Positions 1 through 64,000 of a stretch of DNA of 64,000 nt are shown piece after piece. Positions within the stretch are counted from its first letter, which is position 1. Each line of letters opens with the position of its first letter. Below the pieces are notes generated by a model, which was given only the letters and a program-made list of their open reading frames with translations, was not told where the DNA came from and made no database searches. The stretch comes from Treponema sp. J25 (GTDB taxonomy: Bacteria; Spirochaetota; Spirochaetia; Treponematales; Breznakiellaceae): positions 1-64,000 of the forward strand of contig NZ_PTQW01000006.1 of assembly GCF_004343725.1 (NCBI RefSeq), read 5' to 3'. The position numbers and the translations under genes are program-made.

Positions 1-7
1 CGCTCAT
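1..7 (-). CDS. Possible first codons of a gene running off the left edge
   Basis: A leftward ATG at 7-5 followed by AGC is the only start-like codon after a leader that begins near position 85. Only two codons are inside the window, so neither product nor reality can be judged. It is listed because a promoter-like -10 and a structured leader point to it; no clear Shine-Dalgarno sequence precedes it. Confidence 0.25.
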
Positions 8-13
8 GGCAGC

Positions 14-97
14 GGATACAAGATAATTAAATCACACTCTCAGGAGCCATCGCGGACGGTTTGTATCCTTCCGCGAGTGTAACCTGATTCGATTATA
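14..97 (-). promoter_or_regulatory. Promoter and structured leader reading out of the left edge
   Basis: On the reverse strand a perfect -10 TATAAT occupies 97-92, putting the start near 85; the -35 is poor. The transcript would begin at a stem, TTACACTC (82-75) with GAGTGTGA (39-32). That stem encloses a second, TCCGCG/CGCGGA written on the plus strand at 70-75 and 51-56. The second loop contains GGATACAA (68-61), exactly complementary to TTGTATCC (21-14) just before the candidate ATG, so a pseudoknot could form. I cannot match it to a known riboswitch class. Regulation of the downstream gene is inference. Confidence 0.4.
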
Positions 98-260
98 GTA
101 CACATCGAGGTATTCGAATACTGCTGCTCTGACCTTTCAGCAGAAGGTACGAATGTACGTTCATCAAGCTTCTCCATTCCCCCCTTTCAAGGTCTTAAAA
201 AAGGATTCCGCACGGAAGTTGTCCCCGCAAAACCTTTTCTAAGAAAAATCTTTCAATCGT

Positions 261-1793
261 TTATAACGCTACCCACTTTTTCTGTACCCTTTTTTTTCTC
301 TGGATGAGTTCTTGCTGTATCCTTTCGTATTCCCTTTGAGAAACAGGGAACCCCTCAGGAAAGGATCGTACCAGTTCTTCCATCCGGGTAATCCATTCCA
401 GGGCACTGGAATAGTCCCGCCGATACCATTCGTCGATAATCGCCAGGGCCCGATACCAGCGGTACCGATCCCGGACAGTTCCTCCTTTTTCTATCGCATG
501 CAACACCACTTCTCGGGCCTTGGCCACATCTCCCCATCGAAGGAAGAGAGCACTCCAGTACAAAGGGAAACGGGGGTTTCCCTTTTTCACGATACTCTGG
601 GAGAGACTCTGGACCGCCTGGTAAAAAAATTGCGCCACCTCCCTGCTTGTAGCATCATCGCTTGGGGAAAACTTTGCCCTGGCCGACAATTTTTTACTTT
701 CCAGAGTGAGAAGACCCTTTTCTTCAAAAAGTACCTCGCCAGGAGAAAGGGGAAACCTATACTTTACATACCGCCGGTACCAGCGGAGAGCAAGGGCTTC
801 CACATCGCCTATTTCGGCTTCGAGGGCCCTGAGGGGATCCGAAAGGATATGCCCCACCTGGTAAGAAAGGTAGTACAGACTCTCCACATCACATTGATTA
901 TGGCTGGCTACCCGTACAAGGCCAGTTACATTGCCGGTCTTAAGGAAATGGAACCAATAGAGGGGAGCAAGCTCCCCCGGGATATCGTTTCCCCGGGGCC
1001 GATGCAGCACCCGTTCCTCAAGAGCTACGAGAGAACAAAGACCATGCTCATGTCTCCAGAAAAGGCGGGCAGGATACAAAAGATCGATATGATCCAACTC
1101 AGGGAACACAAGGCGATGCATGATTCCCCGGGACCGCAGGAGGGGTAGATCAAAGCGCTTTCCATTATAGGTAACAAGAATTTTTCCTTCCTTCTTACGC
1201 TGATCTAATTCCTGTTGTATTGCCTCCAGAAAAGCATATTCGCCCGGAAAATCCTCAAGGAGATACTGGGTAATCCGAAGGCTCCCATCAGAAAGGACAT
1301 CTCCCAGGGCCGCAAGGAAAACCACCGTCCCGGCCCCGCCGGAAAGACCCGTTGTTTCAAGATCAAAAAAACAAAAATCGCTTATCCCTATTGTCCCCCG
1401 CCCTCTTTCTTCCAGAGCCACCCCCGGTAAGCTCTGCCAGAGCAGGACCGGCCAGGGGCTAAGCGATTCTTTCGACGCGGAGGAATTTTCTTCTATTTTC
1501 AGGAGCACCACCTGGCGCCATACCAGGCTTTCCCAATGCTCCCAGGGAAGGGGAAATATCTTCGGCGATTTCTTTTCTCCGTTTTCTTTTACACCACCCG
1601 AGCGGGAGACCTTTTCTGATTCAGCCGACCCGGGGCTTTTCCCATCAGCAGGGGCACCCGGCATCCGCGACAGGGCAGTTCCTTCCAAAACGGAGGACCT
1701 CGGCAGAAGGGTATCTCCTGTAGGAAGGGGCGATACGGAGGCCTCCTTTGAGTATTTTCGGATCCGCTCTAAGCGCTCTTTTAAACTACCCAT
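261..1793 (-). CDS. mrfB: MrfB/YprB-like DEDDh 3'-5' exonuclease (RNase H fold) with C-terminal TPR-like region
   Basis: The 510-residue protein has a low-complexity N-terminus (about 1-80), then an RNase H-like exonuclease core. DLE is at 144-146 (DxE of motif I), NGKRFD at 210-215 supplies the next Asp, and SHNQCD at 297-302 supplies the His and last Asp of a DEDDh site. The C-terminal 170 residues are helical and TPR-like. Bacillus subtilis YprB (MrfB) has the same exonuclease-plus-TPR plan and works with YprA (MrfA) in mitomycin C repair. Here the gene follows the yprA-like helicase by 11 bases on the same strand, which supports the assignment. The ATG start lies in that gap. The function is inferred from this pairing. 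Confidence 0.8.
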   Translation of the reverse strand: MGSLKERLERIRKYSKEASVSPLPTGDTLLPRSSVLEGTALSRMPGAPADGKSPGSAESEKVSRSGGVKENGEKKSPKIFPLPWEHWESLVWRQVVLLKIEENSSASKESLSPWPVLLWQSLPGVALEERGRGTIGISDFCFFDLETTGLSGGAGTVVFLAALGDVLSDGSLRITQYLLEDFPGEYAFLEAIQQELDQRKKEGKILVTYNGKRFDLPLLRSRGIMHRLVFPELDHIDLLYPARLFWRHEHGLCSLVALEERVLHRPRGNDIPGELAPLYWFHFLKTGNVTGLVRVASHNQCDVESLYYLSYQVGHILSDPLRALEAEIGDVEALALRWYRRYVKYRFPLSPGEVLFEEKGLLTLESKKLSARAKFSPSDDATSREVAQFFYQAVQSLSQSIVKKGNPRFPLYWSALFLRWGDVAKAREVVLHAIEKGGTVRDRYRWYRALAIIDEWYRRDYSSALEWITRMEELVRSFPEGFPVSQREYERIQQELIQRKKRVQKKWVAL

Positions 1794-1804
1794 AGGGGTT
1801 CCCC

Positions 1805-4339
1805 TTAGAAAGTACCGGCATGAAAAGCGGCGAGGAACTGTCTGGTTCCTTCTTTATACCCATCGGGTCCCACACAAGAAGGACAGCCTTCCTTACAGGG
1901 GCAGCGGGCAACCACATCACCCATAGCCACAAAGAGGTCCGGCAAATGCTCCAGCAGGGCTTCCGAAAGCCCCGTTCCCCCCGGATAGTGATCAAACACA
2001 TACAGGGCTGGAAGACGAAAATGAGGATCCCGAACCCGTTCGGAAACGCCGATATCCCGGGAATCACACAAAAGGTAGATGGGCGCCAGTTTCTTTAAAA
2101 GGGTACCACAGCTCCGCAGCACGGCCCCCCGTTCTTCATCATCCTTAAGAGTTTCCAGGACGCGGGCCCCTTCCGAATCGGGGGGAAACAAAATCACCAG
2201 ACAACGGGTATGAAGTTCTTCTTCGGGGAGCACAATATCCCCATAGCCCACATTTTCATGGGTATGAAAGCGAATCTTTTTGTACTTTGTCACCTGGGAA
2301 CGGACCAGCACATCCCCCAAAAGGGCCTGGAAAAGCAGAGGGCCCTTCTCTGAAGACCCTTCGTTCTTTCCAGGAGATCCTTCGGCGGCTAGAGTCTCTC
2401 TGACAGGACTCGCTTCTTTTTTCCCGTTGGAGAGACTTCCGTTACCCGCGGCAACCTCTTCGCGGGATCCCTGGATCACCTGAATACCCCTGCCAGGGAT
2501 TTGAAAAAATCGGTACAGTTCATCTTCCGAAAGGACCTTAATATCCCGCTTTACAAGCCCGTCGGTATAATAGTTTACCTCCGATTCCACCACGAGGCAG
2601 GTCCGCTTTTCTATATCGAGCTTTTGTACAATATATTGATTTCCCCGATGGATATAGACCGCATTGTCAAAGAGGAGTTCCTTGGCACTGGGCCGATCCA
2701 TCTCGCCAATCACCTGATAGCGGCCACCCGTAATATCCACGATGACCACGTTGTCGGCGTTACTGGAACGGAGGCTCACTCCCTCTGCGGGATAGGAGCG
2801 ATCCGCCCAGAACCAGCGCCGCCGGGGTGTTGTACCCGTACAGCGGAGTATTCCATCCTCCGTAAGGAAGTCCAACACCGGAAGGGCATCGCTCCCAAAG
2901 GGATCTTTCCCTGATGGAACAGAAACGGTGTCGGTAGCCTCCTGGACAGAGGGGCCCTCCCCTAGTTCTTCCTCCGCAAAGGGAAGTTCAAAGGCTCCAC
3001 ACTTAACGTGGTCCGTAAAAATGTAGGGGTTCTGGGGATTAAGACGCCCCTCTTCCGCAGGGATAGAAAAAAACCACTGGGGATGCTGCATGATAAACTG
3101 GTCCAGGGGGTTGCTGGTGGCCACGAGCACCGCGAGAGAAACGCCACCCCGGCGGCCACTGCGTCCAATCTGCTGCCAGAAGGAGTTGAAAGAACCAGGG
3201 AAACCGGCGACCACCGCCGCATCAAGGCCACCAATATCGATACCAAGTTCAAGGGCATTGGTAGAAACAACCCCTTGAATGGTGCCTTCCCGCAGGCCCC
3301 GCTCAATCTCTCGCCGTTCCCGGGGTAACAGTCCAGCCCGGTAGGGTTCAACCCGGATATGGTAGTTATCGGTATACAGGTTTTTTAAGTCCTCCCGCAC
3401 ATAGGAGGCGGCCACCTCCGTTTTAAGGCGGGAATGGGCAAAAAGAATCGTTTTTACCCCCCGCCGGAGCAGTTCCACCATCCAGCGGCGACTTTCCAGA
3501 ATAGAACTCTTACGAATTCCCTGAACAGGATCCACAAGAGGGGGATTGTACAGAACTATCCGCTTTTCACTCGTGGGGGCCCCGTTTGTATCCACCAGAA
3601 CTACCGGTCGGCCAATAAGGGTATGGGCCAAGTCTTTCGGGTTTCCAATAGTAGCAGAACAGAGAATAAACGTAGGATTCGCCTTATAAAACTGACAGAT
3701 CCTCAGGAGTCGCCGGATAACATTGGCCACATGACTCCCAAAAACTCCCCGGTAGGTGTGGGCCTCATCGATTACCACATAGGCCAGGTTAGAAAAAAAT
3801 TTAATCCACTTTGGATGGTTCGGCAAAATCCCCGCGTGGAGCATGTCAGGATTGGAAATGATGATCCTTCCGGTATCCCGGGCGGCAAGCCTTAAGGATT
3901 CGGGGGTGTCCCCATCGTAGGTGCAGACCTTAATGGGAAGGGCATCTCCCCCGCCAGCCACCAGGTCATTCAGTTCCGCCTGTTGATCCTGGGACAGGGC
4001 CTTCGTGGGAAAGAGATACAGGGCCCGCTCCTGGGGGTGTTCCAGCAGTCCCTGGAGAACCGGCAGGTTATAGGAAAGGGTCTTCCCCGATGCGGTGGGG
4101 GTAAGGACCATCACATCCTGCCGGGAACGGACGGCCTGCCATACCGCCCCTTGATGGCTGTAGAGCTGAGAAATCCCCTTTTTTTGCAAAGACCCTGCAA
4201 GCCGGGGATCAAGCTCCGCCGGCAAAGGGACATACCGGCCTTCCCGGGCAGGAATCGTATAGGTATACACAATGTGGGGGGCAAAAGCGGGGTGTTGTAA
4301 GAGTTCCCCCAGGATCTGCTGAGTATCCATGCTCATCAT
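1805..4339 (-). CDS. mrfA: MrfA/YprA-like DEAH-box helicase with C-terminal zinc-binding (DUF1998/MZB) domain
   Basis: The 844-residue superfamily 2 helicase carries Walker A TASGKT near 82-87, DEAH at 191-194, a SAT motif (LCSATIG), and the arginine-finger motif QQIGRSGRRGG. The C-terminal domain ends with four cysteines, C813, C815, C819 and C822 (CPCKEGCPSC), the metal-binding site typical of MrfA-type helicases. In Bacillus subtilis the homologue unwinds 3'-tailed DNA and acts with the MrfB exonuclease in a UvrA-independent response to mitomycin C. The partner exonuclease follows 11 bases downstream. The start is an ATG at 4339; two more in-frame ATGs lie within four codons. Confidence 0.88.
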   Translation of the reverse strand: MMSMDTQQILGELLQHPAFAPHIVYTYTIPAREGRYVPLPAELDPRLAGSLQKKGISQLYSHQGAVWQAVRSRQDVMVLTPTASGKTLSYNLPVLQGLLEHPQERALYLFPTKALSQDQQAELNDLVAGGGDALPIKVCTYDGDTPESLRLAARDTGRIIISNPDMLHAGILPNHPKWIKFFSNLAYVVIDEAHTYRGVFGSHVANVIRRLLRICQFYKANPTFILCSATIGNPKDLAHTLIGRPVVLVDTNGAPTSEKRIVLYNPPLVDPVQGIRKSSILESRRWMVELLRRGVKTILFAHSRLKTEVAASYVREDLKNLYTDNYHIRVEPYRAGLLPRERREIERGLREGTIQGVVSTNALELGIDIGGLDAAVVAGFPGSFNSFWQQIGRSGRRGGVSLAVLVATSNPLDQFIMQHPQWFFSIPAEEGRLNPQNPYIFTDHVKCGAFELPFAEEELGEGPSVQEATDTVSVPSGKDPFGSDALPVLDFLTEDGILRCTGTTPRRRWFWADRSYPAEGVSLRSSNADNVVIVDITGGRYQVIGEMDRPSAKELLFDNAVYIHRGNQYIVQKLDIEKRTCLVVESEVNYYTDGLVKRDIKVLSEDELYRFFQIPGRGIQVIQGSREEVAAGNGSLSNGKKEASPVRETLAAEGSPGKNEGSSEKGPLLFQALLGDVLVRSQVTKYKKIRFHTHENVGYGDIVLPEEELHTRCLVILFPPDSEGARVLETLKDDEERGAVLRSCGTLLKKLAPIYLLCDSRDIGVSERVRDPHFRLPALYVFDHYPGGTGLSEALLEHLPDLFVAMGDVVARCPCKEGCPSCVGPDGYKEGTRQFLAAFHAGTF

Positions 4340-4361
4340 TATACAGAATACGGAAAAAGTG

Positions 4362-4417
4362 TCGACAGATAGAAGAAGCGGTTATATACTAGCTGTAGTA
4401 CTACAGTCGTGAGGAGG
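4362..4417 (+). promoter_or_regulatory. glgC promoter, overlapping palindrome and RBS
   Basis: A sigma-70-type promoter has -35 TCGACA at 4362-4367, a 17-base spacer and -10 TATACT at 4385-4390. A perfect 14-base palindrome, CTGTAGTACTACAG (4393-4406), covers the expected transcription start, where a repressor could bind or a 5' hairpin could form. GAGGAGG (4411-4417) is a strong ribosome binding site 7 bases before the glgC ATG. Confidence 0.65.
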
Positions 4418-4424
4418 CACCAGC

Positions 4425-5699
4425 ATGTCCCAAGTGTTATCTATTATTCTCGGTGGAGGCAAGGGAACTCGCCTGTATCCCCTTACCAAGGACAGGGCCA
4501 AGCCGGCGGTTCCCTTTGGAGGAAAGTACCGCCTTGTGGACATCCCTATTTCAAATTGTATTAACTCCAACCTTCGGCGTATCTATGTATTAACCCAGTT
4601 TAATTCCGCATCTCTCCATATGCATGTGGCTCATACCTATATTTTTGACGCCTTTTCCCGGGGCTTTGTGGAAATTCTTGCGGCCGAGCAGACCTTTACC
4701 CACTCAGGCTGGTACGAAGGGACGGCCGATGCGGTTCGGAAGAATTTTGTCCACTTCCGGACCCAGAATCCAGACTACTACCTTATCCTTTCGGGGGACC
4801 AACTCTATCGGATGGACCTGCAGGACCTTATCCGTCAGCATCAGGAATCGGGGGCCGACGCCACCATTGCCTGCACCGCGGTAAGTCGAGAAGATGCAAG
4901 CCAACTGGGCATCCTTAAGGCAAACAAGAAAAATGAAATCACCGAATTTTTAGAAAAACCCGGCCCTACCCGGGATATCAGCGATTTTAAGATTCCCCCG
5001 GAACTCATGACGGATCGGCGAAGCCGGGGAAAGGATTACCTGGCTTCGATGGGTATCTATGTATTTAACGCCCAGGCCATGGAAGAAAGTCTGGACAATG
5101 ATTACACCGATTTTGGGAAGGAGATTATCCCCTCCCTTATCGGGAAAAAGAAAATGAACGCCTTTATTTACGAGGGCTACTGGGAGGATATCGGAACCAT
5201 TAAGAATTTCTACGAGGCAAACCTGGATCTTACCAGTCTGCGGCCTAAATTTGATTTTTACAACGAGAAGGCCCCTATCTACACCCATATGCGCAATCTT
5301 CCCCCTTCTAAAATGAACTTCAGCAATATGAACCAATCGATTGCCGCCGAAGGATGTATCATCACCAATGCGTCGATTTCAAATAGTATCGTCGGTATCC
5401 GGACCATCATCGAATCGGGGGCCAGTCTTAACGGCGTCGTATGTATGGGGGCCGATTTTTATGAATCGGAGGAGCAAAAGAAACAGAACGCCGAAGCCCG
5501 CATTCCCGATATCGGCATTGGGAAGGGGACCATCGTCAAAGGGGCTATCATTGATAAGAATGCCCGCATCGGAGAGGGCTGTCGGATAGGCATTGATGAC
5601 CTTAATCGGGTGGATGGGGATTACGGGCACTACCACATTGTAGATGGGATCATCGTGATTCCCAAAAACGCCGTACTCTACCCTGGCACGGTGATATAG
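4425..5699 (+). CDS. glgC: Glucose-1-phosphate adenylyltransferase (ADP-glucose pyrophosphorylase)
   Basis: GlgC makes ADP-glucose from ATP and glucose-1-phosphate, the committed step of bacterial glycogen synthesis. The 424-residue protein starts with the nucleotidyltransferase signature GGGKGTRLYPLTKDRAKPAV (about 9-28), followed by GGKYRLVDIPISNC. It keeps the sugar-phosphate-binding WYEGTADAV motif and ends with a left-handed beta-helix of hexapeptide repeats (about 300-424). Length is normal. It is a single forward gene between leftward units, with its own promoter, palindrome and strong RBS. No other glycogen gene is in the window. Confidence 0.95.
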   Translation: MSQVLSIILGGGKGTRLYPLTKDRAKPAVPFGGKYRLVDIPISNCINSNLRRIYVLTQFNSASLHMHVAHTYIFDAFSRGFVEILAAEQTFTHSGWYEGTADAVRKNFVHFRTQNPDYYLILSGDQLYRMDLQDLIRQHQESGADATIACTAVSREDASQLGILKANKKNEITEFLEKPGPTRDISDFKIPPELMTDRRSRGKDYLASMGIYVFNAQAMEESLDNDYTDFGKEIIPSLIGKKKMNAFIYEGYWEDIGTIKNFYEANLDLTSLRPKFDFYNEKAPIYTHMRNLPPSKMNFSNMNQSIAAEGCIITNASISNSIVGIRTIIESGASLNGVVCMGADFYESEEQKKQNAEARIPDIGIGKGTIVKGAIIDKNARIGEGCRIGIDDLNRVDGDYGHYHIVDGIIVIPKNAVLYPGTVI

Positions 5700-5718
5700 G
5701 ATCGATAGGCAGGACCTT

Positions 5719-5745
5719 GCCGGACGCCTGCGGGGAGCGTCCGGC
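5719..5745. terminator. Hairpin between convergent glgC and the FAH-family gene
   Basis: GCCGGACGC (5719-5727) and GCGTCCGGC (5737-5745) form a perfect 9-bp stem with a 9-base loop, 20 bases after the glgC stop. No T-tract follows, so it is either a weak or factor-assisted bidirectional terminator, or an mRNA-protecting 3' hairpin. Confidence 0.5.
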
Positions 5746-5793
5746 CCTGTATCGTTGTCCAGGACAGTTCAAGGGGCGACAGGAAGGTTTAGT

Positions 5794-6501
5794 TCAATTT
5801 TCCGTCTCATCCATAACAGGATTCGTGAGCACCCCTATGCGTTCTATCTCTACCTCTACCACATCCCCAGGACTAAGGGGGCTTACTCCGCTGGGGGTCC
5901 CTGTTGCAATGATGTCCCCTGCTTCGAGGGTCATATGCCGGGAAATAAACGAAATAAGGGTGGCCACCGAAAAGAGCATCTGTTTTGTGGAAGCCTGTTG
6001 AGTGACGTGTCCGTTGACACGGCAGCTAATAGCCAGGTTCTGAGGGTCAGGGATATCCTCTGACCGCACTATCACCGGACCAATAGGCCCAAAGGTGTCG
6101 AAGGATTTTCCCCGGAACCAGCCGGAACTATCACTTTTCTGGATATTGCGGCAACTGACATCATTGAAACAGGTATACCCATATACGTATTCCAGGGCCT
6201 GTTCTTCGGGAATCCATTTTCCCCTTTTCCCGATAATACAGGCCAATTCCGCTTCGTGATCGATCCGTAGATCGGGGAATTGATAGAGCCGGGCAAGTCG
6301 GGGAATCAAAATCGGCTCCCCGGGGCCTACAAGCACATTGGGGGTCTTTGCAAAAAGAATGGGTTCCTTCGGCAGTCCTTCCTGGGGAATAGTAATCTTA
6401 GAACTTTCTTCCACATGATCAAGGTAATTGAACCCTACACAGATAATCTTCGACGGCCGAAGGGTATATTCCCCTCCCCCCTGCACAGGAAGGGTTAGCA
6501 T
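5794..6501 (-). CDS. Fumarylacetoacetate hydrolase (FAH) family protein
   Basis: Members cleave or decarboxylate acyl-pyruvates and 2-keto-diacids with a divalent metal. The sequence shows the family N-terminal motif (ICVGFNYLDHVEES), metal ligands in DHEAELACIIG, and the CFNDVSCRN segment. The fold ends with IIATGTPSGV, a conserved FAH signature. I chose the ATG at 6501, preceded by a G-rich RBS at normal spacing. An in-frame TTG at 6555 would add 18 Gly/Lys-rich residues and has poor RBS spacing. It is last in the leftward run after clpC. The substrate cannot be told; oxaloacetate decarboxylase or acylpyruvase activity is possible. Confidence 0.85.
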   Translation of the reverse strand: MLTLPVQGGGEYTLRPSKIICVGFNYLDHVEESSKITIPQEGLPKEPILFAKTPNVLVGPGEPILIPRLARLYQFPDLRIDHEAELACIIGKRGKWIPEEQALEYVYGYTCFNDVSCRNIQKSDSSGWFRGKSFDTFGPIGPVIVRSEDIPDPQNLAISCRVNGHVTQQASTKQMLFSVATLISFISRHMTLEAGDIIATGTPSGVSPLSPGDVVEVEIERIGVLTNPVMDETEN

Positions 6502-6600
6502 AGAAGGGCCCCCCTTCCCCCGGACCAATTTTTCTTTTCCGCCCTTTCCCGCCAAACCTTCCTTTCAGCCTGACCGGCAAACACCAATGGCAGCATCCTC

Positions 6601-9165
6601 TTAACTCCGTTCTACCGGCTGTGAGGGAATATGGGGAATGGCGGTGATAACCGGTGGAGTCCGGGTCTTTTTTATTTTAAGGACCACCTGGCCTTCCCGG
6701 ACATCGGCGACAAAAACAGAGCCCCGCGGAGGATCCTCTTCCAGAATAAGAAGGGCCAGGGGATCCTCGAGCAACTTTTGCACCGCCCGTCGCATGGGCC
6801 GAGCCCCATACTTTGGATCCCAGCCCTGCTCTACCAGCACCTCCCGGGCGGCGGGCCGTACCTGAACCGAATACCCCTGCTCTGCAAGGCGTTCATTAAG
6901 GGCCTTTACTTCCAGGTCCAGAATAGCCAGCACCTGTTCCTTACTTAAGGGATGGAACACCACAATGTCGTCTACCCGATTAATAAACTCAGGATTAAAG
7001 AGCCGCTTTAACTCCGAAAGGGCGGCGGACCGAATTTCTTCCACCGACATGATACCGCTCCCCGAATTAAAACCGAGCCGGGCATCCCGGGAAATTTCCC
7101 GGGCCCCTGCGTTGCTCGTCATGATGATTACCGTGTTCCGGAAATTCACCGTGTGCCCCAGGTTATCCTTTAGTTCCCCTTCTTCCAACACTTGAAGCAG
7201 CAGATTGAACACATCATGATGGGCCTTTTCGATTTCATCGAAGAGGATAACCCGGTAGGGGTTACGACGGATCTGTTCAGTGAGGGTTCCCCCCTCTTCA
7301 TAGCCGATATACCCCGGCGGCGCCCCCACAAGGCGGGATACGTTGTGTTTTTCCATAAAGTCGGACATATCGATTCTGATAAGGGCTTCTTCGCTCCCAA
7401 AAAGATACTCCGCCAGGCGCTTCGCCAGGAGCGTCTTTCCCACCCCCGTGGGGCCCAGGAAAATAAAGGACCCCTGGGGACGCTTAATAGAAGAAACCCC
7501 TGCCCTGCTGCGACGGATGGCGCTGGCTATCTGACGAATTGCCTCGTCCTGGCCAATCACAGCTCGATGCAGCTCTTCTTCGATATGGAGGAGCTTCCGG
7601 GAGACACTTTCTTCCAGTCGAGTAAGGGGAATACCGGTCATCTCGGAAACCACCGCCCGCACGTCCGCCTCCGTAACTTCCGGCCGGCGTTCATTACTGA
7701 GTCGCTCCCAGTTCTGTCGGACCGATTCAAGGTGATACCGGAGGGAACGGACCTGGTCTCGTATAATCGCTGCCCGCTCATAATCCTGGCGGGCCACCAG
7801 AGCCATTTTTTCTGCGGTAAGGCGTTTAATTTCCGCTTCAATCTCCTCTATTTCGGGGGGACGAACCTCATTTTCGAGCTTCTTCTTAGCCCCCGCTTCA
7901 TCCAGCACATCAATTGCCTTGTCCGGCATATACCGACCCGTAAGGTAGCGCTGGGCCAGGGTAACCGCCGCTTTCAGGGCCCCCTCGGTATACACCACCC
8001 GGTGATGGGCCTCATAGCGCTGCCGAATTCCTTCCAGGATCTGCAGGGTCTCCTCCGGGCTCGGTTCATCGACCAGTACCATCTGAAAACGCCGTTCCAA
8101 GGCGGCATCCTTTTCAAAGTGTTTTCGGTACTCCGCCAGCGTGGTGGCCCCAATACACTGGATTTCCCCCCGGGAAAGGGCGGGCTTCAGCATATTGGAG
8201 GCATCGATGGTTCCCTCGGCACCGCCCGCTCCAATGACGGTATGAATTTCATCAATAAAGAGAATAATGTTTCCCGCCTGGCTAATTTCCTTCATGATTC
8301 GCTTAAGGCGCTCTTCGAATTCCCCCCGATATTTGGTCCCCGCCACCACCGACGCCAGATCGAGGGTAATGAGCCGCTTATCCATGAGTATTTCCGGCAC
8401 ATTCTCCGAGGCAATAAGCTGGGCAAGCCCTTCTACCACTGCCGTCTTCCCCACCCCCGGTTCTCCTACCAGGATGGGATTGTTCTTTGTCCTCCGGGCA
8501 AGGATACGCACCACCCGCTGCACTTCTTTTTTTCTCCCGATAACAGGATCCAGGTTTCCTGTTCGAGCAAGGGCGGTAAGATCCCGAGAAAATTCATCGA
8601 GCACGGGGGTCCGCACCGCCTTTTGTGTTGGGTTTGCCGCGGTCGGCCCTGGGCCACGAATTTCTCCCGCCGAAGAGGGGCCGTTCGCATCGGATCGTCC
8701 CCCTTCGTGTTGTCCGTCATCATGCTGGTGGGCCAAAAGATTTTTCAACACCGAACGGAGTATGTCCAAGGAAATTGCATGGGAATGGAGGTATCTACTC
8801 GTAGGGGTGTCTTCCTCCCGGGCTGCAGCCAAAAGGATGTGTTCCGTTCCCACATAGTCATGACCAAAGGTACGGGCCTCCTCTGCGGCGGTTTCCAGAA
8901 GGACTCTGGCCCTCCGGGAAGGGGGGATGTCTCCAAACACATAGGCCTGGCTTTTCTGGGGAACTTCCCGTTCAAGGAAGTGACGGAAGTCCTGAAGATC
9001 TATATTGAGCTCTTCCAGGGCCTTACATGCCACACCGGTTCCCTCTTTGAGCAGGGCGATCATGATATGTTCTGGCAATAGTTGATCCCCATTAAAACGA
9101 CGAGCCTCATCTTGAGCTAACACAGAAAGTATTTTCTGAGCCCGCTGGGTTAAACCTTTAAACAC
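6601..9165 (-). CDS. clpC: ATP-dependent Clp protease ATP-binding subunit ClpC
   Basis: ClpC is the AAA+ unfoldase that feeds ClpP. The 854-residue protein has a double Clp_N repeat (1-140), a long Gly/Asn/Pro linker (about 145-188), AAA domain 1 with GEPGVGKT (234-241), a UVR-type middle coiled coil, AAA domain 2 with GPTGVGKT near 570, and a ClpB-D2-small domain. Glu32 and Glu108 lie in paired [17 protein letters not shown] repeats, matching the phospho-arginine docking glutamates of Bacillus ClpC. The start is GTG at 9165 with GGAGGA upstream. mcsA and an mcsB-like gene precede it, as in Firmicutes, but ctsR is absent. Confidence 0.95.
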
Positions 9166-9193
9166 GGTGTTCCTCCGCTACTCTTACATCCTA

Positions 9194-10300
9194 CTACGGG
9201 AGAGCCCTTCTTACAAGAAGGGCCCGCACCTTTTTCGGGTTTTCTTTTTTACCTGCCTCCGCAAGTAAATCCCTTATTTCTAAATTAATCATTTGAGGGC
9301 CCAGCGTAAACCAGAGGGTATCGAGGGCCCCATAGGAGGGGATATTCTTTTCTTGAGGAAGAATGCCATAGGCAAGACCCATGCGCACCTGGGCAAGCAT
9401 AAAACGGGCCTCCTCTTCATCAAGGAGAAGGGCAGCACGAAGCACCGCTAGGGCCTTAGCCACCCCATCCTGTAGTTCTTCCATTTCCTCTTCCAGATGA
9501 TAGTGTCGGGCCTTCCGCTCGGTAAGCACCACTTTTTCAAGGTGTTCCTCAAAAAAGGCGAGGGCCTCTTCTTCACTCATCCCGGCGGGGACAGAAAAGC
9601 GCAAATTCACCAGGGGAAGATGATCCTCCGTGTTCTCTGAACTGCCCTGTTCTCCCCTTCCCCAGACAGTATCCAGAAAGACTAATTCAATACCCTTGCT
9701 TACCAGGTTCCCTGAGATCCGTTCAAACAGTTCCTTTGCAAGGATAGCGGGGATAAAAACCAGGGCTTCCAGCGTCATAGCCGCGCCACAGAGGCTAACA
9801 TCGGAAGTTAAAAAACCGAATTCCTCATGGCAGGCCCACTGAAGCGTTCTATCAAGGGCTTCATCGATCTGAACAAGGTCTTTCCACAACGAACGGAAGG
9901 AAACCCCACCCTGGGTGAACACGACCTGCAAGTGATCTTCCCCGCCAAGGTAATACAAATTTCCTGCGGGCCGCCATATACAGGCCCCCTCATCTTCGGG
10001 GACCGAAAAAGGGAAAAGAGGATAGAGTTCCCGTACGGCGGGGGAAGAAAGAAGAGTAAGCCCCCCTGCATCTTTCCCGGGGAAAAGGTTATGAGTATCC
10101 GATTCTACAGGATGAAAAGAGGTATCTACCTGAGCAATGGCGGCCTTGAGCTTTTCTCGCAGGGGTTTTCGCTCCACCTCCGGAAGCCGGGCAGGGAACG
10201 GAAAGCCCTCCAGGTTTCTCCGGATACTTATACGGCTGTACAGGACCACATCCTGAGGAGCACTCGAAGAAAACCAGGGCAGCACCAGCGAAGGCTCCAT
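9194..10300 (-). CDS. McsB-like ATP:guanido phosphotransferase family protein with degenerate active site
   Basis: McsB is the protein arginine kinase that marks substrates for ClpC. This 368-residue protein has the right length, position and several family landmarks: SRISIRRN (22-29, cf. SRIRLARN) and GFLTS (162-166). The catalytic NEEDH motif reads GGEDH (119-123). The conserved TSCPTN-GTGLRAS segment reads TSDVSL-GAAMTLE, so Asp167 replaces the active-site Cys and the phosphate-binding Arg is lost. The RGLYGE segment is also not preserved. It lies 4 bases after mcsA and 28 before clpC. I infer a pseudokinase or divergent kinase acting as a McsA/ClpC adaptor; that it is catalytically dead is not proven. 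Confidence 0.75.
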   Translation of the reverse strand: MEPSLVLPWFSSSAPQDVVLYSRISIRRNLEGFPFPARLPEVERKPLREKLKAAIAQVDTSFHPVESDTHNLFPGKDAGGLTLLSSPAVRELYPLFPFSVPEDEGACIWRPAGNLYYLGGEDHLQVVFTQGGVSFRSLWKDLVQIDEALDRTLQWACHEEFGFLTSDVSLCGAAMTLEALVFIPAILAKELFERISGNLVSKGIELVFLDTVWGRGEQGSSENTEDHLPLVNLRFSVPAGMSEEEALAFFEEHLEKVVLTERKARHYHLEEEMEELQDGVAKALAVLRAALLLDEEEARFMLAQVRMGLAYGILPQEKNIPSYGALDTLWFTLGPQMINLEIRDLLAEAGKKENPKKVRALLVRRALP

Positions 10301-10304
10301 AGGG

Positions 10305-10808
10305 TTATGCTCCTTGTTCTAACTGTTGAATTGCGTCCCGATACTGGGCCGCTTCCTCATATCGCTCTTTTTCAAGGGCCTCTTGCAACAGTTTCCGTAG
10401 CCGTTCTAGCTCACTCTGCCGATTCTGCTGATTGCGGAGAGAAACTGAAAGACGGCCCTTGTATCCCCCTTCTTTCCCATAAGAGATAATTTCTTTCTTT
10501 AAAAGGTTTTTAAATATGGCATAGCAGCGGGCACATCCGGCCCGCTGGGATTTTTGAAGATCCCGCCAGGTGGTACCACAAAAGGGACAGAATTCGTTTC
10601 CCGTTCCCTTTTTTCCTCGACTGTTTCGAACCGTTTGGGGAAAATTCTTGAGAAGTTCCATAAGGGCCTTCCCGACATCCTCTGAAAGATGTACAAGGCC
10701 ATGACTTTTTGCACATTCTTCACACAAATGAAGTTCTGTTGGGCCCTCGCTCCCAACCTGATGGATAAACACAACAGCCTGACGCTCTCTACATATATCA
10801 CATTTCAT
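10305..10808 (-). CDS. mcsA: McsA-like zinc-finger protein with UVR domain
   Basis: McsA activates McsB and helps deliver it to ClpC in Firmicutes. The 167-residue protein has N-terminal zinc-ligand pairs CDIC (3-6) and CEEC, a second set FCPFC and CARCY, and a C-terminal UvrB/UvrC (UVR) helix pair (about 130-165, with ALEKERYEEAAQYRDAI). Length and layout match McsA. It is first of the mcsA-mcsB-clpC set and follows the lolE-like gene by 33 bases. In Bacillus, CtsR represses this operon; no ctsR is present here, so any heat regulation must use another factor. Confidence 0.88.
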   Translation of the reverse strand: MKCDICRERQAVVFIHQVGSEGPTELHLCEECAKSHGLVHLSEDVGKALMELLKNFPQTVRNSRGKKGTGNEFCPFCGTTWRDLQKSQRAGCARCYAIFKNLLKKEIISYGKEGGYKGRLSVSLRNQQNRQSELERLRKLLQEALEKERYEEAAQYRDAIQQLEQGA

Positions 10809-10841
10809 GATTGTTCGCTCCCTCTTTCTGGTGCCAGAAGA

Positions 10842-12143
10842 TCATTGTTTTTGCAAAATTGCTACCGGCGAAATGGCCCCTGCCCTTCGGGCCGGCCCCC
10901 AGCCGGCAAGGGTACCAATAAGCACCGCCGCCCCGTATATTCCCAGGACCATGGGCCAGCGGATTATTACCGGAATTTCCACCAGGTAATAGGATGGATT
11001 AAGAAGGTGGAGGGGTTCTCCATGAAAAAACCCTCTGACTGTATTAATAACAATCTCCACCCCTTGAAGAATCTCATTTATAGTATACCCAATTCCAAGG
11101 CCAATGGCGATACCCACCAGAGCCCCCATCATCACGGTGATCAGGGCCGATCGAATAAAAATGCCCTCAATATCTTTTGGGCTTGCACCGGAGGCTTTAA
11201 GAATTGCGATTTCCCGGTTTTTATCTATCACGAGCATGGTGGTGGCGGCCGTCACATGGAAAGAGGCCACGATCATGATGAGGGTCATAATAAAAAGAAG
11301 TAATTGCTGGGTCGCCTTAAAAGAGGCATACTGGGTGGCAAGCAACTCTTTCCATGAGTAGACCCCATAGCCACTTCCTAAATATTCCTGCAGGTCCTGG
11401 ACCAGGACTTCTAGATTCCCATAGGGGTTTTCGGTCTTTATCATATAAAATGTCCGGGAATTTTCGGGAGTCACAATGCGAGACTCAAGGGAAAGGGGAA
11501 CAAAGCACCAGAGTTCATCAAGTTCCCGATATCCCGCCTGGACGATGCCCCGAACCGTAAGGCTCGTCACCCGGGGGATAAGGCTCCCATCAGCGCCGGT
11601 CCGCAGGGTCATCAGCCGAACGGTGCTCCCCACCGTGGCGCCAATGGTCCCTGCGATGGTACTTCCTAACAGACACTCCCCCGCTCCTTTAAAAGAAAGT
11701 TCCCCCGCCACAAGGGTAAGGTACCGTTTACTTCCCTGATTTTCCAGGAAGGGTTCACTAACGGCCCGAAGCTGGGCGCCACTTTTTCCCTTTGGCCCCA
11801 CCAGAATCCCGAGGCTTTGGACTTCTCGCCAGTACCCAGTGATAAGGGGTTCCGCAGACGATCGCTCCGCCCCATTTTTCTGAGAGAGAAAGGCCTTTAT
11901 GGGGTCATTTTCCCCTTCCTCAGCCCTTATATAGGGATAAATCTGTACATGCCCCGTTCCCAGTTCCAGGAAACGATCGGTAATACCCTGAATCATTCCA
12001 TCCGACACGATGAGGGTTACTATAATGGGAATCATACTGATGGCAATGCTGATTCCCGCACCCCGCAGGTAACGGCCCCCATCCCGTTCTTTTCCCCAGA
12101 GGTAGCGGATGGCACAATACCAACGAAACCCCTCTCTCGTCAT
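10842..12143 (-). CDS. lolE: FtsX-family ABC permease, LolE/LolC-like (second of a pair)
   Basis: This is a subunit of the inner-membrane complex that releases outer-membrane lipoproteins. The 433-residue protein has one N-terminal membrane segment (about 28-48, after the RYLRGAGISIAIS region), a large periplasmic domain, and three C-terminal segments in FtsX topology (about 275-300, 330-350, 395-420). Its ATG overlaps the lolD stop by 4 bases, so translation is probably coupled. Two paralogous permeases flank one ATPase, the LolC-LolD-LolE plan. The names LolC and LolE are assigned by order and could be swapped; a MacB-type exporter is less likely given the fusion-free ATPase. Confidence 0.78.
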   Translation of the reverse strand: MTREGFRWYCAIRYLWGKERDGGRYLRGAGISIAISMIPIIVTLIVSDGMIQGITDRFLELGTGHVQIYPYIRAEEGENDPIKAFLSQKNGAERSSAEPLITGYWREVQSLGILVGPKGKSGAQLRAVSEPFLENQGSKRYLTLVAGELSFKGAGECLLGSTIAGTIGATVGSTVRLMTLRTGADGSLIPRVTSLTVRGIVQAGYRELDELWCFVPLSLESRIVTPENSRTFYMIKTENPYGNLEVLVQDLQEYLGSGYGVYSWKELLATQYASFKATQQLLLFIMTLIMIVASFHVTAATTMLVIDKNREIAILKASGASPKDIEGIFIRSALITVMMGALVGIAIGLGIGYTINEILQGVEIVINTVRGFFHGEPLHLLNPSYYLVEIPVIIRWPMVLGIYGAAVLIGTLAGWGPARRAGAISPVAILQKQ

Positions 12144-12847
12144 ACAGGAACCTCTGATGTCGGATGAAGGGCCCCCTCCCGGAGCACGTAACGTTTGTGG
12201 GCCCGGGCGGCAATGTGCTGATCATGGGTAACGAGCACCAGGGTGCGGTTATGTTTGCCGGTAATTGCAAAGAGGAGTTCTATTACCAGGGCACTATTGC
12301 GGGGATCCAGATTTCCCGTGGGTTCATCCGCCAACACCAGTAGGGGCATATTGATGAGAGACCGGGCTACCGCTACCCGTTGACGCTCTCCCCCTGAAAG
12401 CTGGGAAGGATAATGGTGCATCCGCTCTTCCAAACCTACTTCCGTAAGTAACTGGCGAGCCCGCTCCATGGCTTGCCGTTTGGATTCCCCCGCCATAAAG
12501 GCGGGAAGCATCACATTTTCCAGGGCCGTAAAATCCTTAAGGAGATAATGAAATTGAAAGATAAATCCCACATCCCGGGATCGATACCGATAGAGTTCCT
12601 GTTCCTTCATCCGATGAAGTTCATAGGGCCCTACCACCACTTCTCCCGCATCGGCCCGATCAAGGGAGCCCATAATATTAAGGAGCGTGCTTTTACCACA
12701 CCCACTTTCGCCCGTAATAGCCACCGACTCGCCGGGAAAAACATCAAGGGAAAGGTCCTGCAAAATAGCAAGGCGCTCTGAACCTGAGTCATAGGACTTG
12801 TAAAGGTGACGGATCGTTATACAAGGAAGAGAAGCATTTTCATTCAT
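12140..12847 (-). CDS. lolD: Lipoprotein-release ABC transporter ATP-binding protein LolD
   Basis: This 235-residue ATPase drives the two flanking FtsX-type permeases. It has Walker A GESGCGKST, a Q-loop (FIFQFHYLLKDFTALENVMLP), signature LSGGERQR, Walker B LLVLADEPTGNLD and the H-loop (VTHDQH). The FHYLL...ENVMLP stretch is characteristic of the LolD/MacB/FtsE subfamily. Its start overlaps the lolC end by 8 bases and its end overlaps the lolE start by 4, so the three form one transcript with coupled translation. Confidence 0.9.
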   Translation of the reverse strand: MNENASLPCITIRHLYKSYDSGSERLAILQDLSLDVFPGESVAITGESGCGKSTLLNIMGSLDRADAGEVVVGPYELHRMKEQELYRYRSRDVGFIFQFHYLLKDFTALENVMLPAFMAGESKRQAMERARQLLTEVGLEERMHHYPSQLSGGERQRVAVARSLINMPLLVLADEPTGNLDPRNSALVIELLFAITGKHNRTLVLVTHDQHIAARAHKRYVLREGALHPTSEVPV

Positions 12848-14153
12848 AACGCAGAACCTCCGCAGGGCGTAGGGTAGTGATTTTCCGGGATGCCAGGAAG
12901 GCCGCCAGGGTGGAAACCACTATAGGGAAGAGTAAAATCAAAAGGATATCCAGAGGAAGGAGTCGGCTTGGAACCGTTTTAAGATAGAAAATCTGAGGAG
13001 AAAAAATACCAAAGGTGCCCATTTCTATGGGATGTGCGGTAAACAACGAAATTCCCCAGGCAAGCCCTTTGAGGACCCCATTAACCACAGTTTCCAAAAA
13101 AGTAAAAAAAGGCCCTATATTAAAGGCAATTAACACCCCGGGGAACAACCCTATAAGGGCGCCCCCGCAGCCGATGAGCAGCCCCTCAAAGGTAAAAATC
13201 ATCCGAATGGCCCGAGGAGAAGCCCCGATAGCCTGAAATAGGGCTAGTTCCTCCTGTCGTTCCAGCAGGGCCCGACGCTGGCTCTGAAAAATATTAAGGC
13301 CCACCACAAGAAAAATAAGGGCTACCAGGAAAAACATCAGGGACTTTTCAGTTCGGAGGGCCTGAAAGAAGGCCCTATTGTAATCCCGCCAGGATTCACT
13401 ATGCAGGGATGGAAACAGTTTTTTAAGTGAAAATAAAACTTCCCCCTCCCGATAGGGATCAGTAAGTTTTATCCCTATCACCGGGCGGGTAGCCGAAGAC
13501 ACCAGGGAAAGACCGTTTTCATAGGGAATAAAGCCCCAGGCTGCATCGTACTGATAGTAACCACAGCGGAAAAGGCCGGTCACAAGAAACTCATGAACCG
13601 CCGGGTTCCCTTCTTCCCCGAGATCCCCAACCAACCAGAAAAGGGTAAGCCGATCCCCCACCGAGACCCCCAGGGAACGGGCCAACTCGGCCCCAAGAAT
13701 GATACTGTTTGGTTGAGAAAGATCAAAGCTTCCCTCTTCTATGTGGAGTTTTTTAAGAAAACCCCTGTCTTCCTGGGCCCTCCTACCATCCAGAGCCCGG
13801 ACCACGCAAACCTGGGGATTACGTCGGGAACCTTTTATAAGTCCCTGGAATTCTATAAAGGGTGTGGTAGATCGAATACGGCTATCCTGAGCAAGATAGC
13901 TCATCAATTGGTCCCTTGTCGCCTCGTCCTCCGGGAGCACACTTCTAAGATGATAGGAGGCTATTTCCAAAATGCTTTCTATAAACCCCAGTTGAAAACC
14001 ATTCATCACCGAAAGGATGATAAGAAGGGCGCACACCCCCGTGGCAATTCCCCCGATGGCGAAAAAACGGGAAAAGAAACGGGAGCGGCCGCCTTTTTTA
14101 GGTCCCCCCCCAAGGTAGCGTCCAGCCACAAATACAATCCAGGCTTTTCCCAT
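12840..14153 (-). CDS. lolC: FtsX-family ABC permease, LolC/LolE-like (first of a pair)
   Basis: The 437-residue permease has an N-terminal membrane helix (about 28-50, IGGIATGVCALLIILSVMNGF), a periplasmic domain of about 200 residues and three C-terminal helices. These carry the FtsX hallmark of a short conserved loop, LALFQAIGASPRAIRMIF. The N-terminal FVAGRYLGG...FFAIGGIATGV pattern is typical of LolC/LolE proteins (FIGLRYLR...SIIGI). It precedes lolD with an 8-base overlap and follows the repeat protein by 7 bases. Confidence 0.8.
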   Translation of the reverse strand: MGKAWIVFVAGRYLGGGPKKGGRSRFFSRFFAIGGIATGVCALLIILSVMNGFQLGFIESILEIASYHLRSVLPEDEATRDQLMSYLAQDSRIRSTTPFIEFQGLIKGSRRNPQVCVVRALDGRRAQEDRGFLKKLHIEEGSFDLSQPNSIILGAELARSLGVSVGDRLTLFWLVGDLGEEGNPAVHEFLVTGLFRCGYYQYDAAWGFIPYENGLSLVSSATRPVIGIKLTDPYREGEVLFSLKKLFPSLHSESWRDYNRAFFQALRTEKSLMFFLVALIFLVVGLNIFQSQRRALLERQEELALFQAIGASPRAIRMIFTFEGLLIGCGGALIGLFPGVLIAFNIGPFFTFLETVVNGVLKGLAWGISLFTAHPIEMGTFGIFSPQIFYLKTVPSRLLPLDILLILLFPIVVSTLAAFLASRKITTLRPAEVLRYE

Positions 14154-14160
14154 ATGGACG

Positions 14161-15252
14161 TTACCTCCTCCTCCCGGGCCACTCTTCCCGAACTTTTACG
14201 CCCCCTTCCCGGACAATGCGCAGAATAGTTTTTCCATTCTGATACAGTTCTTCCACTTCCTGTTCTCCCTGATAGAACACCCGCCGTTCCAGAACACCCT
14301 GCTGATAGTTCCGTTCTTCCGTAAGACGTCCTTCCGTATCATACTGATAGGAGGTGCGGCTTTCCCGGCCATCGGGGTAAACCCGCCGTTGTTCTACAAG
14401 ACGATCTGAATCCCAGCGATTGTACACCGTCACCACCAGGGCACCCTTTTCATCCAGTTGCCTTTCTTCCAGTACCCTGCCGCGGGAATCCAGGTTTACC
14501 TCGCTTTTTTTGACTCCCTGTTCTCTTTCAGCCATACCAATGCCAAGGGACCCCTTCTCGGAAGAAGGGATGGGGTCATTCCCTAAACCTAAAAGGGATA
14601 CAAAAGAAATATTCTCCCTTTCCCCCGTATCGGCGTATTCCCGATACACGGCACGGAGTGCCCCTGTTCGATCATATCGATACCGATCTTTCCACAGGGT
14701 TTTTCCACGAAGATCCTGGACATCTCCCTGTACCAGCACAGAGCCATCATAGGTATAATAGGCCACCAGTCCCTCGTAGAAATTTTCCTCCTGTTTTTGG
14801 GCTTCCGCCCCTCCCTCGGGAGCTTTTCTTTCACTCCACTCTTCGATACGACGCCGTCCCTGGACATCAAGGACTTCGACGAAACGACGGTTATACTGAT
14901 CCTCCTGAACTCGTCCGAGCAACCCCAGGGAGGCATCGTAGATACGATACCGCATCAGAATGGGCTTCCCCCGATGAAAGAGCTCCGCCTTTTCAAGTTG
15001 GGCCATCTGGGGGAAATACCGTTCCCGCAGTTCCTTCGCTAGTAAGGAAGGGGCGGCCCAGTCTACCCGCAGGGCATACTCCTGCTTTTGAGCCACCAGG
15101 GCAGGAACTTCCCGCAGAGGGATTCCCGCCGCATTGGAGAGGTACCACCGTTCTGCGGCAAGGGGAAAGAGGATGAAGAGCCCCCACATTGCCACAAGGG
15201 CGATGCCTCTGGAGGAATAATCAAACCCTCGGAAAGCCCGTTCTATCCCCAT
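14161..15252 (-). CDS. Periplasmic or exported repeat protein (YD/MORN-variant-like), function unknown
   Basis: I do not recognise a named family. The 363-residue protein has one N-terminal hydrophobic segment (about 15-31, IALVAMWGLFILFPLAA) without an obvious cleavage site. The rest is polar and built of short beta-hairpin-like repeats of the form Y-D-x-x-G-x-L-x-E-x-x-x, clearest near 270-350 (QYDTEGRLTEE, QGVLERRVFYQG). Such repeats resemble YD/Rhs or YwqK-type wrapping repeats. It sits 5 bases after ftsY and 7 before lolC, so a role in envelope assembly is possible; this is context only. Confidence 0.6.
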   Translation of the reverse strand: MGIERAFRGFDYSSRGIALVAMWGLFILFPLAAERWYLSNAAGIPLREVPALVAQKQEYALRVDWAAPSLLAKELRERYFPQMAQLEKAELFHRGKPILMRYRIYDASLGLLGRVQEDQYNRRFVEVLDVQGRRRIEEWSERKAPEGGAEAQKQEENFYEGLVAYYTYDGSVLVQGDVQDLRGKTLWKDRYRYDRTGALRAVYREYADTGERENISFVSLLGLGNDPIPSSEKGSLGIGMAEREQGVKKSEVNLDSRGRVLEERQLDEKGALVVTVYNRWDSDRLVEQRRVYPDGRESRTSYQYDTEGRLTEERNYQQGVLERRVFYQGEQEVEELYQNGKTILRIVREGGVKVREEWPGRRR

Positions 15253-15257
15253 AGGAT

Positions 15258-16145
15258 CTATGCCAGCCCCACGAATTCCCCTACAAAACGTTCTAGTTGA
15301 AAGGGCCTTAAGTCTTCGTATCGTTCCCCTTCTCCTAAAAAAAGAATGGGCAGTGAAAGTTGGCGGCCCAGGGGAAACACCACCCCTCCCCGGGCGGTAG
15401 AATCATACTTGCTCAGGATTACCCCATCCAGGTGTACCGCCTGGTGAAACACCTCTGCCTGGGAAAGAGCATTCCTTCCGGTGGTGGCATCCAGAACGAG
15501 GATCTTCCGAGAAATCCAATCCCCTGCGCGGGAAGCAATAACCCGATCGATCTTTTTCAATTCCTCTACCAGGGCGGTTTTGGTGTGCATCCGCCCCGCC
15601 GTATCGGCAATGACCAGTTCTGCCTGCTGGGCATGGGCCGCTTCAAGGGCATCGTAGACCACCGCCGCCGGATCCCCCCCACTCTGGTGGGCCACCACCC
15701 GAAGATGTAACCGCTCCCCATGGATTTTAAGTTGATCTATGGCCCCCGCCCGGAAGGTGTCCGCCGCCGCCAGGATTACCTTTCGGCCCTCTTTTTGATA
15801 GCGGGCCGCCAGTTTAGCACAGCTGGTGGTTTTTCCTACCCCGTTTACCCCCAAAATAAGAAAAACACCCCGTTCTTGTGGATTCAAAAGGGGACCTTGA
15901 TTTTTATAGAGAGGATCCAGTTCTTCCACAAGAATTCTTGCCAAAAGTTGCCGGACTTCCCCCGCCTCAGAGAGGCCTTCCTTCTTACAGCGGATGCGGA
16001 GTTTTTCCACCACAGAAACACTTTCCTGGGCCCCCAGGTCTCCCTCGACAAGGTAATCCTCAAGGTGTTCAAAAAAGTCCTCCGAAATACCCCGACTTCC
16101 CTGAATAAGCTGTTTTAGTTTTTCCGCAAAGCTCCCCAGTCCCAT
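15258..16145 (-). CDS. ftsY: Signal recognition particle receptor FtsY
   Basis: FtsY docks the SRP-ribosome complex at the membrane. The 295-residue protein is a minimal NG-domain form without the acidic A domain of Escherichia coli FtsY. The N domain (1-90) is followed by P-loop GVNGVGKTTSCAKLA, DTFRAGAIDQLKIH, the G3 motif DTAGRMHTKTALVEELKKID, and G4/G5 with ILSKYDSTARGG and LPILFLGEGERYEDLRPF. The last is diagnostic of FtsY rather than Ffh. It lies in the leftward run, 78 bases after the PEGA gene. Confidence 0.95.
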   Translation of the reverse strand: MGLGSFAEKLKQLIQGSRGISEDFFEHLEDYLVEGDLGAQESVSVVEKLRIRCKKEGLSEAGEVRQLLARILVEELDPLYKNQGPLLNPQERGVFLILGVNGVGKTTSCAKLAARYQKEGRKVILAAADTFRAGAIDQLKIHGERLHLRVVAHQSGGDPAAVVYDALEAAHAQQAELVIADTAGRMHTKTALVEELKKIDRVIASRAGDWISRKILVLDATTGRNALSQAEVFHQAVHLDGVILSKYDSTARGGVVFPLGRQLSLPILFLGEGERYEDLRPFQLERFVGEFVGLA

Positions 16146-16223
16146 AAAAAGCTACACTCCTCTTTCATCGCTATGGATTCATCATACCCGCATCATCCAA
16201 TCTTTTTTGCATCCTAAAACCCT

Positions 16224-17657
16224 TCATCGGGGCTCCACAAGGGGCACCGTTTGTTGGGTCACCCCATCAATATACCTATTAAGATGATAGAGGGACTCTG
16301 CCAGGAAGATTCCCGTCACTACCCAGGCCCCGGCTGACACATAGTAGGTCCGCTGGGCATCGCCAAGGAGATTATACAGACCCTGGTATTCTACCGCGAT
16401 AACATAATTTTGATATATCCCATTCAGCAAAAAAGCCATCGGCAGGGCAAGCCAAAAACGGCCAAAGGCCTGATAAAACCGTTTCCGCGTAACCTCCACC
16501 GAAGGGGGATCCTTTTTCTCAGAAGCAAACTGCCAGCTGATACCCTGAGGTGCTGGCCGATCATACTCAAGGCGGGTCACCAGGGTCTGTTCCTTTCCGT
16601 CGGGACTCACCAGTTGGATGGCTTCGAGCGCCCCCGGGGCAAGAGTAAGGGAAAGGGGCGTGGTGCCTACATAGAGGCCCCCGAGGTACACCCGGGACTG
16701 TTCGGGGCTTGTTTCTACCGACAGGGCCTGCAACGAGAGGGGTTTTAAGGAAAGGGCCACCCTGGTGAGGGCCCCGGAAGCCCGGTCTACCGAAAGGCTA
16801 TAGAGATAATAGCCCGGGACCCGAAAGAGGAGATTGAAGGTCCGGGGTGGCCCCACAAGACGGCTCCCCGAGGGGAAAGGGATACCGTCCACGATAACCG
16901 AGGCATCCTTAGGTTCTACCTGGATTTCCAGAACCCCTAGGTCTTTACCAGAAAGAACCCTCCACAATTCATACACCACCGCTTCCAAGGCCCGTTCCTG
17001 ATCCTCCGTGGCAAAGGCGACTACATCTTCATAGATGATTCGGTCCTCCAGGGCACTGTACAGGGACAGGGAAAGCTTCCACCGCCCATAAAAGGACTGA
17101 AGAAATCCGCCCAGCAGGGCATCTACTTTTTTTTCTTTGCAATAGGAGCGGCGCTCTCCTTCTTTCGGCATAGGAGGGAAGGTATCTTCCGTCCCGGCAG
17201 GGAGCACCTTGAGAGGAACAGGGTTTGGGGGAAGCGGAAAGGCTTCCTGAGCAGCGGCGAGGTTCTTTTGCAATTCCGCAAGGGTCTGATCAATCTTTTT
17301 TCGTTCTTCTTCGTATTTTGATGACCCAAGACCCTTAAAAAGAAGGGCATCCCGCTCTGAGCGCTTATTCGCAATTTCTTTGGCAAGCTGCTGGATTCTC
17401 TCCTGCTGGAGCTTTCGCTGATAACGTTGTAGTTCCTCGGCACTCCGCTCCCGTTCAGAAAGCTCTGAAAGGTAGGACCGGAGTTCCCTCATAATAACTG
17501 CCCCCAGATAGCGCTGAGATTCCTGCAAAGAAGCCGTATCCAAGGCGGTAAGCTGAAGGACCCAGGGGGACCTTTCTTCCTGGCCCCCCCACAGCCCCAT
17601 CCCCACCATGAAAAACCAGGGGAGTATCAAGAGGCGTCGAAGTTTTTTACTGGGCAT
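16224..17657 (-). CDS. Exported PEGA-domain protein with coiled coil
   Basis: The 477-residue form from ATG 17657 begins with a clear signal peptide (MPSKKLRRLL then a hydrophobic run). A TTG at 17678 is possible but poorer. A long charged coiled coil (about 50-130) follows, then two PEGA-type beta repeats: VEPKDASVIVDGIPF and VETSPEQSRVYLGGLYVG with GTTPLSLTLAPG. A C-terminal hydrophobic pair lies near 400-460. PEGA domains are surface or periplasmic beta-sandwiches of uncertain role. The start overlaps the prfB end by 11 bases, suggesting coupled translation. Confidence 0.7.
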   Translation of the reverse strand: MPSKKLRRLLILPWFFMVGMGLWGGQEERSPWVLQLTALDTASLQESQRYLGAVIMRELRSYLSELSERERSAEELQRYQRKLQQERIQQLAKEIANKRSERDALLFKGLGSSKYEEERKKIDQTLAELQKNLAAAQEAFPLPPNPVPLKVLPAGTEDTFPPMPKEGERRSYCKEKKVDALLGGFLQSFYGRWKLSLSLYSALEDRIIYEDVVAFATEDQERALEAVVYELWRVLSGKDLGVLEIQVEPKDASVIVDGIPFPSGSRLVGPPRTFNLLFRVPGYYLYSLSVDRASGALTRVALSLKPLSLQALSVETSPEQSRVYLGGLYVGTTPLSLTLAPGALEAIQLVSPDGKEQTLVTRLEYDRPAPQGISWQFASEKKDPPSVEVTRKRFYQAFGRFWLALPMAFLLNGIYQNYVIAVEYQGLYNLLGDAQRTYYVSAGAWVVTGIFLAESLYHLNRYIDGVTQQTVPLVEPR

Positions 17658-18763
17658 GCTGATTAGATTGCCACACAAACCGCAGATACCCCTCGATAAA
17701 TATATCGATATCTCCGTCCATGACGGCCTGAATATTTCCCACCTCTATCTTGGTACGGTTATCCTTTACCAGCGTATATGGCTGAAACACATAGCTTCGG
17801 ATTTGGTTACCCCATGAGATGTCCTTTTTCTCCTGGGCAAATTTTTCGTGTTCCTTTTCTTTTTCGGCCCGGTAGTATTCATAGAGCCTGGCCTTGAGCA
17901 TGTTCATGGCGATGGCCTTGTTCTTTATCTGGCTCCGTTCATTCTGGCAGGCCACCACAATTCCCGTGGGGATATGGGTAATGCGGACCGCACTGTCCGT
18001 TTTGTTCACATGCTGGCCCCCGGCACCCCCGGAACGATAGGTATCGATCCGTAGGTCCTCAGGGCGAATCTCCACTTCCACCGAATCATCCAGGAGAGGA
18101 AACACATACACCGAAGCAAAGGAGGTATGACGGCGGGCGTTCGCATCAAAGGGAGATATCCGCACAAGCCGATGGACACCTGACTCCCCCTTCAGGTATC
18201 CATAGGCATAGGGGCCTTCGATCTGGACGGTCACCGATTTAATGCCCCCTTCGGCTTCTAGGAGATCCAGTTCTTCCACCTGGAAGCCCCGCCGTTCGGC
18301 CCATCGCAGGTACATGCGGTAGAGCATCCGGGCCCAGTCACAGGCTTCGGTTCCTCCCGCCCCCGCATGAACCGTAAGGAAGCACCCCTTTTCGTCCACC
18401 TCACCGGACATGAGTTCCACGATGTTGAGCTTTTCAAAGCGACTTTCTAGGTCCCGAAGGGTCTGCTCTATTTCCGCCGCATGGGATTCATCCCCCTCTG
18501 CCTCCGCAAGCTGGTGAAGCACCTCCAGGTCCTCCACCTCTTGCACTAACTTTTTCCACGGTTCGTACCGATTCCTAAGGCCCTTCAGTTCTGCCAGGAC
18601 CTTTTCGGCCCCTTCCTGGTCATTCCAAAAGTCCGATTCTTGGGTCCTTGTCTCTAGGACCTGTATCTTTTGTGCTATTCCCGATGCTTCAAAGACGCCT
18701 CCAGGTATCCATGATACGGGCCTTTAAAGCTTGAATAGGAGACCCTAACTCGATGAGCAACAT
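17647..18763 (-). CDS. prfB: Peptide chain release factor 2 with programmed +1 frameshift
   Basis: RF2 releases peptides at UAA and UGA. The main frame holds the SPF codon-recognition motif (RISPFDANARR) and the catalytic GGQ (SGGAGGQHVNKTDSAVRI). It has no good start of its own. A zero-frame ORF begins at ATG 18763, 10 bases after AAAGGAG, and runs 24 codons to CTT TGA (TGA at 18691-18689). A +1 shift at CTT continues LEASGIAQKIQVLETRTQES straight into the main frame. TGGAGG just upstream acts as the internal Shine-Dalgarno. The full product is 371 residues, normal for RF2. Low RF2 should favour the shift, giving autoregulation (established for the family). Confidence 0.95.
18689..18703 (-). 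promoter_or_regulatory. prfB frameshift site: internal SD plus slippery CTT-TGA
   Basis: Reading leftward, the bases are TGGAGG CGT CTT TGA. The SD-like TGGAGG is spaced to stimulate slippage of the CTT peptidyl-tRNA to TTT, and TGA is the RF2-specific stop. This matches the autoregulatory site seen in most bacterial prfB genes. The downstream base is A rather than the common C. Confidence 0.92.
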
Positions 18764-18805
18764 ACGATTCTTACTCCTTTCTATCTAGACGATGATTATG
18801 GGGTC

Positions 18806-19090
18806 TTATTTTTGTGCCGGCGGACGGGAGACCAACTTTTGCCATTTTTTATCTTTCAGGTATGAAATCACCAGGGTCCCTTCCACCGGATACTGGTATA
18901 TCCTGATTCTATCAAAGGCATCGGTAGCCCGGTCAAGATCGTACTTAAGGCGAACAAGGGTATCCGGATGTATCAGAGCCGATTCCCATACTCCCCGTTG
19001 AACCTTCTCAAAGCCATACTGGGCAATGATGTTGGCCAGTTCGCGGGCCCGCTCTTCTGAACCAGGATCCAGCACTACCGAAACAAACAT
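18806..19090 (-). CDS. Cas2-like small ferredoxin-fold protein, stand-alone
   Basis: The 94-residue protein looks like the Cas2 family: an initial beta strand MFVSVVLD with Asp8, a helix, then YGFEKVQRGVWESAL (cf. YGF-x-RVQ-S-V-F-E of Cas2), and a third strand DRIRIYQYP (cf. D-x-V-x-x-Y). The C-terminal tail is short. No cas1 or other cas gene and no repeat array are nearby; the neighbours are the mutY-like gene (86 bases upstream) and prfB (42 bases downstream). Family assignment is from motif reading only. VapD-like or other Cas2-fold nucleases are alternatives. Confidence 0.6.
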   Translation of the reverse strand: MFVSVVLDPGSEERARELANIIAQYGFEKVQRGVWESALIHPDTLVRLKYDLDRATDAFDRIRIYQYPVEGTLVISYLKDKKWQKLVSRPPAQK

Positions 19091-19176
19091 ATGTTTACCT
19101 TACCCTATCAGGGCCATTCTGTCCATAAGGGAGAATCGAGGTAGAGAAACCAGGGCCCTTAAAAAACCAGCGGCTC

Positions 19177-20028
19177 TTACCTCTCGGGTGCTCCACTGGC
19201 AATGCGATACTGCCCTTCCGATTCGGCAACAAAGGATTCCTTTTGCAGGTCCTGGAGGACCGAAGCAAGCCGGGTCCTTTCGTAGCCAGCATGCTGTTCC
19301 AGTTCTTCCAGGGTAAGGGCCCCTTCCCGGGAAAGAATACGGAGAATGGCCCCTCGAATTTGACGACGGGACCCCTTAAAGGGGCTTTGGCGATTATAGT
19401 GGGCGCTCTTTCGAGAAGGATTGGGGAGAATTTTCTTAAGGGCCGCCCCGTAATCCATAAGGGCCCAGTACCACTCCCGGGGCCGTTCTCGGTCCAGGGC
19501 CGCCTCCAGGATGGGCACCAGTTCCTGATCCGGCACACCCTCCCGATCTTGAAAAAAGAAGTGGAGCACCGCCGCCCGGATGTTGGTTTCGATAAAAACT
19601 TCGGGGGTATTGTAGGCAAAACAAGCCACCGCCCGGGCGGTATACGGTCCGATGCCGGGCAGCCGTTCCAGTTCGTGCACAGAAGCGGGGACCAGTCCTC
19701 CATAGTGTTCAGTAATACGGCGGGCCGCTTCCTGAAGGTACCGGGCCCGTCGATTGTAGCCCAGGCCTGACCACTCCTTAAGCACCTCCGGGAAGGGGGC
19801 CGCTGCGAGCAGCTCTGGCCGGGGCCAGCGTTGCATCCACCGTTCGTAATAGGGCACCACCCGTTCGGTCTGGGTCTGTTGGAGCATCACCTCCGAAACA
19901 AGGACACCCCAGGGATGGACAGTCCTCCGCCAGGGGAAATCCCGTCCCGCTTCCTTAAAATGGGACCACACGGCGCTTGTAAAGGCTTCTAAAAGCTCTT
20001 TCTGTTCCTGTTCCATACAGGCTCGCAC
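19177..20028 (-). CDS. HhH-GPD DNA glycosylase, MutY-like but lacking the Fe-S cluster
   Basis: The protein (283 residues from GTG 20028, or 279 from ATG 20016, which I slightly favour) follows MutY: SEVMLQQTQTERVVPYYERW, GLGYNRRARYL, and the HhH motif LPGIGPYTARAV. Two features are off. At the catalytic Asp of the VDGNV segment it reads FIETNI, so Glu147 replaces Asp. The region that should hold four Fe-S cysteines reads ALMDYGAALKKILPNPSRKS and has none, and no MutT-like C-terminal domain follows; a winged-helix-like tail does. I expect base-excision repair, with adenine opposite 8-oxoG as the likeliest but untested substrate. Confidence 0.8.
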   Translation of the reverse strand: MRACMEQEQKELLEAFTSAVWSHFKEAGRDFPWRRTVHPWGVLVSEVMLQQTQTERVVPYYERWMQRWPRPELLAAAPFPEVLKEWSGLGYNRRARYLQEAARRITEHYGGLVPASVHELERLPGIGPYTARAVACFAYNTPEVFIETNIRAAVLHFFFQDREGVPDQELVPILEAALDRERPREWYWALMDYGAALKKILPNPSRKSAHYNRQSPFKGSRRQIRGAILRILSREGALTLEELEQHAGYERTRLASVLQDLQKESFVAESEGQYRIASGAPER

Positions 20029-20033
20029 AGAAA

Positions 20034-20597
20034 TCAGGGGGATTGGCCCGGAAGGGGACCATATCCCCGTTGAGAAAGGGCTTTCACTATCTGTTCCACA
20101 ATCTCTTCCGGGCCGGGCTGATCCACATCAATGATAAGATCCGCAAAATCATACACATCATTATCAATCCCATATAACCGGAGGTACCGTTCCCGATCCT
20201 GCCGGTCCCGTTCCAGGGTAAACCGGGTTATGGTCTCGAGGTCGCCCCCCTCCCGTTGTTGAATCCGTTGGGCCCGTACCTCCGGCTGAGCCCGGAGGTA
20301 CACCTTGAGATCCGCCTCGGGGAGCATCCAGATAGCCAGCCGGGAACCAAGCACACAGCCCCCATCTTGCCGGGCAAGCTCCACCTGTCGGCGATCCACT
20401 TCCCGGTCCCACCAATCATCGGTACTAGCCCGGCGCAACACCTCTTCGAGGGAGAGCCCCTGTTCCTGGGCCAGGTTCCGAAAGGTAAAATTGATGCACC
20501 GGAGCCCGAGACGGCTTGCCAGAAGCCTGCTCACCGTGGTATTGCCACAGCCACTCTTCCCGGAAATAGCGATCCGTAGGTCCTGAACTGCCTTCAT
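20034..20597 (-). CDS. Cytidylate kinase-like family protein
   Basis: The 187-residue P-loop kinase resembles the short cytidylate kinase family (AAA_26/Cytidylate_kin2), which phosphorylates CMP and dCMP. The P-loop reads GKSGCGNTT (13-21), with Asn in place of the usual Lys of GxxGxGKT. DDWWDREVDRRQVELA and GSRLAIWMLPEADLKVYLRA match the substrate-binding and strand regions. LID arginines are present (RAQRIQQREGG). It overlaps the yicC stop by 4 bases and precedes the mutY-like gene by 5. A different NMP or small-molecule kinase activity is possible. Confidence 0.75.
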   Translation of the reverse strand: MKAVQDLRIAISGKSGCGNTTVSRLLASRLGLRCINFTFRNLAQEQGLSLEEVLRRASTDDWWDREVDRRQVELARQDGGCVLGSRLAIWMLPEADLKVYLRAQPEVRAQRIQQREGGDLETITRFTLERDRQDRERYLRLYGIDNDVYDFADLIIDVDQPGPEEIVEQIVKALSQRGYGPLPGQSP

Positions 20598-21460
20598 TCC
20601 ACATTCCTTAACTGTTCCCGGATATTTTCCAGGGCATCCTTCATGGCCACCACCGCCTGGCTTACTTCAATGAGGGGACTCTTACTTCCGATGGTGTTTA
20701 CTTCCCGATTCATTTCCTGGCAAAGAAAATCAAGCTTTTTCCCTGGCGCAGGATTTTCTTTGAGTTCCCGGCGGAATTCCTTAAGATGAGTCATAAGGCG
20801 GCTTATTTCCTCCGAAATGGTATACTTCATGAGAAGTACCGCCGTTTCTGTCAGGATGCGGTTTTCATCCACCAGATCCCCCATCACTTCCTGAAACCGC
20901 TGACGCAGGTTTTTCTTGATATGTTCTTCCAGCTGGGGCGCATGTGTTTGTACCGTGGCAAGGGATGTTTCGATGGTTCCTACATGCCGAAGGATATCCT
21001 CGGCGGTAGCCTCCCCTTCCCGGGCCCGCTGGGCTTCAAACTGACGCATCGCCTCTTCCAGGGCCTGATTCAGAAAAGGACGATACCGCTCGGGATCCCG
21101 CTTTTTTTCTACCTGGAGCACCCCTTCCATGCTGACAATGGTAGCCAGTCGTGGAGTTTCTCCAAGACCGAGGGCCGCGCTCAATTCCTGTAATGCCTTA
21201 TAGTAGGAGAGGGCCATAGGGGTATCCACCACCACTTCGCTCTCAGAGACAAGTTCCCGCAGTCGTACCGTCACCTCCACTTTGCCCCGCTCGCAATGGT
21301 CCGCCAGGTATTCCCGAATGGGTTGCTCAAAAACCATAAGAGAAGAAGGAAGGTTGATATTCAGCTCGAGAAAACGGCTATTGTAGCCCCGAAGTTCTAC
21401 CGAAAGGCTTCCAAAATCGGCGGTTTGTTCTCCATAGCCGTATCCTGTCATACTTTTCAC
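20594..21460 (-). CDS. yicC: YicC family endoribonuclease-like protein
   Basis: The 288-residue protein begins VKSMTGYGYGEQ, the standard YicC N-terminus (cf. IRSMTGF), so the GTG at 21460 with GGAGGA 6 bases upstream is the right start. It ends with the conserved KKLDFLCQEMNREVNTIGSKS segment (DUF1732), including the acidic/His-rich signature positions. YicC of Escherichia coli has been reported to act on RNA, including the small RNA RyhB. It overlaps the cytidylate-kinase-like gene by 4 bases, a neighbourhood like the yicC-gmk pairing of other bacteria. Confidence 0.92.
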   Translation of the reverse strand: MKSMTGYGYGEQTADFGSLSVELRGYNSRFLELNINLPSSLMVFEQPIREYLADHCERGKVEVTVRLRELVSESEVVVDTPMALSYYKALQELSAALGLGETPRLATIVSMEGVLQVEKKRDPERYRPFLNQALEEAMRQFEAQRAREGEATAEDILRHVGTIETSLATVQTHAPQLEEHIKKNLRQRFQEVMGDLVDENRILTETAVLLMKYTISEEISRLMTHLKEFRRELKENPAPGKKLDFLCQEMNREVNTIGSKSPLIEVSQAVVAMKDALENIREQLRNVE

Positions 21461-21541
21461 ATCATTCCTCCTCGCCCCTGTACTTCACCATTCTTACTAC
21501 GATAGTCCTTTCCCATCTTTGTAAGCTTGTAAAGGCCCGTT

Positions 21542-23035
21542 TTAGTTTTCCCCGGTTTTTTCCTGGTTTCGTAACGCTTCGTACAGGGCCCTTCCCAGTT
21601 TCCAATTATCCCCTGCTCCCATGGTAATAAAAAGATCCCCCGGTCGTAAGGTCCTTTGCAAAAAAGGAAGGGCCTCGAGGGGATCGTCAAAATAGTACAC
21701 CGCTGGGTACAGGGAAGCGGCCCGCTCAAAAAGGGTCTTTCCTGTTACCCCGCCCGTATAGGTTTCCCGGGCAGAGGGATAAATGGCATGGAGCAGCACC
21801 ATATCCGCATCATAGAAGGATGCGGCAAACTCATCCAGGAGGGAAGCGGTCCTACTGTAGGTGTGACTCATAAAGCTTACAATCAGGCGACGCCGGGGAT
21901 AAAAGGCCCGAAGTCCCGCCAGGGTCGTTTTAATTGCCGTAGGATGATGGGCGTAATCATCCATGATAAGGATTCCCTGGGCCTCGCCGATCCGTTCGCT
22001 CCGCCGCCGACTTCCCCGAAACGAGGCCAAGCCTCGCCGAAGGGCCTCCAGACGGGAAGCGGTCCAGAGCTCGGGCAGAATCTCTGTAAAACCATCGGCC
22101 TTCCCATCAAAGGTAGCGAGGAGGGAGCTTACCAGAGCGATGGCCCCCGTCGCGTTGAGCACCGTATGGAAACCAGGAACGGAGAGCGAAAACTCCCCCT
22201 CCATTCCTCGCAGACTAAAAAGGGTACACTCCTCTCCCTGGCGGACGGCGGTAACCCCAAAGGGGCCTTCCGCAGTTTTCCCGTACGGGATACGTTGAAT
22301 ATCCGGCCTGAGCGCCCCAATCCGATCGGCCACGTCCCGGGCCCCGGCATCATCATAACAATAGATGAGCAGCCCTCCCTGGGGCAGCCGTTGAGCATAT
22401 TCCACAAAGGCATCCCGGATAGATTCATAGGTAGGATAATAGTCTTGATGATCGCTTTCTACGCTGGTTAAAAGGATCCGGCGCGGAGAAAAGGCCAGAA
22501 AATGTCGTCGATATTCGCAGGTTTCTGCCACAAAGAAGGTATTTCCCAGAATAAGGGTAGAACGGTTATTAAAATTGCTAACCCCACTTCCCGCAAGAAC
22601 CTGGGCGGGAAGGTTAAGCTCCTTAAGGATCGTCCCTACCAGGGCAGTGGTGGTGGTTTTCCCGTGCACCCCCGCCACCGCCGACGAATCGAAACGACGA
22701 GAATAGGCTCCCAGAGCATCGGTGTATTTTATGATAGGAATCCCCATCTCTCGGGCTCGGAGGAGTTCCACATGACTTCCCGGGTCATAGGCCGCCGAAT
22801 GGATCACCAGTTTTGTGTCGGGTAAAAGGTTCTGGGCCGAAAAGCCCTCCTGCACCGGGATGCGTAATTCCTTAAGAATGGCATCCGTATAAAATTGGTC
22901 GGCCGTGTCAGACCCCCGGATCCGGGCTCCCTGCGCAGAAAGCAATTCTGCCAGGGCACACATACCCGTTCCTTTTATACCCACCATATGGATGGGGACA
23001 CCCACCAACCTTTCCGGAAGCTCCACCATACTCAT
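21542..23035 (-). CDS. murC: UDP-N-acetylmuramate--L-alanine ligase
   Basis: MurC adds L-Ala to UDP-MurNAc in cytoplasmic peptidoglycan synthesis. The 497-residue protein has the N-terminal Rossmann motif HMVGIKGTGMCALAELL (IGIGG-type with a Lys), the ATP loop GVHGKTTTTALVG, the central-domain ETCEYRRHFL and DYAHHPTAI, the Mur ligase metal/substrate motif. Length is normal. It is the first gene of the long leftward run and is divergent from folC. An alternative GTG start about ten codons in, preceded by GGAAAGG, would fit better with the predicted promoter. Confidence 0.95.
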   Translation of the reverse strand: MSMVELPERLVGVPIHMVGIKGTGMCALAELLSAQGARIRGSDTADQFYTDAILKELRIPVQEGFSAQNLLPDTKLVIHSAAYDPGSHVELLRAREMGIPIIKYTDALGAYSRRFDSSAVAGVHGKTTTTALVGTILKELNLPAQVLAGSGVSNFNNRSTLILGNTFFVAETCEYRRHFLAFSPRRILLTSVESDHQDYYPTYESIRDAFVEYAQRLPQGGLLIYCYDDAGARDVADRIGALRPDIQRIPYGKTAEGPFGVTAVRQGEECTLFSLRGMEGEFSLSVPGFHTVLNATGAIALVSSLLATFDGKADGFTEILPELWTASRLEALRRGLASFRGSRRRSERIGEAQGILIMDDYAHHPTAIKTTLAGLRAFYPRRRLIVSFMSHTYSRTASLLDEFAASFYDADMVLLHAIYPSARETYTGGVTGKTLFERAASLYPAVYYFDDPLEALPFLQRTLRPGDLFITMGAGDNWKLGRALYEALRNQEKTGEN

Positions 23036-23043
23036 AAAACCCT

Positions 23044-23072
23044 ATACTACCGAAAGCTCCGTCTTTTGGCAA
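23044..23072 (-). promoter_or_regulatory. Candidate murC promoter
   Basis: On the reverse strand TTGCCA (23072-23067), a 17-base spacer and TAGTAT (23049-23044) resemble a sigma-70 promoter. It would start near 23037, only two bases before the first murC ATG. The mRNA would then be leaderless, unless the GTG about ten codons downstream is the true start. Confidence 0.35.
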
Positions 23073-23201
23073 TGTATAAGGTGGGTCAGATTGGTAAGCC
23101 CTGGCCCAAGGGAAAAGCGTCATATAAAACACCCGGGCCCTTCCCCCAAACATAGGCAGTGGCCTTGTCAAAAAGGAAAAAATACCCAAAGATAGGCCAT
23201 C

Positions 23202-24617
23202 ATGGCATACGGATCCCCCTTTACGAGTAGCGAACAGGTTTTTTTGTGGATAGAATCCTTTACCAACTATGAAAAGATTCCCTCGAGCCGCCCCTTTCGG
23301 CTGGACCGGATGGAAGCCATGGCGGAACTCGCAGGACATCCTGAAAAATGCGCTCCGGTAATCCATGTGGCGGGATCCAAAGGAAAGGGGTCCGTAAGTA
23401 CCATCATAGCCTCGTTGCTCCAGAGATCCGGTCTTAGCACCGGTCGTTATCTTTCACCCCATGTAAGCGATTACCGGGAACGGATAGGCCTGGCAGATCG
23501 TTTTTTTGAGGAAGATATCTATTGCGCAGCGGGGGAAGAACTGCGGCAGATCGTGGAAAAAGCTCCGGTAGCATACCCCCAGTTCTTTGATCCCACCAGG
23601 GGGAATGGCGAGGCCCCCACTTTTTTTGAACTCTGTACCCTGCTCTTTTTCCTCTGTTGCCGCAGGGCCCAGGTAGACATTATGGTGGTGGAAGTAGGCA
23701 TGGGAGGTCGGCTCGATGCCACCAATATTGTAAACCCCCTGGTATCGGTGATTACACCCATCGAACTCGAGCATACGGCATATTTAGGAAACACCATCGC
23801 AGCCATCGCAGGAGAAAAGGCGGGGATCATAAAAAAGGGGAAACCGGTAGTTCTTGCTCCTCAGCAAGCAGAAGCCCTGTCGGTGTTTCAATCTATCGCT
23901 CAAGAACGACAGGCCCCCCTCTATTATCTTCCTGACATGGTGGAGGTAAAAGAAATCCACATTTCTCCCCGGGGAACCCAATGGACCTGGAAAGTAAAGG
24001 AAGGGGAAACATCCCATCTTTGGCCAGAAAACCTGAGGGCCCACCCTCAGAACCTTTCGATTCCCCTTATTGGGGAGATTCAGGCCTGGAACACCCTCCA
24101 GGCCCTCGCAGCCCTGTATAGGATTTTTCCTGATACGGAGTGGACGGCCCTTCTTTCAGAGCTTTCCTCCCTTTCCCTTCCTGCTCGTTTTGAACGGATA
24201 CACGAAGACCCCGAGGTTATCCTTGATGGGGCCCATACTCCCCGGAGCATCAAGCTCTGTCTTACCACATTTTGCACCCTCTATGGGGAAGGGAACATCC
24301 TTTTATTTGGATGTGCCGCCGACAAAGACGTAGAAAGCATGGCCAATATTCTGGCACCCCATTTCCGCGAGATTATCCTCACCAGGCCTGGAAATTTTAA
24401 AAAGAGTGACCTCCCCCGGATGGAGGAGGCCTTTCGGAAAAGCGGGGGGTCCTTTAAAACCCTGGAGGAGACCGATGCGGCAATTAACCTGGCAATCCAC
24501 AAAGCACACGAGAAGGGGAAGGCACTTCTCGTGTGTGGCTCCTTTTATCTGGCTGCCGAGGCCCGAAGGTATTTTTTGGGAGCTCCATTGGGAGACCCAG
24601 ATAAAGGAAAAAGGTAG
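23202..24617 (+). CDS. folC: Folylpolyglutamate synthase / dihydrofolate synthase
   Basis: FolC adds glutamate to dihydropteroate and to folates. The 471-residue Mur-ligase-fold enzyme has the N-terminal YEKIPSSRPFRLDRMEAM region, the P-loop HVAGSKGKGSVSTIIASL, the omega-loop SPHVSDYRERIG, VEVGMGGRLDATNIV, ITPIELEHTAYLGNTIAAIA and DGAHTPRS in the C-terminal domain. All are FolC signatures. It is monocistronic on the forward strand, divergent from murC with 166 bases between. I see no strong promoter close to the start. Confidence 0.93.
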   Translation: MAYGSPFTSSEQVFLWIESFTNYEKIPSSRPFRLDRMEAMAELAGHPEKCAPVIHVAGSKGKGSVSTIIASLLQRSGLSTGRYLSPHVSDYRERIGLADRFFEEDIYCAAGEELRQIVEKAPVAYPQFFDPTRGNGEAPTFFELCTLLFFLCCRRAQVDIMVVEVGMGGRLDATNIVNPLVSVITPIELEHTAYLGNTIAAIAGEKAGIIKKGKPVVLAPQQAEALSVFQSIAQERQAPLYYLPDMVEVKEIHISPRGTQWTWKVKEGETSHLWPENLRAHPQNLSIPLIGEIQAWNTLQALAALYRIFPDTEWTALLSELSSLSLPARFERIHEDPEVILDGAHTPRSIKLCLTTFCTLYGEGNILLFGCAADKDVESMANILAPHFREIILTRPGNFKKSDLPRMEEAFRKSGGSFKTLEETDAAINLAIHKAHEKGKALLVCGSFYLAAEARRYFLGAPLGDPDKGKR

Positions 24618-24776
24618 CTTTGTAAAATTCTTTGGAATTGGGGCCCCACAATCAGAGGTAGAGAAAAACACCCTTTTCTTAGTTACTCATCAAGGGAGAA
24701 GAGATAAAAAGTCGATCTTGATGCATATCTTTAAATAACGAAAGTAGCGTAATTTTTTATCAAAAATCCAAAAAAC

Positions 24777-24805
24777 TTGCCTTTTTCCCAAAGTGCCGGT
24801 ATAGT
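24777..24805 (+). promoter_or_regulatory. Promoter of the sensor kinase gene
   Basis: TTGCCT (24777-24782), 17-base spacer and TATAGT (24800-24805) form a good sigma-70-type promoter. Transcription would start near 24812, leaving a 50-base leader with AAGGAAGGG before the ATG at 24863. The rest of the 245-base gap after folC holds only A/T-rich sequence. Confidence 0.55.
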
Positions 24806-24862
24806 AAGAGAAGGTCAGGTATTCTGTACCGCTTTCGTCTGCTACAAGGAAGGGCTTTTTTC

Positions 24863-26017
24863 ATGGATGAAAATGGAAGTGGTATCGATATAAAATACGA
24901 TGAGGATATTCTGCGGCTCATTAATCAACTTAAAACAGAAATTATCGAAAGGAAGTGGGCAGAAAAAAAATCCCGGGACGCCCTGGATTATGCAGAAAGT
25001 ATCATCGATTCGGTAAAACATCCTCTGGTGGTGCTTGACGAGAACCGAAAAGTTATCTCCGCCAATCTGGCCTTTTACGATCTCTTTAACCTTACCCCCG
25101 GCATGGTGCTGGGACAACCGTTCCTACGGATTTCCGATGGTTTTTTTAACTTCGAAGAAATGAATCGCCTCCTCAGCGTAAAACCAACCACCGAACCGGT
25201 CGTGATAGAAATCCACCGCAATTTTCACCTTATTGGGAGGAAATACCTGAAAGCGGCTATTCAGGGACTCCAGTACAACGTCAAACACCTGAACTTCTCC
25301 TTTCTCACCATAGAAGATATTACGGAGCAAAAAAACACGGAGATGCAACTGCGGAAGGCCCTGGAAGAAAAAAGCATCCTCGTTCGGGAGGTACATCACC
25401 GGGTAAAAAACAATCTGCAGATTCTTTTAAGCCTTTTATCGCTTCAGATTAGCTCCCTCCATGACGAAAGTCCCGAAGAGGTGTTGGAAGAAGCCCGAAC
25501 CAGAATCATGGCTATTGCGGCCGTTCATGAGTGTATTTCTGAAGACGGAGAAGTTGACCGTCTTCCCCTTCAGGAAGCCATACGACGTTTAATAGAAGGA
25601 TTAGATGCCCTTTTTGATGATGGCGTACAGGTTTCTATCAAAGTCCCTGTAATTTTTCTTTCCATTAATCAGGCCACAATTCTTAGTTTAGTTCTAAACG
25701 AAATTGTATCAGATATTCATAAGGCAGGTTTCGAAGTTGATGCTCCGAGCAAACGGATCATCATTGAAGGACAAACGACGGGGAACGAAGTTATTATCAC
25801 CATTTCTGATAATGGGCATGTAAAAGAAGCTCCCCGCCGCCTTATTAATCGGGCAAAACCAGAAAGCTCCTTAGGCTATATTCTGGTAAAGAACCTCGTA
25901 GAACAACAATTAAAAGGTAGTTGGAAAACCAGGATTAACAAAGGAATTACCCACGAAATCCGCTTTAATACGGAGGTCGATTCGGCTTTCACGGCCCAGC
26001 CCTTACAGGAAATATAA
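24863..26017 (+). CDS. Orphan PAS sensor histidine kinase of the HisKA_2 (HWE-like) type
   Basis: The 384-residue cytosolic protein has a short coiled coil, a PAS domain (about 42-155), then HisKA_2 with the phospho-acceptor region REVHHRVKNNLQILLSLLSL (His178/His179). The HATPase_c domain has VLNEIVSDIHKAGF as N-box, ISDNG as G1 and SLGYILVKNLV as G2. In the N-box the usual second Asn (NEL-x-x-NA) is Asp. No membrane segment and no response regulator are adjacent, so partner and signal are unknown. HisKA_2 kinases often feed stand-alone regulators, including RNA-binding ANTAR types. Confidence 0.85.
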   Translation: MDENGSGIDIKYDEDILRLINQLKTEIIERKWAEKKSRDALDYAESIIDSVKHPLVVLDENRKVISANLAFYDLFNLTPGMVLGQPFLRISDGFFNFEEMNRLLSVKPTTEPVVIEIHRNFHLIGRKYLKAAIQGLQYNVKHLNFSFLTIEDITEQKNTEMQLRKALEEKSILVREVHHRVKNNLQILLSLLSLQISSLHDESPEEVLEEARTRIMAIAAVHECISEDGEVDRLPLQEAIRRLIEGLDALFDDGVQVSIKVPVIFLSINQATILSLVLNEIVSDIHKAGFEVDAPSKRIIIEGQTTGNEVIITISDNGHVKEAPRRLINRAKPESSLGYILVKNLVEQQLKGSWKTRINKGITHEIRFNTEVDSAFTAQPLQEI

Positions 26018-26048
26018 AACAAAGATGGCGTTAACCGCTGTTTCCACA

Positions 26049-26858
26049 TCATAGATTCTCCTGTGAAGGCCAGTTTATGCAACAGGGTTCACCTCGTTGG
26101 GGATGGATGAATGAAATCCGCCACGAACGCAAGGCGAGGATGGATTCTTCCCACGAAGCGCCACCATACAGAACATCCCCCAGAATAGGATAGCCTAGCC
26201 ATCGCAGGTGAACCCGAATTTGATGGCGAAAACCCCGACGGATACGGACCGAAAACAAAAAGCGATCAGCACCTTGACTTGTAACCGAAAGGATCTCCGT
26301 CTCGTAGGGAACTCCCCCATCAAGGGCAGCGGAACGACGAAGAGAAGAAAAGGGCTGCGCCTTCTGAGTAAGCAGGGGGCGCACTTCCTTGCGGCCAGGG
26401 CCATAGGCCCGAAAAGCACTCTGTATTACAAAGGGGAACGTCCACTCTTCTACCTTTCTTTTACTTTCAGGAGGAGCCGGGGGATACCCGGCCACAGGAG
26501 GGTTGTTTTCTCTCAGAGAAGCACAGAGGGCCTCATAGTCCTTTATGAACAAACCTTCTTCCTGTTGTTGTTGCAGGGCATCGTAAAAGGCCTGGGTCCT
26601 TGCAACCAGGACAAGCCCCTGGGTTTCATAATCCAGTCGGTGTAATACGCCCCCTTCAATGGGCTTTTTCCCTTTAATCTCCAGAACCTCGGGATATCTC
26701 CGGGCACACCAGGCAAGGAGGGTGTTCTGCTCTTCCCTATCCAGGGGAACCGTATGCAGGCGGGATGGTTTATACACTACGAGGAACGCTTCTTCTTCAT
26801 ACACTATCCGGGGCTCACCTTCCTGTATCCAGGGGTTCATCGTTTTATCCCTTATCAT
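26049..26858 (-). CDS. RluA-family pseudouridine synthase (no S4 domain)
   Basis: The 269-residue enzyme isomerises uridine to pseudouridine in RNA. The catalytic motif is GGVLHRLDYETQGLVLVART, with the family Asp in HRLD, and RRGFRHQIRVHLRWLGYPILGD is the conserved C-terminal motif. An N-terminal S4 domain is absent, as in RluA/TruC-type enzymes. GAAGGGA precedes the ATG at 26858. It follows another RluA paralogue by 16 bases on the same strand. The target site cannot be assigned. Confidence 0.9.
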   Translation of the reverse strand: MIRDKTMNPWIQEGEPRIVYEEEAFLVVYKPSRLHTVPLDREEQNTLLAWCARRYPEVLEIKGKKPIEGGVLHRLDYETQGLVLVARTQAFYDALQQQQEEGLFIKDYEALCASLRENNPPVAGYPPAPPESKRKVEEWTFPFVIQSAFRAYGPGRKEVRPLLTQKAQPFSSLRRSAALDGGVPYETEILSVTSQGADRFLFSVRIRRGFRHQIRVHLRWLGYPILGDVLYGGASWEESILALRSWRISFIHPQRGEPCCINWPSQENL

Positions 26859-26874
26859 GAAAAGTCCCTTCCCT

Positions 26875-27978
26875 TTAGGAGGGGGGCCAGGCCCTTTCTT
26901 CCTGTGGAGTCATTCCCTGTTCTTTTCGCAATCGATGGAGCATCCCTTTAAACGTCTCCGGCAGGGGGGCCACAAAGGTCCGGGGATCCTTTTCTCCCGG
27001 CAAAAGAATAGTAAGACGAAAGGCATGGAGCATCAGGGAAGCCTCAGGGAAGTGACTATCCTTTTTTCCATACAACCGATCCCCCAGAATAGGGCACCCA
27101 AGGTACTTCATATGCACCCGTAACTGGTGGGTCCTCCCCGTACGGGGATACAGGGCTACCAGGGTATAGCCCCGGAACAGGCGAAGCACCCGATAAAAAG
27201 TAATAGCCTGCTTACCCCGTTCAGTGCTCCAGGTAAAACGCTGTCGATGGGAAGGATCCCGGGTAAGGAAGGTTTCTATTTTTCCCCGGGGCGCGGGGGG
27301 AGAGCCCTGGAGGATCGCGAGGTAGGTCTTCCGGGTGCTGCGATTCTTAAACTGGGCAGCCAAAAAGGCCAGGGCCTGATCTTCATAGGTGGCGATAAGC
27401 ACGCCGGTGGTATCCTTATCAAGTCGATGAACGATACCGGGGCGCTGTACCGGCGGAAGAAGGGATACCCTGTCGTTGTTCAGCGGGGGCTTTTCTAAAA
27501 AAGCGGTAGGGCCCATCCTTTCCTCAAGGGCAAAATCTTCAATTTCTTTTTGAGGGCTTTTTGTCGAGGAATTGGCAGGAATCGGTGAAACCATACAGGT
27601 ATTTTGCTGAGCCATTCTTTGTAATCGCCGAAAAAGAATCGCATTGGCGAGGGTTCCTTCCCTATGGGCCGCACCGGGATGGACCACCATCCCCGCGGCC
27701 TTGTTTATCACTACCACAGAAGCATCTTCATACAGGATATCCAGGGGAATATCCTGGGGCACAAGGTCCGCCGGCGGCGCACTTTCCCACCATAATTCGA
27801 GGCGATCCCCTGGATACACCATCCGGGAAAGTTTGACGTCCCTTCCATTACAGCGGGCAGTACAGCCCCGGGCCTTTAGTTGAGAACGGGAAAGGATCCC
27901 CACGCATTCTGCCACATACCGATCGAGCCGCATCCCTTTTCCGGCCCGTTCATCTACTACCGTAGAGAGGTGTTCCAT
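26875..27978 (-). CDS. RluD-like pseudouridine synthase with N-terminal S4 domain
   Basis: The 367-residue protein has an S4 RNA-binding domain (about 14-75, MRLDRYVAE...SQLKARGCTA), the first catalytic-domain strand DILYEDASVVVINKAAGMVV, catalytic PGIVHRLDKDTTGVLIATYE, and RTGRTHQLRVHMKYLGCPILGD. This is the RluC/RluD layout, and RluD modifies 23S rRNA helix 69 in many bacteria. A Ser/Pro/Asn-rich insertion near 130-170 (after AILFRRLQRMA) is not usual for the family. A second RluA-type gene follows directly. Confidence 0.92.
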   Translation of the reverse strand: MEHLSTVVDERAGKGMRLDRYVAECVGILSRSQLKARGCTARCNGRDVKLSRMVYPGDRLELWWESAPPADLVPQDIPLDILYEDASVVVINKAAGMVVHPGAAHREGTLANAILFRRLQRMAQQNTCMVSPIPANSSTKSPQKEIEDFALEERMGPTAFLEKPPLNNDRVSLLPPVQRPGIVHRLDKDTTGVLIATYEDQALAFLAAQFKNRSTRKTYLAILQGSPPAPRGKIETFLTRDPSHRQRFTWSTERGKQAITFYRVLRLFRGYTLVALYPRTGRTHQLRVHMKYLGCPILGDRLYGKKDSHFPEASLMLHAFRLTILLPGEKDPRTFVAPLPETFKGMLHRLRKEQGMTPQEERAWPPS

Positions 27979-27994
27979 CTATACCTCGTTCCTC

Positions 27995-28495
27995 TTACTT
28001 TTCGGGTTTTTGTTCTTCCTGACCCTGCGCAGGAGGCCAGGGCTCTTGTTCAATGATGATATCCGGCGGAGGAACCCGCAATTCTACCTCTTGCCGTTGC
28101 CGTTTGTAGGTGTGAATAAAGTAATCCACTGTGGCAATGATAAGGGAGGTTCCAATACCAATACCGAGGGCAAGAAACCGTTGGGACTCATCCATTTCGA
28201 TGGCCCCCGCAGGCTTGAGGGGCCAGGGAGCATACCGCTGGTCCCAGTTATTGGTAGCCCAGCGGTACGAATCAATGCCCGTGGTAGCAAAAAAGATAGT
28301 AAAGGGGAGACTTCCAAAGGCGATAACTTCAAAACGCCGCAGGTCCTGAAGCCACCGGGGAAATTCATCCTTTTTGTAGAGTTCTGGGGTAGGAGAAGCA
28401 GCAGCACCCGTACTTTGCGAAAAAAGAGGAGGCCCCCCATACCAAACAAGAAACACAAGCATCGCCACCGCGCCATATCGTTGTCTGCTTTTCAC
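27995..28495 (-). CDS. Small membrane or exported protein of unknown function
   Basis: I do not recognise this 166-residue protein. It has an N-terminal signal-like segment (about 10-27), two further hydrophobic stretches (about 57-72 and 108-128, ALGIGIGTSLIIATVDYFIH), and a charged Pro/Glu/Gln-rich tail. FAFGS-type polar spacing between helices suggests a small inner-membrane protein. It lies 13 bases before the YggS-like gene's stop and 16 after the RluD-like start, so it is part of the leftward cluster. Confidence 0.6.
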   Translation of the reverse strand: MKSRQRYGAVAMLVFLVWYGGPPLFSQSTGAAASPTPELYKKDEFPRWLQDLRRFEVIAFGSLPFTIFFATTGIDSYRWATNNWDQRYAPWPLKPAGAIEMDESQRFLALGIGIGTSLIIATVDYFIHTYKRQRQEVELRVPPPDIIIEQEPWPPAQGQEEQKPEK

Positions 28496-28508
28496 GGGCT
28501 ACCCCCTT

Positions 28509-29213
28509 TCACTGACCTTCTTTTTTGTCCCGTTCCCCAAACAGGGCTGTTCCAATGCGTACAAGGGTGGACCCCTCTTCTATGGCAACCTCAAAATCCG
28601 AAGACATACCCATCGAAAGAATAGAAAGATCCACCTCGGGGAAACGCTGCAATAACCGCTGCTTTGCCTGAAAAAGGGTGCGGAAGGATTGACGAACAAG
28701 AGAAGTGTCGCTTGTATAGGGCGCCATGGTCATGAGCCCCCGGATGACGCAGGCCCTTCCAGCAAGGACATACTCGACGGCCTCAGTGAGGGCATCAACG
28801 GTAGGGAACCCCGTTTTGGAAGCTTCCCCCGTATGGAGTTCTAGCAAGATAGGAATGGGCGGTCCTCCGCTGTGCCGTTTCTCGATTTCCTCTAGCACCT
28901 CAGTCCGATCGATGGATTGGATACAATCAAAAAGCAACAGGGCCTGCCGTACCTTGTTCCGCTGCAAGGGCCCTATCATATGCAGTTCCATACCGGGGAA
29001 GAGGTCGTGCCGCTTTGCTAGCTTATCCCGGGCCTCTTGAAGGCGGCTCTCACCAAACAGACGGAGCCCCGCTTCCCAGGCTTCCTGGATGGCGGAGAGG
29101 CTCTGGAATTTACTCACCCCCATGAGGCGGATCTCGCTACTTTTTCTACCACTCCGCTGACAGGCCGCTTCTATCCGTTCTTTGATCCGTTCCAGGTTAT
29201 CCCGAATAGCCAT
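28509..29213 (-). CDS. YggS/PROSC family pyridoxal-phosphate homeostasis protein
   Basis: The 234-residue protein is a single-domain PLP-binding TIM barrel of the alanine racemase N-terminal type. It shows LMGVSKFQSLSAIQEAWEAG (with the PLP Lys in the usual VSKxQ position), GESRLQEARDKL, HMIGPLQRNKV, RGLMTMAPYT and LSMGMSSDFEVAIEEGSTLVRIGTALFG, all family signatures. Relatives control free PLP levels and do not racemise amino acids. Its start overlaps the rsmA end by 17 bases. Confidence 0.93.
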   Translation of the reverse strand: MAIRDNLERIKERIEAACQRSGRKSSEIRLMGVSKFQSLSAIQEAWEAGLRLFGESRLQEARDKLAKRHDLFPGMELHMIGPLQRNKVRQALLLFDCIQSIDRTEVLEEIEKRHSGGPPIPILLELHTGEASKTGFPTVDALTEAVEYVLAGRACVIRGLMTMAPYTSDTSLVRQSFRTLFQAKQRLLQRFPEVDLSILSMGMSSDFEVAIEEGSTLVRIGTALFGERDKKEGQ

Positions 29214-30129
29214 AGCATCGCTCCAACGTCATAGCAAGGTTCACAAATTGGTCGATCGAAAGGTTCTCCGCCCGAAGAGAAGGATCGAGCCCCGCTTCCG
29301 CAAGAATAGCGGCGGCAGAACTATCCGTTTCGGCTGTCATGTTTTTTCCCCGATGGGACATATGCATGAAGGCCTCCAGATTATTTTTAATTGTTTTTCT
29401 TCGGGATGCAAAGAGGGCCCGAACAAGGCCCCAGTAAAGGGGAGGATAACTCTCCAAAGCAATATTTTTCCTGGCCGTGAGCAGGAGACCCTGGGATTCC
29501 ACTTTGGGAGGAGGATAAAAAGAAGGGCCCTTAAGAATCATAAGACTCTTAATTGTATACAGGGACTGACAGAGCACCGAAAAAGAAGAATACTGTTCGG
29601 TCCCTACGGAGGCCAGCATTCGCTCTGCCATTTCTCGCTGGACCAGCACCACCATTCGCTTAAAGAGGAGTCCCCCTTCGATCATGCGGGCAAGGATAAG
29701 GGAAGCGATATTATAGGGGAGATTACCCAGCAAATAGGCTGGCCGTTCTTGCTTCATCGCCTCTTGCCAAGTAACCAGCACATCCCCCTCTATCAATTCA
29801 AAGTTTTCATTTCTTCCATAGGTGTCCCGCAATATACGGGCAAAACCTCGATCAATCTCGAACGCCCGGACCCGGCAGCCCCGTTCTAGCAATAACTCGG
29901 TCATACAGCCAAGACCGGGACCTATTTCCCACACCAGCGGTTGGTTTTCCGGAAGCTCCAGGGCATCCACCAGACGCCGGCGGACATCCCGGTTAATCAA
30001 AAAATTCTGCCCAAATTTTTTTTGCATCCCCAGGCCATGCTGTTCTAGAAAAGCCCGCAGAGCCCGAGGAGAATCATAGATGGTCGAAAGCCCGGGGTAT
30101 TCCTCTTTTGATTCCACGACTTTCACCAT
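29197..30129 (-). CDS. rsmA: 16S rRNA (adenine1518/1519-N6) dimethyltransferase
   Basis: RsmA (KsgA) dimethylates two adenines near the 3' end of 16S rRNA during small-subunit assembly. The 310-residue protein has KKFGQNFLINRDV, SAM motif WEIGPGLGCMTELLL, motif IV LLGNLPYNIASLILA and the C-terminal helical domain with FASRRKTIKNNLEAF. All are family hallmarks. It begins with about 28 extra residues, and its ATG lies 56 bases inside the end of the comEC-like gene; a later start cannot be excluded. Confidence 0.95.
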   Translation of the reverse strand: MVKVVESKEEYPGLSTIYDSPRALRAFLEQHGLGMQKKFGQNFLINRDVRRRLVDALELPENQPLVWEIGPGLGCMTELLLERGCRVRAFEIDRGFARILRDTYGRNENFELIEGDVLVTWQEAMKQERPAYLLGNLPYNIASLILARMIEGGLLFKRMVVLVQREMAERMLASVGTEQYSSFSVLCQSLYTIKSLMILKGPSFYPPPKVESQGLLLTARKNIALESYPPLYWGLVRALFASRRKTIKNNLEAFMHMSHRGKNMTAETDSSAAAILAEAGLDPSLRAENLSIDQFVNLAMTLERCYGYSG

Positions 30130-31666
30130 ACACCAAGAGAAGGCTTATCGCAAGCGTTGCAAAAAGAACAAGTCCCCCAGCCTCAATCTTCCCTGACATA
30201 ACCGTGACAGCCGGGAAATAGGTAGCCATTTTTAAGAGTCCCAGTATAAGGGTATAGAGCAGTTCCAGGGCCCTTTGAAAAAAGAACGATAGAAAAGGGA
30301 AAAGAAGGATCCCCAGGAGAAACCCGAGGGCCCCAACCATAAATACCATAACGAAGAACCCTACGATGGGACTTATCATAATACCCACGGGGTACAAAAC
30401 CCCAAAAGATGCAATCACCACAGGAGCGGTCATAAGAAAGGCCCCCATACTTGCCGTAAGGGCATTCAAGAGGAAGGGTGATATACGGGGCCGCAATAAA
30501 TAGTTCCACCGGGGGGCGAGTACCAGGAGCCCCACCAGAGCAAGGTAGGAAAGCATAAACGCGAGGGATCTCCCATCGGCGGGAACCCACAAAAGGTGTA
30601 CCATAAAGGTGGCGGCCAAAATATTGAGGGTATCCATGGGGATACCCTGGAGCTTGCAAAGCGAAGCGAGGGTAAGCATAAGAACCGCCCGTACAAGGGA
30701 GGGGGAGGCCCCTACCAGGTACACATAGCCCCAGAGAAAAAATGTAGAAATAAGGAGGGCCGCCCGCTTCCCCACCAGGCGTTGTCCACCCCACAAAAAA
30801 AGCCAAGAGAAAACCGCCAGGTGCATCCCCGAAAGGGCCAGGAGGGGAGCACAGCCCGCTTCCCGGAAAGCCCTGCTTACGGTACCATCCAGTTCGTTGC
30901 GATCCCCCAGGAGGAGGGCCTGGGCCAGGGGCCCCCAGGAAAACGAGACAAGACGCTCGGTAATCCAGGTACGGATTGAAGCCCGAAAAGACGATAGATT
31001 CCGGATAAGGGACTCATATAGTGCACCCCAACCAGTGCCAGTCTTCCCTTGTTTCTCCAGGGGCGACGAAACATTCAAACTCCAGGAACGGACCATAAAG
31101 AAGGCCCCAGGGGCTTTCCATTGACCTTCCACAGAAAGGGGATATCCAACTATGAACTTCCCCTGCCCCAACCTATCTTTGGGGACCAGGAGTTGGGCCG
31201 TCCCCCGGGCAGCACTCCCCACACCACGGCCATTCCACACCCAGCGCACCCGCATCGGCACCATCCAGTTCCCCGAGGAGGTTCTACGGATATCCCCCGA
31301 CAGGGTCCCCTCCATGCGAACAACGGTAGACCCTTCAAGGAGACTGGTGAAAGCAACCTTTTCTCCGGGAGAGGGGGCAGCACGAAAAGAGACATACCCA
31401 AGACAGAAACCAACCCCAAGGGCAACAGCAAAACCGGTAAGTCGGAGCCAGAGCCGTTCTTCCCTTTCATGATTCTTTTCCCTGTCAAAAAAGAGGGGAT
31501 ACAGCATCGCTGTTTCAGCCATGGCTTTAGCCACCATGACGAAGGCTATGAGACCGCCTAATATCCAGAACTGGGCCGAAGGGGGCACCAAGGGAAAGCC
31601 ATAAAACACCACCACCATGCCCCCCGCCGCCAACAGGAGGGGAGAAGCTCTGAGTAGGGTATACAT
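30074..31666 (-). CDS. ComEC/Rec2-family channel protein lacking the metallo-beta-lactamase domain
   Basis: The 530-residue membrane protein has several N-terminal helices, an extracytoplasmic beta domain (about 110-220), then the Competence domain with LLALSGMHLAVFSWLFLWGGQRL and GASPSLVRAVLMLTLASLC. ComEC carries single-stranded DNA into the cytosol in transformable bacteria. Full-length ComEC is about 700-800 residues and ends with a beta-lactamase-like nuclease; here the protein stops after the last helices. The DUF4131/OB-type region is present in reduced form. Whether it imports DNA is unknown. It overlaps rsmA by 56 bases. Confidence 0.85.
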   Translation of the reverse strand: MYTLLRASPLLLAAGGMVVVFYGFPLVPPSAQFWILGGLIAFVMVAKAMAETAMLYPLFFDREKNHEREERLWLRLTGFAVALGVGFCLGYVSFRAAPSPGEKVAFTSLLEGSTVVRMEGTLSGDIRRTSSGNWMVPMRVRWVWNGRGVGSAARGTAQLLVPKDRLGQGKFIVGYPLSVEGQWKAPGAFFMVRSWSLNVSSPLEKQGKTGTGWGALYESLIRNLSSFRASIRTWITERLVSFSWGPLAQALLLGDRNELDGTVSRAFREAGCAPLLALSGMHLAVFSWLFLWGGQRLVGKRAALLISTFFLWGYVYLVGASPSLVRAVLMLTLASLCKLQGIPMDTLNILAATFMVHLLWVPADGRSLAFMLSYLALVGLLVLAPRWNYLLRPRISPFLLNALTASMGAFLMTAPVVIASFGVLYPVGIMISPIVGFFVMVFMVGALGFLLGILLFPFLSFFFQRALELLYTLILGLLKMATYFPAVTVMSGKIEAGGLVLFATLAISLLLVYGESRGIKRGIPRAFDHL

Positions 31667-31689
31667 AGGGGATTGCTTCTTATCCAGCC

Positions 31690-32892
31690 TTACCAGCGAA
31701 GCCGATTCATGGCGTTCCGGGCCAGGGTCTTTATATCCGCCGGATAGGGTAAGTATCCAACATACAGGAGATAGTCAAAGGCCACCTTATCCCCCAGTTC
31801 TCCCAGGGCATTAATAATCGCTTCGAGGACCTCCCTATCAAACTGACCGGTCCGTTCCATAGTAGAGTTGATAAGACCGAGGTGCAGCGAAAGGGCACTG
31901 GCAGCTTCGGAACTTCCCATAACCCCGAGACAGGCAATGGCATCGAGAAAATGGGCCTTTTCCTCGGGCTTTTTTGCATAATCTCCCTGAACCTGGTAAA
32001 AGTGTTTAAGAACAAGGGTACTTGCCCGGCTCCATCTGTTATCCCGAATAATCTGTACCGACCGATAGCGCAAATCCTGCACCGCCCGTTGCTCTTCCGG
32101 ATCAACAGGATAGAGGCTGAGGGCGACCTCCAGGGCCGCTTCGGCAATTTCTCCCAGATCTGCCGGCACAAAGGAGGGCCGTTCCTGGGCAATATTCAGG
32201 GCCGCCAGTTTTTCGAGGGGAGGATTCTTTTTTATCACATCGATGAGATATTTTTTATAATCCCCCTTAATCATCCCCAGGGCCTGCACCGCCTGTTTTT
32301 TGTATTCCTCAGGATAGGCGGTCATCATGGTCGAAAAAAGGACCGGGAAGGAAGAGCCATCCCCTAACGTACCAAGGGCGGCAATACTTGCCGAAAGGAT
32401 CTCATAATCTACATCCATACCGGAACGGAAAAGGTTATTTTGATTCGTCAGGAACTGGTTAAGATTTTCAATAATCCGGCTATCTCCTCGACCGAGTTTG
32501 GCAAGGGAAGAAAGGATGGCAACCCGGACCTTTGTATCCCGATACACTATAAACACCCGCCAGAGGGTCTGGACCGCCTGAACATAGCCGGTATCCCCAA
32601 TTCTTTGAGCTACCAGGGTAGTAAGGGCTATTTGCTCAGGGTCATCCCGCAACAGGTCACTATACTGCAAGGAAAAGGAAAGCACAAAGTCGCAGAAAGG
32701 GCCCACCTGGGATGCCAGTCGGGGGTCGGCCAGGGCTGACTGAACGAGTTCTATCCTGGTACTGCTACTACTCTTCAGAAAATTGCGGGTGTAGGAACTT
32801 AAAAGATCGCTGCCTTCTTGAGCGGCCAGCGGTATTCTTCCCCCAAGGGCCCCACCTACCACAAGCAGAAAAAGGAGTTTCCATCCCTTCAT
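31690..32892 (-). CDS. Exported HEAT-repeat-like protein
   Basis: The 400-residue form from ATG 32892 starts with a signal peptide (MKGWKLLFLLVVGGALGG, then an AAQEG cleavage-like site) and is preceded by GGAAAG. An upstream in-frame start at 32934 overlaps the PilZ gene and is less likely. The mature part is all helical with repeats ending in G-D/A-L-G, such as ASIAALGTLGDGS, VQALGMIKG and INALGELGDKVA, typical of HEAT or armadillo-like arrays. A periplasmic binding scaffold is likely; the partner is unknown. Confidence 0.75.
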   Translation of the reverse strand: MKGWKLLFLLVVGGALGGRIPLAAQEGSDLLSSYTRNFLKSSSSTRIELVQSALADPRLASQVGPFCDFVLSFSLQYSDLLRDDPEQIALTTLVAQRIGDTGYVQAVQTLWRVFIVYRDTKVRVAILSSLAKLGRGDSRIIENLNQFLTNQNNLFRSGMDVDYEILSASIAALGTLGDGSSFPVLFSTMMTAYPEEYKKQAVQALGMIKGDYKKYLIDVIKKNPPLEKLAALNIAQERPSFVPADLGEIAEAALEVALSLYPVDPEEQRAVQDLRYRSVQIIRDNRWSRASTLVLKHFYQVQGDYAKKPEEKAHFLDAIACLGVMGSSEAASALSLHLGLINSTMERTGQFDREVLEAIINALGELGDKVAFDYLLYVGYLPYPADIKTLARNAMNRLRW

Positions 32893-32905
32893 AGTCTTTC
32901 CATGG

Positions 32906-34012
32906 TTATTGTTCCACCGATTGCTTAACCTCATCGCTACGACCTCCTTCTTCTTTTAGTAGGGCAGAGTCTTCCGTTTCGCTTGAAGATTCCCTAAACA
33001 CACTTTCATAGTCCGTTTCTGGAATTACCCCAAACACCGCCGCAAGGATACGATTCCGGGTCAAAACCGAGAGAGGATAGGCCTCCACATGGAGGACGGA
33101 CCTGTTTTTTTCTTCGTTATAATCCACCGAACGAACGATTCCTGGCATCACCAGGGGTTCCCCATTCACTTCAAATTGCACCTTAATCTTCATTTCGGGT
33201 TTTCCCTTTCCCCCTACCACCACCGCATACCCCGTATCAGAAAGGTCCTGCAAAATACATTTAAGGCCCGGAGCGGTTTCCACCTTTTCAGGGGATTCTT
33301 CTCCTTCCTGTAAAAAATACAAATAGGCCGGTTTATGGGTACGCAGCCGCACGGAACGTCGTTTTTGGGTCCGGAAAAGGGAGTCTGAATGGGCTACCTG
33401 CAAACAGTAGGTTCCCTTCATGAGAACCTCGTTTAACACATAGGTATCGAACACGTATCCCGCATCATCCTTTCGCCAGAAATAAATAGCCAGGCGCCGC
33501 CCCTTCCAATCGGTAATCCCCTTCCGTAAGGGAACGGCAGGTCGTTCAATGGAAAGGTATTTACTTGAGTTCCCAATAACCTTCGAAGCATACACCCCTA
33601 CCCCATCGACAAGCACTTTAAGGGGTTGTAACACTTCAATATATCGGGTACTCGAAAGCCCCTTTTTTACCTTGGGATGTTCAAGGGCCACCTTTTTTCG
33701 ATATTCATATAGTTTAGAAAGGAATTTCTGGGTTTCTTCTTTAGTTTCTTCGCCGGTCATCTGAATGCGGCGCAGGTATTCCCGGATGCACATATCAAGC
33801 TGTCCCTCTGACCAGAAAAGACTGGTAGGGTCCTCGAGCTTTACCATCAGGGCAAGACGACGAAGCAGATTAATTTCTGCAAAACTAAAACCCGCATCCT
33901 TCCCTCGGGCAAAGAACTCTACCCATGAATAGTTTGGCCCCTTCCTTGCGGACAGGAACAGTACCACCAGGGCCCCGCCGAGAAGAATGAGGAACAGGAG
34001 AAGTATCCACAT
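32906..34012 (-). CDS. Membrane-anchored PilZ-domain protein
   Basis: The 368-residue protein has one N-terminal membrane helix (2-20) and a helical region (about 30-130). A YcgR-like beta region follows, then a PilZ domain near 220-330. The PilZ signature Arg motif is RRSVRLRTHKPAYL and the second motif is LQDLSDTGYAVVVGG (D-x-S-x-x-G-x), so c-di-GMP binding is plausible. The tail is Glu/Ser-rich. In spirochaetes PilZ proteins link c-di-GMP to motility. It lies 13 bases before the HEAT-repeat gene and is divergent from the CPBP protease. Confidence 0.82.
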   Translation of the reverse strand: MWILLLFLILLGGALVVLFLSARKGPNYSWVEFFARGKDAGFSFAEINLLRRLALMVKLEDPTSLFWSEGQLDMCIREYLRRIQMTGEETKEETQKFLSKLYEYRKKVALEHPKVKKGLSSTRYIEVLQPLKVLVDGVGVYASKVIGNSSKYLSIERPAVPLRKGITDWKGRRLAIYFWRKDDAGYVFDTYVLNEVLMKGTYCLQVAHSDSLFRTQKRRSVRLRTHKPAYLYFLQEGEESPEKVETAPGLKCILQDLSDTGYAVVVGGKGKPEMKIKVQFEVNGEPLVMPGIVRSVDYNEEKNRSVLHVEAYPLSVLTRNRILAAVFGVIPETDYESVFRESSSETEDSALLKEEGGRSDEVKQSVEQ

Positions 34013-34128
34013 CTCTTGCTTTGCCTTCCTATTTCATTTTAGAATACGAGAGATCCCCACTCTCCCACTATAAGGGTAACAGATTTTATGAAAGGGCTCA
34101 ACCATATTTTTTTGTCCCGAACAGCATC

Positions 34129-34911
34129 ATGAATAATGCAGATTCCCCCGCTGATAGGGGCCTGAGACAAGGGCGGGCTTTCGAAAGTCTCCTCCTTTTT
34201 TTACTTCTCTTTACCCCCCTTATGCCCCAGAAAGAAGGGCTTACCTCCTTTGGTGTTTTCAAAGTTGATGAAGTCCTGACCCGCCTCTTGTTTCGGGATG
34301 TACCGCTCATAGCCTTTTTGATGTTCCGCTTTCATCTCGATATTCCTGAAGCACTTCCCAAACTTCGCTCCTTTCGGTGGAAAGATTTCCTGGTGATTCC
34401 CCTCACGGTCTTTTTACTTGCCCTTACTGGAATGATTATACAAAAGGTGTATCATGTGAGTACCGGATTCTCAGGGCCTCTGTTTCAGATACAGGGGCCC
34501 CGTACCGGTTTTGAGTGGTGCCTTCTGAGTATTAGTACGTTTTTCAGCGCTTACGCAGAAGAGGTGTTCTTCCGGCTCTATCTCCTTGAATGCTGGGGGA
34601 TATCTCATCTTTTTTCAAAAATGGCTCCCCTACTAAGGGGAACTCTCCGGATAGAGCCTTTTCCACGTACCACCCCGTCTATAGAAAGGTCCCCCTTCTC
34701 CTGGCGACCACTTCCCTGGGGTCCGGTGATTGTTTCCTCCCTCCTGTTTGCCCTTACCCACCTGTACCAGGGCCCTCTGGGTTTTTTTCAGGCCCTGGGA
34801 GCAGGCTTAATACTTGCCCTCGTGTATCTTCAAACAGGATCGATACATCCCCCCGCCCTTGCCCATGGGATATTTAACCTTCTGGTCTATCTCCGGATTT
34901 TTTTCTCCTGA
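34129..34911 (+). CDS. CPBP-family intramembrane metalloprotease
   Basis: The protein (260 residues from ATG 34129) has about six membrane helices. It carries the CPBP (Abi/CAAX-protease-like) motifs EEVFFRLYLLE (EExxxR), FALTHLYQ (second His) and AHGIFNLLVY (HxxxN/B). Relatives cleave prenylated or leader peptides or act as chaperones. A longer reading from TTG 34021 would begin 8 bases from the divergent PilZ start with a non-hydrophobic leader, so I prefer the ATG. No substrate is evident nearby. Confidence 0.82.
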   Translation: MNNADSPADRGLRQGRAFESLLLFLLLFTPLMPQKEGLTSFGVFKVDEVLTRLLFRDVPLIAFLMFRFHLDIPEALPKLRSFRWKDFLVIPLTVFLLALTGMIIQKVYHVSTGFSGPLFQIQGPRTGFEWCLLSISTFFSAYAEEVFFRLYLLECWGISHLFSKMAPLLRGTLRIEPFPRTTPSIERSPFSWRPLPWGPVIVSSLLFALTHLYQGPLGFFQALGAGLILALVYLQTGSIHPPALAHGIFNLLVYLRIFFS

Positions 34912-34992
34912 CCCCTGTTGTTTTTCCCTACGGGCCTTTCCTGGGAACGGACCAGCCTATCATAGTTCCTGGAGTTACTCTTTTTGTACCCC

Positions 34993-35022
34993 TTGATAAA
35001 TCATACTGTTTATATATATAAT
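34993..35022 (+). promoter_or_regulatory. Promoter of the TlpA-CcdA pair
   Basis: TTGATA (34993-34998), an 18-base spacer and TATAAT (35017-35022) sit in a strongly A/T-rich patch of the 144-base gap after the CPBP gene. GGGGGG precedes the ATG at 35056. The surrounding TATATATATAAT run gives an alternative -10 one or two bases earlier. Confidence 0.6.
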
Positions 35023-35055
35023 TTATAATATACAACCATACTACTGGGGGGACCT

Positions 35056-35739
35056 ATGCGACAGAAAATACACCAAGAGGGGCTTTTTATTTTGTTTTTG
35101 GGGCTTGTTCTATCTGGCTGCACCAGAAACACCACTTCTTCCCTGGCTGAGGGAAACCCGACGAATTCCCGACGCCCATCGGAAGTTGCCCGGACAGAAC
35201 CAGCAAGCCTTCCGGCAAATTCCGCAGCTTCGTCCTCCCAGGAGGTTTCTCTGCGAACCAGGAAAGAAGCCGTAGAAGCCCTTTCTTCCATCAGTTTTAC
35301 CGTGTTTCCGGTTCCCCAGGATTTACCTCCCTTTACCGCCCAGGATCTTCAGGGAAAACCCTTCAGCCTAGAACAATTCAAGGGCTCCTTTGTGCTCCTT
35401 AATTTCTGGGCTACCTGGTGTCCTCCCTGTAGACAGGAAATGCCCTCCATGGAAACCCTGTATACCCAGCTCAAAAACAAGGGACTTGTAATTGTTGCCA
35501 TCTCGGTAGGGGAAGATCCTAAAACGGTATCCCAATTTCTTGTAACTAACCCCCATAGTTTCCCGATTGCCCTGGATCCCTCGGGAAGAGCGGGGGCTAT
35601 TTTTGCTGGCCGGGGTATTCCCACCACCTATATCCTGGATCCTCAGGGCAGAGCCCTGGGAGGAACCATCGGTGGTCGAGATTGGATGGATCCCCGCACG
35701 GTACGGGTGCTCACAGAACTGGTAACAAGCAAAGAGTAA
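35056..35739 (+). CDS. TlpA/ResA-type thioredoxin-fold lipoprotein
   Basis: The 227-residue protein has a lipoprotein signal with lipobox LSGC (Cys22), a Ser/Thr-rich spacer to about 90, then a thioredoxin domain with catalytic WATWCPPC near 113-120 and the cis-Pro region GIPTTYILD. TlpA/ResA proteins reduce periplasmic disulfides using electrons from a CcdA-type membrane protein. That partner follows 4 bases downstream, so the two form a redox relay. Outer leaflet anchoring of the inner or outer membrane cannot be told. Confidence 0.9.
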   Translation: MRQKIHQEGLFILFLGLVLSGCTRNTTSSLAEGNPTNSRRPSEVARTEPASLPANSAASSSQEVSLRTRKEAVEALSSISFTVFPVPQDLPPFTAQDLQGKPFSLEQFKGSFVLLNFWATWCPPCRQEMPSMETLYTQLKNKGLVIVAISVGEDPKTVSQFLVTNPHSFPIALDPSGRAGAIFAGRGIPTTYILDPQGRALGGTIGGRDWMDPRTVRVLTELVTSKE

Positions 35740-35743
35740 CGCC

Positions 35744-36766
35744 ATGGCCCAGACGGTAGATGTATTTCTGGCTTTCATAGCGGGTCTCTTATCGTTCCTT
35801 TCGCCCTGTGTGTTTCCCCTCTTTCCTTCATATCTAGCGATGCTAACGGGAAACACGGTCCGGGACCTGCAAAAAGCGACGACCCATACGGGCATTCGTT
35901 CATCTGAAAAAGGCAGCGAGGACCGAGAGGAACCTAACAACCTTACCGGCATCCGAAGACATCTTTTTGCCCGATCCCTGGCTTTTTCCGCTGGCTTTAC
36001 GGTGGTGTTTTTACTGTTAGGGATAGTGTTTTCAGGAACCAGCGCCTTTTGGGGATCCCACCAGGTCCTTTTAAACCGCATCGGCGGCATCGTTATTATC
36101 TTTTTAGGGATCGATACCTGGTTTGGTTTTATTTCCTTTCTAAAGAGGGAATGGCGCATCCATCCTACTAATCGCCCCCAGGGTATGGGAGGGGCCTTTC
36201 TTTTTGGAGCCGCCTTTGGGGCAGGCTGGAGTCCCTGCATTGGACCTATCCTGGCCTCTATCCTTCTTATGGCAAGCCGTAAAGAAGTGGTACAAGCGGC
36301 GTTTCTTTTACTGAGCTACTCCCTTGGACTTGCAAGTCCCTTTATCCTGTTAAGCCTTTTTCTGGGGCAACTTTCTTCCTTCATAGGCTTCCTTAAAAAA
36401 CATATGGCTACGATCCAGAAAATTTCAGGGGCCCTGCTCATCGGCATTGGTCTTTTCATGTTCCTGGGGGATCTGCGGAGCCTCTCGGCCCAGATGGTAC
36501 GCCTTGCCTATACACTGCAGGGGCTTTCCAAAACCCAGGGGGGAGTCTTCCGATGGCTCTTTACACTTTTGTATTTTGCCCTGGCGTTGTTTTTCCTCTG
36601 GCGCACCATTAAATCCATAAAACAAAGCCCCCCCTTCTTCCATCCCCGGAACCTGCTTCGTCTGGTATGGACGGTGCTTTTCTTCACTCTGGCGATTCTC
36701 GAAGGGGGGGGATGGTTTTCTTCTCTCCAGGTATTCTCATCCTGGCTTCTCTTTGAAGGAATGTAG
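35744..36766 (+). CDS. ccdA: CcdA/DsbD-type transmembrane thiol electron carrier
   Basis: The 340-residue protein has the CcdA six-helix core. The redox cysteines are in LSPCVFPLFPSYLAM (Cys about 25) and GWSPCIGPILASILLM. A polar insertion (about 48-75) separates helix 1 from helix 2, and about 90 extra residues with two or three more helices follow the core. It would carry electrons from cytosolic thioredoxin to the TlpA-like lipoprotein encoded just upstream. No cytochrome c maturation genes are nearby, so general periplasmic thiol reduction is more likely than cytochrome work. Confidence 0.88.
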   Translation: MAQTVDVFLAFIAGLLSFLSPCVFPLFPSYLAMLTGNTVRDLQKATTHTGIRSSEKGSEDREEPNNLTGIRRHLFARSLAFSAGFTVVFLLLGIVFSGTSAFWGSHQVLLNRIGGIVIIFLGIDTWFGFISFLKREWRIHPTNRPQGMGGAFLFGAAFGAGWSPCIGPILASILLMASRKEVVQAAFLLLSYSLGLASPFILLSLFLGQLSSFIGFLKKHMATIQKISGALLIGIGLFMFLGDLRSLSAQMVRLAYTLQGLSKTQGGVFRWLFTLLYFALALFFLWRTIKSIKQSPPFFHPRNLLRLVWTVLFFTLAILEGGGWFSSLQVFSSWLLFEGM

Positions 36767-36771
36767 CGAAG

Positions 36772-38703
36772 CTATTCCTCGGTAGCTTTTTCTCGGTCCG
36801 AAACCCGCAGGTAGGTATACTGGGAAAGGGCCTTTTCGAATTCCGCCAGGATTCGCATCCCCTCGTTAGGACGAACCACATCGGAGCGGATCGCCTGTTC
36901 CACCTGGAGTTTCATGGAACGGACCAGTTCTGCGGGGGCATAGCCGTTTTCTTCGAGCACATCCTGAACCGTATCGCCCTTAAGGGTTTCCTCGATGTAC
37001 CAGCCCCCTTCTTCGTCCTTATCCAGAACCACATGGGCTTCGTCCATGCGACCAAAGAGGTTATGCATGTCCCCCAGGGTATCCTGATAGGCGCCGGTTA
37101 GAAAAATGCCCAGATAATAGGGCCGCTGGTCCAGTTCATGGAGCCACAGGTATTCCCGCTGGTTTTCCCCTTCCCCATCGCCGATAAAACAATCCACCTT
37201 TCCATCCGAATCACAGGTAATATCCGCAATGGTGCCCTTCACGGTAGGTTCCTCACCAAGCCGGGTAAGGGGCGTGATAGGGAATAACTGTCCCAGGGCC
37301 CACCAATCAGGCAAAGAACGGAAGACCGAGAAATTCCCCAGGTATTGATCCTTAAGGCCCGCGATGAGGTCCTTCATCTCATCGCTCATGCGGGATTTCC
37401 CTTCATAATACCGCCCGATCTCAGCCAGAATTTCCCAGGACAGGGATTCCACAATCGCCCGACTGTGGAGATCCAGGTAGCCCAAATCAAAGAGACTCAT
37501 GGCCTGTTGCCGGTAAAACACTAAATCGTGGAAGGCCTCCTCGTAATGTCCCGCATCAAGGGTTTCCCGAATTTCCAGCATATCCCGGACCACCTTGGGC
37601 GCCTGGGGAGAAAGAGAAATCTGTTTGAGGGTATTCAATTTTTTTATCCGGCCAAAAACTTCGATGGCTATCATGGAATGGTGGGCTACCAGGGCTCGAC
37701 CACTTTCAGAAACAATTGTCGGGTGGGGTACCCGTTCCTCATTACAGACATCAAGGATACCATAGACCACACTGTTGGCATATTCCCGCAAACTGTAATT
37801 TGCCGAGGAAGCCACCGCACTGCGGCTCCCATCATAATCCACGCCGAGACCGCCACCCACATCAATATATTCCAGGGGGAAGCCCATCCGAACAATCTTG
37901 GCATAAAAGCGGGCTCCCTCCCGGACACTCCGGGTAATCACCTGTATATCGGGGATTTGACTGCCCACATGAAAATGCAAGAGGCGCAGCGAGTCTTTAA
38001 GGCCCCCCTGTTCAAGAAGGGCGAGGGCTTCAAGTAAATCCACCGTAGAAAGCCCAAATTTAGCGCTTTCCCCTGAGGAGGTAGCCCACTTTCCGGAACT
38101 ACGGGTGGCGAGTTTAATCCGAATTCCTATGAGGGGACGGACCCCCATTTCTTTAGAAAGGGCCACGAGGGAACGGATTTCTTCCAGCTTTTCTGCCACC
38201 ACTATCACTTTTTTACCGATTTTTGTCCCCATCAGGGCAAGACGAATAAATTCCTCGTCCTTATACCCATTACAGATGAGTAGCCGCTCTCCATTGGTAT
38301 GGAGCGACAGGGCCAAAAGCAGTTCGGGTTTACTTCCTGCTTCAATCCCCAGATTATAGCGGGAACCGGCGGTCATCAGGGTTTCCACCACTTCCCGCAT
38401 CTGGTTTACCTTGACGGGATACACCCCCGCATAGCGACCTTGATAGGAGGCTTCTGCAATAGCGGTGGTAAAACATTCATTGATCCGACGAACCCGATCT
38501 TCCAGGATATCCTGGAACCGAATGTGCAGGGGAAGTCTGAGTCCCCGTTCCCGGGCTGCGGCGAGTATATCCACAATGCGGATCGAAACATCATCCTTTA
38601 AGGGTGAAACCGTAAGGAACCCCTCTGGATCAATAGAAAAATAGCCGGCCCCCCATTTCGAAATGCCATACAGCCGGTTAGCTTCGTGGGTAGACCAGTT
38701 CAT
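36772..38703 (-). CDS. speA: Biosynthetic arginine decarboxylase
   Basis: SpeA makes agmatine from arginine with pyridoxal phosphate. The 643-residue protein matches the family length and layout: YAGVYPVKVNQMREVVE holds the PLP Lys, followed by GIEAGSKPELLLAL, LHFHVGSQI, YIDVGGGLGVDYDGS, the ESGRALVAHH motif, and C-terminal PYYLGIFLTGAYQDTLGDMHNLFG. Its ATG overlaps the aguB stop (ATGA), so the two are translated together. AguA, the missing middle enzyme, is encoded about 5 kb away. Confidence 0.95.
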   Translation of the reverse strand: MNWSTHEANRLYGISKWGAGYFSIDPEGFLTVSPLKDDVSIRIVDILAAARERGLRLPLHIRFQDILEDRVRRINECFTTAIAEASYQGRYAGVYPVKVNQMREVVETLMTAGSRYNLGIEAGSKPELLLALSLHTNGERLLICNGYKDEEFIRLALMGTKIGKKVIVVAEKLEEIRSLVALSKEMGVRPLIGIRIKLATRSSGKWATSSGESAKFGLSTVDLLEALALLEQGGLKDSLRLLHFHVGSQIPDIQVITRSVREGARFYAKIVRMGFPLEYIDVGGGLGVDYDGSRSAVASSANYSLREYANSVVYGILDVCNEERVPHPTIVSESGRALVAHHSMIAIEVFGRIKKLNTLKQISLSPQAPKVVRDMLEIRETLDAGHYEEAFHDLVFYRQQAMSLFDLGYLDLHSRAIVESLSWEILAEIGRYYEGKSRMSDEMKDLIAGLKDQYLGNFSVFRSLPDWWALGQLFPITPLTRLGEEPTVKGTIADITCDSDGKVDCFIGDGEGENQREYLWLHELDQRPYYLGIFLTGAYQDTLGDMHNLFGRMDEAHVVLDKDEEGGWYIEETLKGDTVQDVLEENGYAPAELVRSMKLQVEQAIRSDVVRPNEGMRILAEFEKALSQYTYLRVSDREKATEE

Positions 38704-39692
38704 AACGTTCTTTCCCCAGGCTGGGCTGCGTGGACCGGCGATTTTCTCTCCGAAAGGTCCCCCGGCTTCTCTGGTACGGTACTCCCCATTTTTGCTTCGG
38801 AGGCCTGCCCAAAGACAGGATGTACCACCCTTCCATCATGGGTACGTAAGCATCCATAGATGTCGGGGCGTCGATCCCGAAAAATTCCCCAGCGGGCCCG
38901 GAAACGGGCTATCCCATCGAGATCAAAGGTATGGGTTATCACCATTTCTGAAGTCCGGTCCGCCGTTTCTACCAGCTGTCCCCGTTCGTCCGTAATAAAC
39001 GAAGAACCATAAAAGGTGATACTTGAATCTTCAATAGTTTCCGTACCTATCCGATTTGCCGCCACGAGGGGTACCACGTTCGCCGCCCCATGTCCCTGTT
39101 GTACCGTTCGCCAGTGGGCAAGGGAATCAAGGTCGGGACTCTGGGGCTCCGAACCAATAGCCGTGGGGTAAAAAAGCATTTCCGCTCCCTTAAGCACCAT
39201 GGCCCGGGCCAGTTCTGGGAACCACTGGTCCCAGCAAATTCCTACTCCAATAGTGGCATAGGCAGTTTTCCACACCAGGGGGCCCCTATCGCCGGGGGTA
39301 AAATAGAATTTCTCTTCATAACCGGGTCCATCAGGGATATGACTCTTCCGGTATACCCCGAGCACGGTCCCATCCGCATCGATGACCGCTACCGAGTTAT
39401 AGTACACCTGTCCCGAGCGCTCAAAAAAACTAATGGGAAGCACCACCTTGAGTTCCCTGGCCACGGCAGAAAAATGGCGTATTGCTGGATTTTCTTCGAC
39501 CGCTGTGGCAAGTTCAAAAAATTCTTCTTTTTCTTTTTGACAGAAATAGGGGGTTTCAAACAGTTCCTGTAAAAGAATAATCTGAGCCCCCGCCGATGCC
39601 GCCTTCCGAACCAGGCTATCGGCCCGCTCTATGTTTTTTTGCCGTTCCCAGGTACAGGCCATCTGCACTGCCCCGACCGTCACCTGCCGCAT
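38700..39692 (-). CDS. aguB: N-carbamoylputrescine amidase
   Basis: AguB hydrolyses N-carbamoylputrescine to putrescine, CO2 and ammonia. It is a nitrilase-superfamily enzyme with the Glu-Lys-Cys triad: LQELFETPYF (Glu), YRKSHIPDGPGYEEKFYF (Lys) and GVGICWDQWFPELARAM (Cys). I use the ATG at 39692 (330 residues, MRQVTVGAVQMAC) because GAGGAGAGG lies 6 bases upstream; an in-frame GTG 24 bases earlier is less likely. About 35 residues at the C-terminus are extra and low in complexity. It overlaps speA by 4 bases. Confidence 0.93.
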   Translation of the reverse strand: MRQVTVGAVQMACTWERQKNIERADSLVRKAASAGAQIILLQELFETPYFCQKEKEEFFELATAVEENPAIRHFSAVARELKVVLPISFFERSGQVYYNSVAVIDADGTVLGVYRKSHIPDGPGYEEKFYFTPGDRGPLVWKTAYATIGVGICWDQWFPELARAMVLKGAEMLFYPTAIGSEPQSPDLDSLAHWRTVQQGHGAANVVPLVAANRIGTETIEDSSITFYGSSFITDERGQLVETADRTSEMVITHTFDLDGIARFRARWGIFRDRRPDIYGCLRTHDGRVVHPVFGQASEAKMGSTVPEKPGDLSERKSPVHAAQPGERTL

Positions 39693-39716
39693 GCCACACC
39701 TCTCCTCGTCCATCAC

Positions 39717-40031
39717 TCTTGAGACTCGTCCAGCCCTATGAGCTTTCCTCTAACGCTAGACCCTATAAGCATTCTCTTTTTTTAGCCATGGGTCAATATA
39801 CCTGGAAACCAGCAGCCAGAAAAGGTTCCTCCAAAAGCAGCACAGTTCCCCCTCTATTTCCGTGGGGTTACTTTTCAGGGCATGGCGTCCCCGAAAGAGC
39901 TGTTTTCTCCCATCAACCGCTCCTGGCTCTTGCAGGAAAGACCCTATCGGAGTATGCTGAAAGAAGTTTTTAACAAAACACTTTGTGTGTTGTCTTACCC
40001 ATCAATCTATTTTTGAATCAGGAGTCTGATT
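39717..40031. other. 315-base gap between divergent aguB and pta
   Basis: The gap has no recognisable RNA gene or strong promoter. Its only notable content is a forward reading frame from ATG 39788 to the stop at 39973. A sigma-70 promoter for pta is expected in the last 60 A/T-rich bases, but I cannot pick convincing boxes. pta has AGGAG about 8 bases before its ATG. Confidence 0.5.
39788..39973 (+). CDS. Possible 61-residue small protein upstream of pta
   Basis: The frame from ATG 39788 encodes 61 residues, moderately basic in its first third and then rich in Pro, Phe and Leu. The frame stays open upstream through the aguB antisense. There is no Shine-Dalgarno sequence before the ATG. Similarity to any family is not apparent to me. 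It could be a decayed gene end or chance; codon use is not out of line with neighbours. Confidence 0.22.
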   Translation: MGQYTWKPAARKGSSKSSTVPPLFPWGYFSGHGVPERAVFSHQPLLALAGKTLSEYAERSF

Positions 40032-41030
40032 ATGGATTTTGTAAAAACCATGCGAGAAAAGGCCCAGAAAATGCAAAAAAAACTGGTCCTTCCCGAAGGA
40101 ACCGAACCCCGCACGGTGCGGGCAGCCCGGATCATCCTGGATGAAAAACTCGCCTCCTCGGTAACCCTGTTAGGCAATCCGGGGGCAATCGAAGCGGTGG
40201 CCCAAAAGGAAGGGGTTAATCTCCAGGGGATTAGCCTGGTGGATCCCGCCACGGCAAAGGATCTTGAACTGTTTGCCCAGACCTATTACGAACTGCGAAA
40301 ACACAAGGGGATGACCCTGGAACAGGCCCGGATCGACATGAAGGCTCCCCTCCGATGGGGGGCCATGATGGTTCACCTGGGACAGGCCGATGCCATGGTC
40401 GCCGGTGCAGAGAGCACCACCGCCGACGTACTTCGGGCAGGGCTTGCCATCATCGGAACCGTTCCGGGTTCCAAAACCGCCTCTTCCTGTTTTGTGATGC
40501 AGATGAAGGATCCCCAATGGGGAGTAGAGGGGGCTATGATTTTTGCCGATTGTGCGGTCGTACCGGACCCCACGGCGGAACAGCTCGCGGAAATTGCCCT
40601 TTCTTCGGCCCAATCCTGTCGGGAATTCCTCGGGGTAGAACCGGTCGTGGCGATGCTTTCATTTTCCACCAAGGGATCGGGGGGTGACCACCCGGACGTG
40701 GTAAAAGTGCGCAGCGCCCTCGAATTGGTAAAGAGCCGGGACCCCGCCCTGCTTATCGATGGGGAAATGCAGGCCGATGCGGCCCTGATACCCTCCGTGA
40801 CGGATAAAAAAGCCCCCGGCAGTCCCATTCGGGGAAAGGTAAACACCCTGGTATTCCCGGATCTGGGGGCAGGGAACATTGGGTACAAACTGGTTCAACG
40901 GCTCGCAGGGGCAGAGGCCTTTGGGCCCTTCCTCCAGGGCTTTGCAAAACCCATCAGCGATCTTTCCCGGGGATGTTCGGTGGATGATATTGTGGTTACC
41001 GCCGCCGTGACCCTTTCGCGGGCCCGCTAA
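40032..41030 (+). CDS. pta: Phosphate acetyltransferase
   Basis: Pta interconverts acetyl-CoA and acetyl phosphate, the step before acetate kinase in fermentation. The 332-residue protein is the short single-domain PTA_PTB form: [23 protein letters not shown] at the N-terminus, [36 protein letters not shown] and [20 protein letters not shown]. All are conserved. It is followed by a TPR gene 46 bases downstream on the same strand. Confidence 0.95.
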
Positions 41031-41076
41031 CCCATTCGGCACCGCAGAAAGAACACCGGGGGAAACGAGGGGGGTT

Positions 41077-43020
41077 GTGATAAAAACAGAACAGTATCGA
41101 CAACAGGTTCAACGGGCACTTCAAAAAGGAAAGGAGCGGGACTACCCCGCAGCCATCACCATTCTGGAAGAACTTTTGTACCAGAGTGATGAGGGGCATC
41201 CCGAGGTCCTGCTCCTCTTGGGGCGGGCCTACCATGCTATTAAAGAATACGGTCGAGCCCTGGCGGCATTCCGAGAAGTAATCCAGATGCAACCGGAGGA
41301 TGCGGCAGGGTATTTTTTTGCAGGCCGTACGTATCTCTCTATGGGGATGGCCCAGGAAGCGGTATGGTTCCTTAAAAAAGCAAAAGAACGAAATCCAGAG
41401 GATTATCAAATCCTTGCCCTCCTTGGTATCGCTTGCCTTAAGGCCCGTCGTTCCGGCGAGGCGGTAGAACTTCTTCAACAAGCGGTAGAACGGGGGGCCG
41501 GCAATAGTCCCCGGATTTATCGGGCATACCTGAATGCCTTGCTGGTGCGGGGAATTAAGCTGTGCCGCAATGGAGAGCCTGACCTGGGAAGCCAGATGCT
41601 TCGCTTTGTCATAGAAAACGGCCTTAACACTCCCCTTCCTCACCTGGAACTCGGCAGGGTGTACCGGGAAGAAGGACGGCTCCAAGAAGCGCTCTACCAC
41701 TACGAAGAGGCCTCTCGCCTTGCGCCCCAGGATACCTCAATCCGCTGGTATCGAGCCTCTTTGCTTATGGCCCTGGGCAAAAGCGATGAGGCCCGCCGGG
41801 AAATCGAACGACTTCGCACGATCGATGAGGATATTCCCCATCTTTCCTGGACCACTGAACTTATCGACCGTTGTATGATTCGCTCCTTCATTGCAGAAGG
41901 CGCCTGGCAACGGGTGGTTCAGGCCTGTGGTTCATTCCTGCGTCGTTATGGACCGGATCCTATGGTGCATGCGATGTATGCAGAGGCCCTGCGAAACCTG
42001 GGGAATTTCGAAACCGCCCGGAATCACCTTGAGCGGGCCATAGAACTGGCCCCCCGCCAGATAGAATTACGGTACGCCAGCCTTATCCTTTCGTGGCAGG
42101 AAGAAAACTGGCAGGACCTTCAAAAAAATCTAGAAGTCCTCAAACGACTGGGGGGAGACCCCCTTATCATTCAGCGGTTCCAGGCACTGCTCCATGCCCA
42201 GTGGGAAGAGGATGATAAAAGGGTGATCTCCGAACTTCAACAGGCCATCCGGGATGGGGGACCTTCTCCAGAACTGATGTTTTCTCTGGCAGAGCGGTAT
42301 CTTAAAGTAGGGCTCCCCGAACTTGCCATGGGATGGTATCACAAAACCCGGCAGATACTACCCCACTATGAGCGGGCCTATCTGGGTGAACTGGCCGCTC
42401 GAGAAGCGGCCCTTGAAGAGGGGCTCGGTGGCAGTTCCGAAGAACTTGAACAATGTTACGAGGAGTACCTTTCTCTCTGGCCCGATAACTGGAAAATACG
42501 GCGAGAATACGCCCTTTACCTCATTAAATCCAAAAAATACGAAATAGCCCAAAGGGAATTACAAAATTTACTAGTGCGAGAAACAAATAACGATAGTTTG
42601 AAACGGCTTCTTGCCTACACGTACCGAAAAACCGGTAAATACCGGGAAGCGGCGGTGCTCTTAAAAAAATTACTTCAAAAAAATTTACAGGATACCAACT
42701 TACTTTTTGAGTTTGTGTTCTGTCTGGAACGATCAGGGGCCCGGCCCTATGCATACCTGGTACTCGAAAAGGCCCAACATTACTACAAGAATTCCTTTGA
42801 ACTGTTTATAAAGTTAGGTGACCTGGCATATGAACTCCATCATATCGAAAAAGCCCTGGATGCCTACCGGGCAGCAGCCCACCTCAAAGATGAAGACCCC
42901 CTGCCCTACCAGCGGATGGCCCACATTTACCGAAAACAGGGAATCCACGAAATGGCCCTGCGGTATGAACAGGAGGCCCAGAAGCGAGAAAATCGTCATA
43001 AAAATCCACTTCCATCATAG
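41077..43020 (+). CDS. Large soluble TPR-repeat protein
   Basis: The 647-residue protein consists almost wholly of tetratricopeptide repeats (for example AIKEYGRALAAFREVIQMQP, EEGRLQEALYHYEEASRLAP, HIEKALDAYRAAAHLKDEDP) with no signal or membrane segment. The start is GTG 41077 with GAGGGGGG upstream. It follows pta by 46 bases. TPR superhelices bind peptides or organise complexes; the client is unknown. It is one of four large TPR proteins in the window. Confidence 0.8.
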   Translation: MIKTEQYRQQVQRALQKGKERDYPAAITILEELLYQSDEGHPEVLLLLGRAYHAIKEYGRALAAFREVIQMQPEDAAGYFFAGRTYLSMGMAQEAVWFLKKAKERNPEDYQILALLGIACLKARRSGEAVELLQQAVERGAGNSPRIYRAYLNALLVRGIKLCRNGEPDLGSQMLRFVIENGLNTPLPHLELGRVYREEGRLQEALYHYEEASRLAPQDTSIRWYRASLLMALGKSDEARREIERLRTIDEDIPHLSWTTELIDRCMIRSFIAEGAWQRVVQACGSFLRRYGPDPMVHAMYAEALRNLGNFETARNHLERAIELAPRQIELRYASLILSWQEENWQDLQKNLEVLKRLGGDPLIIQRFQALLHAQWEEDDKRVISELQQAIRDGGPSPELMFSLAERYLKVGLPELAMGWYHKTRQILPHYERAYLGELAAREAALEEGLGGSSEELEQCYEEYLSLWPDNWKIRREYALYLIKSKKYEIAQRELQNLLVRETNNDSLKRLLAYTYRKTGKYREAAVLLKKLLQKNLQDTNLLFEFVFCLERSGARPYAYLVLEKAQHYYKNSFELFIKLGDLAYELHHIEKALDAYRAAAHLKDEDPLPYQRMAHIYRKQGIHEMALRYEQEAQKRENRHKNPLPS

Positions 43021-43077
43021 TACAGGTATGCTAAAGATTTTTTTGAACGATAGTTTTAATTTTCATCGCAAAACTAG

Positions 43078-43120
43078 TTGTATAAACTGGAATTTATTCT
43101 ATAATGATGATAGAGGGAGG
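43078..43120 (+). promoter_or_regulatory. Promoter and RBS of the 188-residue protein gene
   Basis: TTGTAT (43078-43083), a 16-base spacer and a perfect TATAAT (43100-43105) precede GAGGGAGG (43113-43120), 5 bases before the ATG. The leader is only about a dozen bases. The strength of both signals suggests high expression. Confidence 0.65.
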
Positions 43121-43125
43121 TTTCA

Positions 43126-43692
43126 ATGGCAAGCAAAGCAATGGATCTCTTCGAGGCCTACGCCCAGGATAAATTACCCAAGGATCAGGGATATATTGTT
43201 TCTTCGTTTTTCAGTAATACGTCCACTTATTCAAAATACGAAGTGGTTTCCTATTCGGGAGTAAAATCAATCTACCTTACCGAAGAGGGACTTACTTTTC
43301 AGACCAATGGGAAAAAACTCCACATTCTTATTGAACCACCAGATTATCCCAGCAAGGCTATCGAACCCTACGTTCGATCAAGTCAAGAGCAAATTCCGCT
43401 TCGATTTAGTGAACTAGAGCAGATGGTAGCAAAAAACCAAACCCGCATTATGATTGCAAAAAAACCCATCGTAACTTTTTCTTCCTTCACCATCCTCCGT
43501 CCGACGGGAATAAATTTTGCTCTTGTCTTTTATAACCTCCCGGATCTTTACGATACCCTGGCCATCTTCTTTGAAAAGACCTATAACAAAGAAGCGGCGG
43601 TTCCTATGGCGGATGCAAAAAAGGCGGCCCAGAAAACGGTGGAAATCATTAGAAATACTATGAATTTCACCGGCGAATTTGGGGAAGCCTAA
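43126..43692 (+). CDS. Conserved-looking cytosolic protein of unknown function
   Basis: I do not recognise this 188-residue protein. It has no signal or membrane segment, a beta-rich N-terminal two-thirds (KYEVVSYSGVKSIYLTEEGL, TFSSFTILRPTGINFALVFY) and a helical C-terminus rich in Ala and Lys. A strong promoter and RBS of its own argue for a real, well-expressed protein. It follows the pta-TPR pair and is convergent with aguA. Confidence 0.65.
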   Translation: MASKAMDLFEAYAQDKLPKDQGYIVSSFFSNTSTYSKYEVVSYSGVKSIYLTEEGLTFQTNGKKLHILIEPPDYPSKAIEPYVRSSQEQIPLRFSELEQMVAKNQTRIMIAKKPIVTFSSFTILRPTGINFALVFYNLPDLYDTLAIFFEKTYNKEAAVPMADAKKAAQKTVEIIRNTMNFTGEFGEA

Positions 43693-43713
43693 GGGGGCAC
43701 CCCCCGTTTTCCC
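43693..43713 (+). terminator. Short G/C hairpin with T-rich tail
   Basis: GGGGG (43693-43697), loop CAC and CCCCC (43701-43705), then GTTTT and a pyrimidine tail, begin right at the stop codon of the 188-residue protein. The short stem makes it a modest intrinsic terminator. The remaining 200 bases to aguA contain further purine-rich sequence and no gene. Confidence 0.45.
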
Positions 43714-43914
43714 CTTTTCATTAAGAAAAATATTCAGAAAACACATACCAGCATAGAATGAAGGCAAAGGGGATATCCTCTCGAGAAAGTGGCATATCAC
43801 GAGGAGAGAAAGAGAGGCTTCCCCTGACATTTTAGAAAGAAGCTTCCTTACTTTTTACTGGGGGGACCCCCAAGGGATATTCCTGAGTACCTTCCTTCCC
43901 AAGTCGAAAAAGGA

Positions 43915-45018
43915 CTATGCCTCCGAGTTCTCCGTCCGCCTTGCGGCGGGAATCTGCTGGGTGATACAATGGACATTACCCCCGCCCTTAATGATTTTCA
44001 TTCCGTCGATGGGAACGAGGATACGGTCAGGATACAGATCCCGAAGGATGCCTAAAGCCCGGTCATCTGTCTTCTTAAGTTCCCCGTCGCCAGACTTGCC
44101 AAAAACAGGCACTACTAAGCCGCCCGTAACAGGATAAAAATTGATATAGCTCAGGGTAAGGGGCTCTCCGTTGTAAAAACGCTGGGGGGGCTCAGGAATA
44201 AGCACTACCTCGAGGCGGCGTCCCCGGGCATCACGGGCCTCAGAGAGTATCCGAAGATTCTCCTGGGTCCTTTCCCAATTGGGGCTGTCCTGACCCGTGG
44301 CGCCCTGAAGGACCACAAGGCCGGGGCGAACAAAACAGGCCAGATTATCCACATGGCCATCCGTTTCATCTCCCCAGAGTCCCTTTCCGAGCCAAATGAT
44401 TGTGTCTACCCCAAGATAGTCCCGAAGATACTGTTCTATGTCTGCCCGACTCAACCGGGGATTTCGATTAGGGGCCAGGAGACACTCTTCCGTGGTAAGA
44501 AGGGTTCCTTCCCCATCCACGTGGATAGAGCCGCCTTCCAGAACAAGGGGGGCATCAAAACGGGGTAACCCCAACCGCGCAAGGATGTGAGGGGCAAGCT
44601 GGTCATCAGCCTCATAGGGGTGATATTTTTCTCCCCAGGCGTTAAACTTCCAGTTAACCCCTGCGCGCCGCCCCTGAACATCAACCAGAATAGTGGGACC
44701 ATTATCCCGCATCCAGGAATCATCGTGGGGGAATTCCCAGATCTCCACCGAAGCGGGAAGGCGACGCCGGGCATCCTCACTTGCCCTATACCTATTGGAT
44801 TCCTCCAACGGCCGGGCTACCATGATAAGGGGCTCGAATTCTGCAATGGCCCTGGCTACTTCCACATAGCCTTCCCGGGCTTCTTCAAGGCCTGCCAGCC
44901 AGGCTTCTTCTCGCACCGGCCAGGACATGAGAGTAGCCTCCCGGGGAAACCATTCGGCGGGCATCCAAAAACCCTGTTCCCGCGGAAGACCGGACACGCT
45001 ATCAGGGATAGTATACAT
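43915..45018 (-). CDS. aguA: Agmatine deiminase
   Basis: AguA turns agmatine into N-carbamoylputrescine and ammonia, linking SpeA to AguB. The 367-residue protein shows MPAEWFPREATLMSWPVREEAW, DDSWMRDNGPTILVD, VNWKFNAWGEKYHPYE, LEGGSIHVDGEGTLLTTEECLL, DETDGHVDNLACFV and the catalytic Cys in GGGNVHCITQQIPA. All are porphyromonas-type peptidylarginine deiminase-family signatures of AguA. It lies about 4 kb from speA-aguB in its own unit, 26 bases after a leftward gene of unknown function. Confidence 0.95.
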   Translation of the reverse strand: MYTIPDSVSGLPREQGFWMPAEWFPREATLMSWPVREEAWLAGLEEAREGYVEVARAIAEFEPLIMVARPLEESNRYRASEDARRRLPASVEIWEFPHDDSWMRDNGPTILVDVQGRRAGVNWKFNAWGEKYHPYEADDQLAPHILARLGLPRFDAPLVLEGGSIHVDGEGTLLTTEECLLAPNRNPRLSRADIEQYLRDYLGVDTIIWLGKGLWGDETDGHVDNLACFVRPGLVVLQGATGQDSPNWERTQENLRILSEARDARGRRLEVVLIPEPPQRFYNGEPLTLSYINFYPVTGGLVVPVFGKSGDGELKKTDDRALGILRDLYPDRILVPIDGMKIIKGGGNVHCITQQIPAARRTENSEA

Positions 45019-45044
45019 ACTACGATTCTCGCTACAACAGCACG

Positions 45045-46232
45045 TTAAAATACCAGGATAAGATTAACCGCGCTGGTCCCTTTCCCCTGCTGTTGCTTGA
45101 CAGAAGCTTCGAATTGAACTCCCATATGCTCGCAGGCCTCTCCAATAAACGAAAGGTAATACCAGCCTAATCCATCGTCCCCGTAGGGGCCGGTACCATG
45201 CTCATATACTTCCTGAAGGCTTTTCTCGCCAAGGCTGAGCCGACCCCGTTCTTCAAACATCCGTTTGGTATCCTCAAAAGAATTGGAACCATCGTACAAA
45301 CTAAGACGCAACCGAAACCGCCACCGATCCACCGCCCAGCGCTTGGAAAGAGACCACACCATAATCGAAGCAAGTCCATTCGGCAAGCGGGCCAGAAGCT
45401 CCTGGCGTTTCTCAGGCCGCTCCAGGGTAGCTCGAATTTCCGAGGGTTTTACCTCAGGGCCAAGGAGGCTAATAAGGGTAGAACGCTCGGCGGCCCCCAT
45501 CAATTCTAAAACCATAAGGGAAAGATAATCCGCCAAATCCACTCGTTCGAGGCATACATCCAATAGTCGTTTTACATCCCGCTCGATGGTCTGTCGCTCC
45601 TCCGGAGCGCTACAGAGCAACACAAAATAGATGAGGGGATCCACCGTTTCTAAAAGATCCTGCACAAAGAGGGCAAGGCGCCGTTTTTCATCAGGGGTCC
45701 GGCGACTATCCAGGGAAAGGTTTTTTAAAACCGGCTCCTGAATTTCTTTTTTTATCTGGGCCACCGCTTCTGTCCGGGATTTAAGGGCATTTTTTAATTC
45801 CACCGGCGATACCGCGTTCTGGGCGTCTAGAGCTTGATGAGGATGGGAACGGTTCCACTTATGGATGACCGAGCTGTTTACCGCCCGTTGAATCACGGCG
45901 GCATTAAAAAACCCATGTTGAAGCGAAAAAACCACGAGCCGGGCTAAATCACCAATTTCATTTTTTACGGACGTCAAATCCCGAACAGGGAATTCCGCCT
46001 TATCCACAAAACCCGCAAGCAACAACCGCTTAAGCCAGGGGATATCCAGGGCTTTCAATTTAAAACCATAGCGTTTATCCCCATCGGGGGTTTCAAAAAC
46101 ATGCAGACCCGCCCCAACCCGTTTCTGAAAAAAGGCAGCTCCCTCGGGCGTAAGCACAATACGGGAACGCAAATCAATACACCGGGGACGTTCACTATTT
46201 GTTGTTGAAGCCGGGGTAGGAACTGCCGGCAT
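45045..46232 (-). CDS. Unknown 395-residue helical protein
   Basis: I do not recognise a family. The N-terminus (20-100) has a small beta region, then a long alpha-helical middle (about 100-330) and a final beta stretch (VNLILVF) after GDDGLGWYYLSFIGEACEHM. That end loosely recalls a GHKL ATPase G-box but lacks an N-box, so I do not call it one. There is no signal peptide. GGAGG precedes ATG 46232 at good spacing. It precedes aguA by 26 bases on the same strand and may be co-transcribed; a role in polyamine metabolism is only context. Confidence 0.55.
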   Translation of the reverse strand: MPAVPTPASTTNSERPRCIDLRSRIVLTPEGAAFFQKRVGAGLHVFETPDGDKRYGFKLKALDIPWLKRLLLAGFVDKAEFPVRDLTSVKNEIGDLARLVVFSLQHGFFNAAVIQRAVNSSVIHKWNRSHPHQALDAQNAVSPVELKNALKSRTEAVAQIKKEIQEPVLKNLSLDSRRTPDEKRRLALFVQDLLETVDPLIYFVLLCSAPEERQTIERDVKRLLDVCLERVDLADYLSLMVLELMGAAERSTLISLLGPEVKPSEIRATLERPEKRQELLARLPNGLASIMVWSLSKRWAVDRWRFRLRLSLYDGSNSFEDTKRMFEERGRLSLGEKSLQEVYEHGTGPYGDDGLGWYYLSFIGEACEHMGVQFEASVKQQQGKGTSAVNLILVF

Positions 46233-46367
46233 GAACTACCTCCACCCTATTTTTATTCATAGTCTATGGTTTTCCGAAACAGAAGTCCATGGGGAACTCC
46301 CCTCTGTTTCTTTCGAAAAACAACGTTTTCTTTTCGACCTATCTATATTGTACCATGATACACCGGA

Positions 46368-46430
46368 TTGACAAGGGGTAAAAATAATTGCATATATATA
46401 CATATTTTTTGCATATCCTTACGAGGTACT
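46368..46430 (+). promoter_or_regulatory. icd promoter with duplicated TTGCATAT
   Basis: A perfect -35 TTGACA (46368-46373) is followed after 17-19 bases by CATATA/TATATA as -10 (46391-46398). TTGCATAT occurs twice, at 46388-46395 and 46409-46416, exactly 21 bases (two helical turns) apart and covering the -10 and start. GAGG lies about 8 bases before the icd ATG at 46434. The rest of the 201-base divergent gap shows nothing else. Confidence 0.5.
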
Positions 46431-46433
46431 TCC

Positions 46434-47642
46434 ATGGCTCAAAAAATTTCTATGGCCACCCCTTTGGTGGAAATTGATGGCGACGAAATGACCAGAGTGC
46501 TCTGGCAGGTAATTAAGGAAAAACTCCTTACCCCTTACATCGATTTAAAAACGGTATATTTTGATTTAGGCCTTTTACATCGAGATGCCACTAACGATAA
46601 GGTCACGGTCGAAGCTGCCGAGGCAATTCTTGCGTATGGGGTGGGCGTAAAATGTGCCACCATTACGGCCAATAGTGCTCGCCAGAAAGAATATAACCTC
46701 CAGCACCTGCATCCCAGTCCTAATGCCACCATCCGGGCCATTCTGGATGGTACGGTTTTTCGCAAACCTATCGTGGTAGCAAATATCCATCCCACGGTGG
46801 TCACCTGGAAAAAGCCCATTGTTATTGGCCGTCATGCCTACGGGGATGTGTACAAGGCCGCCGAGATGGCTATACCCTCCGCCGGCAAGGTGGAACTGGT
46901 ATACACGACAAAGGATGGCAAAGAACAGCGCATCCTTGTAGCCAATATGGACGGTCCTGGGGTTGTCCAGGGGATGCACAACCTGGACGATTCTATTACT
47001 AGCTTTGCCCGGGCATGCTTCCTCTATGCCCTGGAAGAAAAACTCGACCTCTGGTTTGCGACCAAAGATACTATTTCGAAAACCTACGATGGTCGTTTCA
47101 AAGAGATTTTCCAACAGGTGTACGAAACTGAATTTAAGGCTCGCTGTGATGCCGCAGGGATTTCCTACTTTTATACCCTTATCGACGATGCGGTAGCCCG
47201 GGTAGTTAAAAGCGAAGGGGGCTTTTTGTGGGCCTGCAAAAACTATGATGGGGATGTCATGAGCGATATGGTTGCCAGCGCGGCCGGAAGCCTTGCCATG
47301 ATGACCAGCGTTCTGGTTTCTCCCCGGGGAGCCTTTGAATACGAGGCCGCCCATGGAACGGTGCAACAGCACTACTATCGATATCAGCGGGGAGAAAAAA
47401 CCAGCACCAATCCCGTGGCCCTTATCTTTGCCTGGACAGGGGCCCTCAAGAAGCGGGCCGATTTAGATGGACTCCCGGAGCTCGCTTCCTTTGCGGAGCG
47501 ACTAGAGAAGGCGACCCTTTCCACCATTGAAGGGGGCCTCATGACCGGAGACCTGGCAAAACTCGCTTCCCCTGCTCCAAGCAAAGTCTTAGATTCCTGG
47601 GAATTCATCGATGCTATCCGGGCTACTCTAGAAAAGATGTGA
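46434..47642 (+). CDS. icd: NADP-dependent isocitrate dehydrogenase
   Basis: The enzyme oxidatively decarboxylates isocitrate to 2-oxoglutarate. The 402-residue protein from ATG 46434 (after an RBS; the open frame extends 22 codons further up but through the promoter) begins with the usual [15 protein letters not shown] of the eukaryotic-like homodimeric subfamily. It contains [36 protein letters not shown], the divalent-metal Asp segment [11 protein letters not shown], and [13 protein letters not shown]. Length matches the 400-residue subfamily. Confidence 0.95.
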
Positions 47643-47709
47643 ATGCTACACTGCGTTCGTAGGGGGAGTGGGGGACGGTTCCCTTGCTCCCTTAGAAAAA
47701 CCCGAGATT

Positions 47710-47930
47710 TATCCCGTCGGGAGTATCAGTTTTTCGCCTGGTAAAAGACAATATTTCTGGTGGGTCCCTTTTTGCGCCCCGTAAAACCGATACTCTCCGA
47801 CGTCCCCCTTTTGTTCGGTAAAGGCCGATACTGCCAAAGAACCAGCGCCTTTTTTTTCCCCGGTAAAGGTCGATATTGACCAAAGGACCTGCGCCCCCTT
47901 TTTTCCCACTAATGGTCGATATTGTTCCAG
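47710..47930. repeat. Degenerate tandem repeat, about 37-46 bases per unit
   Basis: The convergent gap between icd and the UPF0210 gene (47643-48004) has at least five related units with the core GGTAAAGGTCGATATTG. Cores begin at 47741, 47781, 47818, 47863 and 47909, spaced 40, 37, 45 and 46 bases. Each is preceded by a T/C run (TTTTTTCCCC) and followed by an A/C/G tract. A sixth, weaker unit may lie at 47711. Within a unit GGTC and GACC are imperfectly palindromic. Short reverse frames across it are by-products of the repeat. Confidence 0.7.
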
Positions 47931-48026
47931 GCCCCTCTCAATTTTGAAAACTGTGGATGTTTCCTTAGAGGCGGCCAGTGAAAGTTCCAGTCCCAGGGCA
48001 CCCCTTAATTTCGAAAACTGTGGATC
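47931..48026. repeat. Direct repeat of the 3' end of the UPF0210 gene
   Basis: A 29-base segment at 47931-47959 resembles 47998-48026 (about 24 of 29 matching), with the shared core GAAAACTGTGGAT at 47946 and 48013, offset 67 bases. The second copy covers the last codons and stop of the UPF0210 gene, so the first copy looks like a duplicated gene tail just beyond the stop. Confidence 0.6.
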
Positions 48027-49366
48027 GGCGCGGGAATCCGTCCCCCCCGGGCGATAAAGGCATCGCTCGAAAAAGGATGAACCGGCATCACCGGAGCTCC
48101 ACCGAGAAGTCCCCCAAATTCTGCCCAGTCTCCTGCCTTTTTACCTGGTACAGGAATAATCCGCACCGCCGTGGTTTTATTGTTTACCATACCAATGGCC
48201 ATCTCATCCGCAATAATCGCCGAAATAGTGGCCGCACTCGTATCTCCCGGAATAGCAATCATATCCAGCCCTACGGAACACACGCAGGTCATGGCCTCTA
48301 ATTTATCCAAGAAGAGGCTTCCCCGCTGAACCGCCGCCACCATCCCTTCATCTTCCGAAACAGGAATGAAGGCCCCCGAGAGTCCTCCCACATGGGTACT
48401 GGCCATTACCCCACCCTTCTTCACCATATCCGTAAGAAGAGCAAGGGCTGCGGTGGTTCCATGGGTTCCCGCCGATTCAAGGCCCATCTCTTCTAGAATG
48501 CGGGCCACCGAGTCACCCACAGCCGGCGTCGGAGCAAGGGATAGGTCCAGGATACCAAAGGGAACCCCGAGCCGTCGGGCCGCCTCCATCCCCACCAGTT
48601 GTCCCATCCGGGTTATTTTAAAGGCGGTTTTCTTAATTACCTCCGCAATTTCATCAAAACTGGCTCCGCGATACTGTTCCAGGGCGGCCTTTACCACCCC
48701 AGGGCCAGAAACCCCCACATTCAGGCTTGCCTCCCCTTCTCCTGGTCCGTGGAAAGCCCCTGCCATAAAGGGATTATCCTCCGGAGAATTACAGAACACC
48801 ACCAGCTTGGCACAGCCAATGCCATCATGCTGGGCCGTTAATTGGGCGGTTTTCTGAATAATGTGACCCATCTGGCGAACCGCATCCATATTGATACCGC
48901 TGCGGGTGGTCGCCACATTTACGGAAGAACAAACCCGCTCTGTTTGGGCCAACGCCGAGGGAATAGAATCAAGTAAAATCTGGTCCCCCCGGCTAATTCC
49001 TTTTTGAACCAGGGCGGAAAAGCCCCCCACAAAATCAATGCCCAGTTCTTTCGTTACCTCATCGAGGGTAAGCGCATAGGGAGTATAATCCTTCTCTTCG
49101 CTCGCTCCAGCAATAAGGGCGATGGGAGTTACCGAAATTCGCTTATTGATGATAGGAATTCCAAACTCTACTTCGATATCCTTTCCCACCTTTACAAGAT
49201 TCCCTGCGACGCGGAGTATTTTATCCCGTATTCGCTTGCGGGTAGCCTCTCCCGAGGCGGCCACACAATCAAAGAGGGAAATTCCCAATGTAATTGCCCG
49301 AATATCGAGCTTATAACGGAGGAACATATCCACCGTTTCTTTAATCTCAAGGGGAGTAAATACCAT
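48005..49366 (-). CDS. UPF0210 (PFL/DUF711) family protein
   Basis: The 453-residue protein matches the UPF0210 family: [97 protein letters not shown] and a C-terminal [17 protein letters not shown]. Relatives were compared in fold with pyruvate formate-lyase but lack its glycyl-radical chemistry, and no reaction is established. It follows an ACT-domain gene by 78 bases, the usual partner (UPF0237), so the two probably act together. Its 3' end is duplicated downstream. Confidence 0.92.
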
Positions 49367-49444
49367 ACCACTACCTTCTCATGTTCTCTTTTTCGCGTTC
49401 TTTAATCGCATTTAAGAGGGACAAGGTTTTTGCCCCCTGTCCCG

Positions 49445-49714
49445 TTAAATTCTATGCATGGCCTGAAACACCTGTTCGTGCATCATATTAATGGAGACCT
49501 GCAATTCCTTGCCCAAGTCCGTAAGTTCCTCTTTTAAAGTAGCCAGAGGTTTAGTACTTTGAGAAAGGTCTACCATCATCATCATGACAAAGTTGCCGGA
49601 AAGAATGGTCTGGCTAATGTCTTCAATATTGATATTCCGTTCTGCAAAAAAGGTACTGACCCGGGCAATGATTCCTACCCGGTCAGTCCCCACAACCGTT
49701 ACAATCGCATTCAT
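49445..49714 (-). CDS. ACT-domain protein (UPF0237 family)
   Basis: The 89-residue protein is a single ACT domain: beta strand NAIVTVVGTDRVGIIARVSTF, INIEDISQTIL, a second strand FVMMMMVDL and a C-terminal helix. It matches UPF0237 proteins, which almost always precede a UPF0210 gene as here. ACT domains sense small ligands such as amino acids. A regulatory subunit role is inferred from the pairing. It lies 114 bases after the AI-2E-type transporter gene. Confidence 0.9.
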   Translation of the reverse strand: MNAIVTVVGTDRVGIIARVSTFFAERNINIEDISQTILSGNFVMMMMVDLSQSTKPLATLKEELTDLGKELQVSINMMHEQVFQAMHRI

Positions 49715-49828
49715 CCTAAAGGGGCCTCCCTTTCCCCGGGGCTGCAGAAGCAGCGAGGAAAAATATATCGTAGCGTTTATGATACCGATTCACCGCTTCT
49801 CGTGCAAGCAAAAAATCGTTTACCCCAT

Positions 49829-50971
49829 TTAGGGGCCCTTTTTTACTTCCGAATCAGGATGCACCATAGTATTGGATTCTATATTTTTCTCTTCCCCATT
49901 ATCTATTTCTTGTTCATTTAAAAAAAGATCAAGCACCGTAAGGAACAGAATAACAATCACCGGCCCCAAAATAAGCCCATTAAACTTAAAGGCAGAAACC
50001 CCTCCCAGGATAGAAAAGAAGATAATCAGGGGATGAAGATTTATCCGGTCCTTAAGAAACAGAGGACGGATAAAGTTATCAAGGGTAGATATAAAAAATG
50101 CTGAAAGAATTAAGAAAAGCACACCGCGAAGGATTTGGCCGGAGAAAATTATATACAATCCGAGGGGGCCCCACACAAGGCCCGCTCCCATAATAGGAAT
50201 AAAGGTACAGAAAAAAAGAAGTATCGAGAACACAAGGGACCCTTTGAGTTGAAACAACGAAAAAAGAACAAAAGCAATAAGGGCCTGAATAAACGCCACC
50301 AGGATATACCCCAGAAAAAGGTTCCGGACAATCTCTCTGAATTTGGCTGCCAGTTCCCCTATATATTCTCGCTTAATAGGAATAGCCCGGACAATAAGAT
50401 TGTATAGATAGGTCCCGTCTAAATAAAGGAAAAAAAGAGTAAAAAGCATGAAAAACAGGCCTACCACAAAGGAGCCAATATTTTTAATAACCCCCGTTCC
50501 TATGCTAAACAAACGCTGACTACTTTCTCGAAGAATCCTAAAGAATTCCCCTTTTATAGCACTCTCATCAAAAGAGATCTGTCCTCCCGAAAGATCAAAA
50601 ACAATTTTTTTCAGTTGTTCTAATTGGGCATCCAAGAAATTTGGGTTTTGAGTAAAAAAATGGATCAACAGTCGACTTAAAGAAACCAATTGATGATACA
50701 ATTGGAAGAGAATCCATAGGAGAGGAAGAATAATAAGAATCATAGTAGCTATCGAAAAAAATGCCGCAAGCAGGCTTTTCCGTACTTCATACAGGGGTTT
50801 CTTAGGGTTCAACCGAGTTTCAAGCCGGGAATAAAGAGGATTAAACAAAATATACAGTAGGGTTGACCACAGAATGATGGTAGTAAAAGGAAGAAAAATA
50901 CGTCCCACTAAAAGGAAAAATACGACGAATAGAACAAAGAAAAAAATATTTTGGATCGACAACTTATGCAT
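49829..50971 (-). CDS. AI-2E family (PerM/YdiK-type) membrane transporter
   Basis: The 380-residue integral membrane protein has about seven or eight helices in the AI-2E layout: a pair at the N-terminus (about 10-45), a helix near 70, a soluble amphipathic region, then four C-terminal helices with FIPIMGAGLVWGPLGLYII and DNFIRPLFLKDRINLHPLIIFFSILGG, the family's most conserved segments. Substrates vary (autoinducer-2 export, Na+/H+ exchange). The tail is charged. It lies 15 bases after a membrane TPR protein gene on the same strand. Confidence 0.9.
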   Translation of the reverse strand: MHKLSIQNIFFFVLFVVFFLLVGRIFLPFTTIILWSTLLYILFNPLYSRLETRLNPKKPLYEVRKSLLAAFFSIATMILIILPLLWILFQLYHQLVSLSRLLIHFFTQNPNFLDAQLEQLKKIVFDLSGGQISFDESAIKGEFFRILRESSQRLFSIGTGVIKNIGSFVVGLFFMLFTLFFLYLDGTYLYNLIVRAIPIKREYIGELAAKFREIVRNLFLGYILVAFIQALIAFVLFSLFQLKGSLVFSILLFFCTFIPIMGAGLVWGPLGLYIIFSGQILRGVLFLILSAFFISTLDNFIRPLFLKDRINLHPLIIFFSILGGVSAFKFNGLILGPVIVILFLTVLDLFLNEQEIDNGEEKNIESNTMVHPDSEVKKGP

Positions 50972-50986
50972 ACCAACAATCCTTTT

Positions 50987-53017
50987 CTACAATCCTGCAA
51001 GAATTTTTTCTGCCTCACCACGACGACTATAGGAGGGGTTTCTCTTAAGAAGATCCGAAAGTCGTTGACGGGCATTGGCTGCATCCCCCAAACTCGCATA
51101 GGTTTTACCCAATTCAAAGAGGGCATCCCAATTGTTGGAATCCAGTTTTACCAATTCTAGATAGGCATCCCGGGCCTTTTCAAAACGGCCCGCTCCCACA
51201 TAGGCCCGGGCAAGGTTTAACCGAACCACATTATTCTTTGGTTCCATCACGAGGGCCCTTTCGTAATGTTCGATACTTTTATCCCACAGTTCTTTCTTTG
51301 CATAGGCAGCCCCCAGATTGTTATTTACCTCAAAACTTTTTGGATCAATAGCGTAGGCTTCCAAAAGATAATCCAAGGCCTTATCAGGGAATCCATTTGC
51401 CAAATAGAGGGCTCCCAGATTAATTCGAGGCTTGGTATACTTTTTATCCTGGTTTGCAGCCCGTGTATAGGCCATAATTGCTTCATCTATCTTGTTGTTT
51501 GCCTCAAGAGCAAGCCCATACGTATATTGATACACCGCGTTAGATTCAGAGGATTGGACCGCCCGTGCTGCATAGGTAAGGGCCTCATCATTCTTTTTAA
51601 GGGCAAGTTTTACCACCGCCATGTTATAGTTAGTCTGGGCATCTTGGGGTTGCAAGACCAGGGCCTTTCCAAAGGCCTGTTCTGCCTCTCCATAGTTACC
51701 GGCCCCACTATAGGTAGCGCCCAGTTCTCTGAGGCTTGCCACGTCATCAGGCATGTAGGTAAGGGCGGTAGTAAAGGCTTGAATTGCCCCTTTTGTATCG
51801 CCCTTTGTTGAAAGGATACGCCCTATCTCTCGATAGGCCACTGCATAATCGGGCTTGAGAGAAACCGCCCGACGATAGGCAGAAAGGGCCTCGTCTAAAC
51901 GTCCGAGGGCCCGCAGAGTTCCTCCCAGATTATACCAGGCCGGTTCAAAGTCCGCTTTCAGGGCCGTGGTGGTTTCAAAGGCCTGGCGGGCCTCTGCATA
52001 TTTTCGGGCATTAAAATAGGCCCGACCCAATTCGAAGGAATAGAGATAATTTTTGGGATCTAGCCGATTCGCTTCCTTAAGCTCCGTAATAGCATTATCC
52101 CATTGACGGAGGTCACTATTGATTTTTCCAAGGGTATAATGAGGTAAGGCCTGGCTGGGATCCACCTTAATGGATTCCCGGGCATAACGGATCGCCTCTT
52201 TTAAAGCGTTTTGCCCGGTCTCACTTTCTTTATCCGCCATGTAGCCCCCAAGATAGGCGTCGGCTATTTCTGCCAGTTTCTGGGCCTGAAAACGAGCTTC
52301 CCCTTCGGGCATTCTTTCAAGGGCCTGAGAAAAAAGATCCCGGGCAGAAGAAAAATCTTTTTTCTGGATAGAGTTTTTTCCCTGGGCAATTAAATCGTTG
52401 ATAAGACGCATCCGTTCCTGGAGTTCCCGACTCTTACGGGCCAGCTCTTCTTCCTGGGCCTTGCGTCGGGCTGCTTCTGCCTCTTCTGCGGCCCGGCGTT
52501 CAGCCTCTGCGGCCGCCCGGGCAGCAGCGGCAGCTTCCGCTTTAGCCCGTTCCTCTTCCAGAGCCTTGCGCCGGGCCGCATCTGTGGTTTCGCTCGTCTG
52601 CGGGGATGCTGTGCTGCCCGTCCCGTGTGCCGTTTGAGAAGCCGCCTTGGCAACCGATTCTACCGCCTTCGACACCTCTTTTAGGGCACTGGAAACCGCC
52701 TCCGAGTCTTTTGGGGCGCTTCCCTGGGAAAGCTCCTGTTGCTTCAGCGCCTCAATCGCCCTATCCCGAAGTTCCCGAACTTCCTCATCCTCCGCATTTT
52801 CAATAAGAAGAGCATCGAGAAGATTCAAGGCCCGCTGATACTCGGCCCGTTCAATATAGTCTCGGGCAAGGGCCAACGTATTGGCCCGTTTTGCGGCCTT
52901 AGCCGACAGCATCCCCCGATAGATAAGTATGCCACTTCCCACGAGCCCTATCACAAGGGCCACCCCGATAAGTGCTATGGCAATTACCTTTTTTTTCTGT
53001 TTCTTGTCGGTATTCAT
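50987..53017 (-). CDS. Membrane-anchored TPR protein with Ala/Glu/Arg-rich coiled coil
   Basis: The 676-residue protein has one N-terminal membrane helix (about 11-34), a TPR near 40-90, a long Ala/Glu/Arg coiled coil (about 145-215), and a C-terminal array of roughly ten TPRs (230-676; for example LGRLDEALSAYRRAVSLKPD, KELWDKSIEHYERALVMEPK). The bulk is probably periplasmic, since the N-terminal end is positive (KKQKKKV). A second, exported TPR protein starts next to it, so they may cooperate. Function unknown. Confidence 0.8.
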   Translation of the reverse strand: MNTDKKQKKKVIAIALIGVALVIGLVGSGILIYRGMLSAKAAKRANTLALARDYIERAEYQRALNLLDALLIENAEDEEVRELRDRAIEALKQQELSQGSAPKDSEAVSSALKEVSKAVESVAKAASQTAHGTGSTASPQTSETTDAARRKALEEERAKAEAAAAARAAAEAERRAAEEAEAARRKAQEEELARKSRELQERMRLINDLIAQGKNSIQKKDFSSARDLFSQALERMPEGEARFQAQKLAEIADAYLGGYMADKESETGQNALKEAIRYARESIKVDPSQALPHYTLGKINSDLRQWDNAITELKEANRLDPKNYLYSFELGRAYFNARKYAEARQAFETTTALKADFEPAWYNLGGTLRALGRLDEALSAYRRAVSLKPDYAVAYREIGRILSTKGDTKGAIQAFTTALTYMPDDVASLRELGATYSGAGNYGEAEQAFGKALVLQPQDAQTNYNMAVVKLALKKNDEALTYAARAVQSSESNAVYQYTYGLALEANNKIDEAIMAYTRAANQDKKYTKPRINLGALYLANGFPDKALDYLLEAYAIDPKSFEVNNNLGAAYAKKELWDKSIEHYERALVMEPKNNVVRLNLARAYVGAGRFEKARDAYLELVKLDSNNWDALFELGKTYASLGDAANARQRLSDLLKRNPSYSRRGEAEKILAGL

Positions 53018-53089
53018 ACTTCTACCTCTTTCTTCTGCTTTTATTTCTATCTCTTTCCTTCTTTGAAATCAATCAAAGGAAAAACCTTT

Positions 53090-53806
53090 TTATTCAAGTT
53101 CAAATTCTCCCTCATACCCCTGGACCCCTTCCGAACCGGCCTGTAATTGCCGGGTTTCCTCGGCCGCACTCTGCAGAGAGGCAGAAACCTCTTCCAGCAG
53201 CTTCTTACGCCGTTCTTCTTCCGCTCGGAGCGCCGCTTCTTCGGCTGCCTTTTTTGCGGCCGCCGCGGCAAATTCCTGTTTCAAGAGGGCTATCATCTGT
53301 TCCACCTGGGGCCGCTTGGGAGAAGCCGGTTCAAGGGTAAGATATTGCTCATAATCCTTGAGGGCCTTATCCAAAGAGCCAAGCTTGACATAGGCATTTG
53401 CCCGATTAAGATAGGCAGAGCTAAAACTCCCATCAATCTGAAGGGCCTGGGAATAGTATTGCTCTGCAAAAAGGGCGCTTCCCTTACTAAAATACGCATT
53501 TCCCAAATGAAACGCCACAAGGGCACTCTTATCGGTTCCCCGGGCAAGCACTTTTCGATATAGACTGATCGCATCGTCCCAGCGTTGCACCTGTTGATAG
53601 GCAATTCCCAGGTACAAGGCCGCCGTAACATTGGCCGGATCCTGGGTATACACCTGTTCCAAAAGGGGAATCGCCTCAAGGGGTTTGTTTCGCAAAAAGA
53701 GATCCTCTCCTTTTTTAAACAGTTCCTGGCAAAAGACTTCTGTGCTGGTTAAAGAAAAAAGCACCACAAAAAGAAACCTGCGAAGTCTCCAGTTCTTTTT
53801 GACCAT
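53090..53806 (-). CDS. Exported TPR protein with C-terminal coiled coil
   Basis: The 238-residue form from ATG 53806 starts with a signal peptide (MVKKNWRLRRFLFVVLFSL, cleavage after VFCQ-like residues). An upstream frame would add 41 unconvincing residues. Four or five TPRs follow (NKPLEAIPLLEQVYTQDP, QRWDDAISLYRKVLARG, GSLDKALKDYEQYLTLEP), then an Ala/Glu-rich coiled coil like that of the next gene. The last residues are acidic. It is first of a leftward set with the membrane TPR and AI-2E genes. Confidence 0.75.
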   Translation of the reverse strand: MVKKNWRLRRFLFVVLFSLTSTEVFCQELFKKGEDLFLRNKPLEAIPLLEQVYTQDPANVTAALYLGIAYQQVQRWDDAISLYRKVLARGTDKSALVAFHLGNAYFSKGSALFAEQYYSQALQIDGSFSSAYLNRANAYVKLGSLDKALKDYEQYLTLEPASPKRPQVEQMIALLKQEFAAAAAKKAAEEAALRAEEERRKKLLEEVSASLQSAAEETRQLQAGSEGVQGYEGEFELE

Positions 53807-53956
53807 ACACCTGCTTCCCATCAATTTTGCATGTTTGGGACAGCAACGAGCAATCCCCTGAAGGGCAGGAAAGAACCAAAAAAGGGCTCCCTTTCTATGG
53901 GGAAATTCCCGGACATTTACGCCTTCCATGTGCTATCCCCCTTTTTTATCATGGGT

Positions 53957-54003
53957 TTGACAGGTTCCCGTAAAATGAGTACCATTTTTAGTACGTTTAT
54001 AAT
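53957..54003 (+). promoter_or_regulatory. Candidate promoter of the TPR-Mrr operon
   Basis: A perfect TTGACA (53957-53962) and a perfect TATAAT (53998-54003) occur upstream of the gene, but 35 bases apart, so they cannot form one promoter. TTGACA with TACCAT (53980-53985) has a 17-base spacer. GTACCAT (53979-53985) and ATGGTAC (54017-54023) form an inverted repeat around the TATAAT and the RBS region. Which is used cannot be decided by eye. Confidence 0.35.
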
Positions 54004-54026
54004 AGCATAAAGGGGCATGGTACGTC

Positions 54027-55412
54027 ATGATACTGGCCATAATCATTGCAATTCCCCTCTCCGTCATCATTGGGTTTCTCCTCTACTTTCTTATCAAGTC
54101 CATTATACTCCCAATTAAGGTTGAGTCCATTGCAAAACTCATAAAACAGGGGAAACTTCAGCAAGCCATTAAGACCGCAAAGGCTATTATCCAGCGAGAA
54201 CCCCGCAATGCAGAGGCCCACTATCTTCTGGGTAACGCCTACCTGGCAGATAATAAGGCAGAGCTGGCCCTGATGGAATTCAAAATGGTCAACCAGATTG
54301 CCCTTTTTTCACCCCTGGTCCCGGAAGCGGAATTCCGAAAACAGATTGCCAGTCTCTTCGTTCGTTTTAATCAGATAGAAGAAGCCTTAAAAGAGTATCT
54401 GCTCCTTATCAAACTTGAGCCTTACACCGCAGAACATTACTATTGGGCAGGCAAGCTCTTCAGCGAACGGAACAGGACCGACATGGCTATCAGTTACCTT
54501 AAGAAGGCGGTGGAACTGGATCCCCGGCATGGGAAGGCCCACTACGAATTAGGGGTGCTCCTGTATCGGGACAAACGCCCTATCGAAGCAAAGGAAGAAC
54601 TGGAAACGGCCCTTAGACTTCAGAACGATCTAAATCAGGCCTACTATTTGCTGGGTAAAATCCAGAAGGAATCCCATGACTACGTGGCGGCCCTCCTCTC
54701 CTTTGAAAAGGCCATCCGGGATCCGGAGCTTAAGATAAAGGCCCTCGTAGAACGGGGGGGCTGTTACATGAGTATGAACGCCATTGATAAGGCAATCCCC
54801 GAATTAGAGCGGGCAGTAAAGTCCGCCACCGACGAATCGAGTCCCGAAGTTTTGTATGCCCGATACTTTCTTGCCATGTGTTTTGAAAAAAATCGAGAAC
54901 TTGATCGGGCCATTGAACAATGGGAAAAGATTTACGCCAAAAAACCCAATTTCCGCGATGTGGCAGAAAAACTCTCCCAATATCAGGAATTCCGGACCGA
55001 TGATAAAATGAAGGATTATCTAACTTCGGGACAAAATGAATTTATAGAAATTTGCAAGGCCCTGGTAACCCAGGGGCTTTCACTCCTCGTTAAGGACTAT
55101 AACGAAATTCCTAACGGCTGCGATATCATTGCCATTGAGGGTGATCAGGCAAAGTGGCGGAATGTTAAGAAACTTCCCCGGCTTTTGCGCTTTTACCGGA
55201 TGCCAGAACTCATCGATGAGGCCACGGTCCGGGCCGTTCTCGAACAAATGAGAAAACTGAATATCACCCGGGGTGCTATTTTTACCAGTTCCGGGTTTTC
55301 TCGATCCGCCATGGAATTCTCCGAGTCTCGTCCCCTGGAACTCTACAATAAGGATCAGCTCCAGAATCTCCTGGACCGGGTCGATATCTACAGCAACCTA
55401 AAAAAATCATGA
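54027..55412 (+). CDS. Membrane TPR protein with C-terminal degenerate Mrr-like nuclease fold
   Basis: The 461-residue protein has an N-terminal membrane helix (2-29), TPRs (about 35-310; PRNAEAHYLLGNAYL, AISYLKKAVELDPRHGKAHYELG), and a C-terminal domain (about 340-455) like the Mrr restriction-endonuclease fold. GCDIIAIEG gives the D of the catalytic strand and AIFTSSGFSRSAMEFSES plus LELYNKDQLQNLL give the end of the fold. The usual QCK catalytic motif is not seen; that place reads LRFYRM. The domain may therefore bind rather than cut nucleic acid. The stop overlaps the next start by 4 bases. Confidence 0.7.
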   Translation: MILAIIIAIPLSVIIGFLLYFLIKSIILPIKVESIAKLIKQGKLQQAIKTAKAIIQREPRNAEAHYLLGNAYLADNKAELALMEFKMVNQIALFSPLVPEAEFRKQIASLFVRFNQIEEALKEYLLLIKLEPYTAEHYYWAGKLFSERNRTDMAISYLKKAVELDPRHGKAHYELGVLLYRDKRPIEAKEELETALRLQNDLNQAYYLLGKIQKESHDYVAALLSFEKAIRDPELKIKALVERGGCYMSMNAIDKAIPELERAVKSATDESSPEVLYARYFLAMCFEKNRELDRAIEQWEKIYAKKPNFRDVAEKLSQYQEFRTDDKMKDYLTSGQNEFIEICKALVTQGLSLLVKDYNEIPNGCDIIAIEGDQAKWRNVKKLPRLLRFYRMPELIDEATVRAVLEQMRKLNITRGAIFTSSGFSRSAMEFSESRPLELYNKDQLQNLLDRVDIYSNLKKS

Positions 55413-56104
55413 AAATCCTCTGTATTTCCGACCAGATTGATCCCCTTATTTACAGCAATTCGATTCGTCAACGATTCGGAGACATCGATCTCGTGGTGAG
55501 TGCGGGGGATCTTCCCCTGGAATACCTTGATTTCATCGTCAGTTCCCTTAACAAGCCCCTGCTCTTTGTATACGGGAACCACAATCTGGAAGGTCTTTCC
55601 TATTACCGGCCGGAATATGAAGACTACTTCAAACTGGTCCAACGACGAATTGCAGATCAGACAGCCGCACCCCAGGTTGGTGCCATTCACATCGGCTCCC
55701 GGATTCACCGAGAAGAGGGGCTCATTTTTATGGGTCTCGGGGGAAGCTTACGTTATAACAATGGACCAAACCAATTTACAAACCGCCAGATGAACTGGGA
55801 AATCATAAAACGGATACCCCACCTCTTATACAATAAACTGAAATACGGACGTTATCTTGATATCCTGGTAACCCACGCGCCACCCCTCGGTATTCATGAT
55901 AGGACCGATCCCTGTCATCGGGGTTTTAAGGCGTTCCTCTGGTTTATGCGCTTTTTTAAGCCCCGCTATTTGATTCATGGCCATATTCATCTGTATGATC
56001 TTTCAGATATCCGGTGTACCCGGTATTATGAGACCCTGGTGGTCAATGCTTATAGCCACTATATAATCGACATTTCTACTCCTTCGGAGCATAGCCATGA
56101 GTGA
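55409..56104 (+). CDS. Calcineurin-like metallophosphoesterase
   Basis: The 231-residue protein has the fold's motifs in order: CISDQID (motif I, where His of DxH is replaced), VVSAGDLPLEYLDFI (GD), YGNHNLEG (GNHD with Asn for Asp), THAPPLGIHD (second His) and HGHIHLYD (GHxH). A binuclear metal site is likely, with altered ligands in motif I and motif III. The substrate is unknown; phosphodiesters or nucleotides are usual. It overlaps the TPR-Mrr gene by 4 bases and the ParB-like gene by 8. Confidence 0.85.
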   Translation: MKILCISDQIDPLIYSNSIRQRFGDIDLVVSAGDLPLEYLDFIVSSLNKPLLFVYGNHNLEGLSYYRPEYEDYFKLVQRRIADQTAAPQVGAIHIGSRIHREEGLIFMGLGGSLRYNNGPNQFTNRQMNWEIIKRIPHLLYNKLKYGRYLDILVTHAPPLGIHDRTDPCHRGFKAFLWFMRFFKPRYLIHGHIHLYDLSDIRCTRYYETLVVNAYSHYIIDISTPSEHSHE

Positions 56105-57017
56105 TCTTACCCAGATTCAAGCCCAGGAAGATTTTAATCGGGCCAGGAGCAAGGCTTTTTTCTCTCGCATTCAGCACTTTTTGCATCCCGAACGGGATGC
56201 GCTCCTTTCCTTTACGGAAGTAAAGGAAATTTTACGTCCCAAAAACGAAACCTACAAGGGTATGCAGGTCGTTCCGGTCGATCGCATTATTGGAAGTGAA
56301 GGCCGTTATCGGGATTTTAACAAGTATTTTCTTCCCCGTTCCGACTACCTGCGGCAACGATGGGCCCGGGTCGATGAGGCTCATCTTAAAAACATCATTC
56401 TTCCCCCCATTCAACTCTACGAAATAGGGGGGGTATACTTTGTCCGGGATGGAAATCATCGGGTATCGGTGGCCCGGGCCCAGGGGATTCAGTCCATTGA
56501 TGCGGAAGTCATCAGTCTTTCCACCGAAATTCCCCTTTCCCCTGACATGACTACCGAGGACCTCCGGAGGGCCGTCATAGAATATGAGAAAAAACTCTTT
56601 TATGAAAAAACCCATTTTAAAGAACTCACCGGCTGCACCACCCTAGATTTTACCACCCCCGGTCGTTATGACGAAATTTATAACCACATCCTCGTTCACA
56701 AGTACTACTTAAATGAACATATGACGGGAGAACTTCCTTTTTCTGATGCCCTTGTATCCTGGTACAATAACGTGTACAAGCCCATCATCGACATTATCGA
56801 AGAAGAAAACCTGGTGAGTCGCTTCCCGGGGCGTACCCCCAGCGACCTATACGTATGGATTGTAAAACATTGGGACTTCTTAAAAAAGAAATATGGTATC
56901 CATTACTCGCTCGCCGAAGCCGCCCGGGACTTTGCAAAAAAATACGGCAAAGAGCGGCCTTCATTCATGGATTATGTAAAAATCCTGTGGAAGTGGATTT
57001 TTCCGTTTTCTCGTTAA
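56097..57017 (+). CDS. ParB-like nuclease-fold / DUF4032-like protein
   Basis: The 306-residue protein has an N-terminal ParB/Srx-like segment: VPVDRIIGSEGRYRDF and LYEIGGVYFVRDGNHRVSVARAQG, where RDGNHRVSVA is the ParB-type nucleotide-binding motif (GNHR in place of GERR). A conserved helical half follows, with SWYNNVYKPIIDIIEEENLV and PSDLYVWIVKHWDFLKKKYG, the DUF4032-type C-terminus. It may bind or hydrolyse NTPs; I cannot name the substrate. It starts 8 bases inside the metallophosphoesterase gene. Confidence 0.7.
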   Translation: MSDLTQIQAQEDFNRARSKAFFSRIQHFLHPERDALLSFTEVKEILRPKNETYKGMQVVPVDRIIGSEGRYRDFNKYFLPRSDYLRQRWARVDEAHLKNIILPPIQLYEIGGVYFVRDGNHRVSVARAQGIQSIDAEVISLSTEIPLSPDMTTEDLRRAVIEYEKKLFYEKTHFKELTGCTTLDFTTPGRYDEIYNHILVHKYYLNEHMTGELPFSDALVSWYNNVYKPIIDIIEEENLVSRFPGRTPSDLYVWIVKHWDFLKKKYGIHYSLAEAARDFAKKYGKERPSFMDYVKILWKWIFPFSR

Positions 57018-57044
57018 AGAGGTAAAGGGCTCCCGGTAGCATAC

Positions 57045-57962
57045 TCAAAGGATATCCGCTTCGTTAAAATAATAGCGACTATTGCAGTAATGGCACACCA
57101 CTTCCACCGGCAGGGGTCCCTCTTTAACCATAGTATGGCGTTCCTCCGGTGGCATAGTGCGAATAAATTGTAAAAACCGCTGGGCCGAACAATCACAGAA
57201 AAACTGCACCTGACCAGGGGGAAACAAAACCGGCTCAAAGGCGGAAAACCAGGTCATGAGGAGTTCGTTGCTGCTCCGACCTTCACCAAACCAGTTCCCC
57301 AGGCTGGGGAGTTCCCGAAGGCGATCCTCCGTGTCTTCCATGTCAAGGTCTAGAGCTCCGGGCATGGCCTGCATAAAAAGGCCCCCTGCACCCCAGAGTC
57401 GTCCTTCGGTATCAAAGGAGACACTTACCATACAGGCCGTTTTTGTTTGTTCGGAACGAAGAAAATAGACCGTCAGGTCTTCCGCAATACGGCCATGTAC
57501 CAGGGGAACATGCCCCGTATACAGGGTTCCCGTGGGATCCTTTCGAATGACCTGGAGAGTTCCCTGGCCTATGAAGGGCTTAAGATCAAAACTTTCCAAG
57601 GGTTTATCGAGACGGATGGAAGGATTATACAAATAACCGCGGACCTTTCCATCCCAGCTGGTTTCGGTAGCAAAACCCCGGAGGACCCCCGTACAATCCA
57701 TTTTAAGGGAGGCCCTCATGCCTTCTTTGAGGGTAGTAGAAAGAAGTACCGTAGAAAGCAGGGCCTGTCCAAGGGCTACCGTCTCGAGAATTCCGAGGCC
57801 ATGATTTGCCTGAGCCTGGGCCACAAGATGGGTCCCCGAAACAAGGGCCCCCCGAATACTGCCCGATAAGAGGGTAAAGCGACACACCTCATCGGAAGGG
57901 ATAGCCTCCAGATGGGTTTTAACAAATGCATTGTCTATAGGAGCAACAACCATGATTTCCAT
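57045..57962 (-). CDS. hslO: Redox-regulated chaperone Hsp33
   Basis: Hsp33 becomes a holdase when oxidised. The 305-residue protein has the N-terminal fold with VVAPIDNAFVKTH, LLSGSIRGALVSGTHLVAQA, LLSTTLKEGMRASLKM and a C-terminal zinc switch with CDC (about 273-275) and CHYC (about 295-298). The CxC-(about 21)-CxxC spacing fits the family. Length is normal. It is convergent with the ParB-like gene and divergent from the M28 peptidase. Confidence 0.93.
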   Translation of the reverse strand: MEIMVVAPIDNAFVKTHLEAIPSDEVCRFTLLSGSIRGALVSGTHLVAQAQANHGLGILETVALGQALLSTVLLSTTLKEGMRASLKMDCTGVLRGFATETSWDGKVRGYLYNPSIRLDKPLESFDLKPFIGQGTLQVIRKDPTGTLYTGHVPLVHGRIAEDLTVYFLRSEQTKTACMVSVSFDTEGRLWGAGGLFMQAMPGALDLDMEDTEDRLRELPSLGNWFGEGRSSNELLMTWFSAFEPVLFPPGQVQFFCDCSAQRFLQFIRTMPPEERHTMVKEGPLPVEVVCHYCNSRYYFNEADIL

Positions 57963-58006
57963 CCATACCCCTTTCTTCTCCCTTCGTCAAGCACTATGAT
58001 AGAACC

Positions 58007-58876
58007 ATGTGGGATCACTGGGAAGAAACTTTTAAGGTGTTTACCACCCCTGGTCAGGATAGGTTTCGGGTACTACAGAATCTTTTAGAACATCTAGGTC
58101 TCGAGAGTCGTAGCTGTACCATCGCCTCAGCGACCCATCTTATTCTTGGACCGGGTACGACAGAACCGCTGGTGCACAAAAATCCCACGGTGCTTATCGC
58201 CCATTACGATTGCGTGGAAGGGAGTCCCGGGGCAAACGACAATGGGGCAGCGGTCTTTGCCCTCATAGAAACGGCTCGACAATTGAAAAAAGAGGGGGTC
58301 CCCGACTGGTACATCATCTTTACCGATAAGGAAGAACGAATACAGGGAAGTGGGTATCACAGTCAGGGGGCCTATACTCTTTCCCTGGGACTAAAATCTA
58401 TCGGCCTCCAGAGGGCCCGGTACTTCATTTTTGATGTGTGCGGGCGGGGAGATACCCTCATTTTTTCTACCACCCTCGATAAACTCCTTGCCCAACACCC
58501 CCAGCTCAGAAAAAAATCTCTGCACCGGGCCACGGTAGAACTTCGCCAGCGGGCCCTCGAAGCGGCCAAAAACATAGGATATACCCATATCCTCTTAGTC
58601 CCCACCCCTTTTTCCGATGACCTGGGTTTTGCGGCCACAGGCATTGCCGCCCAGACTATCACCGTCCTTCCCCGGAAAGAGGCGAATACCCTTTTGCAAC
58701 ATTCTCGACGGTCTGACCCAGGTCCTGTAGGCCCCAGGACTGACAAAAATCAACGCACCGCTTATCCAGAAACCTGGCACTACATCAACAGCGCCCTGGA
58801 TACCGTAGATACCCTTACTCCTGCTATTTTGCCGGTCATATCCCGTTTTGCTTACGACCTCTGCCTACACTCATGA
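58007..58876 (+). CDS. M28-family zinc aminopeptidase-like protein
   Basis: The 289-residue protein shows M28 metal-binding pattern: [20 protein letters not shown] (His and Asp ligands), [19 protein letters not shown] (Glu pair), [10 protein letters not shown] (Asp) and [14 protein letters not shown] (His). No signal peptide, so cytosolic, which is unusual since many M28 enzymes are exported. The ATG is at 58007; the 3' end overlaps the chemotaxis receptor stop by 6 bases on the opposite strand. The peptide or acyl-amino-acid substrate is unknown. Confidence 0.82.
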
Positions 58877-60700
58877 AGGTTTCTTTGCGACATCCTCTTC
58901 TTCATCAATTTTGAAGAAGGAAATTTCCTCTTCCAGCTGGCGGGCCTGAGAAGATAGCTCCTCTGCCATGGAAGCCAGTTCTTCTGAAGCGCTGGCGTTA
59001 TGCTGAATCACCTGGTCTAGTTGAAGAATCGCCGCGTTAATCTGCTCTATCCCGGTGTTTTGTTCTTTGCTGGAAGCACTTATTTCCTGCACCAGTTCGG
59101 CGGTCTTCCGTATGTCCGGAACAATCCGGGAAATAAGGGACCCCGCTTCATCGGCGGTAAGCACACTCTTACGGGTAAGCTCGCTAATTTCGGCCGCCGC
59201 CTGCTGGCTCCGTTCTGCCAGTTTTCGCACTTCCCCAGCCACTACGGCAAAACCTTTGCCGGATTCGCCAGCCCGGGCGGCTTCGATGGCGGCATTTAAG
59301 GCAAGAAGGTTCGTCTGCCGGGCAATTTCCTCGATAATAGAAATCTTCTCGGCAATTTGCTTCATCGCTTCCACGGTCCGAGAAACCGCCTGTCCACCCG
59401 CTTCCGCATCCTGGGCTGTTCGCTGAGCGATAGCTTCAGTTTGCAGGGCGTTATCCGCATTCTGCCGAACGGTGGAATTCATCTCTTCCATAGAGCTGGA
59501 TATTTCTTCGGCACTGGCCGCTTGTTCTGTGGCCCCCTGACTTAATTCCTGGGCCGTGGAACTAATTTCGTTACTGCCCACCGATACTTGCTGAATAGAA
59601 GAACGGATACCTTCGATAATCCGAAGAAGGTGTTCCTTCATGTCCTTTATCGATCGGAGAAGATCCCCAATCTCATCGTTTCGGGTAAGGTACCGCTCAG
59701 CCACCGTAAGTTGTAAATTCCCGGAGGCAATCTCTTTAGTGTATGCTGCAGCCCGGAGCACCGGCGTACTAAAGGAACGACCAATAAGAAACGTCAGGAT
59801 AGAAGAAAAAGCCAGCCCCCCCACCCCAATGATAACCAAGAGGAAGGAGAACCGATACAGGGGCTGATAGATATCCGATAGGGGGCCCATGCTTACCACC
59901 CGCCAGGGCGTATTCTTGATGTGCACTGATACCACATACTGTGATGTTTCAGGAACAATAGTATAAAAATCATTTTCTGAAAGGATAGATTGTTGATATT
60001 TTTTTAAATATCCTTCGGCAAAAATATTCTCCTTAAGGATGTTTTCGGTTTTTTCATGGGTAATGAAACGCCCCTGGGGATCAATCAGGTAGGTGGTTCC
60101 CCCGGCGGAGATCTTCTTTGCCCCCACGATGGTCTTTACATCATCGAGGATCACATCCAGACCTACCACTCCTTTATCTCGCCCCTCCTGATCCTTTACC
60201 CGCTGAGAAATCGACACTACCAATTTATTGGTTATAAGGTCCACATAGGGGTCGCTACATACCCATGAAGAGGTTGCGAGGGCTGCTTTAAACCAGGGAC
60301 GGACCGTCTGATCGTAATCCGCCGGAGGTTTCCACCCGCTTGACTCCAATACTTTGCCTCCAGTTTTATATGGAATCATTCCCATAAAATAAATAGAAGA
60401 CAGGTCCTCATCGGCCTTCTGAAGAGCGGCTAATACGGCCCGAGCCGGTGTATCCTGAATCTCACCATAGGCAAAAAGGGTAACCAAATCCTCGACTACC
60501 TTAGCTTTTGCTTCTATCCATCGGCTCAGTTCTTCTTCAATAAGGCGAACCGTAAGGCGGGATTTCTCCTCTAATTCTTTATCCAGATTCTGCTTAAAGA
60601 CGATATATACCGTCGCGGAAACAAGACCCACGAGGAGCACCAACAAGAAAATGCTTAATCCTATAAGGCGTGTAGCCATCCCAATCTTGCGCTTTTCCAT
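58871..60700 (-). CDS. Methyl-accepting chemotaxis protein with periplasmic dCache domain
   Basis: The 609-residue receptor from ATG 60700 (AAAGGGGGG upstream) has a membrane helix at about 10-32, a periplasmic dCache_1 domain (about 35-280; [44 protein letters not shown]), a second helix (about 283-305), a HAMP domain and a signalling coiled coil. The hairpin tip [20 protein letters not shown] with [11 protein letters not shown] is canonical. The dCache domain usually binds amino acids or polyamines. No CheW-binding pentapeptide tail is evident. Confidence 0.92.
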
Positions 60701-60728
60701 AGGGAACCCCCCTTTATCATACTCTCCT

Positions 60729-60757
60729 AGTATAAAACATCCTACGAAAAAGCGCAA
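60729..60757 (-). promoter_or_regulatory. Promoter of the chemotaxis receptor gene
   Basis: On the reverse strand TTGCGC (60757-60752), a 17-base spacer and TATACT (60734-60729) resemble sigma-70. The start would be near 60722, about 20 bases before the ATG and just upstream of the G-rich RBS. I see no sigma-28 GCCGATAA element here. Confidence 0.5.
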
Positions 60758-60777
60758 AAAATAGTGGTTTTAGTGAT

Positions 60778-60937
60778 CCGGCAGAAGCTTTTTCTTTCCC
60801 CCATGGAAAGGCCTTTTGCCGGCGCAGGGCTTTCTTTCTCTATACGGCAGGGGCCTTCTCCCTGTGGAAGGCCCCTCGTTCTCCAGGATGAAACCACCTT
60901 CAGCACCGGATAAAGGTGGGGGTCCGGCTATGCCGGA
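60778..60937. other. Cluster of four hairpins between pgi and the chemotaxis receptor
   Basis: The 299-base gap (60701-60999) holds four inverted repeats: CCGGCA/TGCCGG (60778-60783 and 60817-60822); AGGGGCCTTC/GAAGGCCCCT (60849-60858 and 60867-60876), 10 bp with an 8-base loop; CCACCTT/AAGGTGG (60894-60900 and 60913-60919); TCCGGC/GCCGGA (60923-60928 and 60932-60937). None has a long T-tract on either strand. They lie downstream of pgi and upstream of the receptor promoter; a composite terminator or a structured RNA would both fit. Confidence 0.5.
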
Positions 60938-60999
60938 GATATTCAAAAAATAGTGAAAGAGGTCTCGAGAAATGTACAGGCCTGCACCGGCGGTACCAC

Positions 61000-62583
61000 T
61001 TATATGCCCAACAGCCCTGCGTAGGCATCAAGGGCCCCATCCCCCGAAGAATGGGAGAGGACCTTCTTGGTAAGCACCTTCCCTAGCTGCACCCCTTCCT
61101 GATCAAAACTATTCAGATTCCAGATAAAGCCCTGGAACATCACTTTATTTTCGAAGTGAGCAAGCAGGGCCCCTAGCGCCCGGGGAGTCAGGAGTTCTCC
61201 GTAGATTAAGCTCGAAGGCCGACCGCCGGGGAAATGCTTATTTGCATTTTCATCCTTTTTCCCCTTGGCAAAGGCCACAATCTGGGCAATAAGGTTGGCC
61301 TTAAGCTTTGTCTGGCTCGTAGAACCATCCACCTCCACATCGTCCTGTCGCTGGCTTTGCATGAAACCAATGAATTGAAGGGGAATAATGTCGGTTCCCT
61401 GATGCAGTAGCTGATAAAAGGAGTGCTGCCCATTGGTTCCCGGCTCGCCAAACACCACCGGTCCGGTACCATAGGAGAGGGGCTCTCCCCGGCGATTTAC
61501 CCGCTTTCCGTTCGATTCCATATCTAACTGTTGAAGATGGGCGGGGAAACGGGAGAGGGCCTGACTGTAGGGCAACACGGCCGTACAGGGCCAGCCGAGG
61601 GAATTCCGCTCCCACACACCGATAAGGGCATCAAGAAGTGATGGGTTCCGTCGGATATCCCGTTCCAGGGCCAGCCGATCTGCTTCATGGGCTCCCGCAA
61701 GCAGTTCTGCAAAGACCTCCGGCCCAAAGGCAAGGGATAAAATCACCCCTCCTACCGCAGAGGTCGAAGAATAACGGCCTCCAATAAAGTCATCAATATA
61801 GAACGAATCCAGATACCCCGGGTTATGGGCTAAAGGACTGGTTTCACTCGTGACGGCCACCATGTGGCGAGCGGGGTTAAGACCGGCCTTTTGCAACTTT
61901 GCTTTTACAAAGAGTTCATTCGCCAGTGTTTCCTGGGTGGTACCGCTTTTTGAAACCAGCACAAAAAGGGTCGTCGCCAGGTCAAGCTGGGACACCACCT
62001 GGGAAGCATCGTCAGGGTCCACGTTAGAAATAAAGAGGGCCTTCATTTTTTGCTTTCCTCGGCTTTCTGCCCAGTTTTCCAGGGCCAGATACAACGCCCG
62101 GGGACCTAAATCGGACCCCCCAATGCCAATCTGCACCACCGTTTTAAAGGGTTGATTCGTGGAACCCCGGATTTCTCCCCGGTGGACCCTTTCTGCAAAG
62201 GCAGAAAAACGCTGGCGCTGCTCCGCGTAGAACTCGCCGAGGTCTTTTCCTTCGTGGATTACCGGTTTTCCCAGTTGGCCCCGAACCAGATGGTGGAGCA
62301 CCCGCCGTTGTTCTCCCGTGTTCATGAGTTCCCCATCTAAAAGGGCCTGGTATTTTTCGATACATTGCTGTTCATCCGAAAGCTGCTGCAACGTCTGAAG
62401 GAGTTCTTCATCCACCGCTTTGGCCGCATAGTTATAGGTAAGCCCCCCACCCACGCTGACCTGATAGGAACGCACCCGTTCCGCTGTCAAATGGGTGCCA
62501 AAATCAAAGGTCCGAAGGCGTTGCACCTGGCCCTGGAGCCTCTGATACACCGTCGTTTCATCAAGATTACGATACTGAATCAT
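61000..62583 (-). CDS. pgi: Glucose-6-phosphate isomerase
   Basis: Pgi interconverts glucose-6-phosphate and fructose-6-phosphate. The 527-residue protein has the SIS-domain signatures QIGIGGSDLGPRALYLAL and VLVSKSGTTQETLANE, SPLAHNPGYLDSFYIDDFIGGRYSSTSAVGG-type active-site region, ESNGKRVNRRGEPLSYGTG, and a C-terminal LNSFDQEGVQLGKVL with the catalytic Lys region. Length is normal for the long-form enzyme. It is preceded by a short terminator-like hairpin in its leader. Confidence 0.95.
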   Translation of the reverse strand: MIQYRNLDETTVYQRLQGQVQRLRTFDFGTHLTAERVRSYQVSVGGGLTYNYAAKAVDEELLQTLQQLSDEQQCIEKYQALLDGELMNTGEQRRVLHHLVRGQLGKPVIHEGKDLGEFYAEQRQRFSAFAERVHRGEIRGSTNQPFKTVVQIGIGGSDLGPRALYLALENWAESRGKQKMKALFISNVDPDDASQVVSQLDLATTLFVLVSKSGTTQETLANELFVKAKLQKAGLNPARHMVAVTSETSPLAHNPGYLDSFYIDDFIGGRYSSTSAVGGVILSLAFGPEVFAELLAGAHEADRLALERDIRRNPSLLDALIGVWERNSLGWPCTAVLPYSQALSRFPAHLQQLDMESNGKRVNRRGEPLSYGTGPVVFGEPGTNGQHSFYQLLHQGTDIIPLQFIGFMQSQRQDDVEVDGSTSQTKLKANLIAQIVAFAKGKKDENANKHFPGGRPSSLIYGELLTPRALGALLAHFENKVMFQGFIWNLNSFDQEGVQLGKVLTKKVLSHSSGDGALDAYAGLLGI

Positions 62584-62617
62584 AAAGCACTCCTCTTCTC
62601 CACAATATTTTATTTTT

Positions 62618-62635
62618 AAAAAAACTCGCCCCGAG
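62618..62635 (-). terminator. Intrinsic-terminator-like hairpin in the pgi leader
   Basis: Reading leftward, CTCG-GGG-CGAG (62635-62625) is followed at once by seven T residues. It lies about 35 bases before the pgi ATG and 145 after the argR stop. It could end argR transcription or attenuate pgi. An overlapping stem GCCC-TCG-GGGC is an alternative fold. Confidence 0.5.
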
Positions 62636-62779
62636 GGCCTTCATCGTTCCTCAGTAACGACGGATCCTCCCCTGACCCATCGGACCGTTATAACAAAAAA
62701 CAAAAGATAGACGAAAAGTCTTCTTGATGTCCCTTAACAGTATATAATTTTGGCTTTCTTTTCCAGAGACCCTGATCGC

Positions 62780-63253
62780 TTAATCTTCAAGCTCGGGGAT
62801 TTTTTCCTTCATCCGGGCAAGGAATTCTTCCCCCGTCACGCCCTCTCGCAGACAAACAAAGACCGTATTATCCCGGCCCGCAATGGTACCGAGGACCTCA
62901 TCAAGGGCCAAATTATCCACCGCTAAAGCCACCGAATCGGAATGGCCCGAATAGGTTCGAATCACCACCATATTTCCGGACCAATCAATAGAAATATAGC
63001 CCCGCAGAAAATCGTTGATGTAGGTTCGCTCACTTTCTTGCCGTTCATCTTCTCCTGGTAGGGTATAGACATACCCATTATGACCATCCGAGATTTTTCC
63101 TACCTTAAGAAGCTTAAGATCCCGAGAAAGGGTGGCCTGGGTTACCTGGAACCCTTCTTTTTGAAGGTATCCGAGAAGAATTTCCTGGGATTCTATCCGA
63201 TATGTTTTAATGAGTTTTCGTATCGCCTTGAGCCGTGCAAGCCGTTCTTTCAC
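62780..63253 (-). CDS. argR: Arginine repressor ArgR/AhrC
   Basis: ArgR represses arginine biosynthesis and adjusts catabolism with arginine as corepressor. The 157-residue protein has a winged-helix N-terminus (RLKAIRKLIKTYRIESQEIL, GFQVTQATLSRDLKLL, the ArgR recognition helix) and the C-terminal oligomerisation and arginine-binding domain with GHSDSVALAVDNL and LGTIAGRDNTVFVC. Length and motif order are standard. The start is GTG at 63253 with GGAG upstream. SpeA/AguA in this window consume arginine, so ArgR targets may include them. Confidence 0.93.
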   Translation of the reverse strand: MKERLARLKAIRKLIKTYRIESQEILLGYLQKEGFQVTQATLSRDLKLLKVGKISDGHNGYVYTLPGEDERQESERTYINDFLRGYISIDWSGNMVVIRTYSGHSDSVALAVDNLALDEVLGTIAGRDNTVFVCLREGVTGEEFLARMKEKIPELED

Positions 63254-63274
63254 CTGGCACTCCGCAACTACCCT

Positions 63275-63331
63275 TCGAATATTTATACTTCAGAACTGTA
63301 TAAACATACACAAAAATAGGTTTCTTGACAA
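63275..63331 (-). promoter_or_regulatory. argR promoter with candidate ARG-box operators
   Basis: On the reverse strand TTGTCA (63331-63326), 17 bases and TATGTT (63308-63303) form the promoter. A dyad TGTATGTTTATACA (63310-63297) covers the -10. A second imperfect dyad, TGAAGTATAAATATTCGA (63292-63275), lies between the start and the gene and resembles ARG boxes (TGAAT-W4-ATTCA). Together they suggest ArgR represses its own gene; binding is inferred. TTGACAAG at the -35 is itself palindromic. Confidence 0.5.
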
Positions 63332-63429
63332 GGGTTAGTATAGGTTTTTGATATTGTTAAAAAATATTCACCCCGACACTATCCGATAATTCCCAATGTA
63401 TCGTTTCCCTTATTCTATACCCTTAGTTT

Positions 63430-63437
63430 GCCGATAT
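63430..63437 (+). promoter_or_regulatory. Sigma-28-like -10 element before fapA
   Basis: GCCGATAT (63430-63437) differs by one base from the flagellar sigma-28 -10 consensus GCCGATAA. The -35 at the standard 11-base distance, TATTCTAT (63411-63418), matches TAAAGTTT at only four of eight positions. The ATG is 17 bases downstream with AGGGA between. A flagellar-family product supports it; the weak -35 argues for caution. Confidence 0.45.
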
Positions 63438-63453
63438 AGAGACCAGGGAATCT

Positions 63454-64000
63454 ATGGGAACTCCTCAAAAATCAGAAAAACAGCCACCATCTCAGGACTC
63501 ACAGGAACAAAAGAAGGGATCTGAAGGATCGGCGCCCAAAACAGAGGAAGAGCTTCGGGCTACCATTACGGGGATCCATCAAAATGATGGCACGATGGTG
63601 ATCACCATCTCAGAAGACCACCTTTCAGCCCGGGCTGATTTTTATCCTCCCCTGGGAGACGGGAATCCCCTCAACCCCGACTATATTGCAGCCATGCTTG
63701 AAAAACTTTCCATTATCTATGGTATCCGATGGGACGCTATTCAGGAAGCGGCTCTTGAATGCAACCTGAACAGAAAGATCATAAAGGATGTCCTGATTGC
63801 CCAGGGGGACAGCCCGGTAGAAGAAATCCTGCCCTACTTTGAACTGGATAGCCGGTTTAAGAGTTCCACCCCCACCTATCGAGAAGAGGGGGGCCGGGTA
63901 GACTATCGGGCCATCTCTCATTTTTTCGTGGTAAAAAAAGACGAATGCATCGCCCATTATAAAGAAAAGGTCCCAGGGAAAGAAGGAAAAGATATCCACG
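63454..64000 (+). CDS. FapA (flagellar assembly protein A, DUF342) family protein, 3' truncated by window
   Basis: The frame from ATG 63454 stays open to the window edge (182 codons). After a Lys/Gln/Ser-rich first 35 residues comes a FapA N-terminal domain: VTISEDHLSARADFYPP is in the first strands, then NPDYIAAMLEKLSIIYG-IRWDAIQEAA and IAQGDSPVEE, then RVDYRAISHFFVVKKDECIAHY and VPGKEGKDIH, the highly conserved end of the first half (PGxPGxDIxG). A right-handed beta-helix should follow outside the window. Spirochaetes often place FapA genes near flagellar or motility operons. Confidence 0.88.
   Translation, partial: MGTPQKSEKQPPSQDSQEQKKGSEGSAPKTEEELRATITGIHQNDGTMVITISEDHLSARADFYPPLGDGNPLNPDYIAAMLEKLSIIYGIRWDAIQEAALECNLNRKIIKDVLIAQGDSPVEEILPYFELDSRFKSSTPTYREEGGRVDYRAISHFFVVKKDECIAHYKEKVPGKEGKDIH

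Follow-up and report, generated by a model that had tools for sequence, protein, structure and literature searches.

The McsB homologue encoded in the window (the whole stretch of DNA analysed, 64,000 nucleotides from Treponema sp. J25) belongs structurally to the McsB lineage, yet it does not qualify as a protein arginine kinase by the features that define such an enzyme, and the aligned McsBs of the class Spirochaetia display a comparable erosion of the active site. The reading we favour, and consider reasonably probable, is that McsB of this class is an inherited pseudokinase whose complex with McsA would act on ClpC purely through contact, serving as an adaptor or activator. McsB, its fold and the operon are already known. 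A natural loss of catalysis across a whole class, in which the gene set nevertheless persists, did not turn up in the open literature that was searched, which misses most subscription journals; no paper on a degenerate spirochaete McsB was found there.

The mcsB homologue of the window and its active site

The genes and motifs concerned are located in the window as follows.

6601..9165, minus strand: clpC, 854 aa; GTG start after GGAGG; Glu32 and Glu108 in the N-domain; UVR motif in the middle domain
9194..10300, minus strand: mcsB homologue, 368 aa, with an eroded guanido-kinase active site (pseudo-McsB); assigned by PF00217, the NCBIfam McsB models and the sequence and fold match to PDB 6fh1
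10305..10808, minus strand: mcsA homologue, 167 aa; two CxxC..CxxC zinc fingers and a UVR motif (NCBIfam McsA, E=2e-24; UVR, E=7e-7)
10842..12143, minus strand: FtsX-type permease, upstream of mcsA
9926..9946, minus strand: GGEDHLQ (residues 119-125) in place of NEEDHIR; Glu121 kept, N119, E120 and R125 lost (sequence, alignment)
9794..9817, minus strand: GFLTSDVS (residues 162-169); GFL of the McsA-contact loop kept, catalytic Cys167 changed to Asp (sequence, alignment)
9203..9229, minus strand: C-terminal VRALLVRRA (residues 358-366); Arg359, the second Arg of RDxxRA (R341 in B. subtilis), kept (alignment)

The mcsA, mcsB and clpC genes are adjacent and co-oriented, with 4 bases between mcsA and mcsB and 28 bases between mcsB and clpC, and the mcsB open reading frame contains no internal stops. 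The homology of all three is confirmed, and the gene set stands as the original prediction had it. The McsB-like identity that it proposed also holds, with sequence and structure searches in agreement: the protein matches PF00217 (Pfam, E=8e-13), the NCBIfam McsB models (E down to 5e-31) and, in a PDB sequence search, 6fh1 (E=9e-15); its AlphaFold model, built with 93 sequences, has a pLDDT of 86.7 and a pTM of 0.88; and the whole chain matches Geobacillus and Bacillus McsB in Foldseek with TM 0.76-0.78 and E about 1e-21 (6fh1 and 6fh3, TM 0.73-0.78). The guanido-kinase catalytic domain and the McsB dimerisation domain are both present by PF00217, the McsB models and AlphaFold/Foldseek. Against the NCBIfam McsB equivalog, the protein scores 108 bits, compared with a cut-off of 385. 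No second guanido kinase was detected, and the window mcsB is the sole PF00217 gene found in the genome.

Residue numbers are those of B. subtilis McsB, fixed on R337/D338 (PMC8370763) and C167; the numbering of the window protein coincides with them over residues 119-184. By alignment, the changes in the window copy are R31S, N119G, E120G, R125Q, C167D, R176T, E212S, R337P and D338K. The phosphate-binding arginines (R29, R31, R125, R176 and R207) and Glu212 are therefore hit at four positions, and the phospho-arginine receptor pair R337/D338 reads Pro-Lys just before the C-terminal VRALLVRRA. The residues that survive are Glu121, R29, R341 and perhaps R207, whose status is uncertain because the Arg of GRGEQG aligns at 207 only across a gapped loop. 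In total, three of the eight catalytic residues are retained, and the copy is among the more eroded ones. The surviving Glu121, the second Glu of NEEDH, corresponds to Glu225, the catalytic residue in the arginine kinase of Limulus.

Most of the motif changes first described from the DNA stand: GGEDH, TSDVSL with Asp167 and the replacement of the GTGLRAS Arg by Thr are all found, SR....RN and GFLTS are kept, and the RGxYGE motif is largely gone in the alignment. What does not stand is the loss of the catalytic Glu; the structure prediction and Bacillus McsB alignment that had been proposed as a check bear out the loss of Cys and R176 within a McsB fold, but Glu121 is still there. Likewise, the SRxxxxRN motif remains as described, but the phosphate-binding R31 inside it is Ser (SRIRLARN to SRISIRRN).

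In B. subtilis McsB, R-to-K replacements at 29, 31, 34, 125, 176, 207 and 337 abolish activity, and the C167S protein is described as kinase-inactive (PMC7235348). The absence of Cys167 and of further essential or invariant residues, in the window copy and class-wide, strongly supports the prediction that arginine-kinase activity has been lost in this species, in line with the original expectation.

A misalignment, with the catalytic residues lying elsewhere in the sequence, is hardly credible. Geobacillus McsB, the best structural match in the PDB, shares just about 21% identity with the window protein, which leaves room for such an error; but the alignment is anchored at G162, G172, H123, R34 and R341, and intermediate sequences carry NEEDHLR and GTGMRAS-like motifs (L138-L140). 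The window protein contains no unmatched NEED or CPTN motif. We rejected this explanation on the intermediate sequences and the fold match.

Extent of the erosion in Spirochaetia

The survey of spirochaete McsBs confirms the loss but shows that it is not peculiar to the window copy. Of 148 sampled genomes of the class, 90 have a PF00217 match; across the order, a search with the window protein was positive in 141 of 294 genomes. In an alignment of 117 distinct McsBs from 32 families and 68 genera of Spirochaetia, Cys167 is present in none (0/117) and Glu121 in 25; R176 is kept at a frequency of 0.23 and E212 at 0.11; and 105 of the 117 retain four or fewer of the eight catalytic residues. By comparison, all eight are intact in 79 of 79 McsBs from other phyla (51 from Bacillota, 12 from Planctomycetota, and others). 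These 79 were chosen by a NEEDH-like DNA pattern, so their counts for Glu121 and Arg125 are biased, while Cys167, R176, R207 and E212 lie outside the pattern. Cys167 is kept in 31 of 72 McsBs from the other Spirochaetota clades. Judged from these alignments, the erosion is class-wide and far beyond chance.

The same conclusion emerges from the 56 positions with a conservation of 97% or more in other phyla, among which the eight active-site positions are kept less well in the class than the other 48 (mean 0.32 vs 0.58, Mann-Whitney p=0.014). The least kept mostly belong to the active site (C167, Q127, T169, P168 and E212) or to the phospho-arginine receptor (R337); the most kept are G162, G172, E251, R341, R34, P184, G132, H123 and R255. 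When other phyla are used to root a tree of ClpC, the class forms one clade (76/76 rows, support 100), and about nine Cys losses are required in the phylum, one of which covers the class and some neighbours; the deep joins of this tree are provisional because it was built with FastTree.

Residual catalysis through an altered chemistry, using Glu121 with Asp167 or a Cys at position 171 and perhaps acting on another substrate, appears improbable. It would draw on the Glu121 kept in the window copy, on the acidic residue at position 167 in 55 of the 117 class McsBs, on the Cys at 171 in 32 of them and on the few members that keep five or six of the eight residues. However, the phosphate-binding R31, R125 and R176 are broken in the window copy, Glu121 is lost in 92 of the 117, among them every one of the seven further McsBs from the window's family, and no constant residue replaces Cys167 across the class. 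The label "protein arginine kinase" on mcsB of this class is thus probably wrong.

Selection, McsA and the link to ClpC

In close-relative pairs with pseudo-McsB, the dN/dS of mcsB is 0.04-0.29, which indicates purifying selection; a value for the window copy itself is not obtainable, because dS to its nearest relative is saturated. It is very improbable that mcsB is a decaying relic on its way out, although clpC stands without mcsA and mcsB in many genomes of the family, and the window copy is down to three of eight residues. The open frame, the operon spacing and the high-confidence fold argue against it, and a pseudogene was rejected on the dN/dS far below 1 in related pseudo-McsBs and on non-catalytic residues that are invariant over the 32 families.

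The features that are kept point towards McsA. In the S. aureus complex, the McsB loop just before the Cys contacts McsA (PMC12467219), and this loop is the best kept McsB region in the class, with G162 present in 117 of 117. Mutations of R255, R272 and R341 in B. subtilis leave autophosphorylation in place and remove the effect of McsA (PMC7235348); in the class, these residues are retained at 0.94, 0.89 and 0.99, respectively. The window copy still has R255 and R341 but carries Lys in place of R272 and no longer has R86 or R281; its McsA-coupling set is thus more eroded than is usual in the class. On the McsA side, every class member keeps the C-terminal zinc ligands at positions 74/77/92/95 (100%). 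In addition, mcsA accompanies mcsB at all 141 loci examined, with a clpC ORF within reach at 139, and the phylum genomes that have mcsB without an adjoining clpC contain a ClpC match elsewhere in 14 of 14 checked. Purifying selection, the retained coupling residues and the fact that mcsA and mcsB are kept or lost as a pair support a non-catalytic role with McsA. A kinase-free adaptor between McsA and ClpC had been proposed from the DNA; its McsA side is supported by these three lines of evidence, whereas its ClpC side is an inference, though a good one.

ClpC is present, with mcsA and mcsB undetected, in many genomes of the window's family, and at L233-L249 the pair is jointly missing with clpC still in place; the pair thus comes and goes together and depends on ClpC, not the reverse. 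At L243-L245, the gene directly preceding clpC encodes an FtsX-type permease, as does the gene upstream of mcsA in the window. L241:3-1505 (plus strand) is an ORF of 501 aa or more, immediately preceding clpC, that combines McsA with an eroded McsB; the Pfam search of that genome gave no PF00217 match. Two sets of candidate remnants were rejected: the one in a sister genus (L232) has no mcsA, mcsB or clpC ORF there, and the ORFs of about 200 aa that precede clpC in mcsB-less relatives are unrelated to either McsA or McsB.

That McsA and pseudo-McsB are retained for some purpose other than substrate delivery to ClpC is a less likely but tangible alternative; the pair might, for example, sense redox state or stress through the zinc fingers and keep ClpC inactive, aid ClpC assembly or act on another partner. 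The invariant McsA zinc ligands are in its favour, as are the findings in B. subtilis that McsB is inhibited by ClpC and that McsA is a thiol sensor (PMC5506225), together with a family (f51, L183-L188) in which eroded mcsA-mcsB pairs lie apart from clpC, with ClpC elsewhere in those genomes. The tight linkage to clpC and the co-presence of ClpC in every genome checked argue against it.

The glutamates of ClpC do not show that phospho-arginine is read. Glu32 and Glu108 are present in the window ClpC, as was first noted, but the step from there to phospho-arginine docking falls. The ClpCs beside class McsBs keep Glu32 in 97% and Glu108 in 95% of cases; those examined from spirochaete genomes without a PF00217 match keep both in 17 of 17, and 16 of these genomes (not 17, because of the fusion at L241) have no detectable mcsA or mcsB. 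Since these 16 retain both residues, the pair is uninformative about phospho-arginine reading, and we rejected it as a sign thereof; ClpC Glu32/Glu106 is likewise unusable as a marker of phospho-arginine signalling. In fact, S. aureus ClpC E32A/E106A is active without phospho-arginine, and the pockets take part in the resting state (PMC12583610), a function separate from any reading of phospho-arginine.

The remaining circuit and a putative adaptor role

The other parts of the known circuit were sought by Pfam searches of the draft genome, which is 99.88% complete. No PF05848 match to CtsR was found in the genome and no ctsR lies in the operon; the MecA family was not found in the genome; and two ClpPs are present. 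Three low-molecular-weight phosphatase matches carry the P-loops CVHNSCRS, CTGNSCRS and CVHNSARS, with Ser at position 5 in all, so that none of the three (0/3) has the Thr at this position that directs YwlE to phospho-arginine, and the two that were scanned both score best as arsenate reductases. With an eroded McsB, no YwlE-type phosphatase and no CtsR, the writer, the eraser and the classical target of phospho-arginine are therefore missing or disabled, within the reach of the searches.

Evidence for McsB acting beyond its kinase activity comes from B. subtilis, in which the half-life of MgsR is 12.3 min with C167S McsB and 17.7 min without McsB; the authors read the C167S result as an adaptor function separable from kinase activity (PMC7235348). 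The ClpC N-domain is reportedly bound by McsA/McsB (PMC12583610). In B. subtilis, however, McsB is reported to need its kinase activity to stimulate ClpC or act as an adaptor (PMC5506225), and a kinase-free adaptor would therefore be a change of mechanism.

Based on the above, the pseudokinase adaptor may be pictured as follows. Pseudo-McsB retains the fold of McsB together with its dimerisation domain and the loop that contacts McsA, and the two proteins most likely still associate. This complex most likely acts on ClpC/ClpP via protein contact only, with no phospho-arginine written, and may serve as a phosphorylation-independent adaptor, activator or regulator of ClpC in a role comparable to that of MecA. 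Key parts of the catalytic machinery are lost and the gene still lies beside clpC, which suggests that the protein is probably a docking partner and not an enzyme. Extended to the whole class, this would mean that McsA-McsB-ClpC runs without phospho-arginine, with a pseudokinase adaptor, about nine Cys losses in the phylum and ClpC pockets that serve resting-state control; we hold this wider proposal to be slightly favoured. The adaptor and kinase roles of McsB are hard to separate in Bacillus (PMC5506225), and spirochaetes would offer a natural separation with the partnership kept.

Compared with the McsB arginine kinases of B. subtilis, G. stearothermophilus and S. aureus (6tv6, 6fh1 and 8gqd), the window copy shares the full-length fold, the dimerisation domain, the McsA-contact loop, the RA of the C-terminal RDxxRA and the mcsA-mcsB-clpC order, but lacks the catalytic Cys, R31, R125, R176, Glu212 and R337/D338, and no ctsR was detected in its operon or genome. 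The MecA adaptor would share the proposed role, the activation of ClpC by contact with the substrate unmodified, whereas its sequence is unrelated to that of the window McsB. In B. subtilis C167S, the same catalytic position is lost and adaptor function is proposed to persist (PMC7235348); that protein is a laboratory mutant, whereas the window type occurs naturally and has become fixed throughout a bacterial class.

Intact-type McsBs of other Spirochaetota clades (e.g. L189, L194, L196, L201 and L205) belong to the same phylum, have the mcsA-mcsB-clpC set and a related ClpC and, unlike the window copy, keep the NEEDH-type Glu and the Cys, which suggests that they are probably active. R337, which is essential in B. 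subtilis McsB (PMC7235348), is lost in 22 of 22 such Spirochaetota proteins with intact Cys and Glu (from L181, L189, L194, L196, L205, L206 and L225). Another arrangement occurs at L179 and L210-L219 (families f47 and f71), where one ORF, usually beside clpC, encodes a zinc finger of the McsA type together with the catalytic core of McsB; in these fusions, the Glu, Cys and Arg residues are mostly intact and the McsB dimerisation domain and the RDxxRA tail are absent, the reverse of the erosion in the window McsB.
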